Shown piece after piece: positions 1 through 52,122 of a stretch of DNA of 52,122 bases. Origin of the DNA: Nanobdellota archaeon (GTDB lineage Archaea > Nanobdellota > Nanobdellia > Parvarchaeales > Parvarchaeaceae). A model generated the notes under the pieces. The model saw only the letters and a list, made by a program, of their open reading frames with translations. It did no database searches and was not told where the DNA came from. Each line of letters opens with the position of its first letter. The first letter of the stretch is position 1. Location: NCBI GenBank assembly GCA_021794235.1, contig JAJYRE010000007.1, positions 1 to 52,122 on the forward strand, given 5' to 3'. The translations under genes were made by a program, and so were the position numbers.

Positions 1-302
1 TTCAGGAGTCTGTAAAATATTGGCTCTCCTAAATACTTTACTATTTTGGAATCTTTGGGTATAATGTGTATCTTTCTTGCTATAGCAATTGAAATGAAGT
101 TCCCTTCTACAAAGTAAATTTTGCAGTTTTTTGGCAAAGCGAACAGATCTAATATACTTCTTAATGTATTTTTTATCGAGCCGGAAAAGAAAGGGCTCAT
201 ATGTTTTCTTGTCTTTATACCCAATGAGTCAACTAGGAAGACTGTGTTTTTGTGTCCAGCGGCATAAATAAATGCTATTTCGTCTGAATTTATTTTGTCC
301 AT
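1..302 (-). CDS. Glycosyltransferase-like protein, N-terminal fragment (runs off the window edge)
   Basis: Open minus-strand frame from ATG at 302 to the window edge (MDKINSDEIAFIYAAGHKNTVFLVDSLGIKTRKHM...); divergent from a sugar epimerase; resembles a GT4-type N-terminus only loosely. Confidence 0.4.
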   Translation of the reverse strand, partial: MDKINSDEIAFIYAAGHKNTVFLVDSLGIKTRKHMSPFFSGSIKNTLRSILDLFALPKNCKIYFVEGNFISIAIARKIHIIPKDSKIVKYLGEPIFYRLL

Positions 303-352
303 TTAGATTATAAATCTATAAAGTATTTAAGGGATACCCAGCAGATTTTTAT

Positions 353-1255
353 ATGAACATTTTTGTAGTCGGTGGTGCAGGATTTATAGGTTCTGAAATA
401 GCCAAACAGTGTAAAGACAGGGGTTTTTCAGTGTCCGTTATGGATCTAAAGCCCAGTAAAATAGACGGTGTTGACTCTATAATTAAAGATACAACCAACC
501 CAGATGTTCCTAACCTCGATCTGTCCAACTATGATGTCTTAATAATGCTGGCCGCAGTAACCAACCAGGTAGAGTTTCAGAAAAATGCTATCAAATCTTT
601 TTCAACAAATGTAATAGGGTTACTCAATATACTGGAAGCCGCGCGTAAGTCTAAAATAAAAAAAGTTGCATTTGCATCCTCATCAGCAGTTTATGGGAAT
701 ACAAGTGAGATAGAGAATGAAGACATGCCAATATACCCCGACAAAGCAAATATGTATTCGACTTCAAAAATAATGGGAGAACACTTATTTAACAATTATG
801 TTAAAAACGGATTTTTTGAGGGTGTTGCTATGAGATACTTCAATACATACGGGGTAGGCGAGAACGACAAGGGCGATTATAAGAGCATAGTTTCAATATT
901 TCTGGAAGAGATAAAGAAAAAAAATACAGCAACGGTCTACGGCGACGGTGAACAGAAGAGAGATATGATCCACGTAAAAGATACTGCTAGAATAAGCGTA
1001 GAACTCGCCTTGAATCATTCTGGTACCTTTAATGTAGGCACAGGGAATGCAACTTCGTGGAATACAATATTAGATATTCTAGAAAGCAATGGACTAAGAT
1101 TCGAAAGAAAATACATTAAAAACCCAATTAACGATTATCAAAAATTCACCCAAGCAGATACTGAAAAATTATCGGGACAGGGGTTGAAGGCAAATATTAC
1201 AATAGAAGATGGCGTAAAAGAACTAATTGATTACTATAATATCACACAGCAATAA
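353..1255 (+). CDS. NAD-dependent epimerase/dehydratase (UDP-glucose 4-epimerase-like, extended SDR)
   Basis: GGAGFIG Rossmann motif, SSSAVYG and YSTSK (YxxxK) catalytic motifs, RYFNTYG. Confidence 0.93.
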   Translation: MNIFVVGGAGFIGSEIAKQCKDRGFSVSVMDLKPSKIDGVDSIIKDTTNPDVPNLDLSNYDVLIMLAAVTNQVEFQKNAIKSFSTNVIGLLNILEAARKSKIKKVAFASSSAVYGNTSEIENEDMPIYPDKANMYSTSKIMGEHLFNNYVKNGFFEGVAMRYFNTYGVGENDKGDYKSIVSIFLEEIKKKNTATVYGDGEQKRDMIHVKDTARISVELALNHSGTFNVGTGNATSWNTILDILESNGLRFERKYIKNPINDYQKFTQADTEKLSGQGLKANITIEDGVKELIDYYNITQQ

Positions 1256-1286
1256 TGCTTATATTATCTGTAACTTAAATCTAAGT

Positions 1287-1610
1287 ATGGTAAAACTCTT
1301 AACAATCGCAGTAAGCAAGGAACCTGAAAAGATAAGCCTGGCTTTGGGCTTCAGCAGGAGACAAAAAGAAAAAGGACATGAAGTGAGATTCCTGTTTTTC
1401 GGACCAAGCGAATCCGCGATAGCTGAAAATTCAGAGTTAGCAAAGCAGATAACGGAGAGTTTTCCGGGCGCGGAAAGACCAAAAGCCTGCGTATTCATAG
1501 CCGAGAGAGGTAAAATAAAGGAGAAACTGAGCAGCATGGTTGAACTCCTGCCGGCAGGAGAGTTCATAACTACCAGCATAGAAGAAGGTTTCGTTCCTAT
1601 AACATTCTAA
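1287..1610 (+). CDS. DsrE-like small protein
   Basis: MVKLLTIAVSKEPEKISLALGFSRRQKEKGHEVRFLFFGPSE resembles DsrE/F-fold proteins; start moved to the internal ATG at 1287. Confidence 0.55.
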   Translation: MVKLLTIAVSKEPEKISLALGFSRRQKEKGHEVRFLFFGPSESAIAENSELAKQITESFPGAERPKACVFIAERGKIKEKLSSMVELLPAGEFITTSIEEGFVPITF

Positions 1611-1693
1611 ATCGATTGCGGCTACCAAACCGGTTATAACGTATAAGTTTTATTATTTAATTACCTCCAATGCTAATATCGTTAGTGAGTACT

Positions 1694-1777
1694 GCTGGGA
1701 TAGCGCAGCCTGGTAACGCGTCGGTCTCGAGAACCGATTTCCGCAAGGATTCGCAGGTTCAAATCCTGCTCCCAGCG
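1694..1777 (+). tRNA. tRNA-Ser(CGA)
   Basis: Acceptor gctggga/tcccagc; anticodon stem tcggt/accga with loop ctCGAga; variable arm; T arm gcagg-ttcaaat-cctgc; G73; no CCA encoded. Confidence 0.93.
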
Positions 1778-1884
1778 TATATATATTCTAAAGTTTTCTA
1801 TGGAATTTTCACTCTAAATTTAAGTTAACATTTAGGTTATTCTGGAGTAGTAAACTATATAAACGATAATGCTCTAAAATGTAG

Positions 1885-3369
1885 ATGGTGAAAATAATCC
1901 ATACAGATCCCAAGACACAAAGAAAACACGTCAGGATACGCTTGGAGATATTTACTGTGCTAGTAGTTGCAGTTTTGGCAACAGTTCTATTCCTATCATT
2001 TGCTAATGTATACACCGGAAACTCGCTCAATTCTGCACAGAGCACCCTAGTGACCGAAACCGGTAAAGTCAGTACACTCAACAACACTGTATCATCCCTT
2101 AACAGTACATTAAACTCGTATAGCGTTAAAATGGGTTCATTCGCTGCAAACGTTTCCGTACAGGCTCAGAAAATACAAAAATTGACAGCAGAACTGCAAG
2201 TCCTGCAGGGTAACAACTCGGATTTGTCGGCCAATAATTCTGCTTTGAAAGGCCTGATAGCACAGCTGCAGGCAAACAGCTTTAACGATGCATTTTCGAT
2301 ACAGGCTCTACAATCAACCATTTCTAGACTCGATTCCATCAATTCTGCGCTGAAGGTAAATAACAATTCATACAATAAACTGCTTGAAAATTATATGCCT
2401 GAGAACTTCTTTAGCTTAAAATTACCAACTAGTTTCAATACCACTACGCCTTTATCTTTTATTAACTATTCAATGTTAAGTGCCACCGCATATAATGGGT
2501 CATACGTTTTGGCAGTTGGCAGCAATGGAACCATGCCGATAGCTGGTCTTTACAACTCATCGTCTAATAATGCCGGTTTTTACTTTAAAAATAACATTAT
2601 AGGTTTGACTCTGGAGTCACAATATAAAAATTGTGGGTTTTCAGCTGTTGCATCAAATGGCAACGAATTCTTAATAGCTGCAATATGCAAACCTAATTCG
2701 AGCACTTTCAACGCTCAATATTTCATTTACAATAACGGCAATTTTGCAAATGTTACCAGCAGCATAAACACTGGTAAAGATTTTGTGCCGATGGCGATGT
2801 CATACAATGGTAACTCGTATCTCATAGTAGGATACTATCCATTTAATAAAACGTGGCTGAACACCTCTAAGGCTTCGGGACTTTTCTCATACAGCGCTTC
2901 AAATGGCCTGAAAAACTTAACTGGCATTATCCCAGCAAACACATTTTCAAATAAAATATTTTCGAGTGTGACATGGGACGGATCCCAGTATGCGATATTG
3001 ACACTGGGCAACAATGACACCGTGTATAATGGCGCTTTTTCCGGGGCAAACATAACAATGTACGACCCAGTAAATTCCAGTTTCACTACTCAATACAACC
3101 TATCAGGAGAAGTGATAGTAAACTATGGTAACGGCGGAATAGTGTGGGATGGGGCTAACTTCCTTATAGCAAATGCTGTATCTGGTGGGTTTATTACAGG
3201 CATATTTAACCCTACTTTCAAAAGATACATAGAAATTAATAATACGGTTGGCGTACCTGGTCAAGGTCTTGCATGGAATGGTTATGAACTCTTTATACCC
3301 GGTCTTGGATCCAACGGAATTTCTCCTTTCTTATATGTGTATAATAACTCACCTTGGAAACCGGTCTGA
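1885..3369 (+). CDS. Membrane-anchored, coiled-coil cell-surface protein, function unknown
   Basis: N-terminal TM (LEIFTVLVVAVLATVLFLSFA), coiled-coil region, then N/S/T-rich ectodomain with repeated WDG/WNG-like motifs suggestive of beta-propeller repeats. Confidence 0.7.
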   Translation: MVKIIHTDPKTQRKHVRIRLEIFTVLVVAVLATVLFLSFANVYTGNSLNSAQSTLVTETGKVSTLNNTVSSLNSTLNSYSVKMGSFAANVSVQAQKIQKLTAELQVLQGNNSDLSANNSALKGLIAQLQANSFNDAFSIQALQSTISRLDSINSALKVNNNSYNKLLENYMPENFFSLKLPTSFNTTTPLSFINYSMLSATAYNGSYVLAVGSNGTMPIAGLYNSSSNNAGFYFKNNIIGLTLESQYKNCGFSAVASNGNEFLIAAICKPNSSTFNAQYFIYNNGNFANVTSSINTGKDFVPMAMSYNGNSYLIVGYYPFNKTWLNTSKASGLFSYSASNGLKNLTGIIPANTFSNKIFSSVTWDGSQYAILTLGNNDTVYNGAFSGANITMYDPVNSSFTTQYNLSGEVIVNYGNGGIVWDGANFLIANAVSGGFITGIFNPTFKRYIEINNTVGVPGQGLAWNGYELFIPGLGSNGISPFLYVYNNSPWKPV

Positions 3370-3394
3370 ATCAACTCTTTTGCCGGGCTCAATC

Positions 3395-3871
3395 CTACTG
3401 ATATAATCTAATGTGGTAATTGTTCAGTTTCTGTGAGTCGTCGAAAAGAAATGTCGCATCCACGCTTCTGCCGTTCAAAACGTGCGGCAGCCACACCCTG
3501 TCATCATCCCACATGCTTTCGAACGGTATCTCTTTCATATCGAACCATTTCGGAGCCATCTCCTCACTTTCCGCAGGTTCTCCGCTCCAGTCCCTGCAGA
3601 CAAAAACGTGCATTTCCTGGTCGAATTCCGGTTTTCCGTCGAAAAAGAACTTTATCTCACCGATTTTTGAATAATCTTTAGGAACGACAGAAATCTCCTC
3701 TTGCGTCTCCCGCAGCATCGCGTCCTCTAGAGACTCGCCTTCCTTAAGCTTGCCGCCAACGCCGTTCCACTTTCCCATTCCGAAACCGCGCTTCTTCATC
3801 GCAAGAAGTATCTTATTTTCTTTGACTAGGAGGCACAACGTAACTTTTCGCAGTTCCCTCTCACCGTCCAT
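3395..3871 (-). CDS. NUDIX hydrolase (MutT/8-oxo-dGTPase-like)
   Basis: GVGGKLKEGESLEDAMLRETQEEI matches the Nudix box. Confidence 0.93.
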   Translation of the reverse strand: MDGERELRKVTLCLLVKENKILLAMKKRGFGMGKWNGVGGKLKEGESLEDAMLRETQEEISVVPKDYSKIGEIKFFFDGKPEFDQEMHVFVCRDWSGEPAESEEMAPKWFDMKEIPFESMWDDDRVWLPHVLNGRSVDATFLFDDSQKLNNYHIRLYQ

Positions 3872-4047
3872 TCTTTGGAATAAACGCGGAAAGTTAAATA
3901 GTTATTCGTTAAACTTCATGCCGGCTATACCGAATAATCCATTCATAAAGTGCTGAATTTCATCACAGTGCCTCAAAAATGAAACTTCGACCGTAAATCG
4001 TGCAAATTTATGCTAACGTTTAAATATATTGCCATACTAAAACGTAG

Positions 4048-4749
4048 ATGGATTCCAAGGAAAGAAATCATGGAAGCAATCCGAAAGAAACCGGAGCAAG
4101 TAAAAAGAGCGTCAAGCTTCCGCTGATTATAATAGTTCCTGCAGTCATCGTCATAGCGGTTGTGGTAGTCCTCTCAATATTCGTTTTACATCTAGGGAGT
4201 TCAGCCCCTTCAGTGAGTTACACTCCGGTAACAGCATTTTCACCCTCATCGTTGGCATCTATAATAGGAGGAAACTGGACACTGGCCTACAATAAGACTG
4301 TAAACTCGACATTTGTAAAAGCACAGGCGACATCGTTTCCACCGGGTACAATATCAGCGAACGTGCAGGAGTTCATACCCTCCTCGGAGATTTCAGCACT
4401 GAAATCAAACTCCACATCCAAGGGACCATCGCAGGCATTTTCATCCGATGTCTTCTATCTGAATTCATCATCATCTGCTAAATTGGTTTTCAGCTATATC
4501 CAGCAGTCGGTAAGTGCTCAGTACGGAAACAATACAGGAATTAAATTTAATACGAGTTCCGTCGGAAGCTCCAGCATGGTTTACGTAAACGGGCTGCTGA
4601 ATGCAACAAATAATACACCGGAAAAAATAAGCTATGCTTACATCGTAAACGGAAAGGATTTCATTTTGGACACTGCCATAAACAGCAGCTTCACCTATAA
4701 AAATGCGGAAAGTATGGCTACTTACCCATTTTCGGGCAGCTTGGCGTAA
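4048..4749 (+). CDS. Membrane-anchored secreted protein, unknown function
   Basis: N-terminal TM (LPLIIIVPAVIVIAVVVVLSIFVLHL) and S/N-rich ectodomain; TATA about 25 nt before ATG. Confidence 0.65.
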   Translation: MDSKERNHGSNPKETGASKKSVKLPLIIIVPAVIVIAVVVVLSIFVLHLGSSAPSVSYTPVTAFSPSSLASIIGGNWTLAYNKTVNSTFVKAQATSFPPGTISANVQEFIPSSEISALKSNSTSKGPSQAFSSDVFYLNSSSSAKLVFSYIQQSVSAQYGNNTGIKFNTSSVGSSSMVYVNGLLNATNNTPEKISYAYIVNGKDFILDTAINSSFTYKNAESMATYPFSGSLA

Positions 4750-4781
4750 AACGAATTAAATAACCATTTCTTAATAAAAAC

Positions 4782-5150
4782 ATGGGAAAGGACCTGAGTG
4801 AATTAACAGAGATAGCAAAAAACTTCATAGACGAAAGGGACTGGAGGCAGTTCCAGACGGCCAAGGAGCTGGCGATAGGCGTCTCCGTGGAAGCCAATGA
4901 GTTATTGGAATTATTCCAATGGAACGACGGAAAAGAGCTGGATAAAATGCTGATGAGCGGAGATGATCAGGAACTATCCAGAAAAATAAAGAATGAAACA
5001 GCTGATGTGTTATTCGCCTGTCTCGCGATGGCAGACCACCTTAATTTTGACTTAGAACAGGCTTTCACAGACAAGCTGAAGGCACTGGGCGACAGGTACA
5101 AAAAAGAGGATGTAAAGGGCAAAGTAGTGAAGATACCTGAATACAAGTAG
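4782..5150 (+). CDS. MazG-like nucleotide pyrophosphohydrolase (dCTPase-like)
   Basis: FIDERDWRQFQTAKELAIGVSVEANELLELFQW...ETADVLFACLAMADHL: all-alpha NTP-PPase EExxE/ExxD pattern. Confidence 0.92.
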   Translation: MGKDLSELTEIAKNFIDERDWRQFQTAKELAIGVSVEANELLELFQWNDGKELDKMLMSGDDQELSRKIKNETADVLFACLAMADHLNFDLEQAFTDKLKALGDRYKKEDVKGKVVKIPEYK

Positions 5151-5233
5151 TATTTTCATTTCCATTCTTCTCTAATATCTAGTTTTAGGTGTTCTTATTG
5201 GATAGAATCGTAAAACTTAAATCGTAAACTTTT

Positions 5234-5254
5234 TATACTAGTATAACTAGTATA
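5234..5254. promoter_or_regulatory. Putative autoregulatory operator upstream of RHH-MNT gene
   Basis: Perfect 12-bp palindrome TATACTAGTATA (5234-5245) and tandem 9-mer ACTAGTATA x2 (5237-5245, 5246-5254), between TATA-like TTTTTATA and ATG at 5259. Confidence 0.7.
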
Positions 5255-5258
5255 ACTT

Positions 5259-5750
5259 ATGAATATAAGTGTAAAAAATGTAAATGAGGCAACTTTCAGA
5301 AAACTGAAGGCTATGTCGGCAGAATTGCAAAAATCAATGGGAGAAGCACTGACGGAGGCTGCAAATGAATGGATTGATAAAAATAGAAAAATATTGTCAG
5401 GCTTGGAAAATATAGTAGAAAAAGCAAAAACTGACAAAGACGTAGTTGCGGTAATACTGTTCGGCAGTTTTGCCAGAAGAGAGCCGACGTTCAGGGACGT
5501 CGACGTAGCTATCCTCCTCAAAGACGGGAAATACGATTATGTTAAGAAGGAAACAGATTACTGGCCTTCTGATATCTTTGATGTATCAATACTCAATAGA
5601 CTGCCCCTGAATGTTGCGGCAGCGGTTCTCGAAGGGGGAAAAATTCTGTTCGTATCAGATTGGAATGAATTGGAGGACTTTTCGATTAGGGTGGTAAAAC
5701 AGTGGTCTGATCTTAAACCGTTATACCGTGAACTTATATCGTCTGAATAG
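5259..5750 (+). CDS. MntA-like minimal nucleotidyltransferase antitoxin with N-terminal RHH domain
   Basis: N-terminal MNISVKNVNEATFRKLKAMSAELQKSMGEALTEAANEWI (RHH/CopG-like), then GSFARREPTFRDVDVAIL (GS-X9-DxD). Confidence 0.85.
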   Translation: MNISVKNVNEATFRKLKAMSAELQKSMGEALTEAANEWIDKNRKILSGLENIVEKAKTDKDVVAVILFGSFARREPTFRDVDVAILLKDGKYDYVKKETDYWPSDIFDVSILNRLPLNVAAAVLEGGKILFVSDWNELEDFSIRVVKQWSDLKPLYRELISSE

Positions 5751-5752
5751 GC

Positions 5753-6178
5753 ATGGAAGAAAAAATAGGAGAAAGAATCGGCGGAAGACTTTCTAAACTA
5801 GAAAGTTGTTTGACATTGCTAAAGAAAATGACTCCAGATACGTATGAAAAATACAAGGATTCCGGGATGGAAGTGAAATGGGATCTGGAGAGGGGTCTGC
5901 AACTCATAAGTGAAATCGAATTTGACATTGTGGTGCTTTTGAGCAAAGCATTGAAGAAGGGGCCGTTTGGCGAAGAATCCTCTCTTTTAATGTCCGTTTC
6001 AAAAGAACTGGGTGAAAATATTGTAGTGACTATAAAGGAAAGAAGAAGGCTGAGAAATGAATTGGTGCACGCTTACACTATAGATAATGACGAACAGGTA
6101 TTTGATCAGGCTGCGGATACGGGAGATGTAGAAAGATTCAACCGTGCTGTAAAAGAATTGCTCGGAAAATTGAAGTGA
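5753..6178 (+). CDS. HEPN-domain (HepT-like) toxin
   Basis: All-alpha protein with RNELVHAY, an exact RX4HXY HEPN motif; 2-nt gap from the MNT gene. Confidence 0.85.
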   Translation: MEEKIGERIGGRLSKLESCLTLLKKMTPDTYEKYKDSGMEVKWDLERGLQLISEIEFDIVVLLSKALKKGPFGEESSLLMSVSKELGENIVVTIKERRRLRNELVHAYTIDNDEQVFDQAADTGDVERFNRAVKELLGKLK

Positions 6179-6256
6179 CGCGTTGCCGTATTTTTAATAC
6201 GAACTTTTATTATCGATAAATGATTTATAGTCGTTTGTATCTAAATTATTATAGCA

Positions 6257-7672
6257 ATGGAAGACAGAGACCTAAGCCCGAAAAAGTCCTACCTGCAGAC
6301 ATTCAAAAGCGGCGTATCCAGATTCATAAAGGAAGAACTCAAAACGAACCAGAAGCTAAATTCCATGAGCAGCGACAGGACCATAGACGGCTTCATAAAT
6401 CCTACCATATACGCGAATGCCGACAGGAGCCGGCTGATTGCCGTATGCGGGATAAAATCGGATGAAGCTACGTATAACAAAGGACTGGGAAAACTGCTCA
6501 ATACGGTGTCAGGAGATTCTCTCTTCGTTTACAAGAAGCAGTACAGGGATCTGTCAGTAAGAGTTGAATCCGAAGATAATTTAAGATTGAATACCCTTAA
6601 GCTGCGCGGTACAAGCAACGGGGCAGACGTGTTCAAGATAGAATACTCAAAGTCAAAATCCATAGAGTCGGCCAGCATATCCATGGACATATCAAAGGAT
6701 TTTATAGAAAGCGGCTACGGAACGGACCTGTTCAACTCGGTGTGGAAGAAGACGCTGCTCAGCTGTCTTATGCCCGATCCCAGTGAGGAGAAAAAAGTTG
6801 TCGATACAATAGCTGCAAAGCTGAAAGCATTCGGTGCCGTCATATACAAGGGTGACATAGGGGTAGACGCTATATCAGGGTACAGGGACTTAAAGGGCAG
6901 GATTGAGGAGGAGGTGATATTCCCGTTTCTGCACCAGTCAGAATTGGAGTCATTGAATAAGCTTACGAGACAGAACGATCTAGGAGCTGCAAGAATAAAT
7001 GCCGCACTGTTCTACGGACCCACCGGAAACGGTAAAACGCTTATGGCCAAGGCCTTGTCTAACAACAGCGATATAAAATTCATATATCTCCCGTTATCGA
7101 AAGTGTTCTCAAAATACTACAGTGAATCTCCGAAGAGGATGGCGGAGCTGCTAGACAACGTGGAGAACTACAGCAGGAGAGAGGGAAAGACGATGCTCTT
7201 CATAGACGAGCTTGAGTACATAAGCAAAAGGAGCTATGAGACTTCGACCGATCTGGAGGATTCCAGGGTGATAGACACTATACTGACTAAACTGGACGGG
7301 ATACTGACGGATAGCAGAGACCTGCTTGTCGTAGGTGCAACCAACTTCAAGGATGCAATAGACGACGCACTCCTGTCGCGCTTCGACACGAAGATATACT
7401 TCGGCCTGCCGACACTGGATGATAGAGTCGAAATACTCCATTCCTACGCTACACAATTATCTGAAAGTGATTTGCATTCTCTGGCAGCAAAGACCGAAGG
7501 ACTCTCCTGCAGGGACCTGTCGGGTCTTACGATGAAGGCGGGGAAATATTTCTTGTTTGACAGGACTAAGGGTCTTGCTAAAGAGGAAATCCCCGGTTTA
7601 CAATACTACATAAAGGCTCTAAACCAGTACAAATCCGATTCAAAAGCCGGCGTTGAAGGGTTGTACAGCTGA
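6257..7672 (+). CDS. AAA+ ATPase (Cdc48/FtsH-like AAA domain) with unassigned N-terminal domain
   Basis: Walker A GPTGNGKTLMAKAL, Walker B MLFIDELEYI, sensor/arginine-finger region GATNFKDAIDDALLSRFD; about 195 aa N-terminal region not recognised. Confidence 0.85.
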   Translation: MEDRDLSPKKSYLQTFKSGVSRFIKEELKTNQKLNSMSSDRTIDGFINPTIYANADRSRLIAVCGIKSDEATYNKGLGKLLNTVSGDSLFVYKKQYRDLSVRVESEDNLRLNTLKLRGTSNGADVFKIEYSKSKSIESASISMDISKDFIESGYGTDLFNSVWKKTLLSCLMPDPSEEKKVVDTIAAKLKAFGAVIYKGDIGVDAISGYRDLKGRIEEEVIFPFLHQSELESLNKLTRQNDLGAARINAALFYGPTGNGKTLMAKALSNNSDIKFIYLPLSKVFSKYYSESPKRMAELLDNVENYSRREGKTMLFIDELEYISKRSYETSTDLEDSRVIDTILTKLDGILTDSRDLLVVGATNFKDAIDDALLSRFDTKIYFGLPTLDDRVEILHSYATQLSESDLHSLAAKTEGLSCRDLSGLTMKAGKYFLFDRTKGLAKEEIPGLQYYIKALNQYKSDSKAGVEGLYS

Positions 7673-7786
7673 TGTACCATAAGTTTGTATACAGTTTGCC
7701 AAATAATTCTTCTCAGCAAATAGAATCGATTTTATAAACAATACATTCAATGAAAACTTTATAAATAGCACGCATCTCTATCGGAT

Positions 7787-8410
7787 ATGATCCCTGGTGA
7801 TCCTACGGGGTCGCCAGTGTTTTTTTATGGAAACGCCGCTGTTCTAATCGATACTCATTACTTAGATTTGGTCTCGAAGGAATTCGGGCTACGTGGTGAA
7901 AAGCACATTGATATAAAAGGATTAGCAGTTCAGATGGCTAAGGAAAATAATCTGTGGCTAACGCAAGCATTCTTCTATACATGTCCACCATCCCAGAGTT
8001 CAAAACCAACGCCAGATGAGTCAGAGAGAAAAGCCAAATATGATAGGTTTAAAGCAAGAATTGAAAAGCTGGATATAGTCGTAAGGGAGGGCAGACTTCA
8101 AAAATTAAGAGTGGAGAACAATGGTGATATAGTAGATAAATTTACCGAAAAGGGCGTCGATACTTTGTTTACAATAGATTTATTGAGACTGTACAGAACA
8201 GATATTAGAAACGCTCTTCTGCTGACTTGTGATACAGATTTTGTTCCCGCTATAAAAGCGGCGAGAGAAGACGGAACTAAAGTCGTTCTTTATTACTATG
8301 CAGATGAAGTTAAGAAGAGTCGTTTTTCTCTATCTCGCCATCTCGCAAACGTATGCGATGAGAGTGTGTTAATCACAAAAAAATTAATGGAACAGGCTAC
8401 ACTGCGTTAG
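7787..8410 (+). CDS. NYN/LabA-like (PIN-superfamily) domain protein, putative RNase
   Basis: AAVLIDTHYLDLV ... LLTCDTDFVPAIKAAREDGTKVVLYYY is the NYN/DUF88 signature with conserved acidic residues. Confidence 0.82.
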   Translation: MIPGDPTGSPVFFYGNAAVLIDTHYLDLVSKEFGLRGEKHIDIKGLAVQMAKENNLWLTQAFFYTCPPSQSSKPTPDESERKAKYDRFKARIEKLDIVVREGRLQKLRVENNGDIVDKFTEKGVDTLFTIDLLRLYRTDIRNALLLTCDTDFVPAIKAAREDGTKVVLYYYADEVKKSRFSLSRHLANVCDESVLITKKLMEQATLR

Positions 8411-8470
8411 ACTCTTTAATTTTATTGTTAGCTCTTAATCTATATATCTTAACAGTAGATAGTAAATTCT

Positions 8471-9784
8471 ATGGCTTACAACGTAGTGATAGGGCGCAAC
8501 GCAAGAGATACTGAAATCTACGGCGATCTGGCCACTACTTTCATAGGAAAACAATACATAACGATGGGCAATATAGTCAGCCTCGGGAATCAGATAATGC
8601 TGGATGCGCTGAGGCCGCACGTGGTACTAATAGCGGGAAAAAGAGGCTCTGGTAAGAGCTACACGATGGGCGTTATCGCGGAAGGTCTGGCTTCTCTGCA
8701 GCCCGAAGTCGCAGAAAACATAACATCCCTGATAATAGACACTATGGGAATTTACTGGACCATGAAGAGCCCGAATTACAAGGAGAGCAAGATATTGAAG
8801 AACTGGAACGAGGAGCCAAAGGGCTTCAAGAACATCAGGGTATTCATACCGAAGGGCTCTTTCGACAAGGTAAAGGAGCAGAACCCGTCGATGGCTGATG
8901 CCCCTTTCTCCATCTCCGTCTCCGACCTCTCGTCGAGCGACTGGTGCGACATATTCGGGTTTTCAATAAACGACGAATACGGAATAACAATAAACAGGGC
9001 GATAGAATCACTGATAGAGGACAAGTACAAGTACGATCTGAAGGACATAACAGAAAGAGTCAATCAGGAGGCAACCACCTCAGACACCGTAAAAGAAGCA
9101 GTAAAACAGCGCTTTGAGGCCGCAAACCAGTGGGGCATATTCCAGAAGGAAGGGACTCCTGTTGAGGACCTGCTGACTCCGGGCAACATAAACATACTTG
9201 ATATAAGCCTGTACTCGCACTCCCTAGGAGAATTCAATCTTAGGGCACTGGTCATAGGGATCTTATCACAGAAGATACTTGAAATCAGGACTATTGAGAG
9301 AAGGGCGGAAGAGCTTGCAGATATGGAGTCCACAGTGTCCATGAGAAGAGAATCTGGAAAGAAGCAGATCCCCCTCGTATGGCTCTTCATAGATGAGGTT
9401 CATGAGTTCCTTCCCGTTGGATCCAGGACGGCTGCGACGGCCGCATTGTCTAGAGTGATAAAAGAAGGACGACAGCCCGGAATAGGGCTTGTGATAGCGA
9501 CGCAGCAGCCGGGAAAACTAGACACGGACATAATAACACAGTCTGATATTATAGTATCGCAGCATGTTACGGCAAAACTCGACATAGACGCACTCAACAC
9601 AGTAATGCAGACCTACATGGCTACGGACATAAAGAAATACCTAGCGGAGCTTCCGAAGCTTCCCGGTTCCTGCATAATCCTGGATGACAACTCAGAAAGG
9701 ATATATCCTGTTCAGATAAAGCCAAGATACACCTGGCACGGCGGAGAGACGCCCAAGAGTATGCCGCCTCCAAAGACGGAGTAG
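8471..9784 (+). CDS. HerA-like (DUF87) ATPase
   Basis: LRPHVVLIAGKRGSGKSYTMGVIAEGL Walker A; VWLFIDEVHEFLP Walker B; VIATQQPGKLD motif. Confidence 0.88.
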   Translation: MAYNVVIGRNARDTEIYGDLATTFIGKQYITMGNIVSLGNQIMLDALRPHVVLIAGKRGSGKSYTMGVIAEGLASLQPEVAENITSLIIDTMGIYWTMKSPNYKESKILKNWNEEPKGFKNIRVFIPKGSFDKVKEQNPSMADAPFSISVSDLSSSDWCDIFGFSINDEYGITINRAIESLIEDKYKYDLKDITERVNQEATTSDTVKEAVKQRFEAANQWGIFQKEGTPVEDLLTPGNINILDISLYSHSLGEFNLRALVIGILSQKILEIRTIERRAEELADMESTVSMRRESGKKQIPLVWLFIDEVHEFLPVGSRTAATAALSRVIKEGRQPGIGLVIATQQPGKLDTDIITQSDIIVSQHVTAKLDIDALNTVMQTYMATDIKKYLAELPKLPGSCIILDDNSERIYPVQIKPRYTWHGGETPKSMPPPKTE

Positions 9785-9838
9785 GTTTCTCACAGTCTTT
9801 CGCAAGCAATATTAATCGCAAATGTCAGTTTTGATGAT

Positions 9839-11605
9839 ATGATACCGTTTCCATTCAGCTCGCTAAGAAAAGGCCAGGAATCCATAGTCAATGGGGTCAA
9901 GAATGCCATAGATAAGAGGAGCGTACTGATGATCCAGGCATCGACCGGTATGGGTAAGACCGCTGCTACTCTGCACAGTGCATTAAACCTTGCGAAGGAA
10001 AAGCAGCTCAGAGTGCTGTTCGTGACCGCAAAGCACATGCACCAGAATATAGTGTACGATACACTCAACAAAATAAACTCGATAACTCCCGACAGCGTAG
10101 TATTCACCGGTGTAAACGGGAAAAGATCCATGTGTCTTTTCGATAACAAGATAGAAGCCTCTGTTTTCGTAGAGTTCTGCAAGGCGGTAAGAGAGCAGGG
10201 CATGTGCGATTACTACAAGAATACCTTCACGAAAAGCAGGGATGTAAAGCCGCCTGCGATGGAGGCGCTTAGTCAGAAGATAAACGATCCGCAGAGCATA
10301 ATGGATGTATCGGGGCAGTTCAAGGTATGTCCGTACGAGATATCCCTTCTGAACGCGATGAAATCCGACATAATAATCGCGAACTACTCGCACGTTTTTG
10401 ACGAGGACGTGTCAAAGGGCTTCTTCTCAAGGACCTTAATAGATCCCGCAAGCACAATTCTGATAGTGGACGAGGCACACAACCTACCTGACAAGGTCAT
10501 AGGGATAAACTCATTCTCAATATCTACAAAGACTCTCGACAGGGCCTACAGGGAGGCCTCGGTTTCCGGCTATTCCAATATCGCAAGGAAAATCGATAGA
10601 ATCATGGAGGTAGCGCGCAGAAATCCCGACAACACCAGGATTAATCTAGGTGAGATATTTTTTGAGTCGGATTTGCTGGAGCTGGATGCGCTCGTAGAGG
10701 CGAATGAGAAGGGCTATAACATCCCGGCATCGTTTACACTGAGGAATTTCGTTTCCTATCTGGTGAAGATGGACGAATCGTACATCTCCTACATGTCATC
10801 TTCCGGTGATATGAGAAAGATCAACATCTCCTCCTTAGACCCTTCAGAATATTCCTCCAGGATACTGAAGTCATTCTACTCATCCATCCTGATAAGCGGA
10901 ACATTCCAGCCTATGGATATGTTTGCCAGGCTTTTAGGCATAGAAAACTGCGAGAAGCTGGTGGTTAGTGAGGGGGTGATAAATGAAAACAGGCTCATGA
11001 TTGCCGAAGAGGACGTTACTTCAAAGTTCACAAACAGGGAGATGCAGTATTCCAGCATAGCGGGTAGAATAGACGAGATTCTTGACAATTTCAGGCACAA
11101 TACGATAATATTCTTCCCGTCCTACTCGTTCATGAACAACATATATTCGCTTGTCAAAAACAAGTATCTGATACTCAGGGAGGAGCCGAATATAAGCAGG
11201 GAGCGGAAGCATGAGATCCTCGCGGAGGTTATGAAGCCCGGGCGATCGCTTTTCGCGGTGATAGGCGGAAATTTCTCCGAGAGCGTCGGGATCAAGAACA
11301 ACCAGGTGAAGCTGGTGGCGATAGTAGGTATACCGTTTGAACCGCCTTCTGTTAGGCTAAAGGCCCTGCAGGACTACTACCAGAAGAAATTCGGGAACGG
11401 GTTCGAGTACGCGCAAGTCCTCCCATCAATGATAAAGACGATGCAGGCCGCCGGAAGGGGGATAAGATCCGAGAACGACAAGGGCGTTGTGCTACTGATG
11501 GATTCCAGGTACGGAAACATAAACTTCAGGAAATACCTGCCACCAGAGACGATACATCTCAACGGGAGTCCGATAAAACTGATAGAAGAGAAAGGATTCA
11601 GCTAG
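9839..11605 (+). CDS. Rad3/XPD-family (DEAD_2) DNA helicase with Fe-S cluster cysteines
   Basis: ASTGMGKTAATLHSAL (Walker A), VDEAHNLPDKV (DEAH box), four cysteines (SMC, EFC, GMC, KVC) in the XPD 4Fe-4S position, C-terminal QAAGRGIRSENDKGVVLLMDSRY motif. Confidence 0.88.
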   Translation: MIPFPFSSLRKGQESIVNGVKNAIDKRSVLMIQASTGMGKTAATLHSALNLAKEKQLRVLFVTAKHMHQNIVYDTLNKINSITPDSVVFTGVNGKRSMCLFDNKIEASVFVEFCKAVREQGMCDYYKNTFTKSRDVKPPAMEALSQKINDPQSIMDVSGQFKVCPYEISLLNAMKSDIIIANYSHVFDEDVSKGFFSRTLIDPASTILIVDEAHNLPDKVIGINSFSISTKTLDRAYREASVSGYSNIARKIDRIMEVARRNPDNTRINLGEIFFESDLLELDALVEANEKGYNIPASFTLRNFVSYLVKMDESYISYMSSSGDMRKINISSLDPSEYSSRILKSFYSSILISGTFQPMDMFARLLGIENCEKLVVSEGVINENRLMIAEEDVTSKFTNREMQYSSIAGRIDEILDNFRHNTIIFFPSYSFMNNIYSLVKNKYLILREEPNISRERKHEILAEVMKPGRSLFAVIGGNFSESVGIKNNQVKLVAIVGIPFEPPSVRLKALQDYYQKKFGNGFEYAQVLPSMIKTMQAAGRGIRSENDKGVVLLMDSRYGNINFRKYLPPETIHLNGSPIKLIEEKGFS

Positions 11606-11742
11606 AAATTCTTTTCGAACCGCTCTATTTCCATGAAATATCAGTCGACTATCTTTTTGAAGTCTTCTCTGCAAGGTTTTGTTTAATTTCTTTTTTCGCA
11701 CGGCGCCTTAAAATTTATAAGCCTAGAACCTTAGAAAGTTGA

Positions 11743-12342
11743 ATGATGCTCGAGACAAAACGGTTGATTCTAAGGCCGCCAAAAGAAAGCGACTGGGCTG
11801 ATTTGGTGGAGGGCGCAAAGGACCTGGAAGTATCCAGAAATCTCCAGATGATACCGCATCCTTATTCGAAAAAGGATGCCATGTCGTTTATAAGGCGCAA
11901 TCTCGAGCATAGCAACGCAAGGAAAAACGGCGTTTATAATTTTTTCATAGAGCTTAAGAGCGATGGGAAAGTGATAGGCGTCACCACCGTCGATTTATCC
12001 AAAGGCGATAAAAACGTAGGAAAAACCGGTTCCTGGATAAATAAGAAGTACTGGAGAAAAGGCTATATGCTAGAGGCAAAGGTTGCAGTTCTAGATTTCG
12101 CCTTCACCAAGCTGAAACTCAGGAAAATAGAAACGGCCGCTTTTACGGAAAACACGGCATCAAACAAGATGTCAAGAAAGCTGGGTTTTAAGCAGGAAGG
12201 TACGAAGAGGCAGGCAGTTACAGCTCTGTCCACCGGCAAAGTGCACGACGAGCATATTTACGGTCTTTTAAAGAAAGAGTGGAAAGAGAGAAGACCCTAT
12301 ATAGTCAATGAAGTAAATATGAAGGCTGCGCGCAGTCCTTAA
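11743..12342 (+). CDS. GNAT N-acetyltransferase (RimJ/RimL-like)
   Basis: ETKRLILRPPKESDW, GSWINKKYWRKGYMLEA, ENTASNKMSRKLGFKQEG. Confidence 0.93.
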   Translation: MMLETKRLILRPPKESDWADLVEGAKDLEVSRNLQMIPHPYSKKDAMSFIRRNLEHSNARKNGVYNFFIELKSDGKVIGVTTVDLSKGDKNVGKTGSWINKKYWRKGYMLEAKVAVLDFAFTKLKLRKIETAAFTENTASNKMSRKLGFKQEGTKRQAVTALSTGKVHDEHIYGLLKKEWKERRPYIVNEVNMKAARSP

Positions 12343-12343
12343 A

Positions 12344-12685
12344 TTAACTTATCCTGCTTCCTTCCTTAACGTCTTTGTCTACAGTAAGAACGGATATATT
12401 ATCCTCGTCGGAAGCAGCCAGAAGCATCCCCTCCGAATCGAGACCCATTAGCTTTGCAGGCTTCAGGTTGTATATGACTATTATCTTCCTGCCGATAAGA
12501 TCCTGCGGGCTGTAGTGCTTCTTTATGCCGCTCAGTATAGTCTTTGTTGTTTCACCGAAAGAGACCTTTAGTTTTAACAGCTTTATGCTGTTCGGGACTT
12601 CCTCGGCTTCAATTACCTTACCTACCCTCAAATCGACTTTTCTAAAGTCTTCTACGTCAATAAGATTGTCTTTGTGCTCTTCCAT
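12344..12685 (-). CDS. tRNA-binding OB-fold protein (MetRS beta/EMAP-like)
   Basis: VEDFRKVDLRVGKVIEAEEVPNSIKLLKLKVSFGE...GLDSEGMLLAAS typical of the MetRS C-terminal tRNA-binding domain. Confidence 0.9.
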   Translation of the reverse strand: MEEHKDNLIDVEDFRKVDLRVGKVIEAEEVPNSIKLLKLKVSFGETTKTILSGIKKHYSPQDLIGRKIIVIYNLKPAKLMGLDSEGMLLAASDEDNISVLTVDKDVKEGSRIS

Positions 12686-12689
12686 CGGT

Positions 12690-13175
12690 TTATTCTTCTA
12701 CGTTGGATAGATATACAGACAGTTTGTCAACCATCTTTCTTATGTCCTGGACAACGTTGTTGTAATTTCTTATGTATTCCTTCTGGCTATCAAGTATCCT
12801 GGACGCCTTATCCAGGTCGGATTGCGATTCTATCAGTCTCTTCTCAAGGTTCTTTATATCCTCCAAAACCTTCTTGAAATCGCTCAGCTTTATGTATGCT
12901 ATCGATTTGGGATTGGTCTCGAGTCTTAGAGCGTCCATTACACTCATACCCGCGCTGCTGATTGGCTCCAAATCCATACGCTGGGGAACTATCGGCGGTG
13001 GTGTAGGTATAAGCGGTATGGAAAATTCCTTAGGCTGCTCAGGAGCAATGGGCTTCGCTGGCATCTGTGCGGCAGGAGTGGCTGGCTGCTTCGCCGCTAG
13101 CTCTTCCTTCTTCATGCCGGATTTACTGTAATAGGGATTTTCCTTCTCTTCGGTTTTTTTCTTGAATAGACTCAT
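12690..13175 (-). CDS. Proline-rich, coiled-coil protein, unknown function
   Basis: P/A-rich middle followed by heptad-like C-terminus (LEDIKNLEKRLIESQSDLDKASRILDSQKEYI). Confidence 0.55.
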   Translation of the reverse strand: MSLFKKKTEEKENPYYSKSGMKKEELAAKQPATPAAQMPAKPIAPEQPKEFSIPLIPTPPPIVPQRMDLEPISSAGMSVMDALRLETNPKSIAYIKLSDFKKVLEDIKNLEKRLIESQSDLDKASRILDSQKEYIRNYNNVVQDIRKMVDKLSVYLSNVEE

Positions 13176-13240
13176 ATAATATGAATTGTCCAGTTTAGTA
13201 TAAATATATTAGTCTGATGGTCTTATCTTCTATATCCGGT

Positions 13241-13311
13241 GCGCTAGTAGTCTAACGGCAGGACCGTGCCTTCCCAAGGCACTAATCCGGGTTCAAATCC
13301 CGGCTGGCGCA
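13241..13311 (+). tRNA. tRNA-Gly(CCC)
   Basis: Acceptor gcgctag/ctggcgc, anticodon arm gtgcc-ttCCCaa-ggcac, T arm ccggg-ttcaaat-cccgg, no CCA. Confidence 0.93.
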
Positions 13312-13370
13312 GTAGTACATCAAAAGACGTTCTGATCCATATCCGATATCGATTAATACGCAAATCTTTA

Positions 13371-13392
13371 TAAGTAAGAAAAATCTTACTTA
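13371..13392. promoter_or_regulatory. Putative AbrB-type operator: perfect inverted repeat
   Basis: TAAGTAAGA-AAAA-TCTTACTTA, 9-bp perfect arms, overlapping TATA-like CTTTATAAG and ending 3 nt before ATG at 13396. Confidence 0.75.
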
Positions 13393-13395
13393 GTT

Positions 13396-13836
13396 ATGGA
13401 CACTATAGTGAAAACCGTATTGGTATCTTCAAAAGGGCAGATAGCAATCCCAAAAGAAATAAGAAAGGAAGCGAAGATAAAAAATGGTGACACGCTTCTG
13501 CTTATAGAAAGAGCGGATGAGATAATTCTTAAAAAAGCGAGTAGATTATACACTCTAACCTTACCAGAAATAAAATCAACGGTAGTGCCGATACTTAAAC
13601 GCTACAATGCCAGGAAAGCCGCACTATTCGGCTCTTTCGCCCGCGGCGAAGCTACCACTAGCAGCGACGTGGACATTCTGGTAGACCTTCCAAGCAACAC
13701 CTCAATGTTTATACTCATCGATTTAAAAACGGAATTGGAAGAGAAACTGGATAGACCTGTAGATCTTGTTACTTATGACACAATAAACCCCCGCATCAAG
13801 GACCGCATTCTGAAAGAGAAGGTGGAATTGATATGA
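13396..13836 (+). CDS. MntA-like nucleotidyltransferase antitoxin with N-terminal AbrB/SpoVT domain
   Basis: VSSKGQIAIPKEIRKEAKIKNGDTLLLIERADEIILKKA (AbrB swapped-hairpin) fused to GSFARGEATTSSDVDILV (GS-X10-DxD). Confidence 0.88.
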   Translation: MDTIVKTVLVSSKGQIAIPKEIRKEAKIKNGDTLLLIERADEIILKKASRLYTLTLPEIKSTVVPILKRYNARKAALFGSFARGEATTSSDVDILVDLPSNTSMFILIDLKTELEEKLDRPVDLVTYDTINPRIKDRILKEKVELI

Positions 13837-14168
13837 TAAAGGACCAGCTTGTACTAGTTCATGACCTAGTTGACGCAATCGATAAGATAGAAGCCTATAC
13901 AAAAGGGATGAGCGAAGAAGATTTTTTGGGAGATGCTAGAACGCAGGATGCAGTTATACGCCGTCTTGAGATAATAGGTGAAGCCACAAAAAATATCTCC
14001 TTAGATTTCAAAGATAGACACAGTGACCTTCCTTGGAAGAGGTTGGCTGGCCTCAGAGACATTCTTATACATAAATATTTTGATGTAAGATCAAAGGCGA
14101 TTTGGGAGATGCTTAAAGTCGACCTGCCGCCATTAAAGGTAAAGCTAAATTCTCTTCTAAAAGAGTAG
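13833..14168 (+). CDS. HepT-like HEPN/DUF86 toxin
   Basis: DAVIRRLEIIGEATKNIS and LRDILIHKYFDV containing RDILIHKY (exact RX4HXY); ATGA overlap with the MNT gene. Confidence 0.9.
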   Translation: MIKDQLVLVHDLVDAIDKIEAYTKGMSEEDFLGDARTQDAVIRRLEIIGEATKNISLDFKDRHSDLPWKRLAGLRDILIHKYFDVRSKAIWEMLKVDLPPLKVKLNSLLKE

Positions 14169-14234
14169 ACATCTCTGGAAATCGCTTAACACCCGGTGAT
14201 CTCAAAATTAGATATTGGTGGATCAAAAATCAGG

Positions 14235-15698
14235 TTACTTTCCCTTTTTCTTCTTTCTAAGCTCGGGAACGGTGAATCTGTTCCAGAAAAGCTTGTACAT
14301 CTTGAGCTTGTCGGGCAGTTTGTTGAGATAAGGTATGAACGGGAAGAACATGAACACAAGGAAGATCAAAAGAGAGGCTACGCCGTTTTCCAGGTCGGTA
14401 TTGTTAGGGAACCATATCTCGAGAAGGTTGTACGGCGCCATCCAATAGCTTCCGATCTGCCACCACTGGCTTCCCAGCTTTAGCATGCCGAACTGGTCTG
14501 TCTGCAAACCGCTGGCCGTACCGTACGTGTATAGTACCTTGGAATCGGCGAAGAATCTTATCTCGTACGTCTGGTCTAGGCTGCTTGGCTGTTCCTTCTG
14601 GAGTATAGATCCATATAGCCCCGTCTGCCCCATTTTCGTAAGTGTTGATATAACTGATATCATAGGATTCGTGGAATTGATCCCGCTTTCTATAGAATCG
14701 TTAGCCTCGAAATACGCATAGGCGTCATTTATAGTCGTGTTTTGAGCAGCGGGGGTTTCGGCGTAAAACTGCGTCAACCTGTTCTGAGATCCACTGGTGT
14801 TGATGTATACAGAATACGGGTAGGTCACATAGACTTTGCTCGTGCTGAAAGTGTACGGCTGTATCGTGTTAAAGTAGTTTGCCGTCCCGGAGGTATTTGT
14901 GAATTCGTGAAGGAGAGTGACGGCCATTATGCTTGGTGTGTTCTGTGCTATGGAAGTCGTAGTGAGCGGCGTTATATACGGTGCACGCAGGAATATCGAA
15001 AACAGCAGTACAATGATGAAAATGTAGACCATCCTCCTGTACATCTTCATGTGGTCCGCCTTTACCATGCCGTACGGTATATCGTTCCTGTACGGCTTGC
15101 TGATCCCTTTCTGCTTGACGAGCATGTAGTGTGAGAATATGAGTATCGCAAGAAGCACGGGTACGATAGCGACGTGCCATCCCAATAGGGCTCCGTAGTT
15201 AAGCGGATTCACCCAGAAGCCTAGGCCTAGGCCGTTCCAAAGGTCGGCTCCGGCCTTAGCATTCCACTGGGCAACGAAATCACCGCCCAATCCGACGCCG
15301 AACGCGTATTCAAGGAAAACTAGTAGCAGCAGTACGGAACCTATCATCCATACGAGCTTTTTGTTCTTGTAAGCAGACGTCGAGAAATTAACAAGCACGT
15401 GCAGAAGCATAAGAGTTACGAATGCCTCTGCAGCCCACATATGCAGGCTTCTGAAGAACGTACCCAATGTCGTAGTATCCCACCAGAACGGCCCGAATAT
15501 CAGCATCACCATTCCGCTGAGTGTAAGTATAACGAACAATTCAAGCAGGTATATTCCTATTGTGAAAAAGAAGCTGTTTCCGTAGGAGGGAACCATCTTT
15601 ATATATAGTGATTCCATCAGGCCCTTCATCTCCTTCGGGATCGATTGATTCTTATCCATATCCGGAGAATTGCCCAAACTTCTTTTCTTCTGTTGCAT
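14235..15698 (-). CDS. Cytochrome b (bc1/b6 family) with large extracytoplasmic insertion
   Basis: Two His pairs: HMWAAEAFVTLMLLH (13 residues between) and HVAIVPVLLAILIFSH (14 between, b6-like); multiple TM segments; about 170-aa N/S/T-rich non-TM region. Start set at ATG 15698 (MQQKKRSLG). Confidence 0.83.
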   Translation of the reverse strand: MQQKKRSLGNSPDMDKNQSIPKEMKGLMESLYIKMVPSYGNSFFFTIGIYLLELFVILTLSGMVMLIFGPFWWDTTTLGTFFRSLHMWAAEAFVTLMLLHVLVNFSTSAYKNKKLVWMIGSVLLLLVFLEYAFGVGLGGDFVAQWNAKAGADLWNGLGLGFWVNPLNYGALLGWHVAIVPVLLAILIFSHYMLVKQKGISKPYRNDIPYGMVKADHMKMYRRMVYIFIIVLLFSIFLRAPYITPLTTTSIAQNTPSIMAVTLLHEFTNTSGTANYFNTIQPYTFSTSKVYVTYPYSVYINTSGSQNRLTQFYAETPAAQNTTINDAYAYFEANDSIESGINSTNPMISVISTLTKMGQTGLYGSILQKEQPSSLDQTYEIRFFADSKVLYTYGTASGLQTDQFGMLKLGSQWWQIGSYWMAPYNLLEIWFPNNTDLENGVASLLIFLVFMFFPFIPYLNKLPDKLKMYKLFWNRFTVPELRKKKKGK

Positions 15699-15752
15699 AC
15701 CTACAAATAAATTAATACAAACCTCTATATATACTAGTTCTAATAAGATTGT

Positions 15753-15773
15753 GATAAAATCCGGAAGCAAATC
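15753..15773. repeat. 21-bp direct repeat, copy 1
   Basis: GATAAAATCCGGAAGCAAATC; matches copy at 17491-17511 at 20/21 positions. Confidence 0.85.
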
Positions 15774-15812
15774 AGCCATGCGTAACATGTCCCTTCTTAC
15801 CAGTATAGCAAA

Positions 15813-15864
15813 TGTATCATAATACAGTTAAATGTAAAAAATAAATGTATCACGATACATTTAT
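15813..15864. promoter_or_regulatory. Tandem TGTAT-N4-ATACA operator sites upstream of ATPase gene
   Basis: TGTAT-CATA-ATACA at 15813-15826 and TGTAT-CACG-ATACA at 15846-15859 (centres 33 bp apart); the second lies in a perfect 11-bp-arm palindrome ATAAATGTATC-AC-GATACATTTAT (15841-15864). Confidence 0.75.
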
Positions 15865-15888
15865 ATACAAAGTGGGCTAGTAATAGTT

Positions 15889-17382
15889 ATGGTTGATATA
15901 AGTGATTTAACAGTTCAAAATCCGTGGTGGGTATCGGGTAAATTGGTGAATGATCCGAAACTTGAAGAGTACGACAGTTCTAAGTTTAAATGGGATCCCA
16001 GAATCAGGAAAAAAATATCCTTAGAAACAGAAGGCGTTTATATAATACGGGGTGCCAGAAGAATAGGCAAAACCACTCTTCTAAGGCTCGTTATACGCGA
16101 TGTTTTATCAAAAGGCTGGAAAAGCCAAAATATATTTTTTTGGTCGTGTGATAATGTTAACGATAGAAAAGAGCTGCACGATATAATAAGTACATATCTT
16201 AAGTGGGCCGGCAACGAAGACATAAAACTTATTTGTATAGATGAAGTAACATTCGTTCCGGAGTGGGAGTTGGCATATAAGGCAATATTTGAGGAATTTG
16301 GACTCTCTAACAAAATATTTTTATTTACGGGATCTTCCTCCTATGACCTTAAAGTGAGCAGTGAACGACTGCCGGGTAGAAAAGGTAAGAATGGCAGAGC
16401 ACAGATACTTTTTGTACCAATGAAATTTTCAGAGTATATAAAGCTAATAAAACCCAATCTTTACCGGCAGTTGGTTAACGCCTGGGGTATAAGCGGCGAG
16501 TTTGGAGTTTTGTCGTACCCCACAAAAGAATTGCATGAACTATTACTGAATCCAAAAAGACGGAAGGATTTGACGCTTCTGATTAATAGGATGATGCCAT
16601 TGAAGAATCAGTTGGATAATCTTATTGATGGCTTTATCTTGACGGGAGGGGTTATAAAACCGATAAATGAACTCCTGTCCTCGCATAAAATAGAAAATTC
16701 AACCTACGAAATGTATATAGAATGGGTTCTTGGAGATATATCCATGTTAAATCTCAGCCAGAAGACTGCGAAAAACTTGATGAGGTCTTTGATTAGTAAT
16801 ACCGGAAATATGGTTGGTTGGAAGAGGCTTTGTGATAACAGTGGAATAAAGGAAGAAAGAACGGCAATGGAGTACATAGAAGCGTTAAATACAATCTTCC
16901 TGATAAATTACACAGAAAAGATAGATCTAAACAAAAAAGGCCCTGTTTTGAGGTCAAACAGAAAGTTTTATTTCACAAACCCTTTCTTCTACCTCGCCTT
17001 CTCAAACTATCTTAAAAACCCGGCGTCAGACTATTTTATAGAGAGCAAGAAATCACTAAACGACCCCGAGATAAAATCTAAATTGGTAGAGGGAATAGTT
17101 TACGATCACCTCATCAGACTTGCATACAACCTCAATCCGAGCGACCTGTTCGATCCAAAAGACATAGTATTCTATTCCTATGCAGACAAAGAAATAGACT
17201 TTATTTTAAAGAACGGAAACGCAGTTTCTGCGTTTGAACTGAAATATCAAAATAAAATCAATTCCGAGGATTATAAAGGGCTTCAAAAATTCAACGGTAA
17301 CAAATACATGATAAGCAAGAACGAACTGGATCTAGAAAACATAATTACAATCCCCCTTTCGATATTTTTATCTCTTGTATAA
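15889..17382 (+). CDS. AAA_14/DUF4143-type P-loop ATPase
   Basis: IIRGARRIGKTTLLRLVIRDVL (Walker A), IKLICIDEVTFVPEW (Walker B), FLFTGSSSYDLKVSSERLPGRKG, C-terminal nuclease-fold-like KEIDFILKNGNAVSAFELKYQ. Confidence 0.88.
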   Translation: MVDISDLTVQNPWWVSGKLVNDPKLEEYDSSKFKWDPRIRKKISLETEGVYIIRGARRIGKTTLLRLVIRDVLSKGWKSQNIFFWSCDNVNDRKELHDIISTYLKWAGNEDIKLICIDEVTFVPEWELAYKAIFEEFGLSNKIFLFTGSSSYDLKVSSERLPGRKGKNGRAQILFVPMKFSEYIKLIKPNLYRQLVNAWGISGEFGVLSYPTKELHELLLNPKRRKDLTLLINRMMPLKNQLDNLIDGFILTGGVIKPINELLSSHKIENSTYEMYIEWVLGDISMLNLSQKTAKNLMRSLISNTGNMVGWKRLCDNSGIKEERTAMEYIEALNTIFLINYTEKIDLNKKGPVLRSNRKFYFTNPFFYLAFSNYLKNPASDYFIESKKSLNDPEIKSKLVEGIVYDHLIRLAYNLNPSDLFDPKDIVFYSYADKEIDFILKNGNAVSAFELKYQNKINSEDYKGLQKFNGNKYMISKNELDLENIITIPLSIFLSLV

Positions 17383-17490
17383 CTGCCGATACAAGATACA
17401 AAGAAATAGCTCCTGCTAGACGATTATCCTCTTTTGGTCTTGCAACGCGGACGGGACGTCTATAACGTTTGTGGGCATCGCCAACACTTC

Positions 17491-17511
17491 GATAAAATTC
17501 GGAAGCAAATC
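17491..17511. repeat. 21-bp direct repeat, copy 2
   Basis: GATAAAATTCGGAAGCAAATC, same orientation as copy 1; together they bracket the ATPase gene. Confidence 0.85.
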
Positions 17512-17553
17512 CAAACTTAAAGGATAAATAAGTTGCGGTGTTCAGATAATAGG

Positions 17554-17988
17554 ATGGAAGACGAAGAAATAGAACTCAGGTGTACGATAGAGCTTATAGG
17601 GAAGCCAAAGGAAGAGACGGAAAAGGCGATCAAGAAGATAGTTGATAACATAGAGGAATCAGGCAAGAAGCTCGCGGTTAGCAGCCAGACATACGGCGAG
17701 CCGAAACTCATACAAGACGACTTTTATTCCGTTTACTGCACGTTCAATATAAAATCGGATTTACTGTCATTGTTCTACTTTGTAATAGACTACGCCCCGT
17801 CATCGATAGAGCTGCTGACAACAAAGCAGGTCGGAGTAAAAGCGGTTGACCTCCAGGGCCTTTTCAACGATCTTTCCGGGAGAATGAACGAAATGGACCA
17901 GAAGATAAAGATATACTCCGGTCAGGCAATGCTTCTGGCGAACGAATTGGAAGCCTTGAAGAAAGGCACTCAAAATCCAAGTAAATAA
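17554..17988 (+). CDS. Conserved-looking hypothetical protein
   Basis: Soluble alpha/beta protein (MEDEEIELRCTIELIGKPKEETEKAIKKIVDN); start chosen at 17554, about 30 nt after TATA-like GGATAAATAAG. Confidence 0.6.
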   Translation: MEDEEIELRCTIELIGKPKEETEKAIKKIVDNIEESGKKLAVSSQTYGEPKLIQDDFYSVYCTFNIKSDLLSLFYFVIDYAPSSIELLTTKQVGVKAVDLQGLFNDLSGRMNEMDQKIKIYSGQAMLLANELEALKKGTQNPSK

Positions 17989-18030
17989 TTAACACCATTA
18001 TTGTAAAAATTCCAACAAAACCGTAAAAAC

Positions 18031-18079
18031 GAAACCTTTTTAAATACCTAATTTGTTAATTTGTTAGGCTTAATCGCCT
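18031..18079 (+). promoter_or_regulatory. S-layer gene promoter (BRE/TATA) and 5' UTR hairpin
   Basis: CGAAAC-CTTTTTAAATA promoter-like element; AGGC-TTAATC-GCCT hairpin at 18066-18079; SD-like AGGTGAGGT before ATG at 18121, giving an approx. 50-nt leader. Confidence 0.6.
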
Positions 18080-18120
18080 GTATATTAAAAAGTCTGAGTC
18101 CGAGTAGGTGAGGTAAAAAC

Positions 18121-20835
18121 ATGAAAGCAAAAGTAGTAAGAAGTGTAAAGAAATTAGCAGCAGTAGCAACTGGAGCTCTGTTCTTAGGAGCAACAATGGG
18201 AATGGCTAGCGTCTTCGCTAGTGGACTTTCTAGTCTACCAGGAGCATTTGTAAGCAACGGTCACGTTAACTCTGTATTTGTCGTAGGACAGAGCGCAGCA
18301 GTAGCAGACGTAATCGGCGCAATAGATATATCCGCAGCATTGACTGCATCAGCAGCACACACTGTAGGAGCATCAGGTCAGATATCTGTTGGCTCATTAG
18401 CACTTAGCTCAAAGGCTCACAGTACTAACACGTTCAAGACAAACGGAACACAATTGGCACAGCTTTTGCCATCAGTAAATCTGGTTGCTACAAACTTCAC
18501 CTCCGGCGGTAAGAACTATACATCTGTAGAGAACGTATCATTCTCAAGCAGCATTCTTCCTAAAATCAATGGATTGAACGTATTGTTCCCAGCGGGAGCT
18601 TACTACCTTCAGTCATACATAGTAAACAGGTCTAACAACTCAAATAGCAATAAAATAGGAGTTGGAATACTTAACTTCACAGCGTTTTCATACGCTACAA
18701 ACGTAACATATGCGTTAGGTAACAATGTTGAATCGCTTCTTAAGTTGAACACGACAGTAGCACAGTTTGGTACTACAAAGTCATACACTAACGTAAAGAC
18801 ACCTACAACAATAACTCAGGGCCCTAATTCTGTTTTATTGCAGGGTGTCGCAACATTCGCTGGATCCACACCAGGCACATCATACAATCAGCTAGAGATA
18901 AGCGTTAATGGTGGCGCATTGCAATACATAAACTTTAGTAAGTCAACGACAGTAGGTAACGTGACAATAAATCCAGGACCTGGTGTACTTTCAAATTCCA
19001 CAGGGAGTTTCGTAAGGGCTGTTAGCATATCAAGCATAGCACACAATCAGAATGTAACCGGTTCGCATGTATCAGTACTATCAGGACTCGGATCACTGAA
19101 TGTAACTGTTGTGAATGCTACTAGTAAGGCAACGGGTGGACAGTTCGTACTCACAAGTACAACTCCTTTCACACTGCCTTACAGCTTTAGTAAAGCTAGT
19201 AGCTTCAGTCTGCCACAGAACCTTACAACAGTCGACCTACAGTCATTAACACACACGTTTGTAGGCACAACTCAGGGACAAAACGTAACCTTAACCGTTG
19301 GTAAAGCCGGTTATGATAATGCAACCGTAAAGAACGCATCTACAGCAGCAGCCGCAGCAGTAGCTCTTACAAGCAACGTTCCAAACATAGGCGTTGGAGC
19401 AGGAGCTTTGTACACTAACGCAGTAAATGTACCTAGTACAATCCAATTTGGCCCATCAGCTACAAAAGCAAATGATTTAAACGCGACACTTTCGAATATA
19501 CTTGCAAATAACTCTTTGCTATACAAGGTTAATGGTGTAAAGGGCAGTATTGCGCCTGGTACTGAAGGAATTAGAGGAAATGCAACTATAGCATTCTCTT
19601 CGCTTTCAACAGCCCCTGCAGGAGTATTGGATCTTGCAATTACAAACGCAAGTAAAACACACAGCAGTTACCCAGCATTTATACCAGCACTTAACAACAC
19701 AGCTTCACCCGCATTGGTATTTTATACACTACCAAATGGACAGTTACTTGGTTTGCATTATAAAGCAGTAGCTTTGACAACCGCAGCGACACCTAGCGCA
19801 TACAGGAATAACCTGACTTACATAATCAACTTTACCGCAGCTACTACGGCTAACCCTACAAATACTTCAGTGGCTTTCAATGCAAATGGTAAGTTTTCAA
19901 TGAACTACGGTGGTTATAATTTAACTGCAGTTAAATTTGTAGCACCAGGAAATGCATCGGCAAAGGTATCTAATCTAAGTGTAAGAGCACCAGTAGCATC
20001 GTTTGGTGCGAGCGACTCAGTAGTACCTGGTTTTAGTGGTATATACACGAATAGTGGACTAATGCAATACGTGAACTCTACATCTGGAGCAACAAGCGCA
20101 GTACTAGGAAACTTTACTTTCAACGGTTCAGTTTTCAAGTTTACTGACAGACTTGGAGCTACAATACCAGTTATGGTGAAGTCGTATGCTAACGGAACAA
20201 CTTATCTTGCAACTACAGCAAACACTACAGCAAACACATGGGGCGCATATGTTACGTTTACTAAAAGCGCATCAAAGGTGCCTAATGTAGCTAACTTCTA
20301 CATACCTACACAGAACTACACTGTAGCAGTAGCAGGTTCGCAAGTCATAAGCGGACAGACAAACTACACAGTAGGTCAGACGATAACCGGTGGTAAATTA
20401 CTGTCAATAGCAGGAGCAACAGGCGCATCAGCAGCTTCGTTCATAAACAGCAACCCTAACCTTGCAATGCAGGACAACAACTTTGCAGGCAGCACAAACA
20501 GTGTACCTGTTATAATAGTCGGTGGTCCAGCAGTTAACACACTAGCAGCAACAGTATTAGGCAGCTCAACACCTATATACGGTTCAGCATTTACCAACAA
20601 GACTGGAGTAGGCGCAGGTGAAGCATTGATACAGTACTTCAGCAATGTATCTGCATTCAACAACCAGCCCGCTATATTAGTAGCAGGTTACTATGCAAAT
20701 GCTACAGTACTTGCATCAGAAGTGCTTGCAATGTCACTTGTAGGTGAGCCAGTAGTTGCTCTTAACGGAACAAAGGTTATACTTAGCGCAAACAGCGCAA
20801 GTTACACTGGCGTTACGATAAAAAGCAGCTCGTAA
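18121..20835 (+). CDS. S-layer protein
   Basis: Signal peptide (KKLAAVATGALFLGATMGMASVFA), long N/S/T-rich ectodomain with many NxS/T sequons, C-terminal VPVIIVGGPAVNTLAATVLG...ILVAGYYANATVLASEVLA typical of archaeal S-layer C-terminal regions; leadered gene with strong terminator. Confidence 0.88.
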   Translation: MKAKVVRSVKKLAAVATGALFLGATMGMASVFASGLSSLPGAFVSNGHVNSVFVVGQSAAVADVIGAIDISAALTASAAHTVGASGQISVGSLALSSKAHSTNTFKTNGTQLAQLLPSVNLVATNFTSGGKNYTSVENVSFSSSILPKINGLNVLFPAGAYYLQSYIVNRSNNSNSNKIGVGILNFTAFSYATNVTYALGNNVESLLKLNTTVAQFGTTKSYTNVKTPTTITQGPNSVLLQGVATFAGSTPGTSYNQLEISVNGGALQYINFSKSTTVGNVTINPGPGVLSNSTGSFVRAVSISSIAHNQNVTGSHVSVLSGLGSLNVTVVNATSKATGGQFVLTSTTPFTLPYSFSKASSFSLPQNLTTVDLQSLTHTFVGTTQGQNVTLTVGKAGYDNATVKNASTAAAAAVALTSNVPNIGVGAGALYTNAVNVPSTIQFGPSATKANDLNATLSNILANNSLLYKVNGVKGSIAPGTEGIRGNATIAFSSLSTAPAGVLDLAITNASKTHSSYPAFIPALNNTASPALVFYTLPNGQLLGLHYKAVALTTAATPSAYRNNLTYIINFTAATTANPTNTSVAFNANGKFSMNYGGYNLTAVKFVAPGNASAKVSNLSVRAPVASFGASDSVVPGFSGIYTNSGLMQYVNSTSGATSAVLGNFTFNGSVFKFTDRLGATIPVMVKSYANGTTYLATTANTTANTWGAYVTFTKSASKVPNVANFYIPTQNYTVAVAGSQVISGQTNYTVGQTITGGKLLSIAGATGASAASFINSNPNLAMQDNNFAGSTNSVPVIIVGGPAVNTLAATVLGSSTPIYGSAFTNKTGVGAGEALIQYFSNVSAFNNQPAILVAGYYANATVLASEVLAMSLVGEPVVALNGTKVILSANSASYTGVTIKSSS

Positions 20836-20857
20836 ACAGTTTTAAATAAAGCGAGTT

Positions 20858-20890
20858 AGGGGCTTTTGCCCCTTCTCACCTTTTGTTTTT
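20858..20890 (+). terminator. Hairpin plus T-rich terminator of the S-layer gene
   Basis: AGGGGC-TTTT-GCCCCT hairpin (20858-20873) followed by tctcaccttttgttttt. Confidence 0.75.
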
Positions 20891-20935
20891 TAAACTTCTA
20901 TATTTTTATAAGTCTTTAATTCCTAATCTCTATCT

Positions 20936-21349
20936 ATGAAATTGATCATAAAAGAGCAGGAGGTAGGTAAGAAAAAACCTCTGAATAAAGAATTGATTCT
21001 AGTTGTTCTTGTATTTGTAGGAGTCGCAGTTTTCGTATATCTCATAGCTACAACAATAAACGGTCAGATACAGCAGAATAATCTCGCTAGCTTCAATGCG
21101 GAAGCAGCCGCCTACGGCAACCAGCTTACATCGGAGTTATCGATAAATTCTTCTGCCTGTCAGCAATCTGCAACTAGTAACAATACCAACTTGACGTTGG
21201 CCTGCGGAGCGGTGTTCTACTGCAGATACTCGAGCGCCTGCGAATCTCAGCTTCCGAATCTTTCCTCCAAAACAATAAGCATATTATGCGACGCTTTCAA
21301 ATCAAACAGGGTTATCGCGACCGGAATGTGCTTCAAGCAGCAGATCTAG
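20936..21349 (+). CDS. Membrane-anchored, cysteine-rich extracytoplasmic protein
   Basis: N-terminal TM (LILVVLVFVGVAVFVYLIATTI) then six Cys in the ectodomain. Confidence 0.6.
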   Translation: MKLIIKEQEVGKKKPLNKELILVVLVFVGVAVFVYLIATTINGQIQQNNLASFNAEAAAYGNQLTSELSINSSACQQSATSNNTNLTLACGAVFYCRYSSACESQLPNLSSKTISILCDAFKSNRVIATGMCFKQQI

Positions 21350-21379
21350 AGAAATACGAAATTTTAACTTATAATTTAC

Positions 21380-22594
21380 ATGGGATTAGATGAAAACGCC
21401 GGTATTTTGACTTTTGGCGGACATAGCTATGATTTTGATGGCAGGCTCTTCACCGAAAATTCCGATTTTATAGTTCAGGAGATAGAAGACGACGGCACGA
21501 TACTCAGTACGGAAAGACAGGATTCTACAGGTCCGAGTGGAGAAAAGAAAGATTTTCTTACATTCACTTTAGTAAAGGAGGGGTTGTCCACTCCGGAGGC
21601 GATGCGTATGCTTGCCAGAGACCTGCACATCAACGTAAGAAGGATAGGATACAATGGAAACAAGGACAAGAGGGCAATAACCTCCCAGAGGATAAGCATA
21701 TTCAAACTGGATTTCGAGCGTTTCAAGATCCAGAATCAAAATATGTTTTTCAGAGATTTCAACTACAGCGAGGCGGGATGTAAGATAGGCGCTATTTACG
21801 GAAACAGGTTCACAATCAGGGTAAGAGAGTTTGCCGGTGATGATTCCGATCTATCCGAACTTTCGGAGGAAGTAAAAAAAGGGCTTCCGAACTTTTACGG
21901 CCCGCAGAGATTCGGCTCCCAGCACTTAAACGTAGAAGTATCGAAGAAAATATTCGCAAGAGACTTCAGGGGGGCATTCTATTCACTGGTTTTGGAGGAG
22001 AGGAAAGACGGGAGGTCCGGCGACAAATACAGAGAAGACCTAAGGAACATATTCGGCAATTTTGTACTCAACGACGAGGAGATAGATATAGAAGCCGCAA
22101 GAGGGGCTCTGGACGCCCTGCCGGGCTTCATGTACAATGAAAAGATGATGCTCAGACACCTGATGGAGTATAAGCACGACTATATAGGTGCGATGAGGCT
22201 GCTTCCCAAGTATTTCAGGCTGATGATAGTCCAGGCATACCAGTCCTACATGTTCAACTTAGTTCTGAGCAGGCTTGTCGGGAGCATAGGCATAGACAAC
22301 TTGCCTGAAGAGCTGCCGTCCATAGGATACGACTTGACTCTAGGAGAAGACAGAGTATCAGACGTAATAAGAGAAGTAATGGCTTCGGAGGGGATAGAAA
22401 GCCTGGAATCATTTAAGGTGACGCAGATCCCGGAGGCAAGCCTGAAAACGTTTAATAGATCCGCTTTGATAGTTCCGGAAAACCTGGACATTAAAAGGGA
22501 GGGAAACGACATTATACTGTCATTTTCCTTAAAGAAAGGCTCCTACGCAACAATACTTCTAATGAAGATGTTTCCCTCTATTTACAAAGATTGA
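21380..22594 (+). CDS. truD: tRNA pseudouridine synthase TruD
   Basis: NSDFIVQEI, GYNGNKDKRAITSQRISIF, GNRFTIRVREF, NFYGPQRFG, IVQAYQSYMFN are TruD motifs. Confidence 0.93.
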   Translation: MGLDENAGILTFGGHSYDFDGRLFTENSDFIVQEIEDDGTILSTERQDSTGPSGEKKDFLTFTLVKEGLSTPEAMRMLARDLHINVRRIGYNGNKDKRAITSQRISIFKLDFERFKIQNQNMFFRDFNYSEAGCKIGAIYGNRFTIRVREFAGDDSDLSELSEEVKKGLPNFYGPQRFGSQHLNVEVSKKIFARDFRGAFYSLVLEERKDGRSGDKYREDLRNIFGNFVLNDEEIDIEAARGALDALPGFMYNEKMMLRHLMEYKHDYIGAMRLLPKYFRLMIVQAYQSYMFNLVLSRLVGSIGIDNLPEELPSIGYDLTLGEDRVSDVIREVMASEGIESLESFKVTQIPEASLKTFNRSALIVPENLDIKREGNDIILSFSLKKGSYATILLMKMFPSIYKD

Positions 22595-23267
22595 ACTTAG
22601 GATCATATTGACACAGCGTGTTCTTTAACTGTGCGGTATTCTCGTATCCCACGTAGGTATTATTCTCATTTATTATAAGGGTAGGGTAGTCTGTTACGTT
22701 GTACATCTTGTCTATCGCCTGTACGGGACTTATGTTTATGTTGGCATTCAATACTGTGGCGACAAGGGTATAATTCGACTGCTGTTCCAGATAACTGAGC
22801 TCTTCACCCTCATATACACAGTTGCTGCAGCCGTTTTGAGGGTATAACATCAGGACGTTCAGTATAGCGTTGTGGCACTGCGTTCCTATCCTTTGCGCCA
22901 GCAGCCAGTAGTCAAGTCTGGTATACGCGAACTGATTCACTATATTCTGATAGTCTTGGGCGTAAGTAGTATCTGTTTGAGCCGCATTTATCTCGGTATT
23001 AAGGGTCTGGAGCTGCTGGTTAAGGCTGCCGAGGCCGCTTTCCAATATGGCACATGACGTAGATGTGTTTGAGGTGCCTATAGCAGTAGTTAACGAGAGG
23101 GCTTCAAGAGACTGTTGGTCTAGTGTTAGGCTGTTCTGTAATATCGGTACTTTGAGATTTGCTATCGCGTATCCGGCAGAAAAGGCCAGGGACGCTATCA
23201 ACGCAACGGCGAGAAGCGCCAGCGTAATTTTAGTCCTATTCTCTAATTTCGATTTGCGATTTTCCAC
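22578..23267 (-). CDS. Membrane-anchored thioredoxin-fold (DsbA-like) protein
   Basis: N-terminal TM; MLYPQNGCSNCVYEGEELSYL (CxxC) and DYPTLIINENNTYVGY (cis-Pro region). Confidence 0.7.
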   Translation of the reverse strand: MENRKSKLENRTKITLALLAVALIASLAFSAGYAIANLKVPILQNSLTLDQQSLEALSLTTAIGTSNTSTSCAILESGLGSLNQQLQTLNTEINAAQTDTTYAQDYQNIVNQFAYTRLDYWLLAQRIGTQCHNAILNVLMLYPQNGCSNCVYEGEELSYLEQQSNYTLVATVLNANINISPVQAIDKMYNVTDYPTLIINENNTYVGYENTAQLKNTLCQYDPKFNLCK

Positions 23268-24517
23268 ATTACTCTCTTTCTAAATATGACACCGTTGACA
23301 AAGCCGTATAGCCACGTCATTCCAAGAAAATATGAGAAGAGCGTGACATAAATAGCTATCCCTATGGTATCCTTTATCGCGTCTATTCTCTTCATGACGC
23401 CCTTCAGTGAGAAGAACAGGGAGTACAATCCGAAGACCAGCAGGAAGATACCAAACAATGATAGGACATCAAAGCTATACCCGACGGCGAGTATCGTTTG
23501 CCACAGGGTCTGCGTTGAAAACACCACCCCGACATTCGTTACAGTAAAGAAACCCTCTAAAATCCAACTATATATATAGTATGCTATAAGTGGCAGCGCC
23601 ACTATCGAGAAGAACACAGAGGTGAAAATCATCACCATTATGCTTCTGTCTATAAGACCGTGGTTATCCTTGCTCATTATAGTCTTCCTGTATTTCATCA
23701 TATTGTAGAAGAATCCGGAATACCAGCGGCTTCTCTGCTTGAATAGAACGGATATCTTATCCGGTACGATAGTATAAGAAAACGCGTCTATGACGTTCTC
23801 CACCATATAACCCTCCGTGAGCAGGTGTATTGCTATCTCCATGTCCTCGGTTATGTTCTTCTCATCGAAGTATCCTATTTTTTTCAAGGCTGATACCCTG
23901 AACATTGAACCGGGACCCGGCGCCACCATCAGGTTGCCGACATAGCTGAACGCCTTTCTGAGGACTATCGAAAATATGTAGTCGTACTTTTGGATCAACT
24001 GCACGGCCTTCTTTGGTTTGTACACGGCCACCGAAGGAGTTACGGCCCCAACGTTTTTATTCCTGAACGGCACCAGCAGCTTTCTCAGCATTTTCCTGTC
24101 TGCCATCGAGTCGGCGTCAAGTGTGGCAACAAATTCCTCTTTTACGAAGTTCTTTATTACGTAGTTCATTACAGCGGCCTTTCCATTGACGCCGGTGTCA
24201 ACTACCTTTACCCCTTTTTTCTCGAATGAGTATGCCACCTTTCTGGTTTTTCTGTCAGTGGACCTGTTCAAGGCTACATAGATCTTTATCTTGTCCTTGG
24301 GATAATCGCTCGCTAGCACGCTGTTTATTGACAGTTTAAGATCCTCGCCTTCGAACAGTGTAGGGATGACAAGAGCGACTTTCGGATAGGATTTTAACTC
24401 CTCTTCTGCCTTATCCTCCCTCAATATCTCGAAATATATGAACAGCCAGAAAAACAGCAGGAATAACACCAATATAGACATTATCTCGAGCAAACTTTGT
24501 GCGTACATATTATGCAT
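23243..24517 (-). CDS. Family 2 glycosyltransferase, membrane-bound
   Basis: VALVIPTLFEGEDLKLSINSVLASDYP, ATLDADSMAD, ITEDMEIAIHLLTEGY, KQRSRWYSGF (QxxRW) plus TM segments. Confidence 0.92.
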   Translation of the reverse strand: MHNMYAQSLLEIMSILVLFLLFFWLFIYFEILREDKAEEELKSYPKVALVIPTLFEGEDLKLSINSVLASDYPKDKIKIYVALNRSTDRKTRKVAYSFEKKGVKVVDTGVNGKAAVMNYVIKNFVKEEFVATLDADSMADRKMLRKLLVPFRNKNVGAVTPSVAVYKPKKAVQLIQKYDYIFSIVLRKAFSYVGNLMVAPGPGSMFRVSALKKIGYFDEKNITEDMEIAIHLLTEGYMVENVIDAFSYTIVPDKISVLFKQRSRWYSGFFYNMMKYRKTIMSKDNHGLIDRSIMVMIFTSVFFSIVALPLIAYYIYSWILEGFFTVTNVGVVFSTQTLWQTILAVGYSFDVLSLFGIFLLVFGLYSLFFSLKGVMKRIDAIKDTIGIAIYVTLFSYFLGMTWLYGFVNGVIFRKRVMWKIANRN

Positions 24518-24568
24518 CCTTTCCTTTAGAATATAAACTATTATTTGGTCCTGTCAAATTAAATATGT

Positions 24569-26038
24569 TTAATTTAGGATTTTCGTTATTGCCGTGCAGG
24601 CGTTCCGAATAATCGTGGAAGGGATCCTGGAGTATAGCATTATACACGCCTCTTCCGGATTCGCCCGGGAACTAGCAATGTCCTGGTTGACTCCGTTCTT
24701 CAGTGCGATTACAGGGGTGAATCGGCAGCTGTTTTGTGATAATCCATAAGTATACAGGTATATGCCGGATTCATTTCCCCTAAGGCTATAGTTGCTATTC
24801 TGGATAGGCCCGAAGTTTACTATAGGGTATTGCGAATAGTTTCCACCACGCGGATAGGTGGCGCTTATACCATAGTAATCCAGATAGACCCAGTTGTTTG
24901 ACTGGACCGTGCAGTTTGTTGTGCTGTATGCCGAATACAGCAGCGATTTTGCGGAGCTTGCCTGTACACTTAAAATCCCGGAGTTGAATGGCTGAGAATA
25001 CACGGCTGTATAGGCTATTACCATGGATATCAGAAAGAAGAGCGTTCCCGCAAGCAGCATCTTTTTGTTGAAGAAAAGCGAAAGGATCAGAGTCGCAAAG
25101 AGGGTAACCATCAAAAAGAACCTGAAAAACCCTATTCCTGTGGCATAGAGCGGACTGGCTAGTATGTATACTGCAAGTGCTAATCCCGCCGCGGCCGATA
25201 AAATCGTTATATCCAATTTTTTCCTTCTAAAAAGATTTTGCGCTTTTTTGTTATAGAGTAGTATCGCGATCGCTATCGGTATTAGTACGGCTAATTCCAC
25301 GATGGCGCTGTACGTATACACATTGCCGTAAGACGCGCCGGAGTTCTGGTACAGCGAACTCGCAAATGTGAATATTATGTTGTGGTATAATATCAGGTTA
25401 TAGGCGAAATAAGGGATAAGCGCCAAAAGTATGAACGCGACGGCTATCCCTATTCTTTTAAGAGACTTTATCCGGTTCCCATCAATCAGGAAAAGCAGAA
25501 GCGGGAGAAAGAACAGGCTGTCATACTTCGAGACAAACGCCAAAGCGAAGAATATCCCTGCGTAGTGCGGTTTTTTCACCTTTATCATGCTTATGAAGAG
25601 GAGTATGAACGCGTACATGGGCAGCTCCGATCCGTTCTTTATCGCGTAGAACAGGAAAAAGGGGTTGAATATGAACCCCAGAAGAACTGCATTATCCACT
25701 CCGAATGATTCCGCGAAGAAATAGACAGCTACGAAGAATATCGACGTCGCAACAGCAATGAACGCGTACACGGCATAGGATCCGAACGCAAACGACAGAA
25801 CCCCTATCAGGAAGCTCTCCAGCAGCGCCCTCTGGTTCTCAAAGTACTGCCCGCCATGGAACAGGTAATTCGCGTTGAGTATCCTGACAATCATGTCCCA
25901 ATTCGTTAGGAAGTTGAATTCAAGAGAGAAAAATACGACAGATGAGATCAGGAAAACGGCAATAATGTATTTTTTCTTTTTGTAAAGGAACTCATTGGCA
26001 TCATCCAGCACGTCTTTTGCGCGTTCAAATCCTTTCAT
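24569..26038 (-). CDS. Polytopic membrane glycosyltransferase (ArnT/PMT-like, GT-C)
   Basis: Multiple TM helices; architecture like dolichyl-phosphate-sugar-utilising GT-C enzymes; lies in a glycosyltransferase block. Confidence 0.65.
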   Translation of the reverse strand: MKGFERAKDVLDDANEFLYKKKKYIIAVFLISSVVFFSLEFNFLTNWDMIVRILNANYLFHGGQYFENQRALLESFLIGVLSFAFGSYAVYAFIAVATSIFFVAVYFFAESFGVDNAVLLGFIFNPFFLFYAIKNGSELPMYAFILLFISMIKVKKPHYAGIFFALAFVSKYDSLFFLPLLLFLIDGNRIKSLKRIGIAVAFILLALIPYFAYNLILYHNIIFTFASSLYQNSGASYGNVYTYSAIVELAVLIPIAIAILLYNKKAQNLFRRKKLDITILSAAAGLALAVYILASPLYATGIGFFRFFLMVTLFATLILSLFFNKKMLLAGTLFFLISMVIAYTAVYSQPFNSGILSVQASSAKSLLYSAYSTTNCTVQSNNWVYLDYYGISATYPRGGNYSQYPIVNFGPIQNSNYSLRGNESGIYLYTYGLSQNSCRFTPVIALKNGVNQDIASSRANPEEACIMLYSRIPSTIIRNACTAITKILN

Positions 26039-27032
26039 ATTCGTTCCAGGCGTACTTTTCGGATAGGAGGTAATTGAATGCGAACGCTGCGATTATACCC
26101 ACAAGATTAGCGATGAGGTAATTCATGAACGTGGATAAATAAACCGCTATCAACACGTTTATCACGAGTCCGACAAGAGCGACAAGATTGTACCTCGGCA
26201 ACGCTTGCCTTATGCTGACTCTGCTTTCAAATGTTATCTTGTGATTGAGTATGAAATTGCTTAATATCGAGATCTCGGTTGACAGTATGAATACCAGATA
26301 CAGCGGAAGTACGAGGTGGAACAGGAATGCGAAGAATTCGTTTACTACTATCCCGCTAAGGCCGACCAGCGCAAACTTGGCGAATCTAAACCTATTAAGC
26401 TCCATCAGCTGCAGGATAAAATCAAACATGACCTTTTTTGTAAGCTTGGACTCGCCGCTCCTTCTGACTCCGAACTTAAATTGTATCCGCCCTATCCTGC
26501 TGCCCTTTTTCATGTTTGCGAACACGTCTAACATTATTTTGTATCCGAATGGTTTTATTTCGTTTACGTTAACGGACTCCTTTCTGAATGCGAAGTATCC
26601 TGACATAGGGTCGTCTATTTTCTTTACCCTGTTCAGAAGCCCCCTCGCCATAGCCGAAGCCGTTTTGGATATCAACTTCCTTTTTATTGACATTTTGTTG
26701 TCGACTCTAGAGCCGTAGACCAAGTCGTATTTATCCAAGGATTTGAAAAACTCGGGGAGTTTTGATGGATCGTGCTGGAAATCGGCATCCATAACGGCGA
26801 TTCTGGCAGTCTTATCCCTTACGGACTTTATACCCTCCAGTACCGCCGACGATAGACCACGAACGTTTTTCCGGGTAATCAGCTTTACGTTAGTGAATTT
26901 CCCGCAGATCTTTTCGGTCCCGTCTCTCGAATCATCATCCACTACAATGACTTTGTATCTTTTAAGAAGCGGGAGAAGATTTCTCAGGTTTTCGGCTTCT
27001 TTGTACGTTGGGATGATAACATACTTTCCCAT
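26025..27032 (-). CDS. Dolichol-phosphate mannosyltransferase-like GT2 fused to GtrA-like membrane domain
   Basis: VIIPTYKEAENLRNLLPLL, VVDDDSRDGTEK, VMDADFQHDPSKLPEF, DPMSGYFAFRKE; C-terminal FAKFALVGLSGIVVNEFFAFLFH (GtrA). Start set at ATG 27032. Confidence 0.92.
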   Translation of the reverse strand: MGKYVIIPTYKEAENLRNLLPLLKRYKVIVVDDDSRDGTEKICGKFTNVKLITRKNVRGLSSAVLEGIKSVRDKTARIAVMDADFQHDPSKLPEFFKSLDKYDLVYGSRVDNKMSIKRKLISKTASAMARGLLNRVKKIDDPMSGYFAFRKESVNVNEIKPFGYKIMLDVFANMKKGSRIGRIQFKFGVRRSGESKLTKKVMFDFILQLMELNRFRFAKFALVGLSGIVVNEFFAFLFHLVLPLYLVFILSTEISILSNFILNHKITFESRVSIRQALPRYNLVALVGLVINVLIAVYLSTFMNYLIANLVGIIAAFAFNYLLSEKYAWNEYERI

Positions 27033-27144
27033 TTTACAAAATTCTTCCCCTATCACAGAAGCAGAGTCCGCCTCTGATACTTCGGTCGTTCATATGTTAG
27101 ATAAGTAAAATAACGTATATATATTGTGTATAAAACAGCTAGAT

Positions 27145-29328
27145 TTACTCGAGAGGCATTCCCTTTCTCTCTCTTATCTGCTTCAATACAACGGCGTATA
27201 TGTCCCTAGGAAGCCTTCTGTAGGTCTCACCGGCGAGCGACCACGATCCCCTGCCCTCTGTGCCGGAACGCAGCTCGTTCGTGAAGTTGAAAGTGGCGGC
27301 TACCGGAAGCTCTGCGGTTATGATCGCCTTTGTCTCCTCGTCCTTTACGTTGTCGATTATGCCCCTCTTTGACTGGACCAGGGCGCTTATGTTGCTCAGG
27401 AATGCCATAGGAAGGTCTATCCTTATGATCTGTATAGGCTCCAGAAGAACCGGCGATGCACCCATTACTGCGTCCTTTACAGCGTCCCTTACCGCGGGTA
27501 TAACCTGTGCGGGGCCCCTGTGTATCGCGTCCTCGTGCAGGACCATGTCCGTAAGTACAATCTTTACCCCGCGGACCTCCTCCTTTGCCTGAGGGCCTGT
27601 CTTCATCACTTCGTTGAACGACTCTATGCACATCTCCAGTACCTCGCCTATGTGCAGGATACCCTTTGTGCCGTCGACAAGCATGTTGTCACCGTAAATG
27701 GCCGCTATCCTCTTTACTTCGTCCCTGTCCATTCCCGCTTCTATGAATTTGCTGATGGTGTCAGGAGTGAGCGTCTTTATCGTGCCTGTAGGAACCCCTT
27801 CATCGTTTATCACGTTTATGACTTCTGAAGAAAGCTGTTCAGCGTACAGATAGAATCTGTTGTGTTTGTTTGGAGACTTTCCTTCGACTATCTGTCCCCT
27901 TCCGGATATGCTTTCCTTGTAGACCACTATAGGCTGTGAACTGACTATGTCTATCCCGTATGTCCTTCTGAGCTTGTCCTCCACTATCTCCAAGTGCAGA
28001 GTACCCAATCCAGCGATAAGGTTCTCGCCCGTCTCGTGGTTGATGGATACCTTAAGCGTTATGTCGTAGATCTCAAGCTCTCTGAGTGCGTTGATAAGCT
28101 TTGGAAGATCCTTAGGATTCCTAGGTTCTATAGCCTTTACGACTACAGGCTGCAGTATGTGCTTTACAGGCTCGAAAGGAGTCACACCCTCTATGGACGT
28201 AAGAGTCTCACCGGCGATTATGTTCTTTAGTCCTGCAAGACCCATCTGGTTTCCTGCCGTAGCCTCCTCCACCTGGAACCTCTGCGGTCCTTTCCATATG
28301 TATATCTGCTGGACTTTGTTGACCTGCTTATTGTTTACAAGTATGACATCCTGTCCCTTGCTTATCTTACCCGAGAATATCCTACCGACTGCGATTTCAC
28401 CGGCCTGCGGATCTATCTCTATGTTCGTTATCGAAATCATCAGAGGAGCGTCCACTTTGCATTCTTTCAGTGATTTTCCCAAATCACTCTCGATGTCGCC
28501 GTGCCATATTATCGGAATCCTGTACTGCTGCGCCTCTACAGGGCTTGGAAGGTGCTCTATGACCATGTCCAGCAGTACCTTGTGTACAGGGCTCTTCTTT
28601 GCCAGCTCCTTTATCCTCTCCTTGTCGCCGGACATGTAAACGTCGTAGACATCCTTGAAGGAAAGACCAGTCTCCTTCATTCTCTTGAAGGAAAGGGCCC
28701 AGTTCTCCCTGGATGCACCGAAGGCTACGGTATTGTCCTGAACTGACACCTGCCATTTCTCCTTCAGCCCCTCCGGCGCAAGGTCGGCTATGAATGAGTT
28801 TATCTGTGTTATAAGCTTGATAAGGTGCTTCTGCATCTCCTCCGGAGTGTATCTCATCTCCATGATAAGCCTGTCTATCTTGTTGATGTAAAGAATAGGC
28901 TTCACCTTGTCCCTTAGAGCCTGCTTAAGGACCATTTCGGTCTGTGGCATTACTCCCTCTACTGAGTCCATTACGACTATTGCGCCGTCTATCGCCCTGA
29001 CCGCACGCGTTACGTGGCCGCCGAAGTCTACGTGTCCCGGCGTATCGATAAGATTGATAAGGTATTCGTCCCCCTCTGATCTCTCGTAAACCATGTTTAC
29101 GTTCGATGACTTTACCGTCATCTGCCTCTCCTGCTCAACTTTTTCAGAATCAAGATACAGCTGTTTACCCGCCTTTTCCTCGGAAAGCATACCGCACCCG
29201 GCAAGAAGCGTGTCGCATGTAGTCGTCTTACCGTGGTCTACGTGTGCGATGACCCCCATGTTCCTTATCCTGCTCTGCTGAGTCATCAGCCTTACAACTT
29301 TATCTGTTAACGATTCTTTTTCCGGCAT
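27145..29328 (-). CDS. fusA: Elongation factor 2 (EF-2)
   Basis: GVIAHVDHGKTTTCDTLL, DTPGHVDFGGHVTRA, YINKIDRL; diphthamide loop LHEDAIHRGPAQVIPA. Confidence 0.98.
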   Translation of the reverse strand: MPEKESLTDKVVRLMTQQSRIRNMGVIAHVDHGKTTTCDTLLAGCGMLSEEKAGKQLYLDSEKVEQERQMTVKSSNVNMVYERSEGDEYLINLIDTPGHVDFGGHVTRAVRAIDGAIVVMDSVEGVMPQTEMVLKQALRDKVKPILYINKIDRLIMEMRYTPEEMQKHLIKLITQINSFIADLAPEGLKEKWQVSVQDNTVAFGASRENWALSFKRMKETGLSFKDVYDVYMSGDKERIKELAKKSPVHKVLLDMVIEHLPSPVEAQQYRIPIIWHGDIESDLGKSLKECKVDAPLMISITNIEIDPQAGEIAVGRIFSGKISKGQDVILVNNKQVNKVQQIYIWKGPQRFQVEEATAGNQMGLAGLKNIIAGETLTSIEGVTPFEPVKHILQPVVVKAIEPRNPKDLPKLINALRELEIYDITLKVSINHETGENLIAGLGTLHLEIVEDKLRRTYGIDIVSSQPIVVYKESISGRGQIVEGKSPNKHNRFYLYAEQLSSEVINVINDEGVPTGTIKTLTPDTISKFIEAGMDRDEVKRIAAIYGDNMLVDGTKGILHIGEVLEMCIESFNEVMKTGPQAKEEVRGVKIVLTDMVLHEDAIHRGPAQVIPAVRDAVKDAVMGASPVLLEPIQIIRIDLPMAFLSNISALVQSKRGIIDNVKDEETKAIITAELPVAATFNFTNELRSGTEGRGSWSLAGETYRRLPRDIYAVVLKQIRERKGMPLE

Positions 29329-29405
29329 AAAATAGACTTTTAACCTCTATTGTTATTTTTAGAGTTTACAGTTTATACTATTTATATCTTACCTAATAAG
29401 CCTTA

Positions 29406-29942
29406 TCAATCTGTAATGTGGTAGGTGAAGGTTATCTCCTGTGGGTAGGTAGTGCTTATCCTGCCGTCTTTATGCACGAATTTCTTGAAGGATGCCATCT
29501 TCTCAAGTCTCGAGTCCGGGGATATGTAAAACTCTATTATCTTTGAACCGGATGGCAGGTTGGGATATTTTCCCTCTATTTCCCCGAACTCCAGTTCGTA
29601 CCTGTTCTCGGAGGTTTTTCTTATCCTGTCCTTGTACTTCCTGTAGATGTATCTGGGGTCGCTCTCCAATATCGCACCGTACACCCCGTATCTGTCCTTA
29701 ACGGCGTTTTCCGTCCTGTCAAATTCATCGCCGTCCGGCTTTCTGAACTCCGTGACTTTTTTGATGCTCATGTTCTTTCCGAAACTGAACTCGGTCCTCC
29801 CGATGGCGCCGTAGAGCGTGAATGTCCTGCTTGTAATACGGACCCTGTAAAGAACATTTTCGATGTCACTCCTGGCCATCCTGGCCTCCCCTGTGACTTT
29901 GAATGATTTGAGGTCGGATATTATCTCGCCGAGGCTCTTCAT
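29406..29942 (-). CDS. Hypothetical protein
   Basis: Long ORF with chromosomal-like codon use, TATA-like context upstream; no family recognised. Confidence 0.6.
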   Translation of the reverse strand: MKSLGEIISDLKSFKVTGEARMARSDIENVLYRVRITSRTFTLYGAIGRTEFSFGKNMSIKKVTEFRKPDGDEFDRTENAVKDRYGVYGAILESDPRYIYRKYKDRIRKTSENRYELEFGEIEGKYPNLPSGSKIIEFYISPDSRLEKMASFKKFVHKDGRISTTYPQEITFTYHITD

Positions 29943-29994
29943 AAGAATAACTGCAGTGCGTGATTATAAGATTTTTGTTTTGCGGCGTTTTCAT

Positions 29995-30079
29995 TGCAGA
30001 GAGAGGGATTTGAACCCTCGAAGGCCTAAGCCACTAGCCCCTGAAGCTAGCACGTTTGACCGGGCTTCGCTATCTCTGC
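29995..30079 (-). tRNA. tRNA-Leu(CAG)
   Basis: Reverse complement GCAGAGATAGCGAAGCCCGGTCAAACGTG-CTAGC-TTCAGGG-GCTAG-variable arm-GAGGGTTCAAATCCCTCTCTCTGCA. Confidence 0.92.
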
Positions 30080-30134
30080 GCATTATGTCAGTGACGCAAT
30101 CAGTATTTAAGTATCGGTACATATAAAAGAATAT

Positions 30135-30503
30135 ATGGGTAAGTACCTTTTTCTCATACTTACAAATCCGGACCGAGACGAAGAGAGCGCCTTCAGGGTG
30201 TTCAACTCACTGAGCAATGCACTCGAATTCAAGAACAACGGACACACCGTCGCCCTCTGGTTCGCAAGTTTCGGCCTTCAGTCTTTTCTTACAAACAACG
30301 AGGAGATCAGGAGTCTGATGTCCAAGCTGAAGGATGAATTGAGAATACCCTATTCCGTCTGCGGTTACTGCGCCGACAAGCTGAATCTTGGCGGTGCACT
30401 CTCCGCTCTGCAGCTGGAGACATCGTGTTTTGTCGGAGGGCATGATGACTTCAAGGGAGTGAGCGGTTACGCGTCGCAGGGATACGAAATACTCATATAC
30501 TGA
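30135..30503 (+). CDS. DsrE-family protein
   Basis: KYLFLILTNPDRDEESAFRVFNSLSNALEFKNNGHTVALWFASFG...VCGYCADKLNL. Confidence 0.75.
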   Translation: MGKYLFLILTNPDRDEESAFRVFNSLSNALEFKNNGHTVALWFASFGLQSFLTNNEEIRSLMSKLKDELRIPYSVCGYCADKLNLGGALSALQLETSCFVGGHDDFKGVSGYASQGYEILIY

Positions 30504-30596
30504 CCGGAAATTTCCCGGATTTATTTTTTGAAGGCGTAGTTTTCACCGTAACAAAAAATGAAAAATTATTTATAGTATCAGTGTAAAATTATTAAC

Positions 30597-30650
30597 ATGG
30601 CAAAGAAAGCGTCTAAGAAAAAGACGACAAAATCAAAGAAGAGGAAATAA
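30597..30650 (+). CDS. Lysine-rich 17-aa micro-ORF (MAKKASKKKTTKSKKRK)
   Basis: ATG...TAA directly read; TATA-like ATTATTTATAG about 30 nt upstream; strand-specific T-tract downstream. Below the length cut of the ORF track. Confidence 0.45.
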   Translation: MAKKASKKKTTKSKKRK

Positions 30651-30652
30651 AC

Positions 30653-30703
30653 TTATTAGACTTATAATCTAATAACTTCAAAAATTCAACCGTTAAAACG
30701 GTT
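30653..30703 (+). repeat. Two inverted repeats downstream of the micro-ORF
   Basis: TTATTAGA-N7-TCTAATAA (30653-30675) and AACCGTT-AA-AACGGTT (30688-30703). Confidence 0.75.
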
Positions 30704-30733
30704 AATTATTTCCGCTTCAAACAAGGAACAAGT

Positions 30734-30765
30734 TTTCTTTTTTTATTTTTTTTATTTATTTCTCA
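30734..30765 (+). terminator. Poly-T tract (plus-strand U-tract)
   Basis: ttttctttttttattttttttatttattt on the plus strand only. Confidence 0.55.
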
Positions 30766-30774
30766 GAATTATTT

Positions 30775-32658
30775 CTAGATTCTCTCTATAGGAGTAAGCC
30801 CGAGCATCTCCATCCCGCTCCCGAGTACGTCGCGCACGGACCTCACCAGCTCTACCCTGAAGTCTCTTTTGTCTTCCTCCGCGTTCAGGACATGGACGCT
30901 CTCGTAAAACGAGTTGAACTCGAAGCACAGAGTCGATATGTAGGTCGAAAGAGTTGCTATGTCGAGGTTCTTCGTGGCGTCAAATATGACGGATGGGAAC
31001 TTTGTCAGAAGCTTTATCATCCTTTTCTCCTTGGCTTCCAGTTCGGTAGTCTTGACGGGCTTCCTGCCGTTCTGCATCGCCTTGCTGAGTATGCTCGAAG
31101 CCCTTGCGTACGTATAAAGTATATAGACTGCGTTCTTTTCCTGGAGCTTCAGAGCCTCGTCTATGTCAAAAACCGTCATTCTTTTAGGATCGGTTTTCAC
31201 AAGCTCGTATCTGAAGGTGGATATCGTTATTCCCTCCGCTATCCTCTTGCACTCGTCGTCGCTTATCTTGTCGTTTCTGCTCCTGGTCTCGGCGTAAACC
31301 TTCTCGTACAGCTGGTCCAGGAAGCTGTCCGTGTTTATCAGTATCCCCTTTCTCCCGCTCATGTTGAAGACCCGAGCACCCTCCTCCACATCTATGCCGA
31401 ACTTCTTTGCGGTCTCCGCCGACAGTGCTACGACTTCGTACAGATAGGGTATGTAGTCGACGGGTTTGCCTCCGGCTATCTTCTTTATCGCCCCAGAGAC
31501 CACTTCCTGCTCGTAGCTCTGCCTGACATCCATTATGTTTATCGAGGTTTTCACATCATTGAACTGCGGGTGGATTATGTCAACCTTGTCTTCCGTGGTT
31601 TCCCATAATATCTGTCCGTTCCTTTGGGTCTGCAGCCTCTTGTACCTGAAATCGGTGTTTAGGAGGCCGTGCTTCCACATCGCGTATGCTATATCCTTTC
31701 CCGCGTACACTACCGTGCCGTCGGACCTTACCAGTATCTTCTCCTGGCCCGCTAATTTATGTCCTTCCGGTATAAACACCCAGCATCCGGCCTTTTCTCC
31801 CGAATCTTTGAGTTCTACAATCTTCATGTCCTTCAGCTGCTTGAAGGCGGTATCCCAGAATTTATAGGAAAGTATGTGGGACTCGTGGTTGAACAGGTCA
31901 TAGTATATCCCCAGCCTGTCGAATGTCTGCATCTGGGCATTTATCACCTTCGAGACGAGTTTCTTAGCGTATTCGGCTATCTCATCCGAGCCTTCCTCTA
32001 TGCTCTTAAGCACCTGCCTTCTTTTCTCCATAAGAGAGGGGTTCTTCTCGTACTCTTCAGTCGTTTTTACGTATACCTCATTGCCAAGATAGATGTCCAG
32101 CTTGACACCCTCCTTTTCTTCAGGGAGGTTAAGAAATTTTATACCGACTATGTCGTCAGCCACCTGTGCGCCCGTGTCGTCTATGTAGTTCGCCACTATC
32201 GTCTTGTAATTCACAAATCTCAGCAGTCTCCCGAGGGAGTCTCCTATGCACGCGTTCTTTGCGTGGCCTATGTGCAGAGCCTTGTTAGGATTCACGGATG
32301 TATGCTCCAAAAATACCCTGGCGCCGTTTCCTATGTTTATCTTTCCGTACGATTCGTTTATTGCACCGAACAGGCCCGTGGATATCCCGCCGTAGTCATA
32401 AAATATGTTCACGTACGGGCCGAAGACGTCTACCTTCTTCACGAACCAGAGACCATCGAGCTTTTCCTTTATGTACTCCGAGGCCTCCTCGGGGTTCTTG
32501 CCGAGTTTCTTCGAGAGTATGAACGAAGCCAGGGCTATGTCCCCGAGATCCTCCCTGGGCGGTTCCTTTACGGATTTTATAATTTCATCCGGAGATAGGG
32601 AAAGTCTGCTCCCGAGTTCGTCGAGTATTGACAGTTCACCGAAATTTAAATCAGCCAT
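30775..32658 (-). CDS. argS: Arginyl-tRNA synthetase
   Basis: VNPNKALHIGHAKNACIGDSLGRLLRF (HIGH), NYIDDTGAQVADDIVG, C-terminal YARASSILSKA. Start set at ATG 32658 (MADLNF). Confidence 0.96.
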   Translation of the reverse strand: MADLNFGELSILDELGSRLSLSPDEIIKSVKEPPREDLGDIALASFILSKKLGKNPEEASEYIKEKLDGLWFVKKVDVFGPYVNIFYDYGGISTGLFGAINESYGKINIGNGARVFLEHTSVNPNKALHIGHAKNACIGDSLGRLLRFVNYKTIVANYIDDTGAQVADDIVGIKFLNLPEEKEGVKLDIYLGNEVYVKTTEEYEKNPSLMEKRRQVLKSIEEGSDEIAEYAKKLVSKVINAQMQTFDRLGIYYDLFNHESHILSYKFWDTAFKQLKDMKIVELKDSGEKAGCWVFIPEGHKLAGQEKILVRSDGTVVYAGKDIAYAMWKHGLLNTDFRYKRLQTQRNGQILWETTEDKVDIIHPQFNDVKTSINIMDVRQSYEQEVVSGAIKKIAGGKPVDYIPYLYEVVALSAETAKKFGIDVEEGARVFNMSGRKGILINTDSFLDQLYEKVYAETRSRNDKISDDECKRIAEGITISTFRYELVKTDPKRMTVFDIDEALKLQEKNAVYILYTYARASSILSKAMQNGRKPVKTTELEAKEKRMIKLLTKFPSVIFDATKNLDIATLSTYISTLCFEFNSFYESVHVLNAEEDKRDFRVELVRSVRDVLGSGMEMLGLTPIERI

Positions 32659-32699
32659 ACCTTTACGATGCAAAATTTAAATTAATACTCTTCAGGCAC

Positions 32700-33296
32700 T
32701 CATCCCTGGAGAGGCCCATAGTGCTGCTTTTCTGCTTCCACAGGCTCTCTGAAAGCTGCGATCCCCGTTACAACGCTCGATGCGGCGAGGAAAAGCATGG
32801 CTGCCGGCAACGCGTAGGCGGATAGGATCCCAAGAAACACAGATGAATCAACGACTATTATGCTGGCTATAGACAATGCTATGCTTCTGTCGATTTTCTT
32901 TTTCGGGCTATACCTGAAAAGTATCTCCAGCGCTGTGTAAACGCTCCAGAGGGCTGCGATAACCGCCAGTGTTAACGTACCCGCATAGTCCTGCAGCGGC
33001 AGAAGGATCATCTGCGATGAGGCGAAGTACAGGAAATAAATCACCGCGATCAACCCCAGCAGGAGTACGAACAGCCATGTGTACCTGTGCAGGAGGTTTT
33101 TGGAGCGCAGCCCAAGGCGCCTCCAGTTCTGCGTTCTGATCACCAGCGAGAAAATAAACAGGACCAGTATGAATGAAAAATTACCGAGGGAAATTCTTGT
33201 CGATATTATTATCTCGAGGAAAAGGACTGCTACCATCAACTCCGTCAAAGCAGAGATGAAGAATCCCAAAGAGCCGGCGAGTTTAGCTGTTTCCAT
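32700..33296 (-). CDS. Multi-pass membrane protein, unknown function
   Basis: Several hydrophobic helices; overlaps start region with the PH-domain gene, suggesting co-transcription. Confidence 0.6.
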   Translation of the reverse strand: METAKLAGSLGFFISALTELMVAVLFLEIIISTRISLGNFSFILVLFIFSLVIRTQNWRRLGLRSKNLLHRYTWLFVLLLGLIAVIYFLYFASSQMILLPLQDYAGTLTLAVIAALWSVYTALEILFRYSPKKKIDRSIALSIASIIVVDSSVFLGILSAYALPAAMLFLAASSVVTGIAAFREPVEAEKQHYGPLQG

Positions 33297-33846
33297 TTTT
33301 CATCTGGTAGGACTGCTTGTTAATGAGTTTTAGCACGTCCGCCTGGAACCTGTAGGGTTCCCTGAGTCCGTTCAGCACGGCCGTGGACCTGCTTGGGTCG
33401 TCCTGCCTTATCACAACCCTGCCGAGTTTGAGCATCCTGTCTATTATACCTATCTCCACCGACACGTCGCCTATCTTGTTCGGAAGGATTATATCCGTGG
33501 TCTTACGTATTGCACCGCTTCTTATTATAACCCTGAAGTTTGTGACGGCGTATTCCTTGAAATAGGTCTTGAATTCCGCGTGTATCAGGTACAGGAACCC
33601 TATTATCTCCATAGTTGTAGATATGACGGGAAGATTGAAGAAGAATCCGTTCATCGATAAGCCCAGGTAGGACAGAACTCTGGTGAAAGAGTAGTTGTAT
33701 TCCGGCGCGATTATTGAAATAATCCCAAAAACAACCATAGAACCTATAAGCAGGATTATCCCTATCCAGAACGATCTGTCACCCAGGACTGAAAGCTTCG
33801 TGGAATTCACCATCTTCTCATCCTGCAAAAGAACCCCTTTTAGCAT
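33283..33846 (-). CDS. Bacterial PH (bPH2/YdbS-like)-domain membrane protein
   Basis: Two TMs followed by YAVTNFRVIIRSGAIRKTTDIILPNKIGDVSVEIGIIDRML. Confidence 0.75.
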   Translation of the reverse strand: MLKGVLLQDEKMVNSTKLSVLGDRSFWIGIILLIGSMVVFGIISIIAPEYNYSFTRVLSYLGLSMNGFFFNLPVISTTMEIIGFLYLIHAEFKTYFKEYAVTNFRVIIRSGAIRKTTDIILPNKIGDVSVEIGIIDRMLKLGRVVIRQDDPSRSTAVLNGLREPYRFQADVLKLINKQSYQMKNGNS

Positions 33847-33906
33847 AGTTATTATGCTTTCTCCCTGATAATAAATATTTTAATTCTCAAAGTTACAGAA
33901 TAATGG

Positions 33907-34590
33907 ATGAAATTAGCCGCATTATTCACGGGAGGAAAGGATTCTACCTATTCGATATACAAGGCATCAAAGGAGAACGAGGTGGTCTGCCTTATGAACG
34001 TCATCTCAGCCAACACGGATTCCTATATGTTCCATACAGTGGGTTCAGTGCTTGTAGACATGCAGGCGGAAGCCATGGGCATGCCTCTGGAAAGGTTCTA
34101 CACGAAGGGCGAAAAGGAGAAGGAATTAGACGATCTAAAGGAATTCATATCCAGGATAAAGGAGAAGTACGGGGTAGAAGGGGTTGTAAGCGGTGCTATA
34201 GCCAGCGAATACCAGCTTTCGAGGATAGGAAACATACTTAAGGAACTCGGACTCGTATCCATAACTCCCCTGTGGCACACAGATGTAGAGGAATATATGC
34301 ACAGTCTGGTCTCGGACGGGTTCAAGGCCGCGATAATATCGGTGTCCGCTGAAGGCCTAGATTCTTCCTGGCTAGGAAAGGAGATAAACGAGGAGACCCT
34401 GCGGGAACTGATAACCCTGAGCAGGAAATACAGATTTCATCTCGGGTTTGAGGGCGGAGAGGCCGAAACTACGATGCTGGACGGACCGATATTCAAGAAA
34501 AGGATAGTGATAAAGGAGTACAAAGTAATCGACGAAGGCCAGAAGCACTATATGGATATAACAAAAGCAGAGCTGGAAGACAAGGTATAA
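33907..34590 (+). CDS. Diphthine--ammonia ligase (Dph6/DUF71, PP-loop ATPase)
   Basis: LAALFTGGKDSTYSIYKA (PP-loop), GVVSGAIASEYQLSRIGNILKELGL, PLWHTD, EGGEAETTMLDGPIF. Confidence 0.93.
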   Translation: MKLAALFTGGKDSTYSIYKASKENEVVCLMNVISANTDSYMFHTVGSVLVDMQAEAMGMPLERFYTKGEKEKELDDLKEFISRIKEKYGVEGVVSGAIASEYQLSRIGNILKELGLVSITPLWHTDVEEYMHSLVSDGFKAAIISVSAEGLDSSWLGKEINEETLRELITLSRKYRFHLGFEGGEAETTMLDGPIFKKRIVIKEYKVIDEGQKHYMDITKAELEDKV

Positions 34591-35175
34591 TCAGATCTTC
34601 AGGCAGCCGATCTTCTTCATCATATCCCCCACCTTGCCGACGATGGACTTGTCGTTGTTGATGTGGTTTGTAAGCTTGAAATCGGACATCTTAGCCGTCA
34701 GCTTAAGGTTGAATATCTTCTCTTCCCTCCTGTCGTGCTTCACGAATTCGCAGAACGATGCCGGCATGTCGATCCTTTTCCTCTCAGTTGTTCTGCTGTA
34801 TCTTATCCTCCTTGGCGCCCATATGTATATGTTGTAGAATTCGAAGTCTTTCAGCCCCCTGTAGAATCTTATGTCTCTAGGGAACCTTATTCCGGGGACT
34901 ACAAACCTTTTCTTTCCGGTTTCAACCATCCTTTCATAGCAGAGCTGCATTATGTAATCCGGTCCGTGCTCCTTCCTCCAACGGTTCTGTATGTCCTGCT
35001 GCTCTTCCCGCGTTATCTTCGTGAGCCCCTCTTTTTTCATCTTCTCCCTTATTATATCACCTGGAGAGATCTTGTAGAAACCGTACTCTTTGATGAGTAT
35101 GTCGGCGACGTAGTCCTTTCCTCCTCCGGGCAGGGCGGTCAGGCCTATTATGATTTTTTTAGACTCGCTGCGCAT
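34591..35175 (-). CDS. P-loop nucleotide/dephospho-CoA kinase-like protein
   Basis: IGLTALPGGGKDYVADILIKEYGFYKISPGDIIRE; PGIRFPRDIRF. Confidence 0.7.
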   Translation of the reverse strand: MRSESKKIIIGLTALPGGGKDYVADILIKEYGFYKISPGDIIREKMKKEGLTKITREEQQDIQNRWRKEHGPDYIMQLCYERMVETGKKRFVVPGIRFPRDIRFYRGLKDFEFYNIYIWAPRRIRYSRTTERKRIDMPASFCEFVKHDRREEKIFNLKLTAKMSDFKLTNHINNDKSIVGKVGDMMKKIGCLKI

Positions 35176-35219
35176 GACAATCTATATTTGCACCGCAAGA
35201 ATAAATAACTGATTTCAGT

Positions 35220-35954
35220 TTATGCACAGCTTATACTGTTAAGAACCCTGCTGAATGCATCTCTGGTCGAGGATATCCCATTCTGTGACGCGGAGGCGCC
35301 CATTACGAAGCAGAATGTCTTGTTGACGTAACTCATGGCAAAAGTGCCACCCGTCAGCTTTACCTTGTTGTCAAATGTGAAGTTGCTTATATTGACTATC
35401 GTCCATTCAGTGCCTTTTATCGTCATAGTGGACTGGCTGAGATTGCTTATTCCAGAAGAATGTGTAAGGCTTGTGAACAGGGAGCTGTTTACAATGTTGC
35501 CGGGAGTTATGGCGGTAGTGTTCTTGTAGTCTACACTGCCTGCGAGTACGGCGTTCATGTTCTTGGTCATAGCGTTTATGACTCCGCTAAGGTTCGTCTT
35601 GTTAGTAAGGAGGTTTAATATCAATGAAGGCGCCTGGAGCAGCTGGCCTCCCATAAGGGATCCGGGTACAACCATGGACAGCGTGTAATTTGTGTTGTTT
35701 GTGAACGTCTGTGTGTTTACAAACTTCGATATTATGTCAGGGCTGAAGGACACCCAGTTTGCCGGGTAATTGAAACTTACTCCGCTGGATGAAAATGTCC
35801 TGTTGGAAGATGCGCTGCTGAAGTAAGATGTCACAGTGCTGGTTATAGCGCTGCCTAGCTGCGGAAGCAGGGCTTCGAATACCGTGAATCCAAGTGCAGG
35901 CAGGACTATGAAAAGTACAACCAACACTACTACTATCTTAGTTAAAATGTGCAT
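35220..35954 (-). CDS. Membrane-anchored secreted protein, PsbP-like lipoprotein-type fold possible
   Basis: MHILTKIVVVLVVLFIVLPALGFTVFEALL TM; FSSSGVSFNYPANWVSFSPD; start set at ATG 35954. Confidence 0.6.
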   Translation of the reverse strand: MHILTKIVVVLVVLFIVLPALGFTVFEALLPQLGSAITSTVTSYFSSASSNRTFSSSGVSFNYPANWVSFSPDIISKFVNTQTFTNNTNYTLSMVVPGSLMGGQLLQAPSLILNLLTNKTNLSGVINAMTKNMNAVLAGSVDYKNTTAITPGNIVNSSLFTSLTHSSGISNLSQSTMTIKGTEWTIVNISNFTFDNKVKLTGGTFAMSYVNKTFCFVMGASASQNGISSTRDAFSRVLNSISCA

Positions 35955-36062
35955 AGTTAGATATGATTTTGTGCATTTATAATTCTTATCAGGGGCCGAA
36001 AAAGTACTTATTTTTAACGTTTTCATACTATTATATCTCTGGGTCTTTAGACCGGTATTATA

Positions 36063-36335
36063 ATGGAAAAAAAGGAATTCGATGCGCTTCTGGAGAACTG
36101 CAGGCTGTCGCTGGATGAAAGCGAATACGAGAGGATAAAGGCCGACGTAGACGAGATAATAAAGTACTTTGATCAGATAGACAGCATAGGAACAGGTGAC
36201 TATAAGGAGGCCTTCCATCCCGTCGAAATACCCGGAGAATACAGGAATGACGATCCAAAGAAATTTGAGGATGTAAAGGGCATCTTAGAGAATACCAAGA
36301 CACACAGGCTGTTCGTGCTGGGTCCAAAGATATGA
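36063..36335 (+). CDS. gatC: Asp/Glu-tRNA amidotransferase subunit C
   Basis: Small protein directly upstream of gatA with ATGA overlap; central YFDQIDSI and C-terminal region match GatC layout. Confidence 0.82.
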   Translation: MEKKEFDALLENCRLSLDESEYERIKADVDEIIKYFDQIDSIGTGDYKEAFHPVEIPGEYRNDDPKKFEDVKGILENTKTHRLFVLGPKI

Positions 36336-37681
36336 AAAGCTACATAAAGGAATTCGAATCGATGGATAAGCCGTCCGGATACTACACAGAACTTGTAGGG
36401 AATCTGGAGTCATTAAACACCGAGTTAAACGCATTCAACGTGATAAACAAAGAACTCAAGGATGGTCTCCCGTTCAGTGTAAAGGATAATCTGTGTGTTA
36501 AAGGGGTGGAGAGCAGGGCTTCTTCTAAGATACTGAAGGGATACATACCACCTTTTGATGCTACCGTAGTTTCCAGGTTCAAAGAGAAAGGATTCGGATT
36601 TCTCGGGAAGACGAATATGGATGAATTCGGATTCGGAACTTTCGGTACAAACTCCGAGAAGATGGCCAGGAATCCATTCGATCCCGCGTATACCGCGGGG
36701 GGGTCGAGCAGCGGCGCGGCCATCGCAACCTCGATAATGAAATACCACGCCGCGATAGCGGAATCCACAGGCGGGTCGATATCGGCTCCTGCAGCATTCT
36801 GCGGAGTTGTCGGATTCACACCCACCTACGGCGTAATCTCAAGACACGGTCTTATAGACTATTCAAACTCGCTTGACAAGATAGGATTCATGTCAAGGTC
36901 GTCCGCGGACACGCGGATAATGTTCGACGCGGCCAGAGGCAGGGATCCAAAAGATTCAACGTCGCTGGATGCGGAGATCAAGAATACAAAGTACACAAAA
37001 CTGACGGTGATAAACCAGCTTATGGACGGCGTGGATAAGGATGTCAGCGACAGATTCGAAAAACTTCTCGGCAAACTGGAACAGCAGGGCTTCGCTATAA
37101 ACCGCGTTGACTTGCCCGAGATAAGCGCAGCCATACCGGCTTACTACATAATATCCATGGCGGAAGCGTCTACAAACCTCGCAAGGTACACCGGATTCAA
37201 GTACGGTGCGAAAGTTGAGGATTTTTCCCTGAGCTACAACGATTTCTTCAAACAGGCAAGGACCAACTTCGGAACGGAAGCCAAGAGGAGGGTCATCCTA
37301 GGAACGTTCGTAAGGAGTGCAAGCGTCAGAAGCAAGTACTACAACAAGGCCCTGAAGCTGAGGGCTATGCTGATAGACAGGATGAAGAGGGTACTGGCGG
37401 ATTCCATGCTGATATCTCCTACAATGCCGGTAAAAACCCCGAGACTGGACCTTATAGAAAAACTTACACCTGTGCAGGTATACTCGATGGACGTTCTTAC
37501 GGCTTCACCGAACTTATGCGGTTTCCCGCACATATCATTCCCGTACGACTACGCAGACGGGATGCCGCTGGGCGTGCAGATCGTCGCTGATCACTTTCAG
37601 GACCATTCATTGATGTCATTTACAGACAAATGGGAAGAATCGTTTGAATACAAGTTCAAGCACAATCTGGGTGAATTATGA
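36332..37681 (+). CDS. gatA: Asp/Glu-tRNA amidotransferase subunit A
   Basis: PFSVKDNLCVKG, GGSSSGAAIATS, ESTGGSISAPAAFCGVVGFTPTYG amidase signature. Confidence 0.96.
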   Translation: MKSYIKEFESMDKPSGYYTELVGNLESLNTELNAFNVINKELKDGLPFSVKDNLCVKGVESRASSKILKGYIPPFDATVVSRFKEKGFGFLGKTNMDEFGFGTFGTNSEKMARNPFDPAYTAGGSSSGAAIATSIMKYHAAIAESTGGSISAPAAFCGVVGFTPTYGVISRHGLIDYSNSLDKIGFMSRSSADTRIMFDAARGRDPKDSTSLDAEIKNTKYTKLTVINQLMDGVDKDVSDRFEKLLGKLEQQGFAINRVDLPEISAAIPAYYIISMAEASTNLARYTGFKYGAKVEDFSLSYNDFFKQARTNFGTEAKRRVILGTFVRSASVRSKYYNKALKLRAMLIDRMKRVLADSMLISPTMPVKTPRLDLIEKLTPVQVYSMDVLTASPNLCGFPHISFPYDYADGMPLGVQIVADHFQDHSLMSFTDKWEESFEYKFKHNLGEL

Positions 37682-38970
37682 AGATAGGATTAGAAATGCA
37701 CGTAGCGCTTCCGACCAAATCAAAGCTGTTCTGCAGCTGCTCGACGGAACAGGTCGAAGAGCCCAACGTCAATATCTGTCCGATCTGCATGGGCTTTCCA
37801 GGATCGAGGCCTGTTCTGAACGCGGAGGCCGTTAGAATAGCTAAAGCAATTGCCACCGTGCTGAAGTGCGAGGTGAAGGACAAGATTTCATTCATACGTA
37901 AAATCTATTTCTATCCGGACCTTCCGAAGTCATTCCAGATAACACAGTTGTCGGAAGCGATAGGATCAAAAGGCAGCCTAGCGATAACAGACAAGGACGT
38001 AGGGATAAGGAGGATACAGATAGAGGAAGACCCCGCAAAGATAGTTAGGCAGGACAACTATTCCCTTATAGACTTCAATAGATCAGGTGTTCCCCTTGTC
38101 GAGATAGTCACAGAGCCGGACATCGCATCGGAGGATGAACTTAAGGAAGCCGTCTCAACACTCAGGTCCGTGCTTTACTACATAGGTGTGGATGTAGAGC
38201 AGGAAGTAAAGACAGATCTGAATATTTCGCTGGGAGATGAAAGAGTGGAGATAAAGAACGTCACAGGGGTAAGGAACCTGATATACGCCGCCGAGTACGA
38301 GATTAAACGGCAGGGGGAGATAGTCCAGAAGGGCAAGCAGCCGGAGAAGGAGACCAGATCGTTCGACGAGCAGACCAGGACAACAAAATCATCCAGAAAG
38401 AAGGAGAGCGAGGAGGAGTACGGTTTCATATACGAACCGGATCTTACCGACTATGAGACATCCGGATTAAAGGTCGGAGAACCGATTATACCGCACGAGG
38501 AGGCCGCAAGGATATCTTCGGAGTTCGGATTCTCCTATAAGACGGTGCTTGAACTCATATCTTTCGACAGAAACTCACTTTCGCTTCTTAGCAAGTCCGC
38601 AGGGAAGTTTGATCAGAAGGCCGTCATCAGCACCTTGGAGGATCTGAAGAAATTCGACTCCACCGGCATAGGGCAGGAGGGGTTCGAGAAGCTCGTTAGG
38701 ATGTCAGCCGATGGAGTGACAATAACGCAGTCAATCGTATCTGGGATAAAATCCGGAAGGGAGGTGACTGTAAAGAGGGCCACCCAGGATGAGATAGACG
38801 CGGCCATAACGGAGCTGCTAACAAAAGACAGGACGCTTCTGGAAAAATACAAGGAGAACAAGAACGTCGTGAACTTTATAGTCGGTCAGATATCCAGAAA
38901 GTACGGTTTACAGCCAAAGGATGTGCTGGATAGAATCAAGTTTATAATACAACGAATGTCTGATAATTGA
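37678..38970 (+). CDS. gatB: Asp/Glu-tRNA amidotransferase subunit B
   Basis: KIGLEMHVALPTKSKLFCSC, CPICMGFPGSRPVLN, YPDLPKSFQITQ, DFNRSGVPLVEIVTEPDI. Confidence 0.97.
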   Translation: MKIGLEMHVALPTKSKLFCSCSTEQVEEPNVNICPICMGFPGSRPVLNAEAVRIAKAIATVLKCEVKDKISFIRKIYFYPDLPKSFQITQLSEAIGSKGSLAITDKDVGIRRIQIEEDPAKIVRQDNYSLIDFNRSGVPLVEIVTEPDIASEDELKEAVSTLRSVLYYIGVDVEQEVKTDLNISLGDERVEIKNVTGVRNLIYAAEYEIKRQGEIVQKGKQPEKETRSFDEQTRTTKSSRKKESEEEYGFIYEPDLTDYETSGLKVGEPIIPHEEAARISSEFGFSYKTVLELISFDRNSLSLLSKSAGKFDQKAVISTLEDLKKFDSTGIGQEGFEKLVRMSADGVTITQSIVSGIKSGREVTVKRATQDEIDAAITELLTKDRTLLEKYKENKNVVNFIVGQISRKYGLQPKDVLDRIKFIIQRMSDN

Positions 38971-38975
38971 TTGAT

Positions 38976-40757
38976 ATGGATAAAAACTGCGGTGAGATCA
39001 GAGCGGCAGACGACGGTAAGGAAGTCGTGATGTATGGATGGTGCAGAAACATACGTGATCACGGCGGCAAGCTTTTCATCGATTTAGCGGACCGCTATGG
39101 GATGACCCAGATAGTCTTCGAAGGGGACATAAAAAAGAAAGCAGATCTTCTCGGGAGAGAATATACCGTAAAGATTTCAGGAAAAGTAAGAAAGCGTGAG
39201 GCCGATGCGGTGGACGCCACAAGCAATACCGGTGATATGGAAGTCTATGCATCGGATATAGATACGATTAACGAGGCCGAAATCCCGCCTTTTGAGATAG
39301 GCGATGAGAAGGAGGCTTTTCTTCCGGGTGAAGACATCAGATTAAGATACAGATACATAGACCTGAGAAGGAGCAGGATGATAAAGAATATAGTCTTCAG
39401 GGACTCAGTAACAAAATCCATAAGGAAATTCTTCTGGGAGAATGATTTCCTGGAACTCGAGACACCGATACTGGTGAGGGATACCTACGATGCAAGCGGG
39501 TCCAGAACCTTTGTAGTACCGTCTAGGGTGAACAAGGGGGAATTTTTCGCCCTTCCACAGTCTCCCCAGCTCTATAAGCAGCTGTGCATGGTAGCCGGGC
39601 TAGACAAGTACTTCCAGATAGCGAAAGTATTCAGAGACGAAGATCCCAGGGAGGACAGGCAGCCTGAATTTGTACAGATGGATGTAGAAGTATCATTCAA
39701 GGACGAGAAATACATACAGAATCTAATCGAGAAGCTCGTTCAAAGGGTCTTCTCGGAGAATCTGCACAAGGAAGTAAAGATTCCGTTCAGACACATGGAT
39801 TATTCCGAAGCGATAAAGAAATACGGGAACGACAAGCCGGACATGAGATTCGATTATGAACTGGTCGATATCAGCGACGAAGCAAAGCGCAGTAATTACA
39901 ACATCCTCAAGAGGGTATTAGAATCCGGGGGAAAGGCGATTGCCGTGGCATTCGACGCAGATTATGGGAGTGAAAAGCAGAGATTCGACAAGGACTACAT
40001 GCTGGAATCCATAGAGACGGCGAAGAACTTGGGGCTAAGAGGCTTGACCTGGATGTATTATAGCGGAAACAAACTCCACTCCGTTCCGGAGAGCATAGCC
40101 GCATCTTTCGCAGGCGTTGAGAAGGACCTCAGTGAGAAACTAGAGCTGAAGGACGGGAACGTAGTGATAATAGGCGCAGACACGTCCGAATCTACACTCC
40201 TCGGTGCGATGTCAAAACTCAGGAGAATAATAGGGATAAAGATAGGGAAGTTCAAGGAAGAACATTCATTCCTGTGGGTCGACAAGTTCCCGCTTTACGA
40301 GAAGGATGAGGTAACAGGAGCATTGCAGCCCGCACACAATCCGTTCGTAGCCCCTACGGAGGAAACAATGAAGTATCTTGACTCAGAGCCGGAGAAAGCG
40401 CTCGGGAAAAGATATGACCTTGTCCTCAACGGCGTAGAGATAGGCGGAGGGTCAATCAGAATACACAAGCCGGACATGCAGAGAAAAGCGCTGAAGAGCA
40501 TGGGTCTGAGCGATGAGGATATTGAAAACTCACTGGGCTTTTTGCTGAAGGCACTTTCATACGGCGCCCCCATCCACGGCGGCATCGCATTCGGACTCGA
40601 TAGGTTCGTAGCAGTGATGGCAGGAAGCGACGACATCAAGGACTTTATACTCTTCCCCAGAAACAGGAAAGCAGAATCTCCTCTTGACGGTTCACCGTCA
40701 CCCATTGATTCGAAGAGGCTAAAGGCAGACTACGATCTTTACAAGAAGGAGCAGTAA
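38976..40757 (+). CDS. aspS: Aspartyl-tRNA synthetase, bacterial type
   Basis: RLRYRYIDLRR, VPSRVNKGEFFALPQSPQLYKQLCMVAGLDKYFQIAKVFRDEDPREDRQPEFVQMDVEVSF, SYGAPIHGGIAFGLDRFVAVMAG...DGSPSPID; about 594 aa with GAD-like insertion. Confidence 0.95.
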   Translation: MDKNCGEIRAADDGKEVVMYGWCRNIRDHGGKLFIDLADRYGMTQIVFEGDIKKKADLLGREYTVKISGKVRKREADAVDATSNTGDMEVYASDIDTINEAEIPPFEIGDEKEAFLPGEDIRLRYRYIDLRRSRMIKNIVFRDSVTKSIRKFFWENDFLELETPILVRDTYDASGSRTFVVPSRVNKGEFFALPQSPQLYKQLCMVAGLDKYFQIAKVFRDEDPREDRQPEFVQMDVEVSFKDEKYIQNLIEKLVQRVFSENLHKEVKIPFRHMDYSEAIKKYGNDKPDMRFDYELVDISDEAKRSNYNILKRVLESGGKAIAVAFDADYGSEKQRFDKDYMLESIETAKNLGLRGLTWMYYSGNKLHSVPESIAASFAGVEKDLSEKLELKDGNVVIIGADTSESTLLGAMSKLRRIIGIKIGKFKEEHSFLWVDKFPLYEKDEVTGALQPAHNPFVAPTEETMKYLDSEPEKALGKRYDLVLNGVEIGGGSIRIHKPDMQRKALKSMGLSDEDIENSLGFLLKALSYGAPIHGGIAFGLDRFVAVMAGSDDIKDFILFPRNRKAESPLDGSPSPIDSKRLKADYDLYKKEQ

Positions 40758-40763
40758 GTCTTA

Positions 40764-41849
40764 CTAACTGTCATCCGTCATCGCCTTTATGACGTCCGAC
40801 TCGTCTTTGTTGTTGGCAAGAACGCTCATCAGCTTCACGACGGCATATTCCGAGGTCATATCATCCAATCCTATGACTCCCGCCTTTTTCATCTTGTAAC
40901 TAACGTCATACGCATCGTCGCCGTCCAGCTTTACCGCACCGCTCATGCACTGGGTGACTCCAAAAACCAGGACTCCTTTACTTCTTATGTAGTTTATGCT
41001 GTCAAGCATGGAGTTTTCCTGTGTGTTGCCGCCTCCCGACCCGAAGAGCTCCATCACCACCCCCTTGTATCCTGCATCACCGTAAAATCTTATTACATCA
41101 GGGTTCATTCCAGGAAATAGTTTTATCAGTCCAACCCCGCCGCTTAAGTCCGTCGACGGCATGTAATCGGTCTTGTCGTACAGAATCTTTTGAAGACTAT
41201 CTTTTGCGACTAAAATTTCCGTGCCGTTGACTTTGCCTACGTCAGGTCTGTTGATGCTTTCAAACGCATCGAACTCCTGCGGGGATTTCTTCCTAGCTCT
41301 GTCTCCATACACTATCCTAGAATTGAACACTATGTAAGTGCCGTGTATGTCTTTCGACGCAACCATGAATGCGTCGTGCATATTCTTCGGCGCATCGCTG
41401 TTCTCCGAAGTAAGCGGCACCATCGATCCGGTAAGCACTATCGGTTTGTAGGAGCCGTGCAGCATTATCGAGAGCGCTGCGGAGGTGTAGTGCAGCGTAT
41501 CGGTCCCGTGGGATATAACGAACCCGTCGTAAGAGTCATATCTGCTTATTATGTACCGGGCGATCTTCTGCCATTTACTGGGAACCATATCAGAGCTGTC
41601 TATGGGTTCTATCACATCATCAATTCTGTCGAAATCGGCAATCTTGTCAAGGCCGGCTACGCTGTTTATGAGTTCTTCCTTCGTAGCCATCCTCAGGCGC
41701 CATGTTTCCTTGTCCGTTATCTGGTCTATAGTGCCGCCTGCTCTTATCCAGCAAATCTTTTTTCGCCTTTCAGGATTGTTGCCGCCTACCAGCTTGTCTA
41801 AATTAACTAAAGAATTTACCTTATCGTCTTTTTCCGATGCTGTTTTCAT
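40764..41849 (-). CDS. L-asparaginase type I / GatD-like amidohydrolase
   Basis: WIRAGGTIDQ, DGFVISHGTDTLHYTSAAL, IVLTGSMVPL, FGVTQCMSGAV. Confidence 0.9.
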   Translation of the reverse strand: MKTASEKDDKVNSLVNLDKLVGGNNPERRKKICWIRAGGTIDQITDKETWRLRMATKEELINSVAGLDKIADFDRIDDVIEPIDSSDMVPSKWQKIARYIISRYDSYDGFVISHGTDTLHYTSAALSIMLHGSYKPIVLTGSMVPLTSENSDAPKNMHDAFMVASKDIHGTYIVFNSRIVYGDRARKKSPQEFDAFESINRPDVGKVNGTEILVAKDSLQKILYDKTDYMPSTDLSGGVGLIKLFPGMNPDVIRFYGDAGYKGVVMELFGSGGGNTQENSMLDSINYIRSKGVLVFGVTQCMSGAVKLDGDDAYDVSYKMKKAGVIGLDDMTSEYAVVKLMSVLANNKDESDVIKAMTDDS

Positions 41850-41968
41850 ATGTGATTAATGCCAGCGCACTAATAACTATCACTTAGATTCCTTCTATAA
41901 TTAATACTTTATCCTAGTAAATTTTGCAGTTAGGAATATTTTAATACTCAATCCCATCACGAGATACT

Positions 41969-43378
41969 ATGACTTCCGCCGGTGACATAAGGAAATCGAT
42001 CAAATCAAATTCTATAAAGTGGGTAGACCTTCAATTTACAGATTTATTCGGTGCTCTCAGATCCGTTACTATACCAGCAGACGATGTCGATGAGGCATCC
42101 TTCAAAAAAGGCTTTGAAAAACTCGACGGCAGCAGTATCAGGGGATTCCTCGAGATAGAGGAAAGCGATATGGTTCTGATGCCGATACAAAAAACATTTG
42201 TCGGGATACCGTGGCAGACCGGTGTAGCAAGGATACTAAACAAGGTATATTACAAGTCCGGGGAGAAAAGGTTTGAGAATGATCCCAGGTATATAGCGGA
42301 ATCAACCGTTAAACATCTTTCTGGCCTTGGATACAACAGCTTCTTCGGACCAGAATTGGAATTCTTCCTTTTCGACAAATTATCCCTTGATGTCAGCAAC
42401 CCAATATCCGGAACCGGCTACAGGATAGACTCTAGCGAGTCACCGCTTTCCAACAACGGCGACGCCATAGGCTACAAGCTCGGCTATTATCCAGTAACAC
42501 CGCGCGACAAAACTTACAACACGAGGCTTGCGATAGCGAACGTTTTGAGCGATAATTTTGGAATATCGGTCGAAGCGGTGCATCACGAGGTAGCAACATC
42601 CGGGCAGTGCGAGATAACCTACAGGTTCTCAGAGATGCTTGACGCAGCCGATAGCCTCCAGACGGTGAAGTACGTCATAAGAAACATCGCAGCAAAGAAC
42701 GGACAGGTCGCCGTGTTCATGCCTAAGCCCTTCACAGGCGATAACGGCAGCGGCCTTCATACAAATTTCAGTCTGTGGGGAACCAAAGACAGGAAAAACT
42801 TATTTTACGACGGGGCCGACAAGTACGCGGAGCTTTCCCAGCTGGGGCGCTATGCCGTCGGCGGAATACTCGAACATGCCAGAGCGCTTTCAGCGATAGT
42901 CTCGCCGACCACGAACAGTTACAGGAGACTGGTGCCCGGCTACGAAGCGCCGGTTTATGTAGCATGGGGCAAATCCAACAGGAGCGCCGTCATAAGGATA
43001 CCTTCCTACAGCAGGAAGAATGCAAAGACAAAGAGAATCGAATACAGGGCTCCGGACCCGACCTCTAATCCTTACCTGTCATTTTCTGCGGTCGCCATGG
43101 CTGCGTTGGATGGGATAAAAAGGAAAATAGATCCGGGGGATCCTCTGGACGAGAACATATACCACATGACAAAGAGCAGAAGGAACGAACTGAAGATACG
43201 CGAACTTCCGGGAAGCCTTGAAACCGCGGTAGAAGAGTTGAAGAGCGACAGCGATTTCCTACTAAAGACGTTCCCAAAGGCTATGGTTGAAAAATACATA
43301 GATCTGAAATCAGAGGAGACACGTGAGATAAACAGTTATCCCAGTCCTATAGAATTCTACCACTATCTGAACATCTGA
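41969..43378 (+). CDS. glnA: Glutamine synthetase, type I
   Basis: FFGPELEFFLFD, VEAVHHEVATSGQCEI, GDNGSGLHTNFSLW, SPTTNSYRRLVPGYEAPVYVAWGKSNRSA, RIEYRAPDPTSNPYLSFSA. Confidence 0.97.
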   Translation: MTSAGDIRKSIKSNSIKWVDLQFTDLFGALRSVTIPADDVDEASFKKGFEKLDGSSIRGFLEIEESDMVLMPIQKTFVGIPWQTGVARILNKVYYKSGEKRFENDPRYIAESTVKHLSGLGYNSFFGPELEFFLFDKLSLDVSNPISGTGYRIDSSESPLSNNGDAIGYKLGYYPVTPRDKTYNTRLAIANVLSDNFGISVEAVHHEVATSGQCEITYRFSEMLDAADSLQTVKYVIRNIAAKNGQVAVFMPKPFTGDNGSGLHTNFSLWGTKDRKNLFYDGADKYAELSQLGRYAVGGILEHARALSAIVSPTTNSYRRLVPGYEAPVYVAWGKSNRSAVIRIPSYSRKNAKTKRIEYRAPDPTSNPYLSFSAVAMAALDGIKRKIDPGDPLDENIYHMTKSRRNELKIRELPGSLETAVEELKSDSDFLLKTFPKAMVEKYIDLKSEETREINSYPSPIEFYHYLNI

Positions 43379-43442
43379 ACAGGTGCGTATTACAATCAAA
43401 AAGTACTTATTCGAGCTGGCTTCATATTTATTATAGGTTAAA

Positions 43443-43988
43443 ATGGGTAAGACTGACCTTGATGTTGTCTTGGCTACGAGCCAGTTCAAAAAGCAGGTGG
43501 ATTCTCTCGGGCCCGACCTGTTCTCTTTGTTCTCGGATTTCTATGAACGCGCCAAGGTGGATGAATTGGCCAGAGAGATGTTTCCGGAGAGCAAAGCCGC
43601 AGAATTCGAGGAAGTCAGCAGAGAGCTAATGGATAACAGGGGGGAGAATATGGGCCTTATGCACAGGTACCTAATGGATTCCAATGATTTCAGGATGCGT
43701 ACGGTCTTCGGCAAAAAATACGGCGATCTTCAGGACATGAGGCGTGTAATACTGGGCAGCAGGGGGAAGGAAGGATACGCTATGATACTCAACAAGTTTG
43801 CTATGAACGTCTACTCCCACATGATGGTGGATGACCAGGGCAGGGCATTCTATAGATTCAAAGGTGTAAAGTTCGTACCTAACAACGACGACGAATTTTA
43901 CATACTGCTGTACGCTAAAACGATAGAGGGTGTGTACGACAGGCTATGCAACGGGGGCGAAATAGGTTATGGACAAAGAGAAGCTTGA
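43443..43988 (+). CDS. Unknown-family protein, paralog 1 of tandem pair
   Basis: Alpha-helical; shares segment order with the next ORF (SQFKKQVDSLGPDLFSLFSDFYER; MHRYLMDSNDFRMRTVFGKKYGDLQDMRR). Confidence 0.65.
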   Translation: MGKTDLDVVLATSQFKKQVDSLGPDLFSLFSDFYERAKVDELAREMFPESKAAEFEEVSRELMDNRGENMGLMHRYLMDSNDFRMRTVFGKKYGDLQDMRRVILGSRGKEGYAMILNKFAMNVYSHMMVDDQGRAFYRFKGVKFVPNNDDEFYILLYAKTIEGVYDRLCNGGEIGYGQREA

Positions 43989-44526
43989 GAAGATACTGTC
44001 ATCTTCGGAGATAAAGAACCAGTTCTACACGCTGGGCTACGGTCTATACAATATATATGACTACATATACAACAGATTCGGATACTTCCAGGATTTTACA
44101 GAGGATTCCGACAGAAGGTTCCAGGATTTCAAGGAGGCTCTAGAGGACAAGGCGGAGATAATAAATTCCTACAGCGGTGCGGTGATGCTCAGGTACTGGA
44201 TGGACATGAATGCGGATTCCATAAACGAGAGGCTTTACGGTGACAGGGCGGAACTGATCAACAGGATGGAAAGAAAGACGATACGCAATCCACTGATGAT
44301 GGATTTTACAAGGATAGAACTGGCCATCAAATTCATGGAGACTCTCGTGAAATACGGCGACGGCGGACACGAGGAGATAACGGACGATGTGCAGCTAAAG
44401 AACAACGAGAGGATAGTAGGACACGTTTACGACAAAAAGTCGCCTAAAGGCATAGACCTTCTGAAGGACGTGTACTACGAGGCGCTGAAGCGGACGTACA
44501 CCATGTATAATTTCGCACTGCTGTGA
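43969..44526 (+). CDS. Unknown-family protein, paralog 2 of tandem pair
   Basis: SEIKNQFYTLGYGLYNIYDYIYNR; MLRYWMDMNADSINERLYGDRAELINRMER; overlaps paralog 1 by 20 nt. Confidence 0.65.
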   Translation: MDKEKLEKILSSSEIKNQFYTLGYGLYNIYDYIYNRFGYFQDFTEDSDRRFQDFKEALEDKAEIINSYSGAVMLRYWMDMNADSINERLYGDRAELINRMERKTIRNPLMMDFTRIELAIKFMETLVKYGDGGHEEITDDVQLKNNERIVGHVYDKKSPKGIDLLKDVYYEALKRTYTMYNFALL

Positions 44527-44529
44527 AGT

Positions 44530-46419
44530 TTATTTTAGCCTGAGCGCGTCCAAAACGTGCGGAGCCTGCGTGTCGACTTTGAATCTCTTCCTCATGAACC
44601 TGGACAATTCAAGTATCTTGCTCTCTTCACCGTGGTTGAGCACTATCCTTCTAGGCCTTGGCCTGAGATCGTTGACAAACCTCTCCAGCTCTATCCTGTC
44701 CGAGTGGCCCGAGAACCCTTCTATTGAATATATCAGTGCATTTACAGTGAAGTGTCTGGTTTTTCCAGCGAACTCTATCTCGACGTCCCTTCCGCCGTTC
44801 TGCAGCGTCCTGCCGAGCGTACCGACTCCCTGATACGATACCAGGACGATAGAATTGTGCTTGTCCTCGCATAGGTTCGCGAAGTAGCTGACAGACGGCC
44901 CGCCGTTCAGCATACCGGACGTCGCCAGTATTATCGCAGGACCCTCAGAGAGGACCTGCTGCCTCTCCTCCTCACTTACCGTGTGCCTGAATACAGGAGA
45001 AAGGAACGGGTTGTTGTTGTATCCGACTATCCTGTTCTTAGTCTGTGTATTCATGAATTCCGGATAGACGGTGTATATCGCGGTGACATCCCAAAGCATA
45101 CCGTCTACTACTACGGGAACCTCCGGCAGGATTCCGTACCTCTGCCACTCCTCTATCATAAGCATTATCTCCTGTGCCCTTCCCACTCCCAGAACCGGCA
45201 CCAATACCTTCCCCCCTTCGGAAACGGTTTTCTTTATTATGTCAAGGAAGAACTCCTCAGCCTCCTCCTTCTTTGGCTGCTGGTCGTTGTCCCCTCCGTA
45301 TGTGCTCTCCATTATTATCGTCTCCAGCCTGTCAAACTGCGTCTCTGTCTTGTTAAGCGTCTTTGAATTTGCGTATTTGAAGTCTCCGGTATAGACCACG
45401 TTGTGGAAACCGTTTCCTATGTTGAGGTGTATCATCGATGAGCCGAGTATGTGGCCTGCGTTGTGCATTGTTATTCTTATATCAGGGGTGATGTCGGTCA
45501 CTTCGTGGAAGGGAAGTGCTATCGATCTCTTAAGCATCTCCTTGACCTCGTCAAGACCGAACATAGCCTTCGTATTTGTCTTGTTGGCAAGCGATATGTA
45601 ATCAAGGTGCAGCAGAGTCATTACATCGCGTGTCGGTGCAGTTGAATATACCGGCCCCTTGTAGCCGTATTTGTACAGTGCCGGGAGGAATCCGCAGTGG
45701 TCCAGGTGGCTGTGGGTTATAACGACCGCGTCCAGCTTCGAGATGTCGAATTCCGGTGCGTCTATCCTCGGTACCGGCTCTCTAGGGTTGCTGACGTCTA
45801 TCCCTACATCGAGAAGAACGGAGCTTATCGGAGTCTGAACCAGGACGGCGGATCTTCCGACGTGCCTGAACGCCCCGAGGGCGCTGATTCTAGTCCAGTA
45901 CTTGTCGTCTACTGAGAACTTCGAGTTGTATATCTTCTCGCCTATCTCGTTGAGCATCTTCCTTCTGAATTTTGAATTGGCGTAAAGCATTTCCCTGATG
46001 GCCCTCACTATGTCGGACTTTATCAGAGGGGCCCTTGACATTATCACGGACCATCCCGTCTTCTCCTTTATGAGCGATATGACCTCTTTTTTGTTGGCGA
46101 GGAGCAGTTCCGGCCTTACGAGCTCTATCGATACAAGACTCCTCTCCTTATCGAACCACATCTCCTTGATGTCGGCTTCGGCGGGCGTTACCGATTTTAT
46201 CTCCTTTTCGGCTTCTTTCTCGTCCATAAGGAGTGATGGGTCCAATCTGACCTCTATCCTCTTCTTCTCCTTGCTTACAAGCGCCTTTATTATCTCGGAG
46301 TTGTCCAGGAAGAAATTTCTGTTCTTAGTGTATACTATTACGTTTGATACCTCGAAGTTTATCTCTTCGATCAAGGATTTATCTTTTATAAATTCTACTA
46401 TGTCTTTCTTAATGTCCAC
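44530..46419 (-). CDS. aCPSF1/FttA beta-CASP ribonuclease
   Basis: THSHLDHCGFLPALYKYGYKGPVYSTAPTRD, YTGDFKYANSKTLN, MESTYGG, ILATSGMLNGGPSVSYF, GFSGHSDRIEL; KH-like N-terminus. Confidence 0.96.
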   Translation of the reverse strand: MDIKKDIVEFIKDKSLIEEINFEVSNVIVYTKNRNFFLDNSEIIKALVSKEKKRIEVRLDPSLLMDEKEAEKEIKSVTPAEADIKEMWFDKERSLVSIELVRPELLLANKKEVISLIKEKTGWSVIMSRAPLIKSDIVRAIREMLYANSKFRRKMLNEIGEKIYNSKFSVDDKYWTRISALGAFRHVGRSAVLVQTPISSVLLDVGIDVSNPREPVPRIDAPEFDISKLDAVVITHSHLDHCGFLPALYKYGYKGPVYSTAPTRDVMTLLHLDYISLANKTNTKAMFGLDEVKEMLKRSIALPFHEVTDITPDIRITMHNAGHILGSSMIHLNIGNGFHNVVYTGDFKYANSKTLNKTETQFDRLETIIMESTYGGDNDQQPKKEEAEEFFLDIIKKTVSEGGKVLVPVLGVGRAQEIMLMIEEWQRYGILPEVPVVVDGMLWDVTAIYTVYPEFMNTQTKNRIVGYNNNPFLSPVFRHTVSEEERQQVLSEGPAIILATSGMLNGGPSVSYFANLCEDKHNSIVLVSYQGVGTLGRTLQNGGRDVEIEFAGKTRHFTVNALIYSIEGFSGHSDRIELERFVNDLRPRPRRIVLNHGEESKILELSRFMRKRFKVDTQAPHVLDALRLK

Positions 46420-46441
46420 ATCTACCTCGTGCTAAAATATC

Positions 46442-47062
46442 TTAACGAGATACTATTTTCTGTACTTCTTCGTCGGTCATTTTCTTGTAACCTTTTTTGT
46501 TCATTATTGCTATGTCGATACCCTCTCCGGTATAGACATCTCTCTTTATTGAGGATGAAACAGCTTTGAATGCGAGTTTGATTGCTTCCTCTTCCGTCAT
46601 GTTGTCCTTGTAGTCTCCTTCCAGGACGCCCAATGCGAAGACGCCTCCGCTTCCCGTCACGGTAAACTTGTCCTTTCCCTGTCCGCCGGCCTCGTCTATG
46701 GAGTACAAATGCGGTGCAGTGTCGTATCCACCGACTATGAATTCTCCATATAGTATGTTAAGTGAAAGCCTTCTGTTGAAGAGTATTGTGCTGAGTAGGC
46801 CTACCGCGCCGTCAACGCTCAGTTTTGAACTGGATCTTATCTCGTGAAGCGTGAGTTCCGATCTCATTATCCTTACTACTGCCTGCAGGTCTGCGACCAT
46901 ACCGGCCGTTGTTATGCCTATTCTATCGCTTATCGCCATCACTTTTTCGGCGGTCTTGCTTGCAACGATGTGTCCTGCCGTAGCACGCCTATCGGCTGCC
47001 AGAACGACGCCGTCCTTATACAATAACCCTACAGTTGTAGTTCCTGTCTTTAATTGTTCCAT
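46442..47062 (-). CDS. psmB: Proteasome beta subunit
   Basis: Short propeptide MEQLKTG then TTTVGLLYKDGVVLAADRRATAG; GSGGVFALGVLEGDY. Confidence 0.95.
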   Translation of the reverse strand: MEQLKTGTTTVGLLYKDGVVLAADRRATAGHIVASKTAEKVMAISDRIGITTAGMVADLQAVVRIMRSELTLHEIRSSSKLSVDGAVGLLSTILFNRRLSLNILYGEFIVGGYDTAPHLYSIDEAGGQGKDKFTVTGSGGVFALGVLEGDYKDNMTEEEAIKLAFKAVSSSIKRDVYTGEGIDIAIMNKKGYKKMTDEEVQKIVSR

Positions 47063-47181
47063 AGTTAATAGTAACAGAATTATTATTTAATATTGTTTTA
47101 TTATAAATACTTTTTCTTTATCCGCAGCAGTAAAAACATAAAGAAGATTTATATATATAAGTTATTTCCTTTATAGTGATT

Positions 47182-48006
47182 ATGAAATCAAGAGCATCGT
47201 TCACAATAGATTCAAATGTGCTTGCAAAACTGGACTCCGTAGTCGACAATATATACTACAGGTCGAAGAGCGAGGCCGTAGAGGATATACTTAGAAAGTT
47301 CTTCGAGAGGCAGAATACGGCTATAATACTCTGCGGCGGAGAGTTCAAGGTGGCTGGCACGGAGCTGTACCGTCCGCTCGTAAAGATAAACGACGCTACG
47401 GTGATAGAGAACATAGTCAACAGGCTCAGGCTTAACAACTTCAGGAACATAATGATCTCCGGCAAGACGGAGCTGCTTAAGCAGATATTCACACTCCTTA
47501 AGAACGGCGAGGGCTACGGGGTCGACATAAAATACGTAGACGACAACAATCTCAAGGGAAGCGCCAGGGCGCTCGAGAGGGTGAAGCAGTACGTAGGCTC
47601 CACGACTCTTTTTGTAACAGGGGATTCGGTATTCGACATCGATCTTAAGGACATGCTGAAGTTCCACATAGCCCACAACAGTCCGGCTTCCATAGCGGTT
47701 TCCGTCGCGCAGGACAGGACAGAGCAGACAAGCGACAAGCTGATGATGAAGGGGAATAAGATCGTGCACTACGAAAAGCTGAATGACACTTACAACTCAA
47801 AGATGGTTCCGACATCGGTTTTCATGCTGGATCAGGACGTATTCAAGTACATTCCGCCGGGGGACATGACCTGGGATATAAAGAGAGACCTGCTGCCGCT
47901 TCTGGCAAAGGATGGACTTCTTTTTGGATACATCTACAACGGAACTTGGGTGAATGTCAAGACCAAGGACGATATCGACAAAGCCGTAAAGATAGTAAAG
48001 CAGTAA
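47182..48006 (+). CDS. RHH DNA-binding domain fused to sugar-nucleotidyltransferase-like domain
   Basis: N-terminal SRASFTIDSNVLAKLDSVVDNIYYRSKSEAVEDILRKFFE (RHH), then AIILCGGEFKVAGTELYRPLVKINDATVIENIVNRL...FVTGDSVFDIDLKDMLKFH...TSVFMLDQDVFKYIPPG...GTWVNVKTKDDIDKA. Start set at ATG 47182, about 27 nt after TATA. Confidence 0.85.
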   Translation: MKSRASFTIDSNVLAKLDSVVDNIYYRSKSEAVEDILRKFFERQNTAIILCGGEFKVAGTELYRPLVKINDATVIENIVNRLRLNNFRNIMISGKTELLKQIFTLLKNGEGYGVDIKYVDDNNLKGSARALERVKQYVGSTTLFVTGDSVFDIDLKDMLKFHIAHNSPASIAVSVAQDRTEQTSDKLMMKGNKIVHYEKLNDTYNSKMVPTSVFMLDQDVFKYIPPGDMTWDIKRDLLPLLAKDGLLFGYIYNGTWVNVKTKDDIDKAVKIVKQ

Positions 48007-48064
48007 ACAGCGTCATTTTCGGCTTCTGCAAAAACTATTTAATCGTACGTATTTTATAGGGTAT

Positions 48065-48331
48065 ATGGAATTCAAAGACCTGGATGAGCCGTCGGAAAAA
48101 ATAACAAGGGAGGGATCCCGAAATTTCATAAAAGTGAACCTTACAAAGGGTGTGGAAGGCGACAAAGAAATCACTTTTGTCAGCATCAAGAAAGGATACA
48201 CCACCGAGATAGACGGAAAGCAGCAGGACAGGATAAAATCAAGCATATCGCTTAGTTTCGAGGAGCTGTCTCTCCTTATAGACGCTCTGACAAACTTCAA
48301 GAGCAAGTTAGAGTCATCCGATTTCAATTAA
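48065..48331 (+). CDS. Small hypothetical protein
   Basis: 88 aa; KEITFVSIKKGYTTEIDGKQQDRIKSSISLSFEELSLLIDAL; leaderless-type promoter context. Confidence 0.6.
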   Translation: MEFKDLDEPSEKITREGSRNFIKVNLTKGVEGDKEITFVSIKKGYTTEIDGKQQDRIKSSISLSFEELSLLIDALTNFKSKLESSDFN

Positions 48332-48386
48332 ATTATTTGGAAAACTCCCAAAGTTTTATAAATATGAGCGGTGTTATTTCGGTATT

Positions 48387-50252
48387 ATGTCAATAAAGAC
48401 TGGTCTATTTTTACTTTCGGCAGTGGTCGTAGTCTCCCTTTTCGCACTAGGTGCAGTGGGTGCGCAGCCCGCAGCTTCCTCGAGTCTTAAGGTGTACGGT
48501 TCGACAGGGCTGTATATATTCGGCGTGACCAACATCAACGGGACCATAACTGGAGTTCCAGCAGTCCTGAATCTAACTGTTACTAACGGTACCGGACAGG
48601 TGTTTTTGGGTTCTACGCCTCTGACGCAGACGGATACCCAGGCGCAGGCTGTTCTATCGACGGACGTGGCGTGCAACCTGCTAAATCTTAACTGCGACAA
48701 CTACAATTTCTATTACTATATAACATCGGCTTCACCGGAAGTCGGCGGGCCAAGTGCCGGTTCGGCTTTCACGATGGCGGCGATGTCGATACTGAGCGGC
48801 AAGCCGCTGAACAAGAACATAGCAATGACCGGGACAGCAAATCCTGACGGCAGCGTAGGCATAGTCGGAGACGTATCACAGAAGAGCATGGCAGCCGCGA
48901 ATCTAGGGATAAAGGTATTCCTCTATCCATCTACAAACAACGTCTCCTCCTCTTCACTGCAGTACGATGAAGAACACGGCCTCGTTCCTATACCGGTTTC
49001 CAACGAGTACCAGGCATTTCAGTATTTCACTGGATACAACTACACCCCAACCGTGAACAGCAGCATCAACTCCCCTCTTTACAATAAACTTATGAACAAG
49101 ACGTACCAGGAGTTCCTGACATACCAGAACTCAATATACAACTCGATACCCAACCTGAACTCATCATCCGCGGATATCGCTTCCCTTATCTCAACCGCGC
49201 AGGTGCTGATGACAAACGAGACCGCAGCAGCAGCCAGCGGAAATTACTATGTAGCCGCCAGTGAGATGGTTTCCTCGTCGTCTTATCTGCTCGAAGCAAA
49301 GGTTCTGGAGAATATGCAAAACTCATCCGACAATGCCACATTCATATCGAATCTGGTCTCGGCTCAGAACGCAACGATATCAAAGACGATGAATGACATA
49401 TCCAGCAATTACATTACTAACAGCACGACACTGATGCTCAAGTTCATTGCACTGGACAGACTGGCGGAGGCGCAGAGCTATATGAATCAGTCTCTTAGCA
49501 GTTTGTCGAGCGGCAGCGTCCTAAATGCGGCTTCCCTTTACGCTCTCGGAGCAGTAAAGTCGAATACGTCCTACTTCTGGACGTCGATACTGCAGAGGGG
49601 CAATTCAAATTTCTCGCAGAGCGAATACAGCAATCTCAGCAGCTATTACCTTTACAAGGCGCTATCATATTCAACCTACGCATCGCTGCTCGGTGCGCAG
49701 GTACCATCCCAGTCGACGAGCATGCAGACATACCTCACGCACGCACAGAACTGGTATAACAGCGGACAGTACGTGCCTTCAATCTTTTCATCGATAGAAG
49801 CGATAAGCGTTGCACAGATGCTTATAGAGGAAAACAGCCTGATAAATACGTCCGTCCTGTCTCAGATAAACAACCAGACGGCTTTGTCAGCCCTGAGGAC
49901 AATCAACTCCGCAGAGAATGTAGGGGCAACACCATTCCTCGGGATAAGCTACTATTACTTCTCCCTCCAGTTCCAGAACACTTCGGAATACAACTATCTG
50001 CTGTTCGGATCCGAGGCAAGGAACCTCGCATACTTCGGGATAAGACTGTCATCCGGTCAGATACATCCTTATACTCCAAACCTTAGCCCTATAAACGTGG
50101 CGACGCCGCTATCACCTTCGTATCTCGAAGGAGCGTACGTGGCATTGGGGTTGGCGATAGGAATAGTGATTAGCGGAGTGCTGTTCGAGTACAGATTGGC
50201 GAGAATGAACAAGAAGCCATCCAAGAAAAAGAAAAACAGCAGAAAACGCTGA
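48387..50252 (+). CDS. Secreted/membrane-anchored Lon-like (S16) serine protease without AAA domain
   Basis: Signal peptide; EVGGPSAGSAFTMAAM (catalytic Ser), GTANPDGSVGIVGDVSQKSMAAANLGIKVFLYP (catalytic Lys); C-terminal TM and KKKKNSRKR tail. Confidence 0.87.
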   Translation: MSIKTGLFLLSAVVVVSLFALGAVGAQPAASSSLKVYGSTGLYIFGVTNINGTITGVPAVLNLTVTNGTGQVFLGSTPLTQTDTQAQAVLSTDVACNLLNLNCDNYNFYYYITSASPEVGGPSAGSAFTMAAMSILSGKPLNKNIAMTGTANPDGSVGIVGDVSQKSMAAANLGIKVFLYPSTNNVSSSSLQYDEEHGLVPIPVSNEYQAFQYFTGYNYTPTVNSSINSPLYNKLMNKTYQEFLTYQNSIYNSIPNLNSSSADIASLISTAQVLMTNETAAAASGNYYVAASEMVSSSSYLLEAKVLENMQNSSDNATFISNLVSAQNATISKTMNDISSNYITNSTTLMLKFIALDRLAEAQSYMNQSLSSLSSGSVLNAASLYALGAVKSNTSYFWTSILQRGNSNFSQSEYSNLSSYYLYKALSYSTYASLLGAQVPSQSTSMQTYLTHAQNWYNSGQYVPSIFSSIEAISVAQMLIEENSLINTSVLSQINNQTALSALRTINSAENVGATPFLGISYYYFSLQFQNTSEYNYLLFGSEARNLAYFGIRLSSGQIHPYTPNLSPINVATPLSPSYLEGAYVALGLAIGIVISGVLFEYRLARMNKKPSKKKKNSRKR

Positions 50253-50298
50253 GATTTTTGGCAAATAGATATTAATTTGCATCAAAATTTAGTATACT

Positions 50299-51783
50299 AT
50301 GAAAACCGATAATGACCTTTCTGTAGAGGACAGGCTTATGAAAGTAGCCCTGTCCCGCGGCATATACTTCAAGACGGCGGAGATATTCGGCGATAATATA
50401 AGCGGTTTTTGGGAATACGGCCCTACAGGCCTGAGGATATTCAACAACCTGCTTTCAGTATGGAGAAAGACCTTAGACAGGATCGGTGCACTTGAGATCT
50501 CCGGAAGCTCAATAATCCCGAGAAAAGTACTGCAGGCATCCGGCCACGAGAAGAACTTTTTTGACGTAGCAACCACATGCGAGAAATGCGGTTCCGTCTA
50601 CAGGGCAGACAAGCTGCTGGAGGCAGCAGCACCCGATACTGTTTTCGAGGGCATGCCGGATGACCAGCTGGTCGAGTCTCTTAAGAAATACGGTATAAAA
50701 TGCGAGAAATGCGGTTTCCCGCTTACAAATGTAAGGCACTTCGGTTCCATGTTCGGTCTGAACGCAGGCGCAGAAGACAGCAAGGAAGTAAACGCCTATC
50801 TGAGGCCTGAGGCGTGCCAGTCCATATTTCTAGACTTTGACAGGGTCTTCAAAGTTTACGGAAGGGCCCTTCCGCTTACACTGGCACAGGTCGGTAAGGC
50901 GTACAGGAACGAGATATCACCAAGGAACAGCCTGATAAGAGAGAGGGAATTCTACCAGAATGATATCGAGATATTTTTTGACGATGAATCCAAGTTCGAA
51001 CTTGGCGATGACAGGGAGATAACAGTATTCGATAAGAAAAATCCGGATGCATCAAGTATGAAGATATCAGAATACCTGTCAAAGGGCGTAATAGAGAGCA
51101 AGGTCACGGCGTACGCACTTTCGATTTTGGACGCTTTCCTTCACGACTTGGGATTCAAGAGGGAAGAGATTAGATACAGGAAGCTCTACGAGGACAAGGC
51201 ATTCTATTCCAAGGAGTCTTTCGACGCGGAGATAAAGAAGGGCGATGACTGGGTGGAAGTCACTGCGTGCAATCACAGGGGCGACCACGACCTGGCAGCA
51301 TACAAGGAGTACGGAGGATCCATAGTCGAGATAGGCGGCAGGATACCGCAGATATTCGAACTGTCCAGCGGTACAGACAGACTGTTTTATCTCCTATTAT
51401 ACAGTTCCTTCAAGTCGGACGCGGAGAGGGAATGGTTCGAACTGAACGCCAGCCTTTCACCGTACAGAGCAGCGGTCTTTCCGCTGATGCCAAAGGACTC
51501 TCTGGACGAGATAGCGATGAAAATAAAGACGGGTTCATTCTACAGCGACGTGATGTTCTACTCGGCGACGGCCAGCATAGGTAAGAGATACAGAAGAGCG
51601 GACGAGGTAGGAATCAAATTCGACTTTACCGTGGACTATCAGACCAAAGAGGACAATACGCTCACGATACGCGACAGGGATACCATGGACCAGTTTAGAA
51701 TGAAGGTCGAAGACATCGATTTATTGATAAAGGATTCGACCAAGGTAGAATTTTCAGAATTAAAAGGCAAATACGCTCACTGA
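50299..51783 (+). CDS. glyS: Glycyl-tRNA synthetase (archaeal/eukaryotic type)
   Basis: GFWEYGPTGLRIFNNLLSVWR, GHEKNFFD, CxxC pairs, RPEACQSIFLDFDRV, RNEISPRNSLIREREFYQNDIEIFF. Confidence 0.97.
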   Translation: MKTDNDLSVEDRLMKVALSRGIYFKTAEIFGDNISGFWEYGPTGLRIFNNLLSVWRKTLDRIGALEISGSSIIPRKVLQASGHEKNFFDVATTCEKCGSVYRADKLLEAAAPDTVFEGMPDDQLVESLKKYGIKCEKCGFPLTNVRHFGSMFGLNAGAEDSKEVNAYLRPEACQSIFLDFDRVFKVYGRALPLTLAQVGKAYRNEISPRNSLIREREFYQNDIEIFFDDESKFELGDDREITVFDKKNPDASSMKISEYLSKGVIESKVTAYALSILDAFLHDLGFKREEIRYRKLYEDKAFYSKESFDAEIKKGDDWVEVTACNHRGDHDLAAYKEYGGSIVEIGGRIPQIFELSSGTDRLFYLLLYSSFKSDAEREWFELNASLSPYRAAVFPLMPKDSLDEIAMKIKTGSFYSDVMFYSATASIGKRYRRADEVGIKFDFTVDYQTKEDNTLTIRDRDTMDQFRMKVEDIDLLIKDSTKVEFSELKGKYAH

Positions 51784-52122
51784 TGTCTCCACTTGGTGAT
51801 AGTTTCGTATATCCCGTTTACTATATCCATAGGAGACAGTGATTCCCTTTTAGTCTTAGCCTCACGCCTTCCGGTGTAACCGTTGATGAATGCCGCGGCA
51901 GCGGCGGAGTGGAGTATGTCACCCCTCTGTCCGAGAATTCCCGCGCAGACGCCTGTAAGCACATCTCCGGTTCCTCCCTTAGTCATGTAAACGCTGTTTG
52001 TCTTGTTGAGTAGAATAGTCTCCCCGTCCGATATTATATCTACATGCCCCTTCAGCAGTATGTTCGTTCCGAATTCTTTTGCCTTTTCCTGGACAACCTT
52101 CATCCTCTTTTCCAAATCCGTC
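51777..52122 (-). CDS. ADP-dependent NAD(P)H-hydrate dehydratase, C-terminal fragment (5' end outside window)
   Basis: NILLKGHVDIISDGETILLNKTNSVYMTKGGTGDVLTGVCAGILGQ. Confidence 0.9.
   Translation of the reverse strand, partial: TDLEKRMKVVQEKAKEFGTNILLKGHVDIISDGETILLNKTNSVYMTKGGTGDVLTGVCAGILGQRGDILHSAAAAAFINGYTGRREAKTKRESLSPMDIVNGIYETITKWRHQ

Follow-up and report, generated by a model that had tools for sequence, protein, structure and literature searches.

An AbrB-headed MntA antitoxin and its candidate operator in an archaeal HepT/MntA module

In the type VII HepT/MntA module SO_3166/SO_3165 of Shewanella oneidensis, the antitoxin gene comes first in an overlapping operon, the antitoxin carries a GSX10DXD motif, the toxin carries RX4HXY, and palindromes lie near the promoter. 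The archaeal module described here shares this layout, and its catalytic motifs match those of the described system, in which the MNT protein AMPylates HepT on the RX4HXY tyrosine (Yao 2020, PMC7641770). No DNA-binding domain has been recognised in the Shewanella antitoxin (PMC4621449, PMC7641770), yet SO_3165 binds its promoter and weakly represses its own expression (Yao 2015, PMC4621449). The archaeal antitoxin, in contrast, has an AbrB head and a single perfect candidate palindrome.

AbrB/MazE antitoxins bind palindromic sites and repress their own operon. Like the antitoxin studied here, MazE and VapB, which are AbrB-type type II antitoxins, combine an N-terminal swapped-hairpin domain with a palindrome before the operon; however, they block the toxin by binding it directly through their C-terminal part, whereas in the archaeal antitoxin a predicted toxin-modifying enzyme takes the place of that part. 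A DNA-binding domain joined to one component of the MNT/HEPN system is also found in the HEPN-RHH fusions of the paREP1 family. Makarova 2009 (PMC2701414) notes these fusions and proposes a DNA-binding component in trans; there the head sits on the HEPN protein, outside the MNT operon, whereas here it sits on the MNT antitoxin. The accessible text of Anantharaman 2013 (PMC3710099) does not mention AbrB, and the open-access literature, where absence is not proof, yielded no account of a DNA-binding head fused to an MNT antitoxin. As far as that literature shows, modules with fused heads are a type VII variant not described before.

The AbrB-MNT antitoxin and its HepT partner

The module lies in a stretch of 52,122 nucleotides, here called the window, which is contig 20 of a 25-contig, 714,732-base archaeal genome (G000). 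This genome probably belongs to a small-genome (DPANN-type) lineage other than Micrarchaeota, since the sample of its phylum has no member in common with one drawn around a Micrarchaeota record. An earlier note, made from the letters of the window alone, had described an AbrB domain fused to a GS-X10-DxD nucleotidyltransferase, followed by an ATGA-overlapping HepT with the motif RDILIHKY. Domain matches above cut-off and an intact ortholog in the genome G013 bear out the fusion, and the HepT frame and its profile match (Table 1) bear out the partner gene. Residues 8-49 of the antitoxin matched TIGR01439 (1.8e-12, 46.8 bits; cut-off 28.3) and PF04014 (2.7e-9, 37.3 bits; cut-off 24.7), swapped-hairpin scores above cut-off for membership in the AbrB/SpoVT/MazE group, and this is the sole AbrB match in the whole genome by PF04014. 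Residues 64-145 matched PF18765 (6.7e-16) and PF01909 (1.7e-15), with the GSX10DXD motif present as G79-S80-X10-D91-X-D93 and D123 as the likely third acidic residue. The closest solved structure to this domain is PDB 1wot (1.3e-9). In a structure model of the antitoxin the MNT half is good (pLDDT mostly >90), whereas no AbrB relatives were in the input alignment, which leaves the AbrB half unreliable.

The antitoxin gene comes first and HepT second, with the ATGA overlap at 13833-13836, and the RX4HXY motif of HepT reads RDILIHKY. The module shows three features of type VII membership, namely a GSX10DXD antitoxin, an RX4HXY toxin and an antitoxin-first, overlapping two-gene operon; the NCBIfam equivalog profiles gave 55.1 bits for MntA (NF047752; 5.8e-15) and 41.8 bits for HepT (NF047751; 8.3e-11), both short of the cut-off of 60 bits, which counts against the assignment.

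Table 1. Features of the two MNT/HEPN loci in the window.
Feature	Position	Strand	Description
First-module candidate operator	5233..5255	.	TTATACTAGT-ATA-ACTAGTATAA, perfect inverted repeat
First-module antitoxin	5259..5750	+	possible RHH head and distant MNT; PF18765 4e-11
First-module HEPN toxin	5753..6178	+	PF01934 3.9e-6; RX4HXY = RNELVHAY
tRNA-Gly(CCC)	13240..13312	+	left flank of AbrB-MNT module
TATA-like box	13367..13373	+	TTTATAA, ~26 nt before ATG; position shared with G013 ortholog
Candidate operator	13371..13392	.	TAAGTAAGA-AAAA-TCTTACTTA, perfect 9-4-9 inverted repeat
Antitoxin ORF	13396-13836	+	146 aa, single intact ORF
AbrB/SpoVT swapped-hairpin DNA-binding domain	13396..13545	+	residues 1-50 of antitoxin; profile match residues 8-49
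MNT (MntA-type minimal nucleotidyltransferase) domain	13546..13836	+	residues 51-146; profile match residues 64-145
HepT (HEPN toxin, putative RNase) ORF	13833..14168	+	111 aa; PF01934 6e-29

The G013 ortholog of the antitoxin has the same length and architecture and 79% protein identity, which rules out a frame or assembly artefact as the source of the fusion. Synonymous sites between G000 and G013 are near saturation (pS 0.5-0.77), and dN/dS, computable for AbrB and HepT only, is about 0.09 for the AbrB part, indicating strong purifying selection, and about 0.05 for HepT. Nucleotide homology between the two copies runs from about window position 13360 to about 14137, within HepT, so that the promoter, the operator and the two genes form a conserved unit; the DNA farther upstream is unrelated (19/60 identical). 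A third copy, in G015 (L036), is decaying: it keeps 21/22 bases of the candidate operator, its antitoxin is frameshifted, its HepT is truncated, and it adjoins tRNA-Leu(CAG). The module does decay, then, and the window locus might itself be an inert remnant whose fusion has no function; however, neither gene is disrupted in G000 or G013, the catalytic motifs are complete, and the dN/dS values are low (0.05-0.09 for AbrB and HepT), which makes this reading highly improbable.

A candidate operator over the promoter

The palindrome at 13371-13392 overlaps the TATA-like box and directly precedes the ATG, and the distance between box and start codon makes a leaderless transcript likely. All 22 of its bases are identical in G013 despite the near-saturated synonymous sites. 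Among 57 genomes, its 16-bp core was found without mismatch, once each, only in G000, G013 and G015, which are the genomes among those 57 that have the AbrB-MNT module. Just four perfect inverted repeats with arms of at least 9 bp and a gap of at most 6 exist in the 52-kb window. Two, at 5233-5255 and 13371-13392, each sit directly before one of the MNT genes, one is 25 bp before an AAA/DUF4143 gene, and one is inside an ORF; the chance of such a repeat in promoter-like random sequence is about 0.004 per upstream region. The repeat before the AAA_14/DUF4143 ATPase gene (15889-17382) is a perfect one with 11-bp arms (15841-15864) and lies across cytochrome b from the AbrB-MNT module.

We think it probable that this is a mobile type VII HepT/MntA module that has become self-repressing through capture of an AbrB head together with an operator. 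The antitoxin would be translated first, and its MNT domain, to judge from the motifs and the Shewanella system, would AMPylate the tyrosine of RDILIHKY in HepT and so block this putative RNase. The AbrB head would dimerise and bind the palindrome over the TATA box and the transcription start. Bound there, it would repress the operon, as expected from AbrB/MazE antitoxins and from the co-occurrence of heads and motifs described below, the operator being a prediction from sequence. A covalently acting antitoxin would thereby gain negative feedback of the kind that characterises type II antitoxins. The placement of the palindrome suggests that the AbrB-MNT pair may switch off its own gene, and the fusions suggest that heads and sites change, and are exchanged, together. 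These fusions, each with a predicted site of its own, bring the DNA-binding component into a single protein, and how type VII modules set their own dose can therefore be tested directly using the 146-residue protein and a probe of 22 bp.

The head might instead be a degradation tag or stability switch that frees HepT under stress, with the upstream repeat secondary, for example in transcription attenuation. Turnover of the antitoxin recurs throughout type II systems; however, no part of the antitoxin is better conserved than the head (45/50 residues identical to the G013 ortholog, versus 70/96 in the MNT part), and the repeat sits before the coding region, within an AT-rich promoter, with no T-run after it. 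We regard this explanation as improbable.

Head types, upstream motifs and their origins

The N-termini of 134 MNT ORFs were taken from relatives, and 96 of these proteins, including all bacterial ones examined, are headless and about 95 residues long. On HepT-paired MNTs, AbrB heads were found in the window, in G013, in G015 (broken), in two genomes of family f5 (G374 and G316), and in G403, which belongs to the phylum Thermoplasmatota. RHH heads occur at six loci, all within the genus of the window; that of L034 matches PF24434 and VAPB. C4 zinc-ribbon heads occur at three loci of the same genus, including L011, and a head of about 60 residues, YTEI, at 16 loci in several families (e.g., L063, L068, L134 and L141). 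A search for a Pfam family of the YTEI-like head found none, a weak negative given that the query was a composite sequence, and this head may be a DNA-binding domain of a new kind that has a fixed operator. Two further MNTs have N-termini of other kinds: that of L075 (G356) is vaguely AbrB-like, without a Pfam match, and the start of this gene is directly preceded by a palindrome with 10-bp arms, ATTACGTAATATTACGTAAT; that of L161 (G1093) is an unassigned head about 98 residues long, possibly a winged helix, and an intact HepT follows this MNT.

The upstream motif follows the type of head. The AbrB-MNTs L083 and L084 of f5 and L143 of G403 have palindromes with 9-10-bp arms just upstream; the f5 site is TACAAGATATATCTTGTA in L083, with one base different at the edge in L084, and the G403 site, GTAAGAATGTCTTACATTCTTAC, shares the GTAAGA/TCTTAC half-sites with the window. 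Sites upstream of RHH heads read GGTATACTTAAGTATACC and similar. Upstream arms of at least 7 bp were found at 9/11 loci with AbrB- or RHH-type heads and at 5/82 loci without a head (Fisher p 1e-7, a test that overstates independence here, with counts inflated by the relatedness of the loci), and the link between head and motif is seen in several separate lineages. The TATA box is flanked by CGTCTACA-N19/20-TGTAGACG at 13/16 loci with YTEI heads and at 0/118 of the others. The zinc-ribbon class has direct repeats, ATGAGTATGAGTA or a close variant, without a consistent palindrome, so the pairing of head and palindrome is not universal. The earlier note had suggested that these antitoxins regulate themselves, and this idea gains sequence support from two of the four window repeats lying upstream of MNT genes and from a head type that predicts the motif.

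The same comparison bears on whether the head itself reads the site. A separate host regulator, or an MNT/HepT complex without the head, could read the palindrome, with AbrB only oligomerising the antitoxin or bringing it to DNA or RNA. SO_3165 is a bare MNT that binds and mildly represses (1.6-fold) its own promoter, which has two palindromes (PMC4621449), so a head is not strictly needed for autoregulation. Headless MNT loci, however, mostly lack palindromes of this kind, and the variation of the motif with head type, together with the absence of the exact core from module-less relatives, makes a shared host regulator unlikely. On balance we consider head-independent reading of the palindrome rather unlikely.

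AbrB, RHH and YTEI heads with their own operators appear, from these sequences, to be interchangeable cassettes on MNT cores in these archaea. A broader proposal, for and against which we see equal weight, is that small-genome archaea repeatedly swapped head-plus-operator cassettes (AbrB, RHH, YTEI) before a constant MNT-HepT core, giving a self-repressing covalent antitoxin, and that YTEI would be a DNA-binding domain not described before, one that recognises CGTCTACA-N19-TGTAGACG across the TATA box.

The AbrB head needs three changes both on the MNT tree and on the MNT+HepT tree. A single AbrB clade was rejected by the AU test (p 1.4e-4), which excludes one common origin of all AbrB-MNTs, as was a grouping of the window lineage with family f5 (p 5e-6); a grouping of the window lineage with G403 gave p 0.22, compatible with a common origin. 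The window head is closer to the stand-alone AbrB protein L058 (25/48 identical) than to the other fused AbrB heads (18-19), in line with separate captures. Judged from these trees and counts, AbrB-MNT fusions are rare and arose at least twice; they were found in 1/344, 0/348, 0/246 and 0/251 genomes in samples of four other phyla, at a cut-off of E 1e-26 or better that weaker fusions would escape. For the RHH heads, a single clade gave p 0.40, and exchange between AbrB and RHH within the genus of the window is not forced by the tree. Convergence, which the earlier note had proposed, is supported for the AbrB-MNTs as a whole; these trees do not require it on the RHH side or for G403.

Other modules of the genome and genomic position

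The first MNT/HEPN module of the window had been read as carrying an unrelated DNA-binding head. The MNTs of the two window loci are alignable over 20 residues only, and the HEPN pair is likewise barely alignable, which rules out a recent duplication. Different N-terminal stretches do sit at the same place before the MNT core; the RHH assignment of the first head is weak, as its FitA-like match (E 0.03) falls below the Pfam cut-off. Four MNT/HEPN modules were found in the source genome, each with a different-looking N-terminus. The third (L011:2173-2912; G000:C6:16172-16911) has a C4 zinc ribbon (CGSC...CPVC) at the N-terminus of its MNT, a head that recurs in L055 and L132 with similar upstream direct repeats. 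The fourth MNT/HEPN-like pair (L012:974-1959; G000:C17) belongs to another subfamily, with an N-terminal stretch assigned to no family and a 10-bp-arm inverted repeat just upstream.

No relative turned up when viral contigs were scanned, and the two best plasmid matches inspected are headless. The Brucella plasmid match H10 had apparent near-full coverage and was set aside, as its annotation describes a short MNT of ~97 residues without a head. In a close relative, G011, whose neighbouring cytochrome b is the most similar (74%), the site is empty: tRNA-Gly(CCC) lies no more than about 10 bp after cytochrome b, and the same two further genes come next. In the window, by comparison, tRNA-Gly and cytochrome b are about 920 bp apart, module included. 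This arrangement may reflect gain in the window lineage or loss in G011, and no target-site duplication was found at the module. Copies of the module other than that of the window sit in different contexts, and two of the three copies adjoin tRNA genes.
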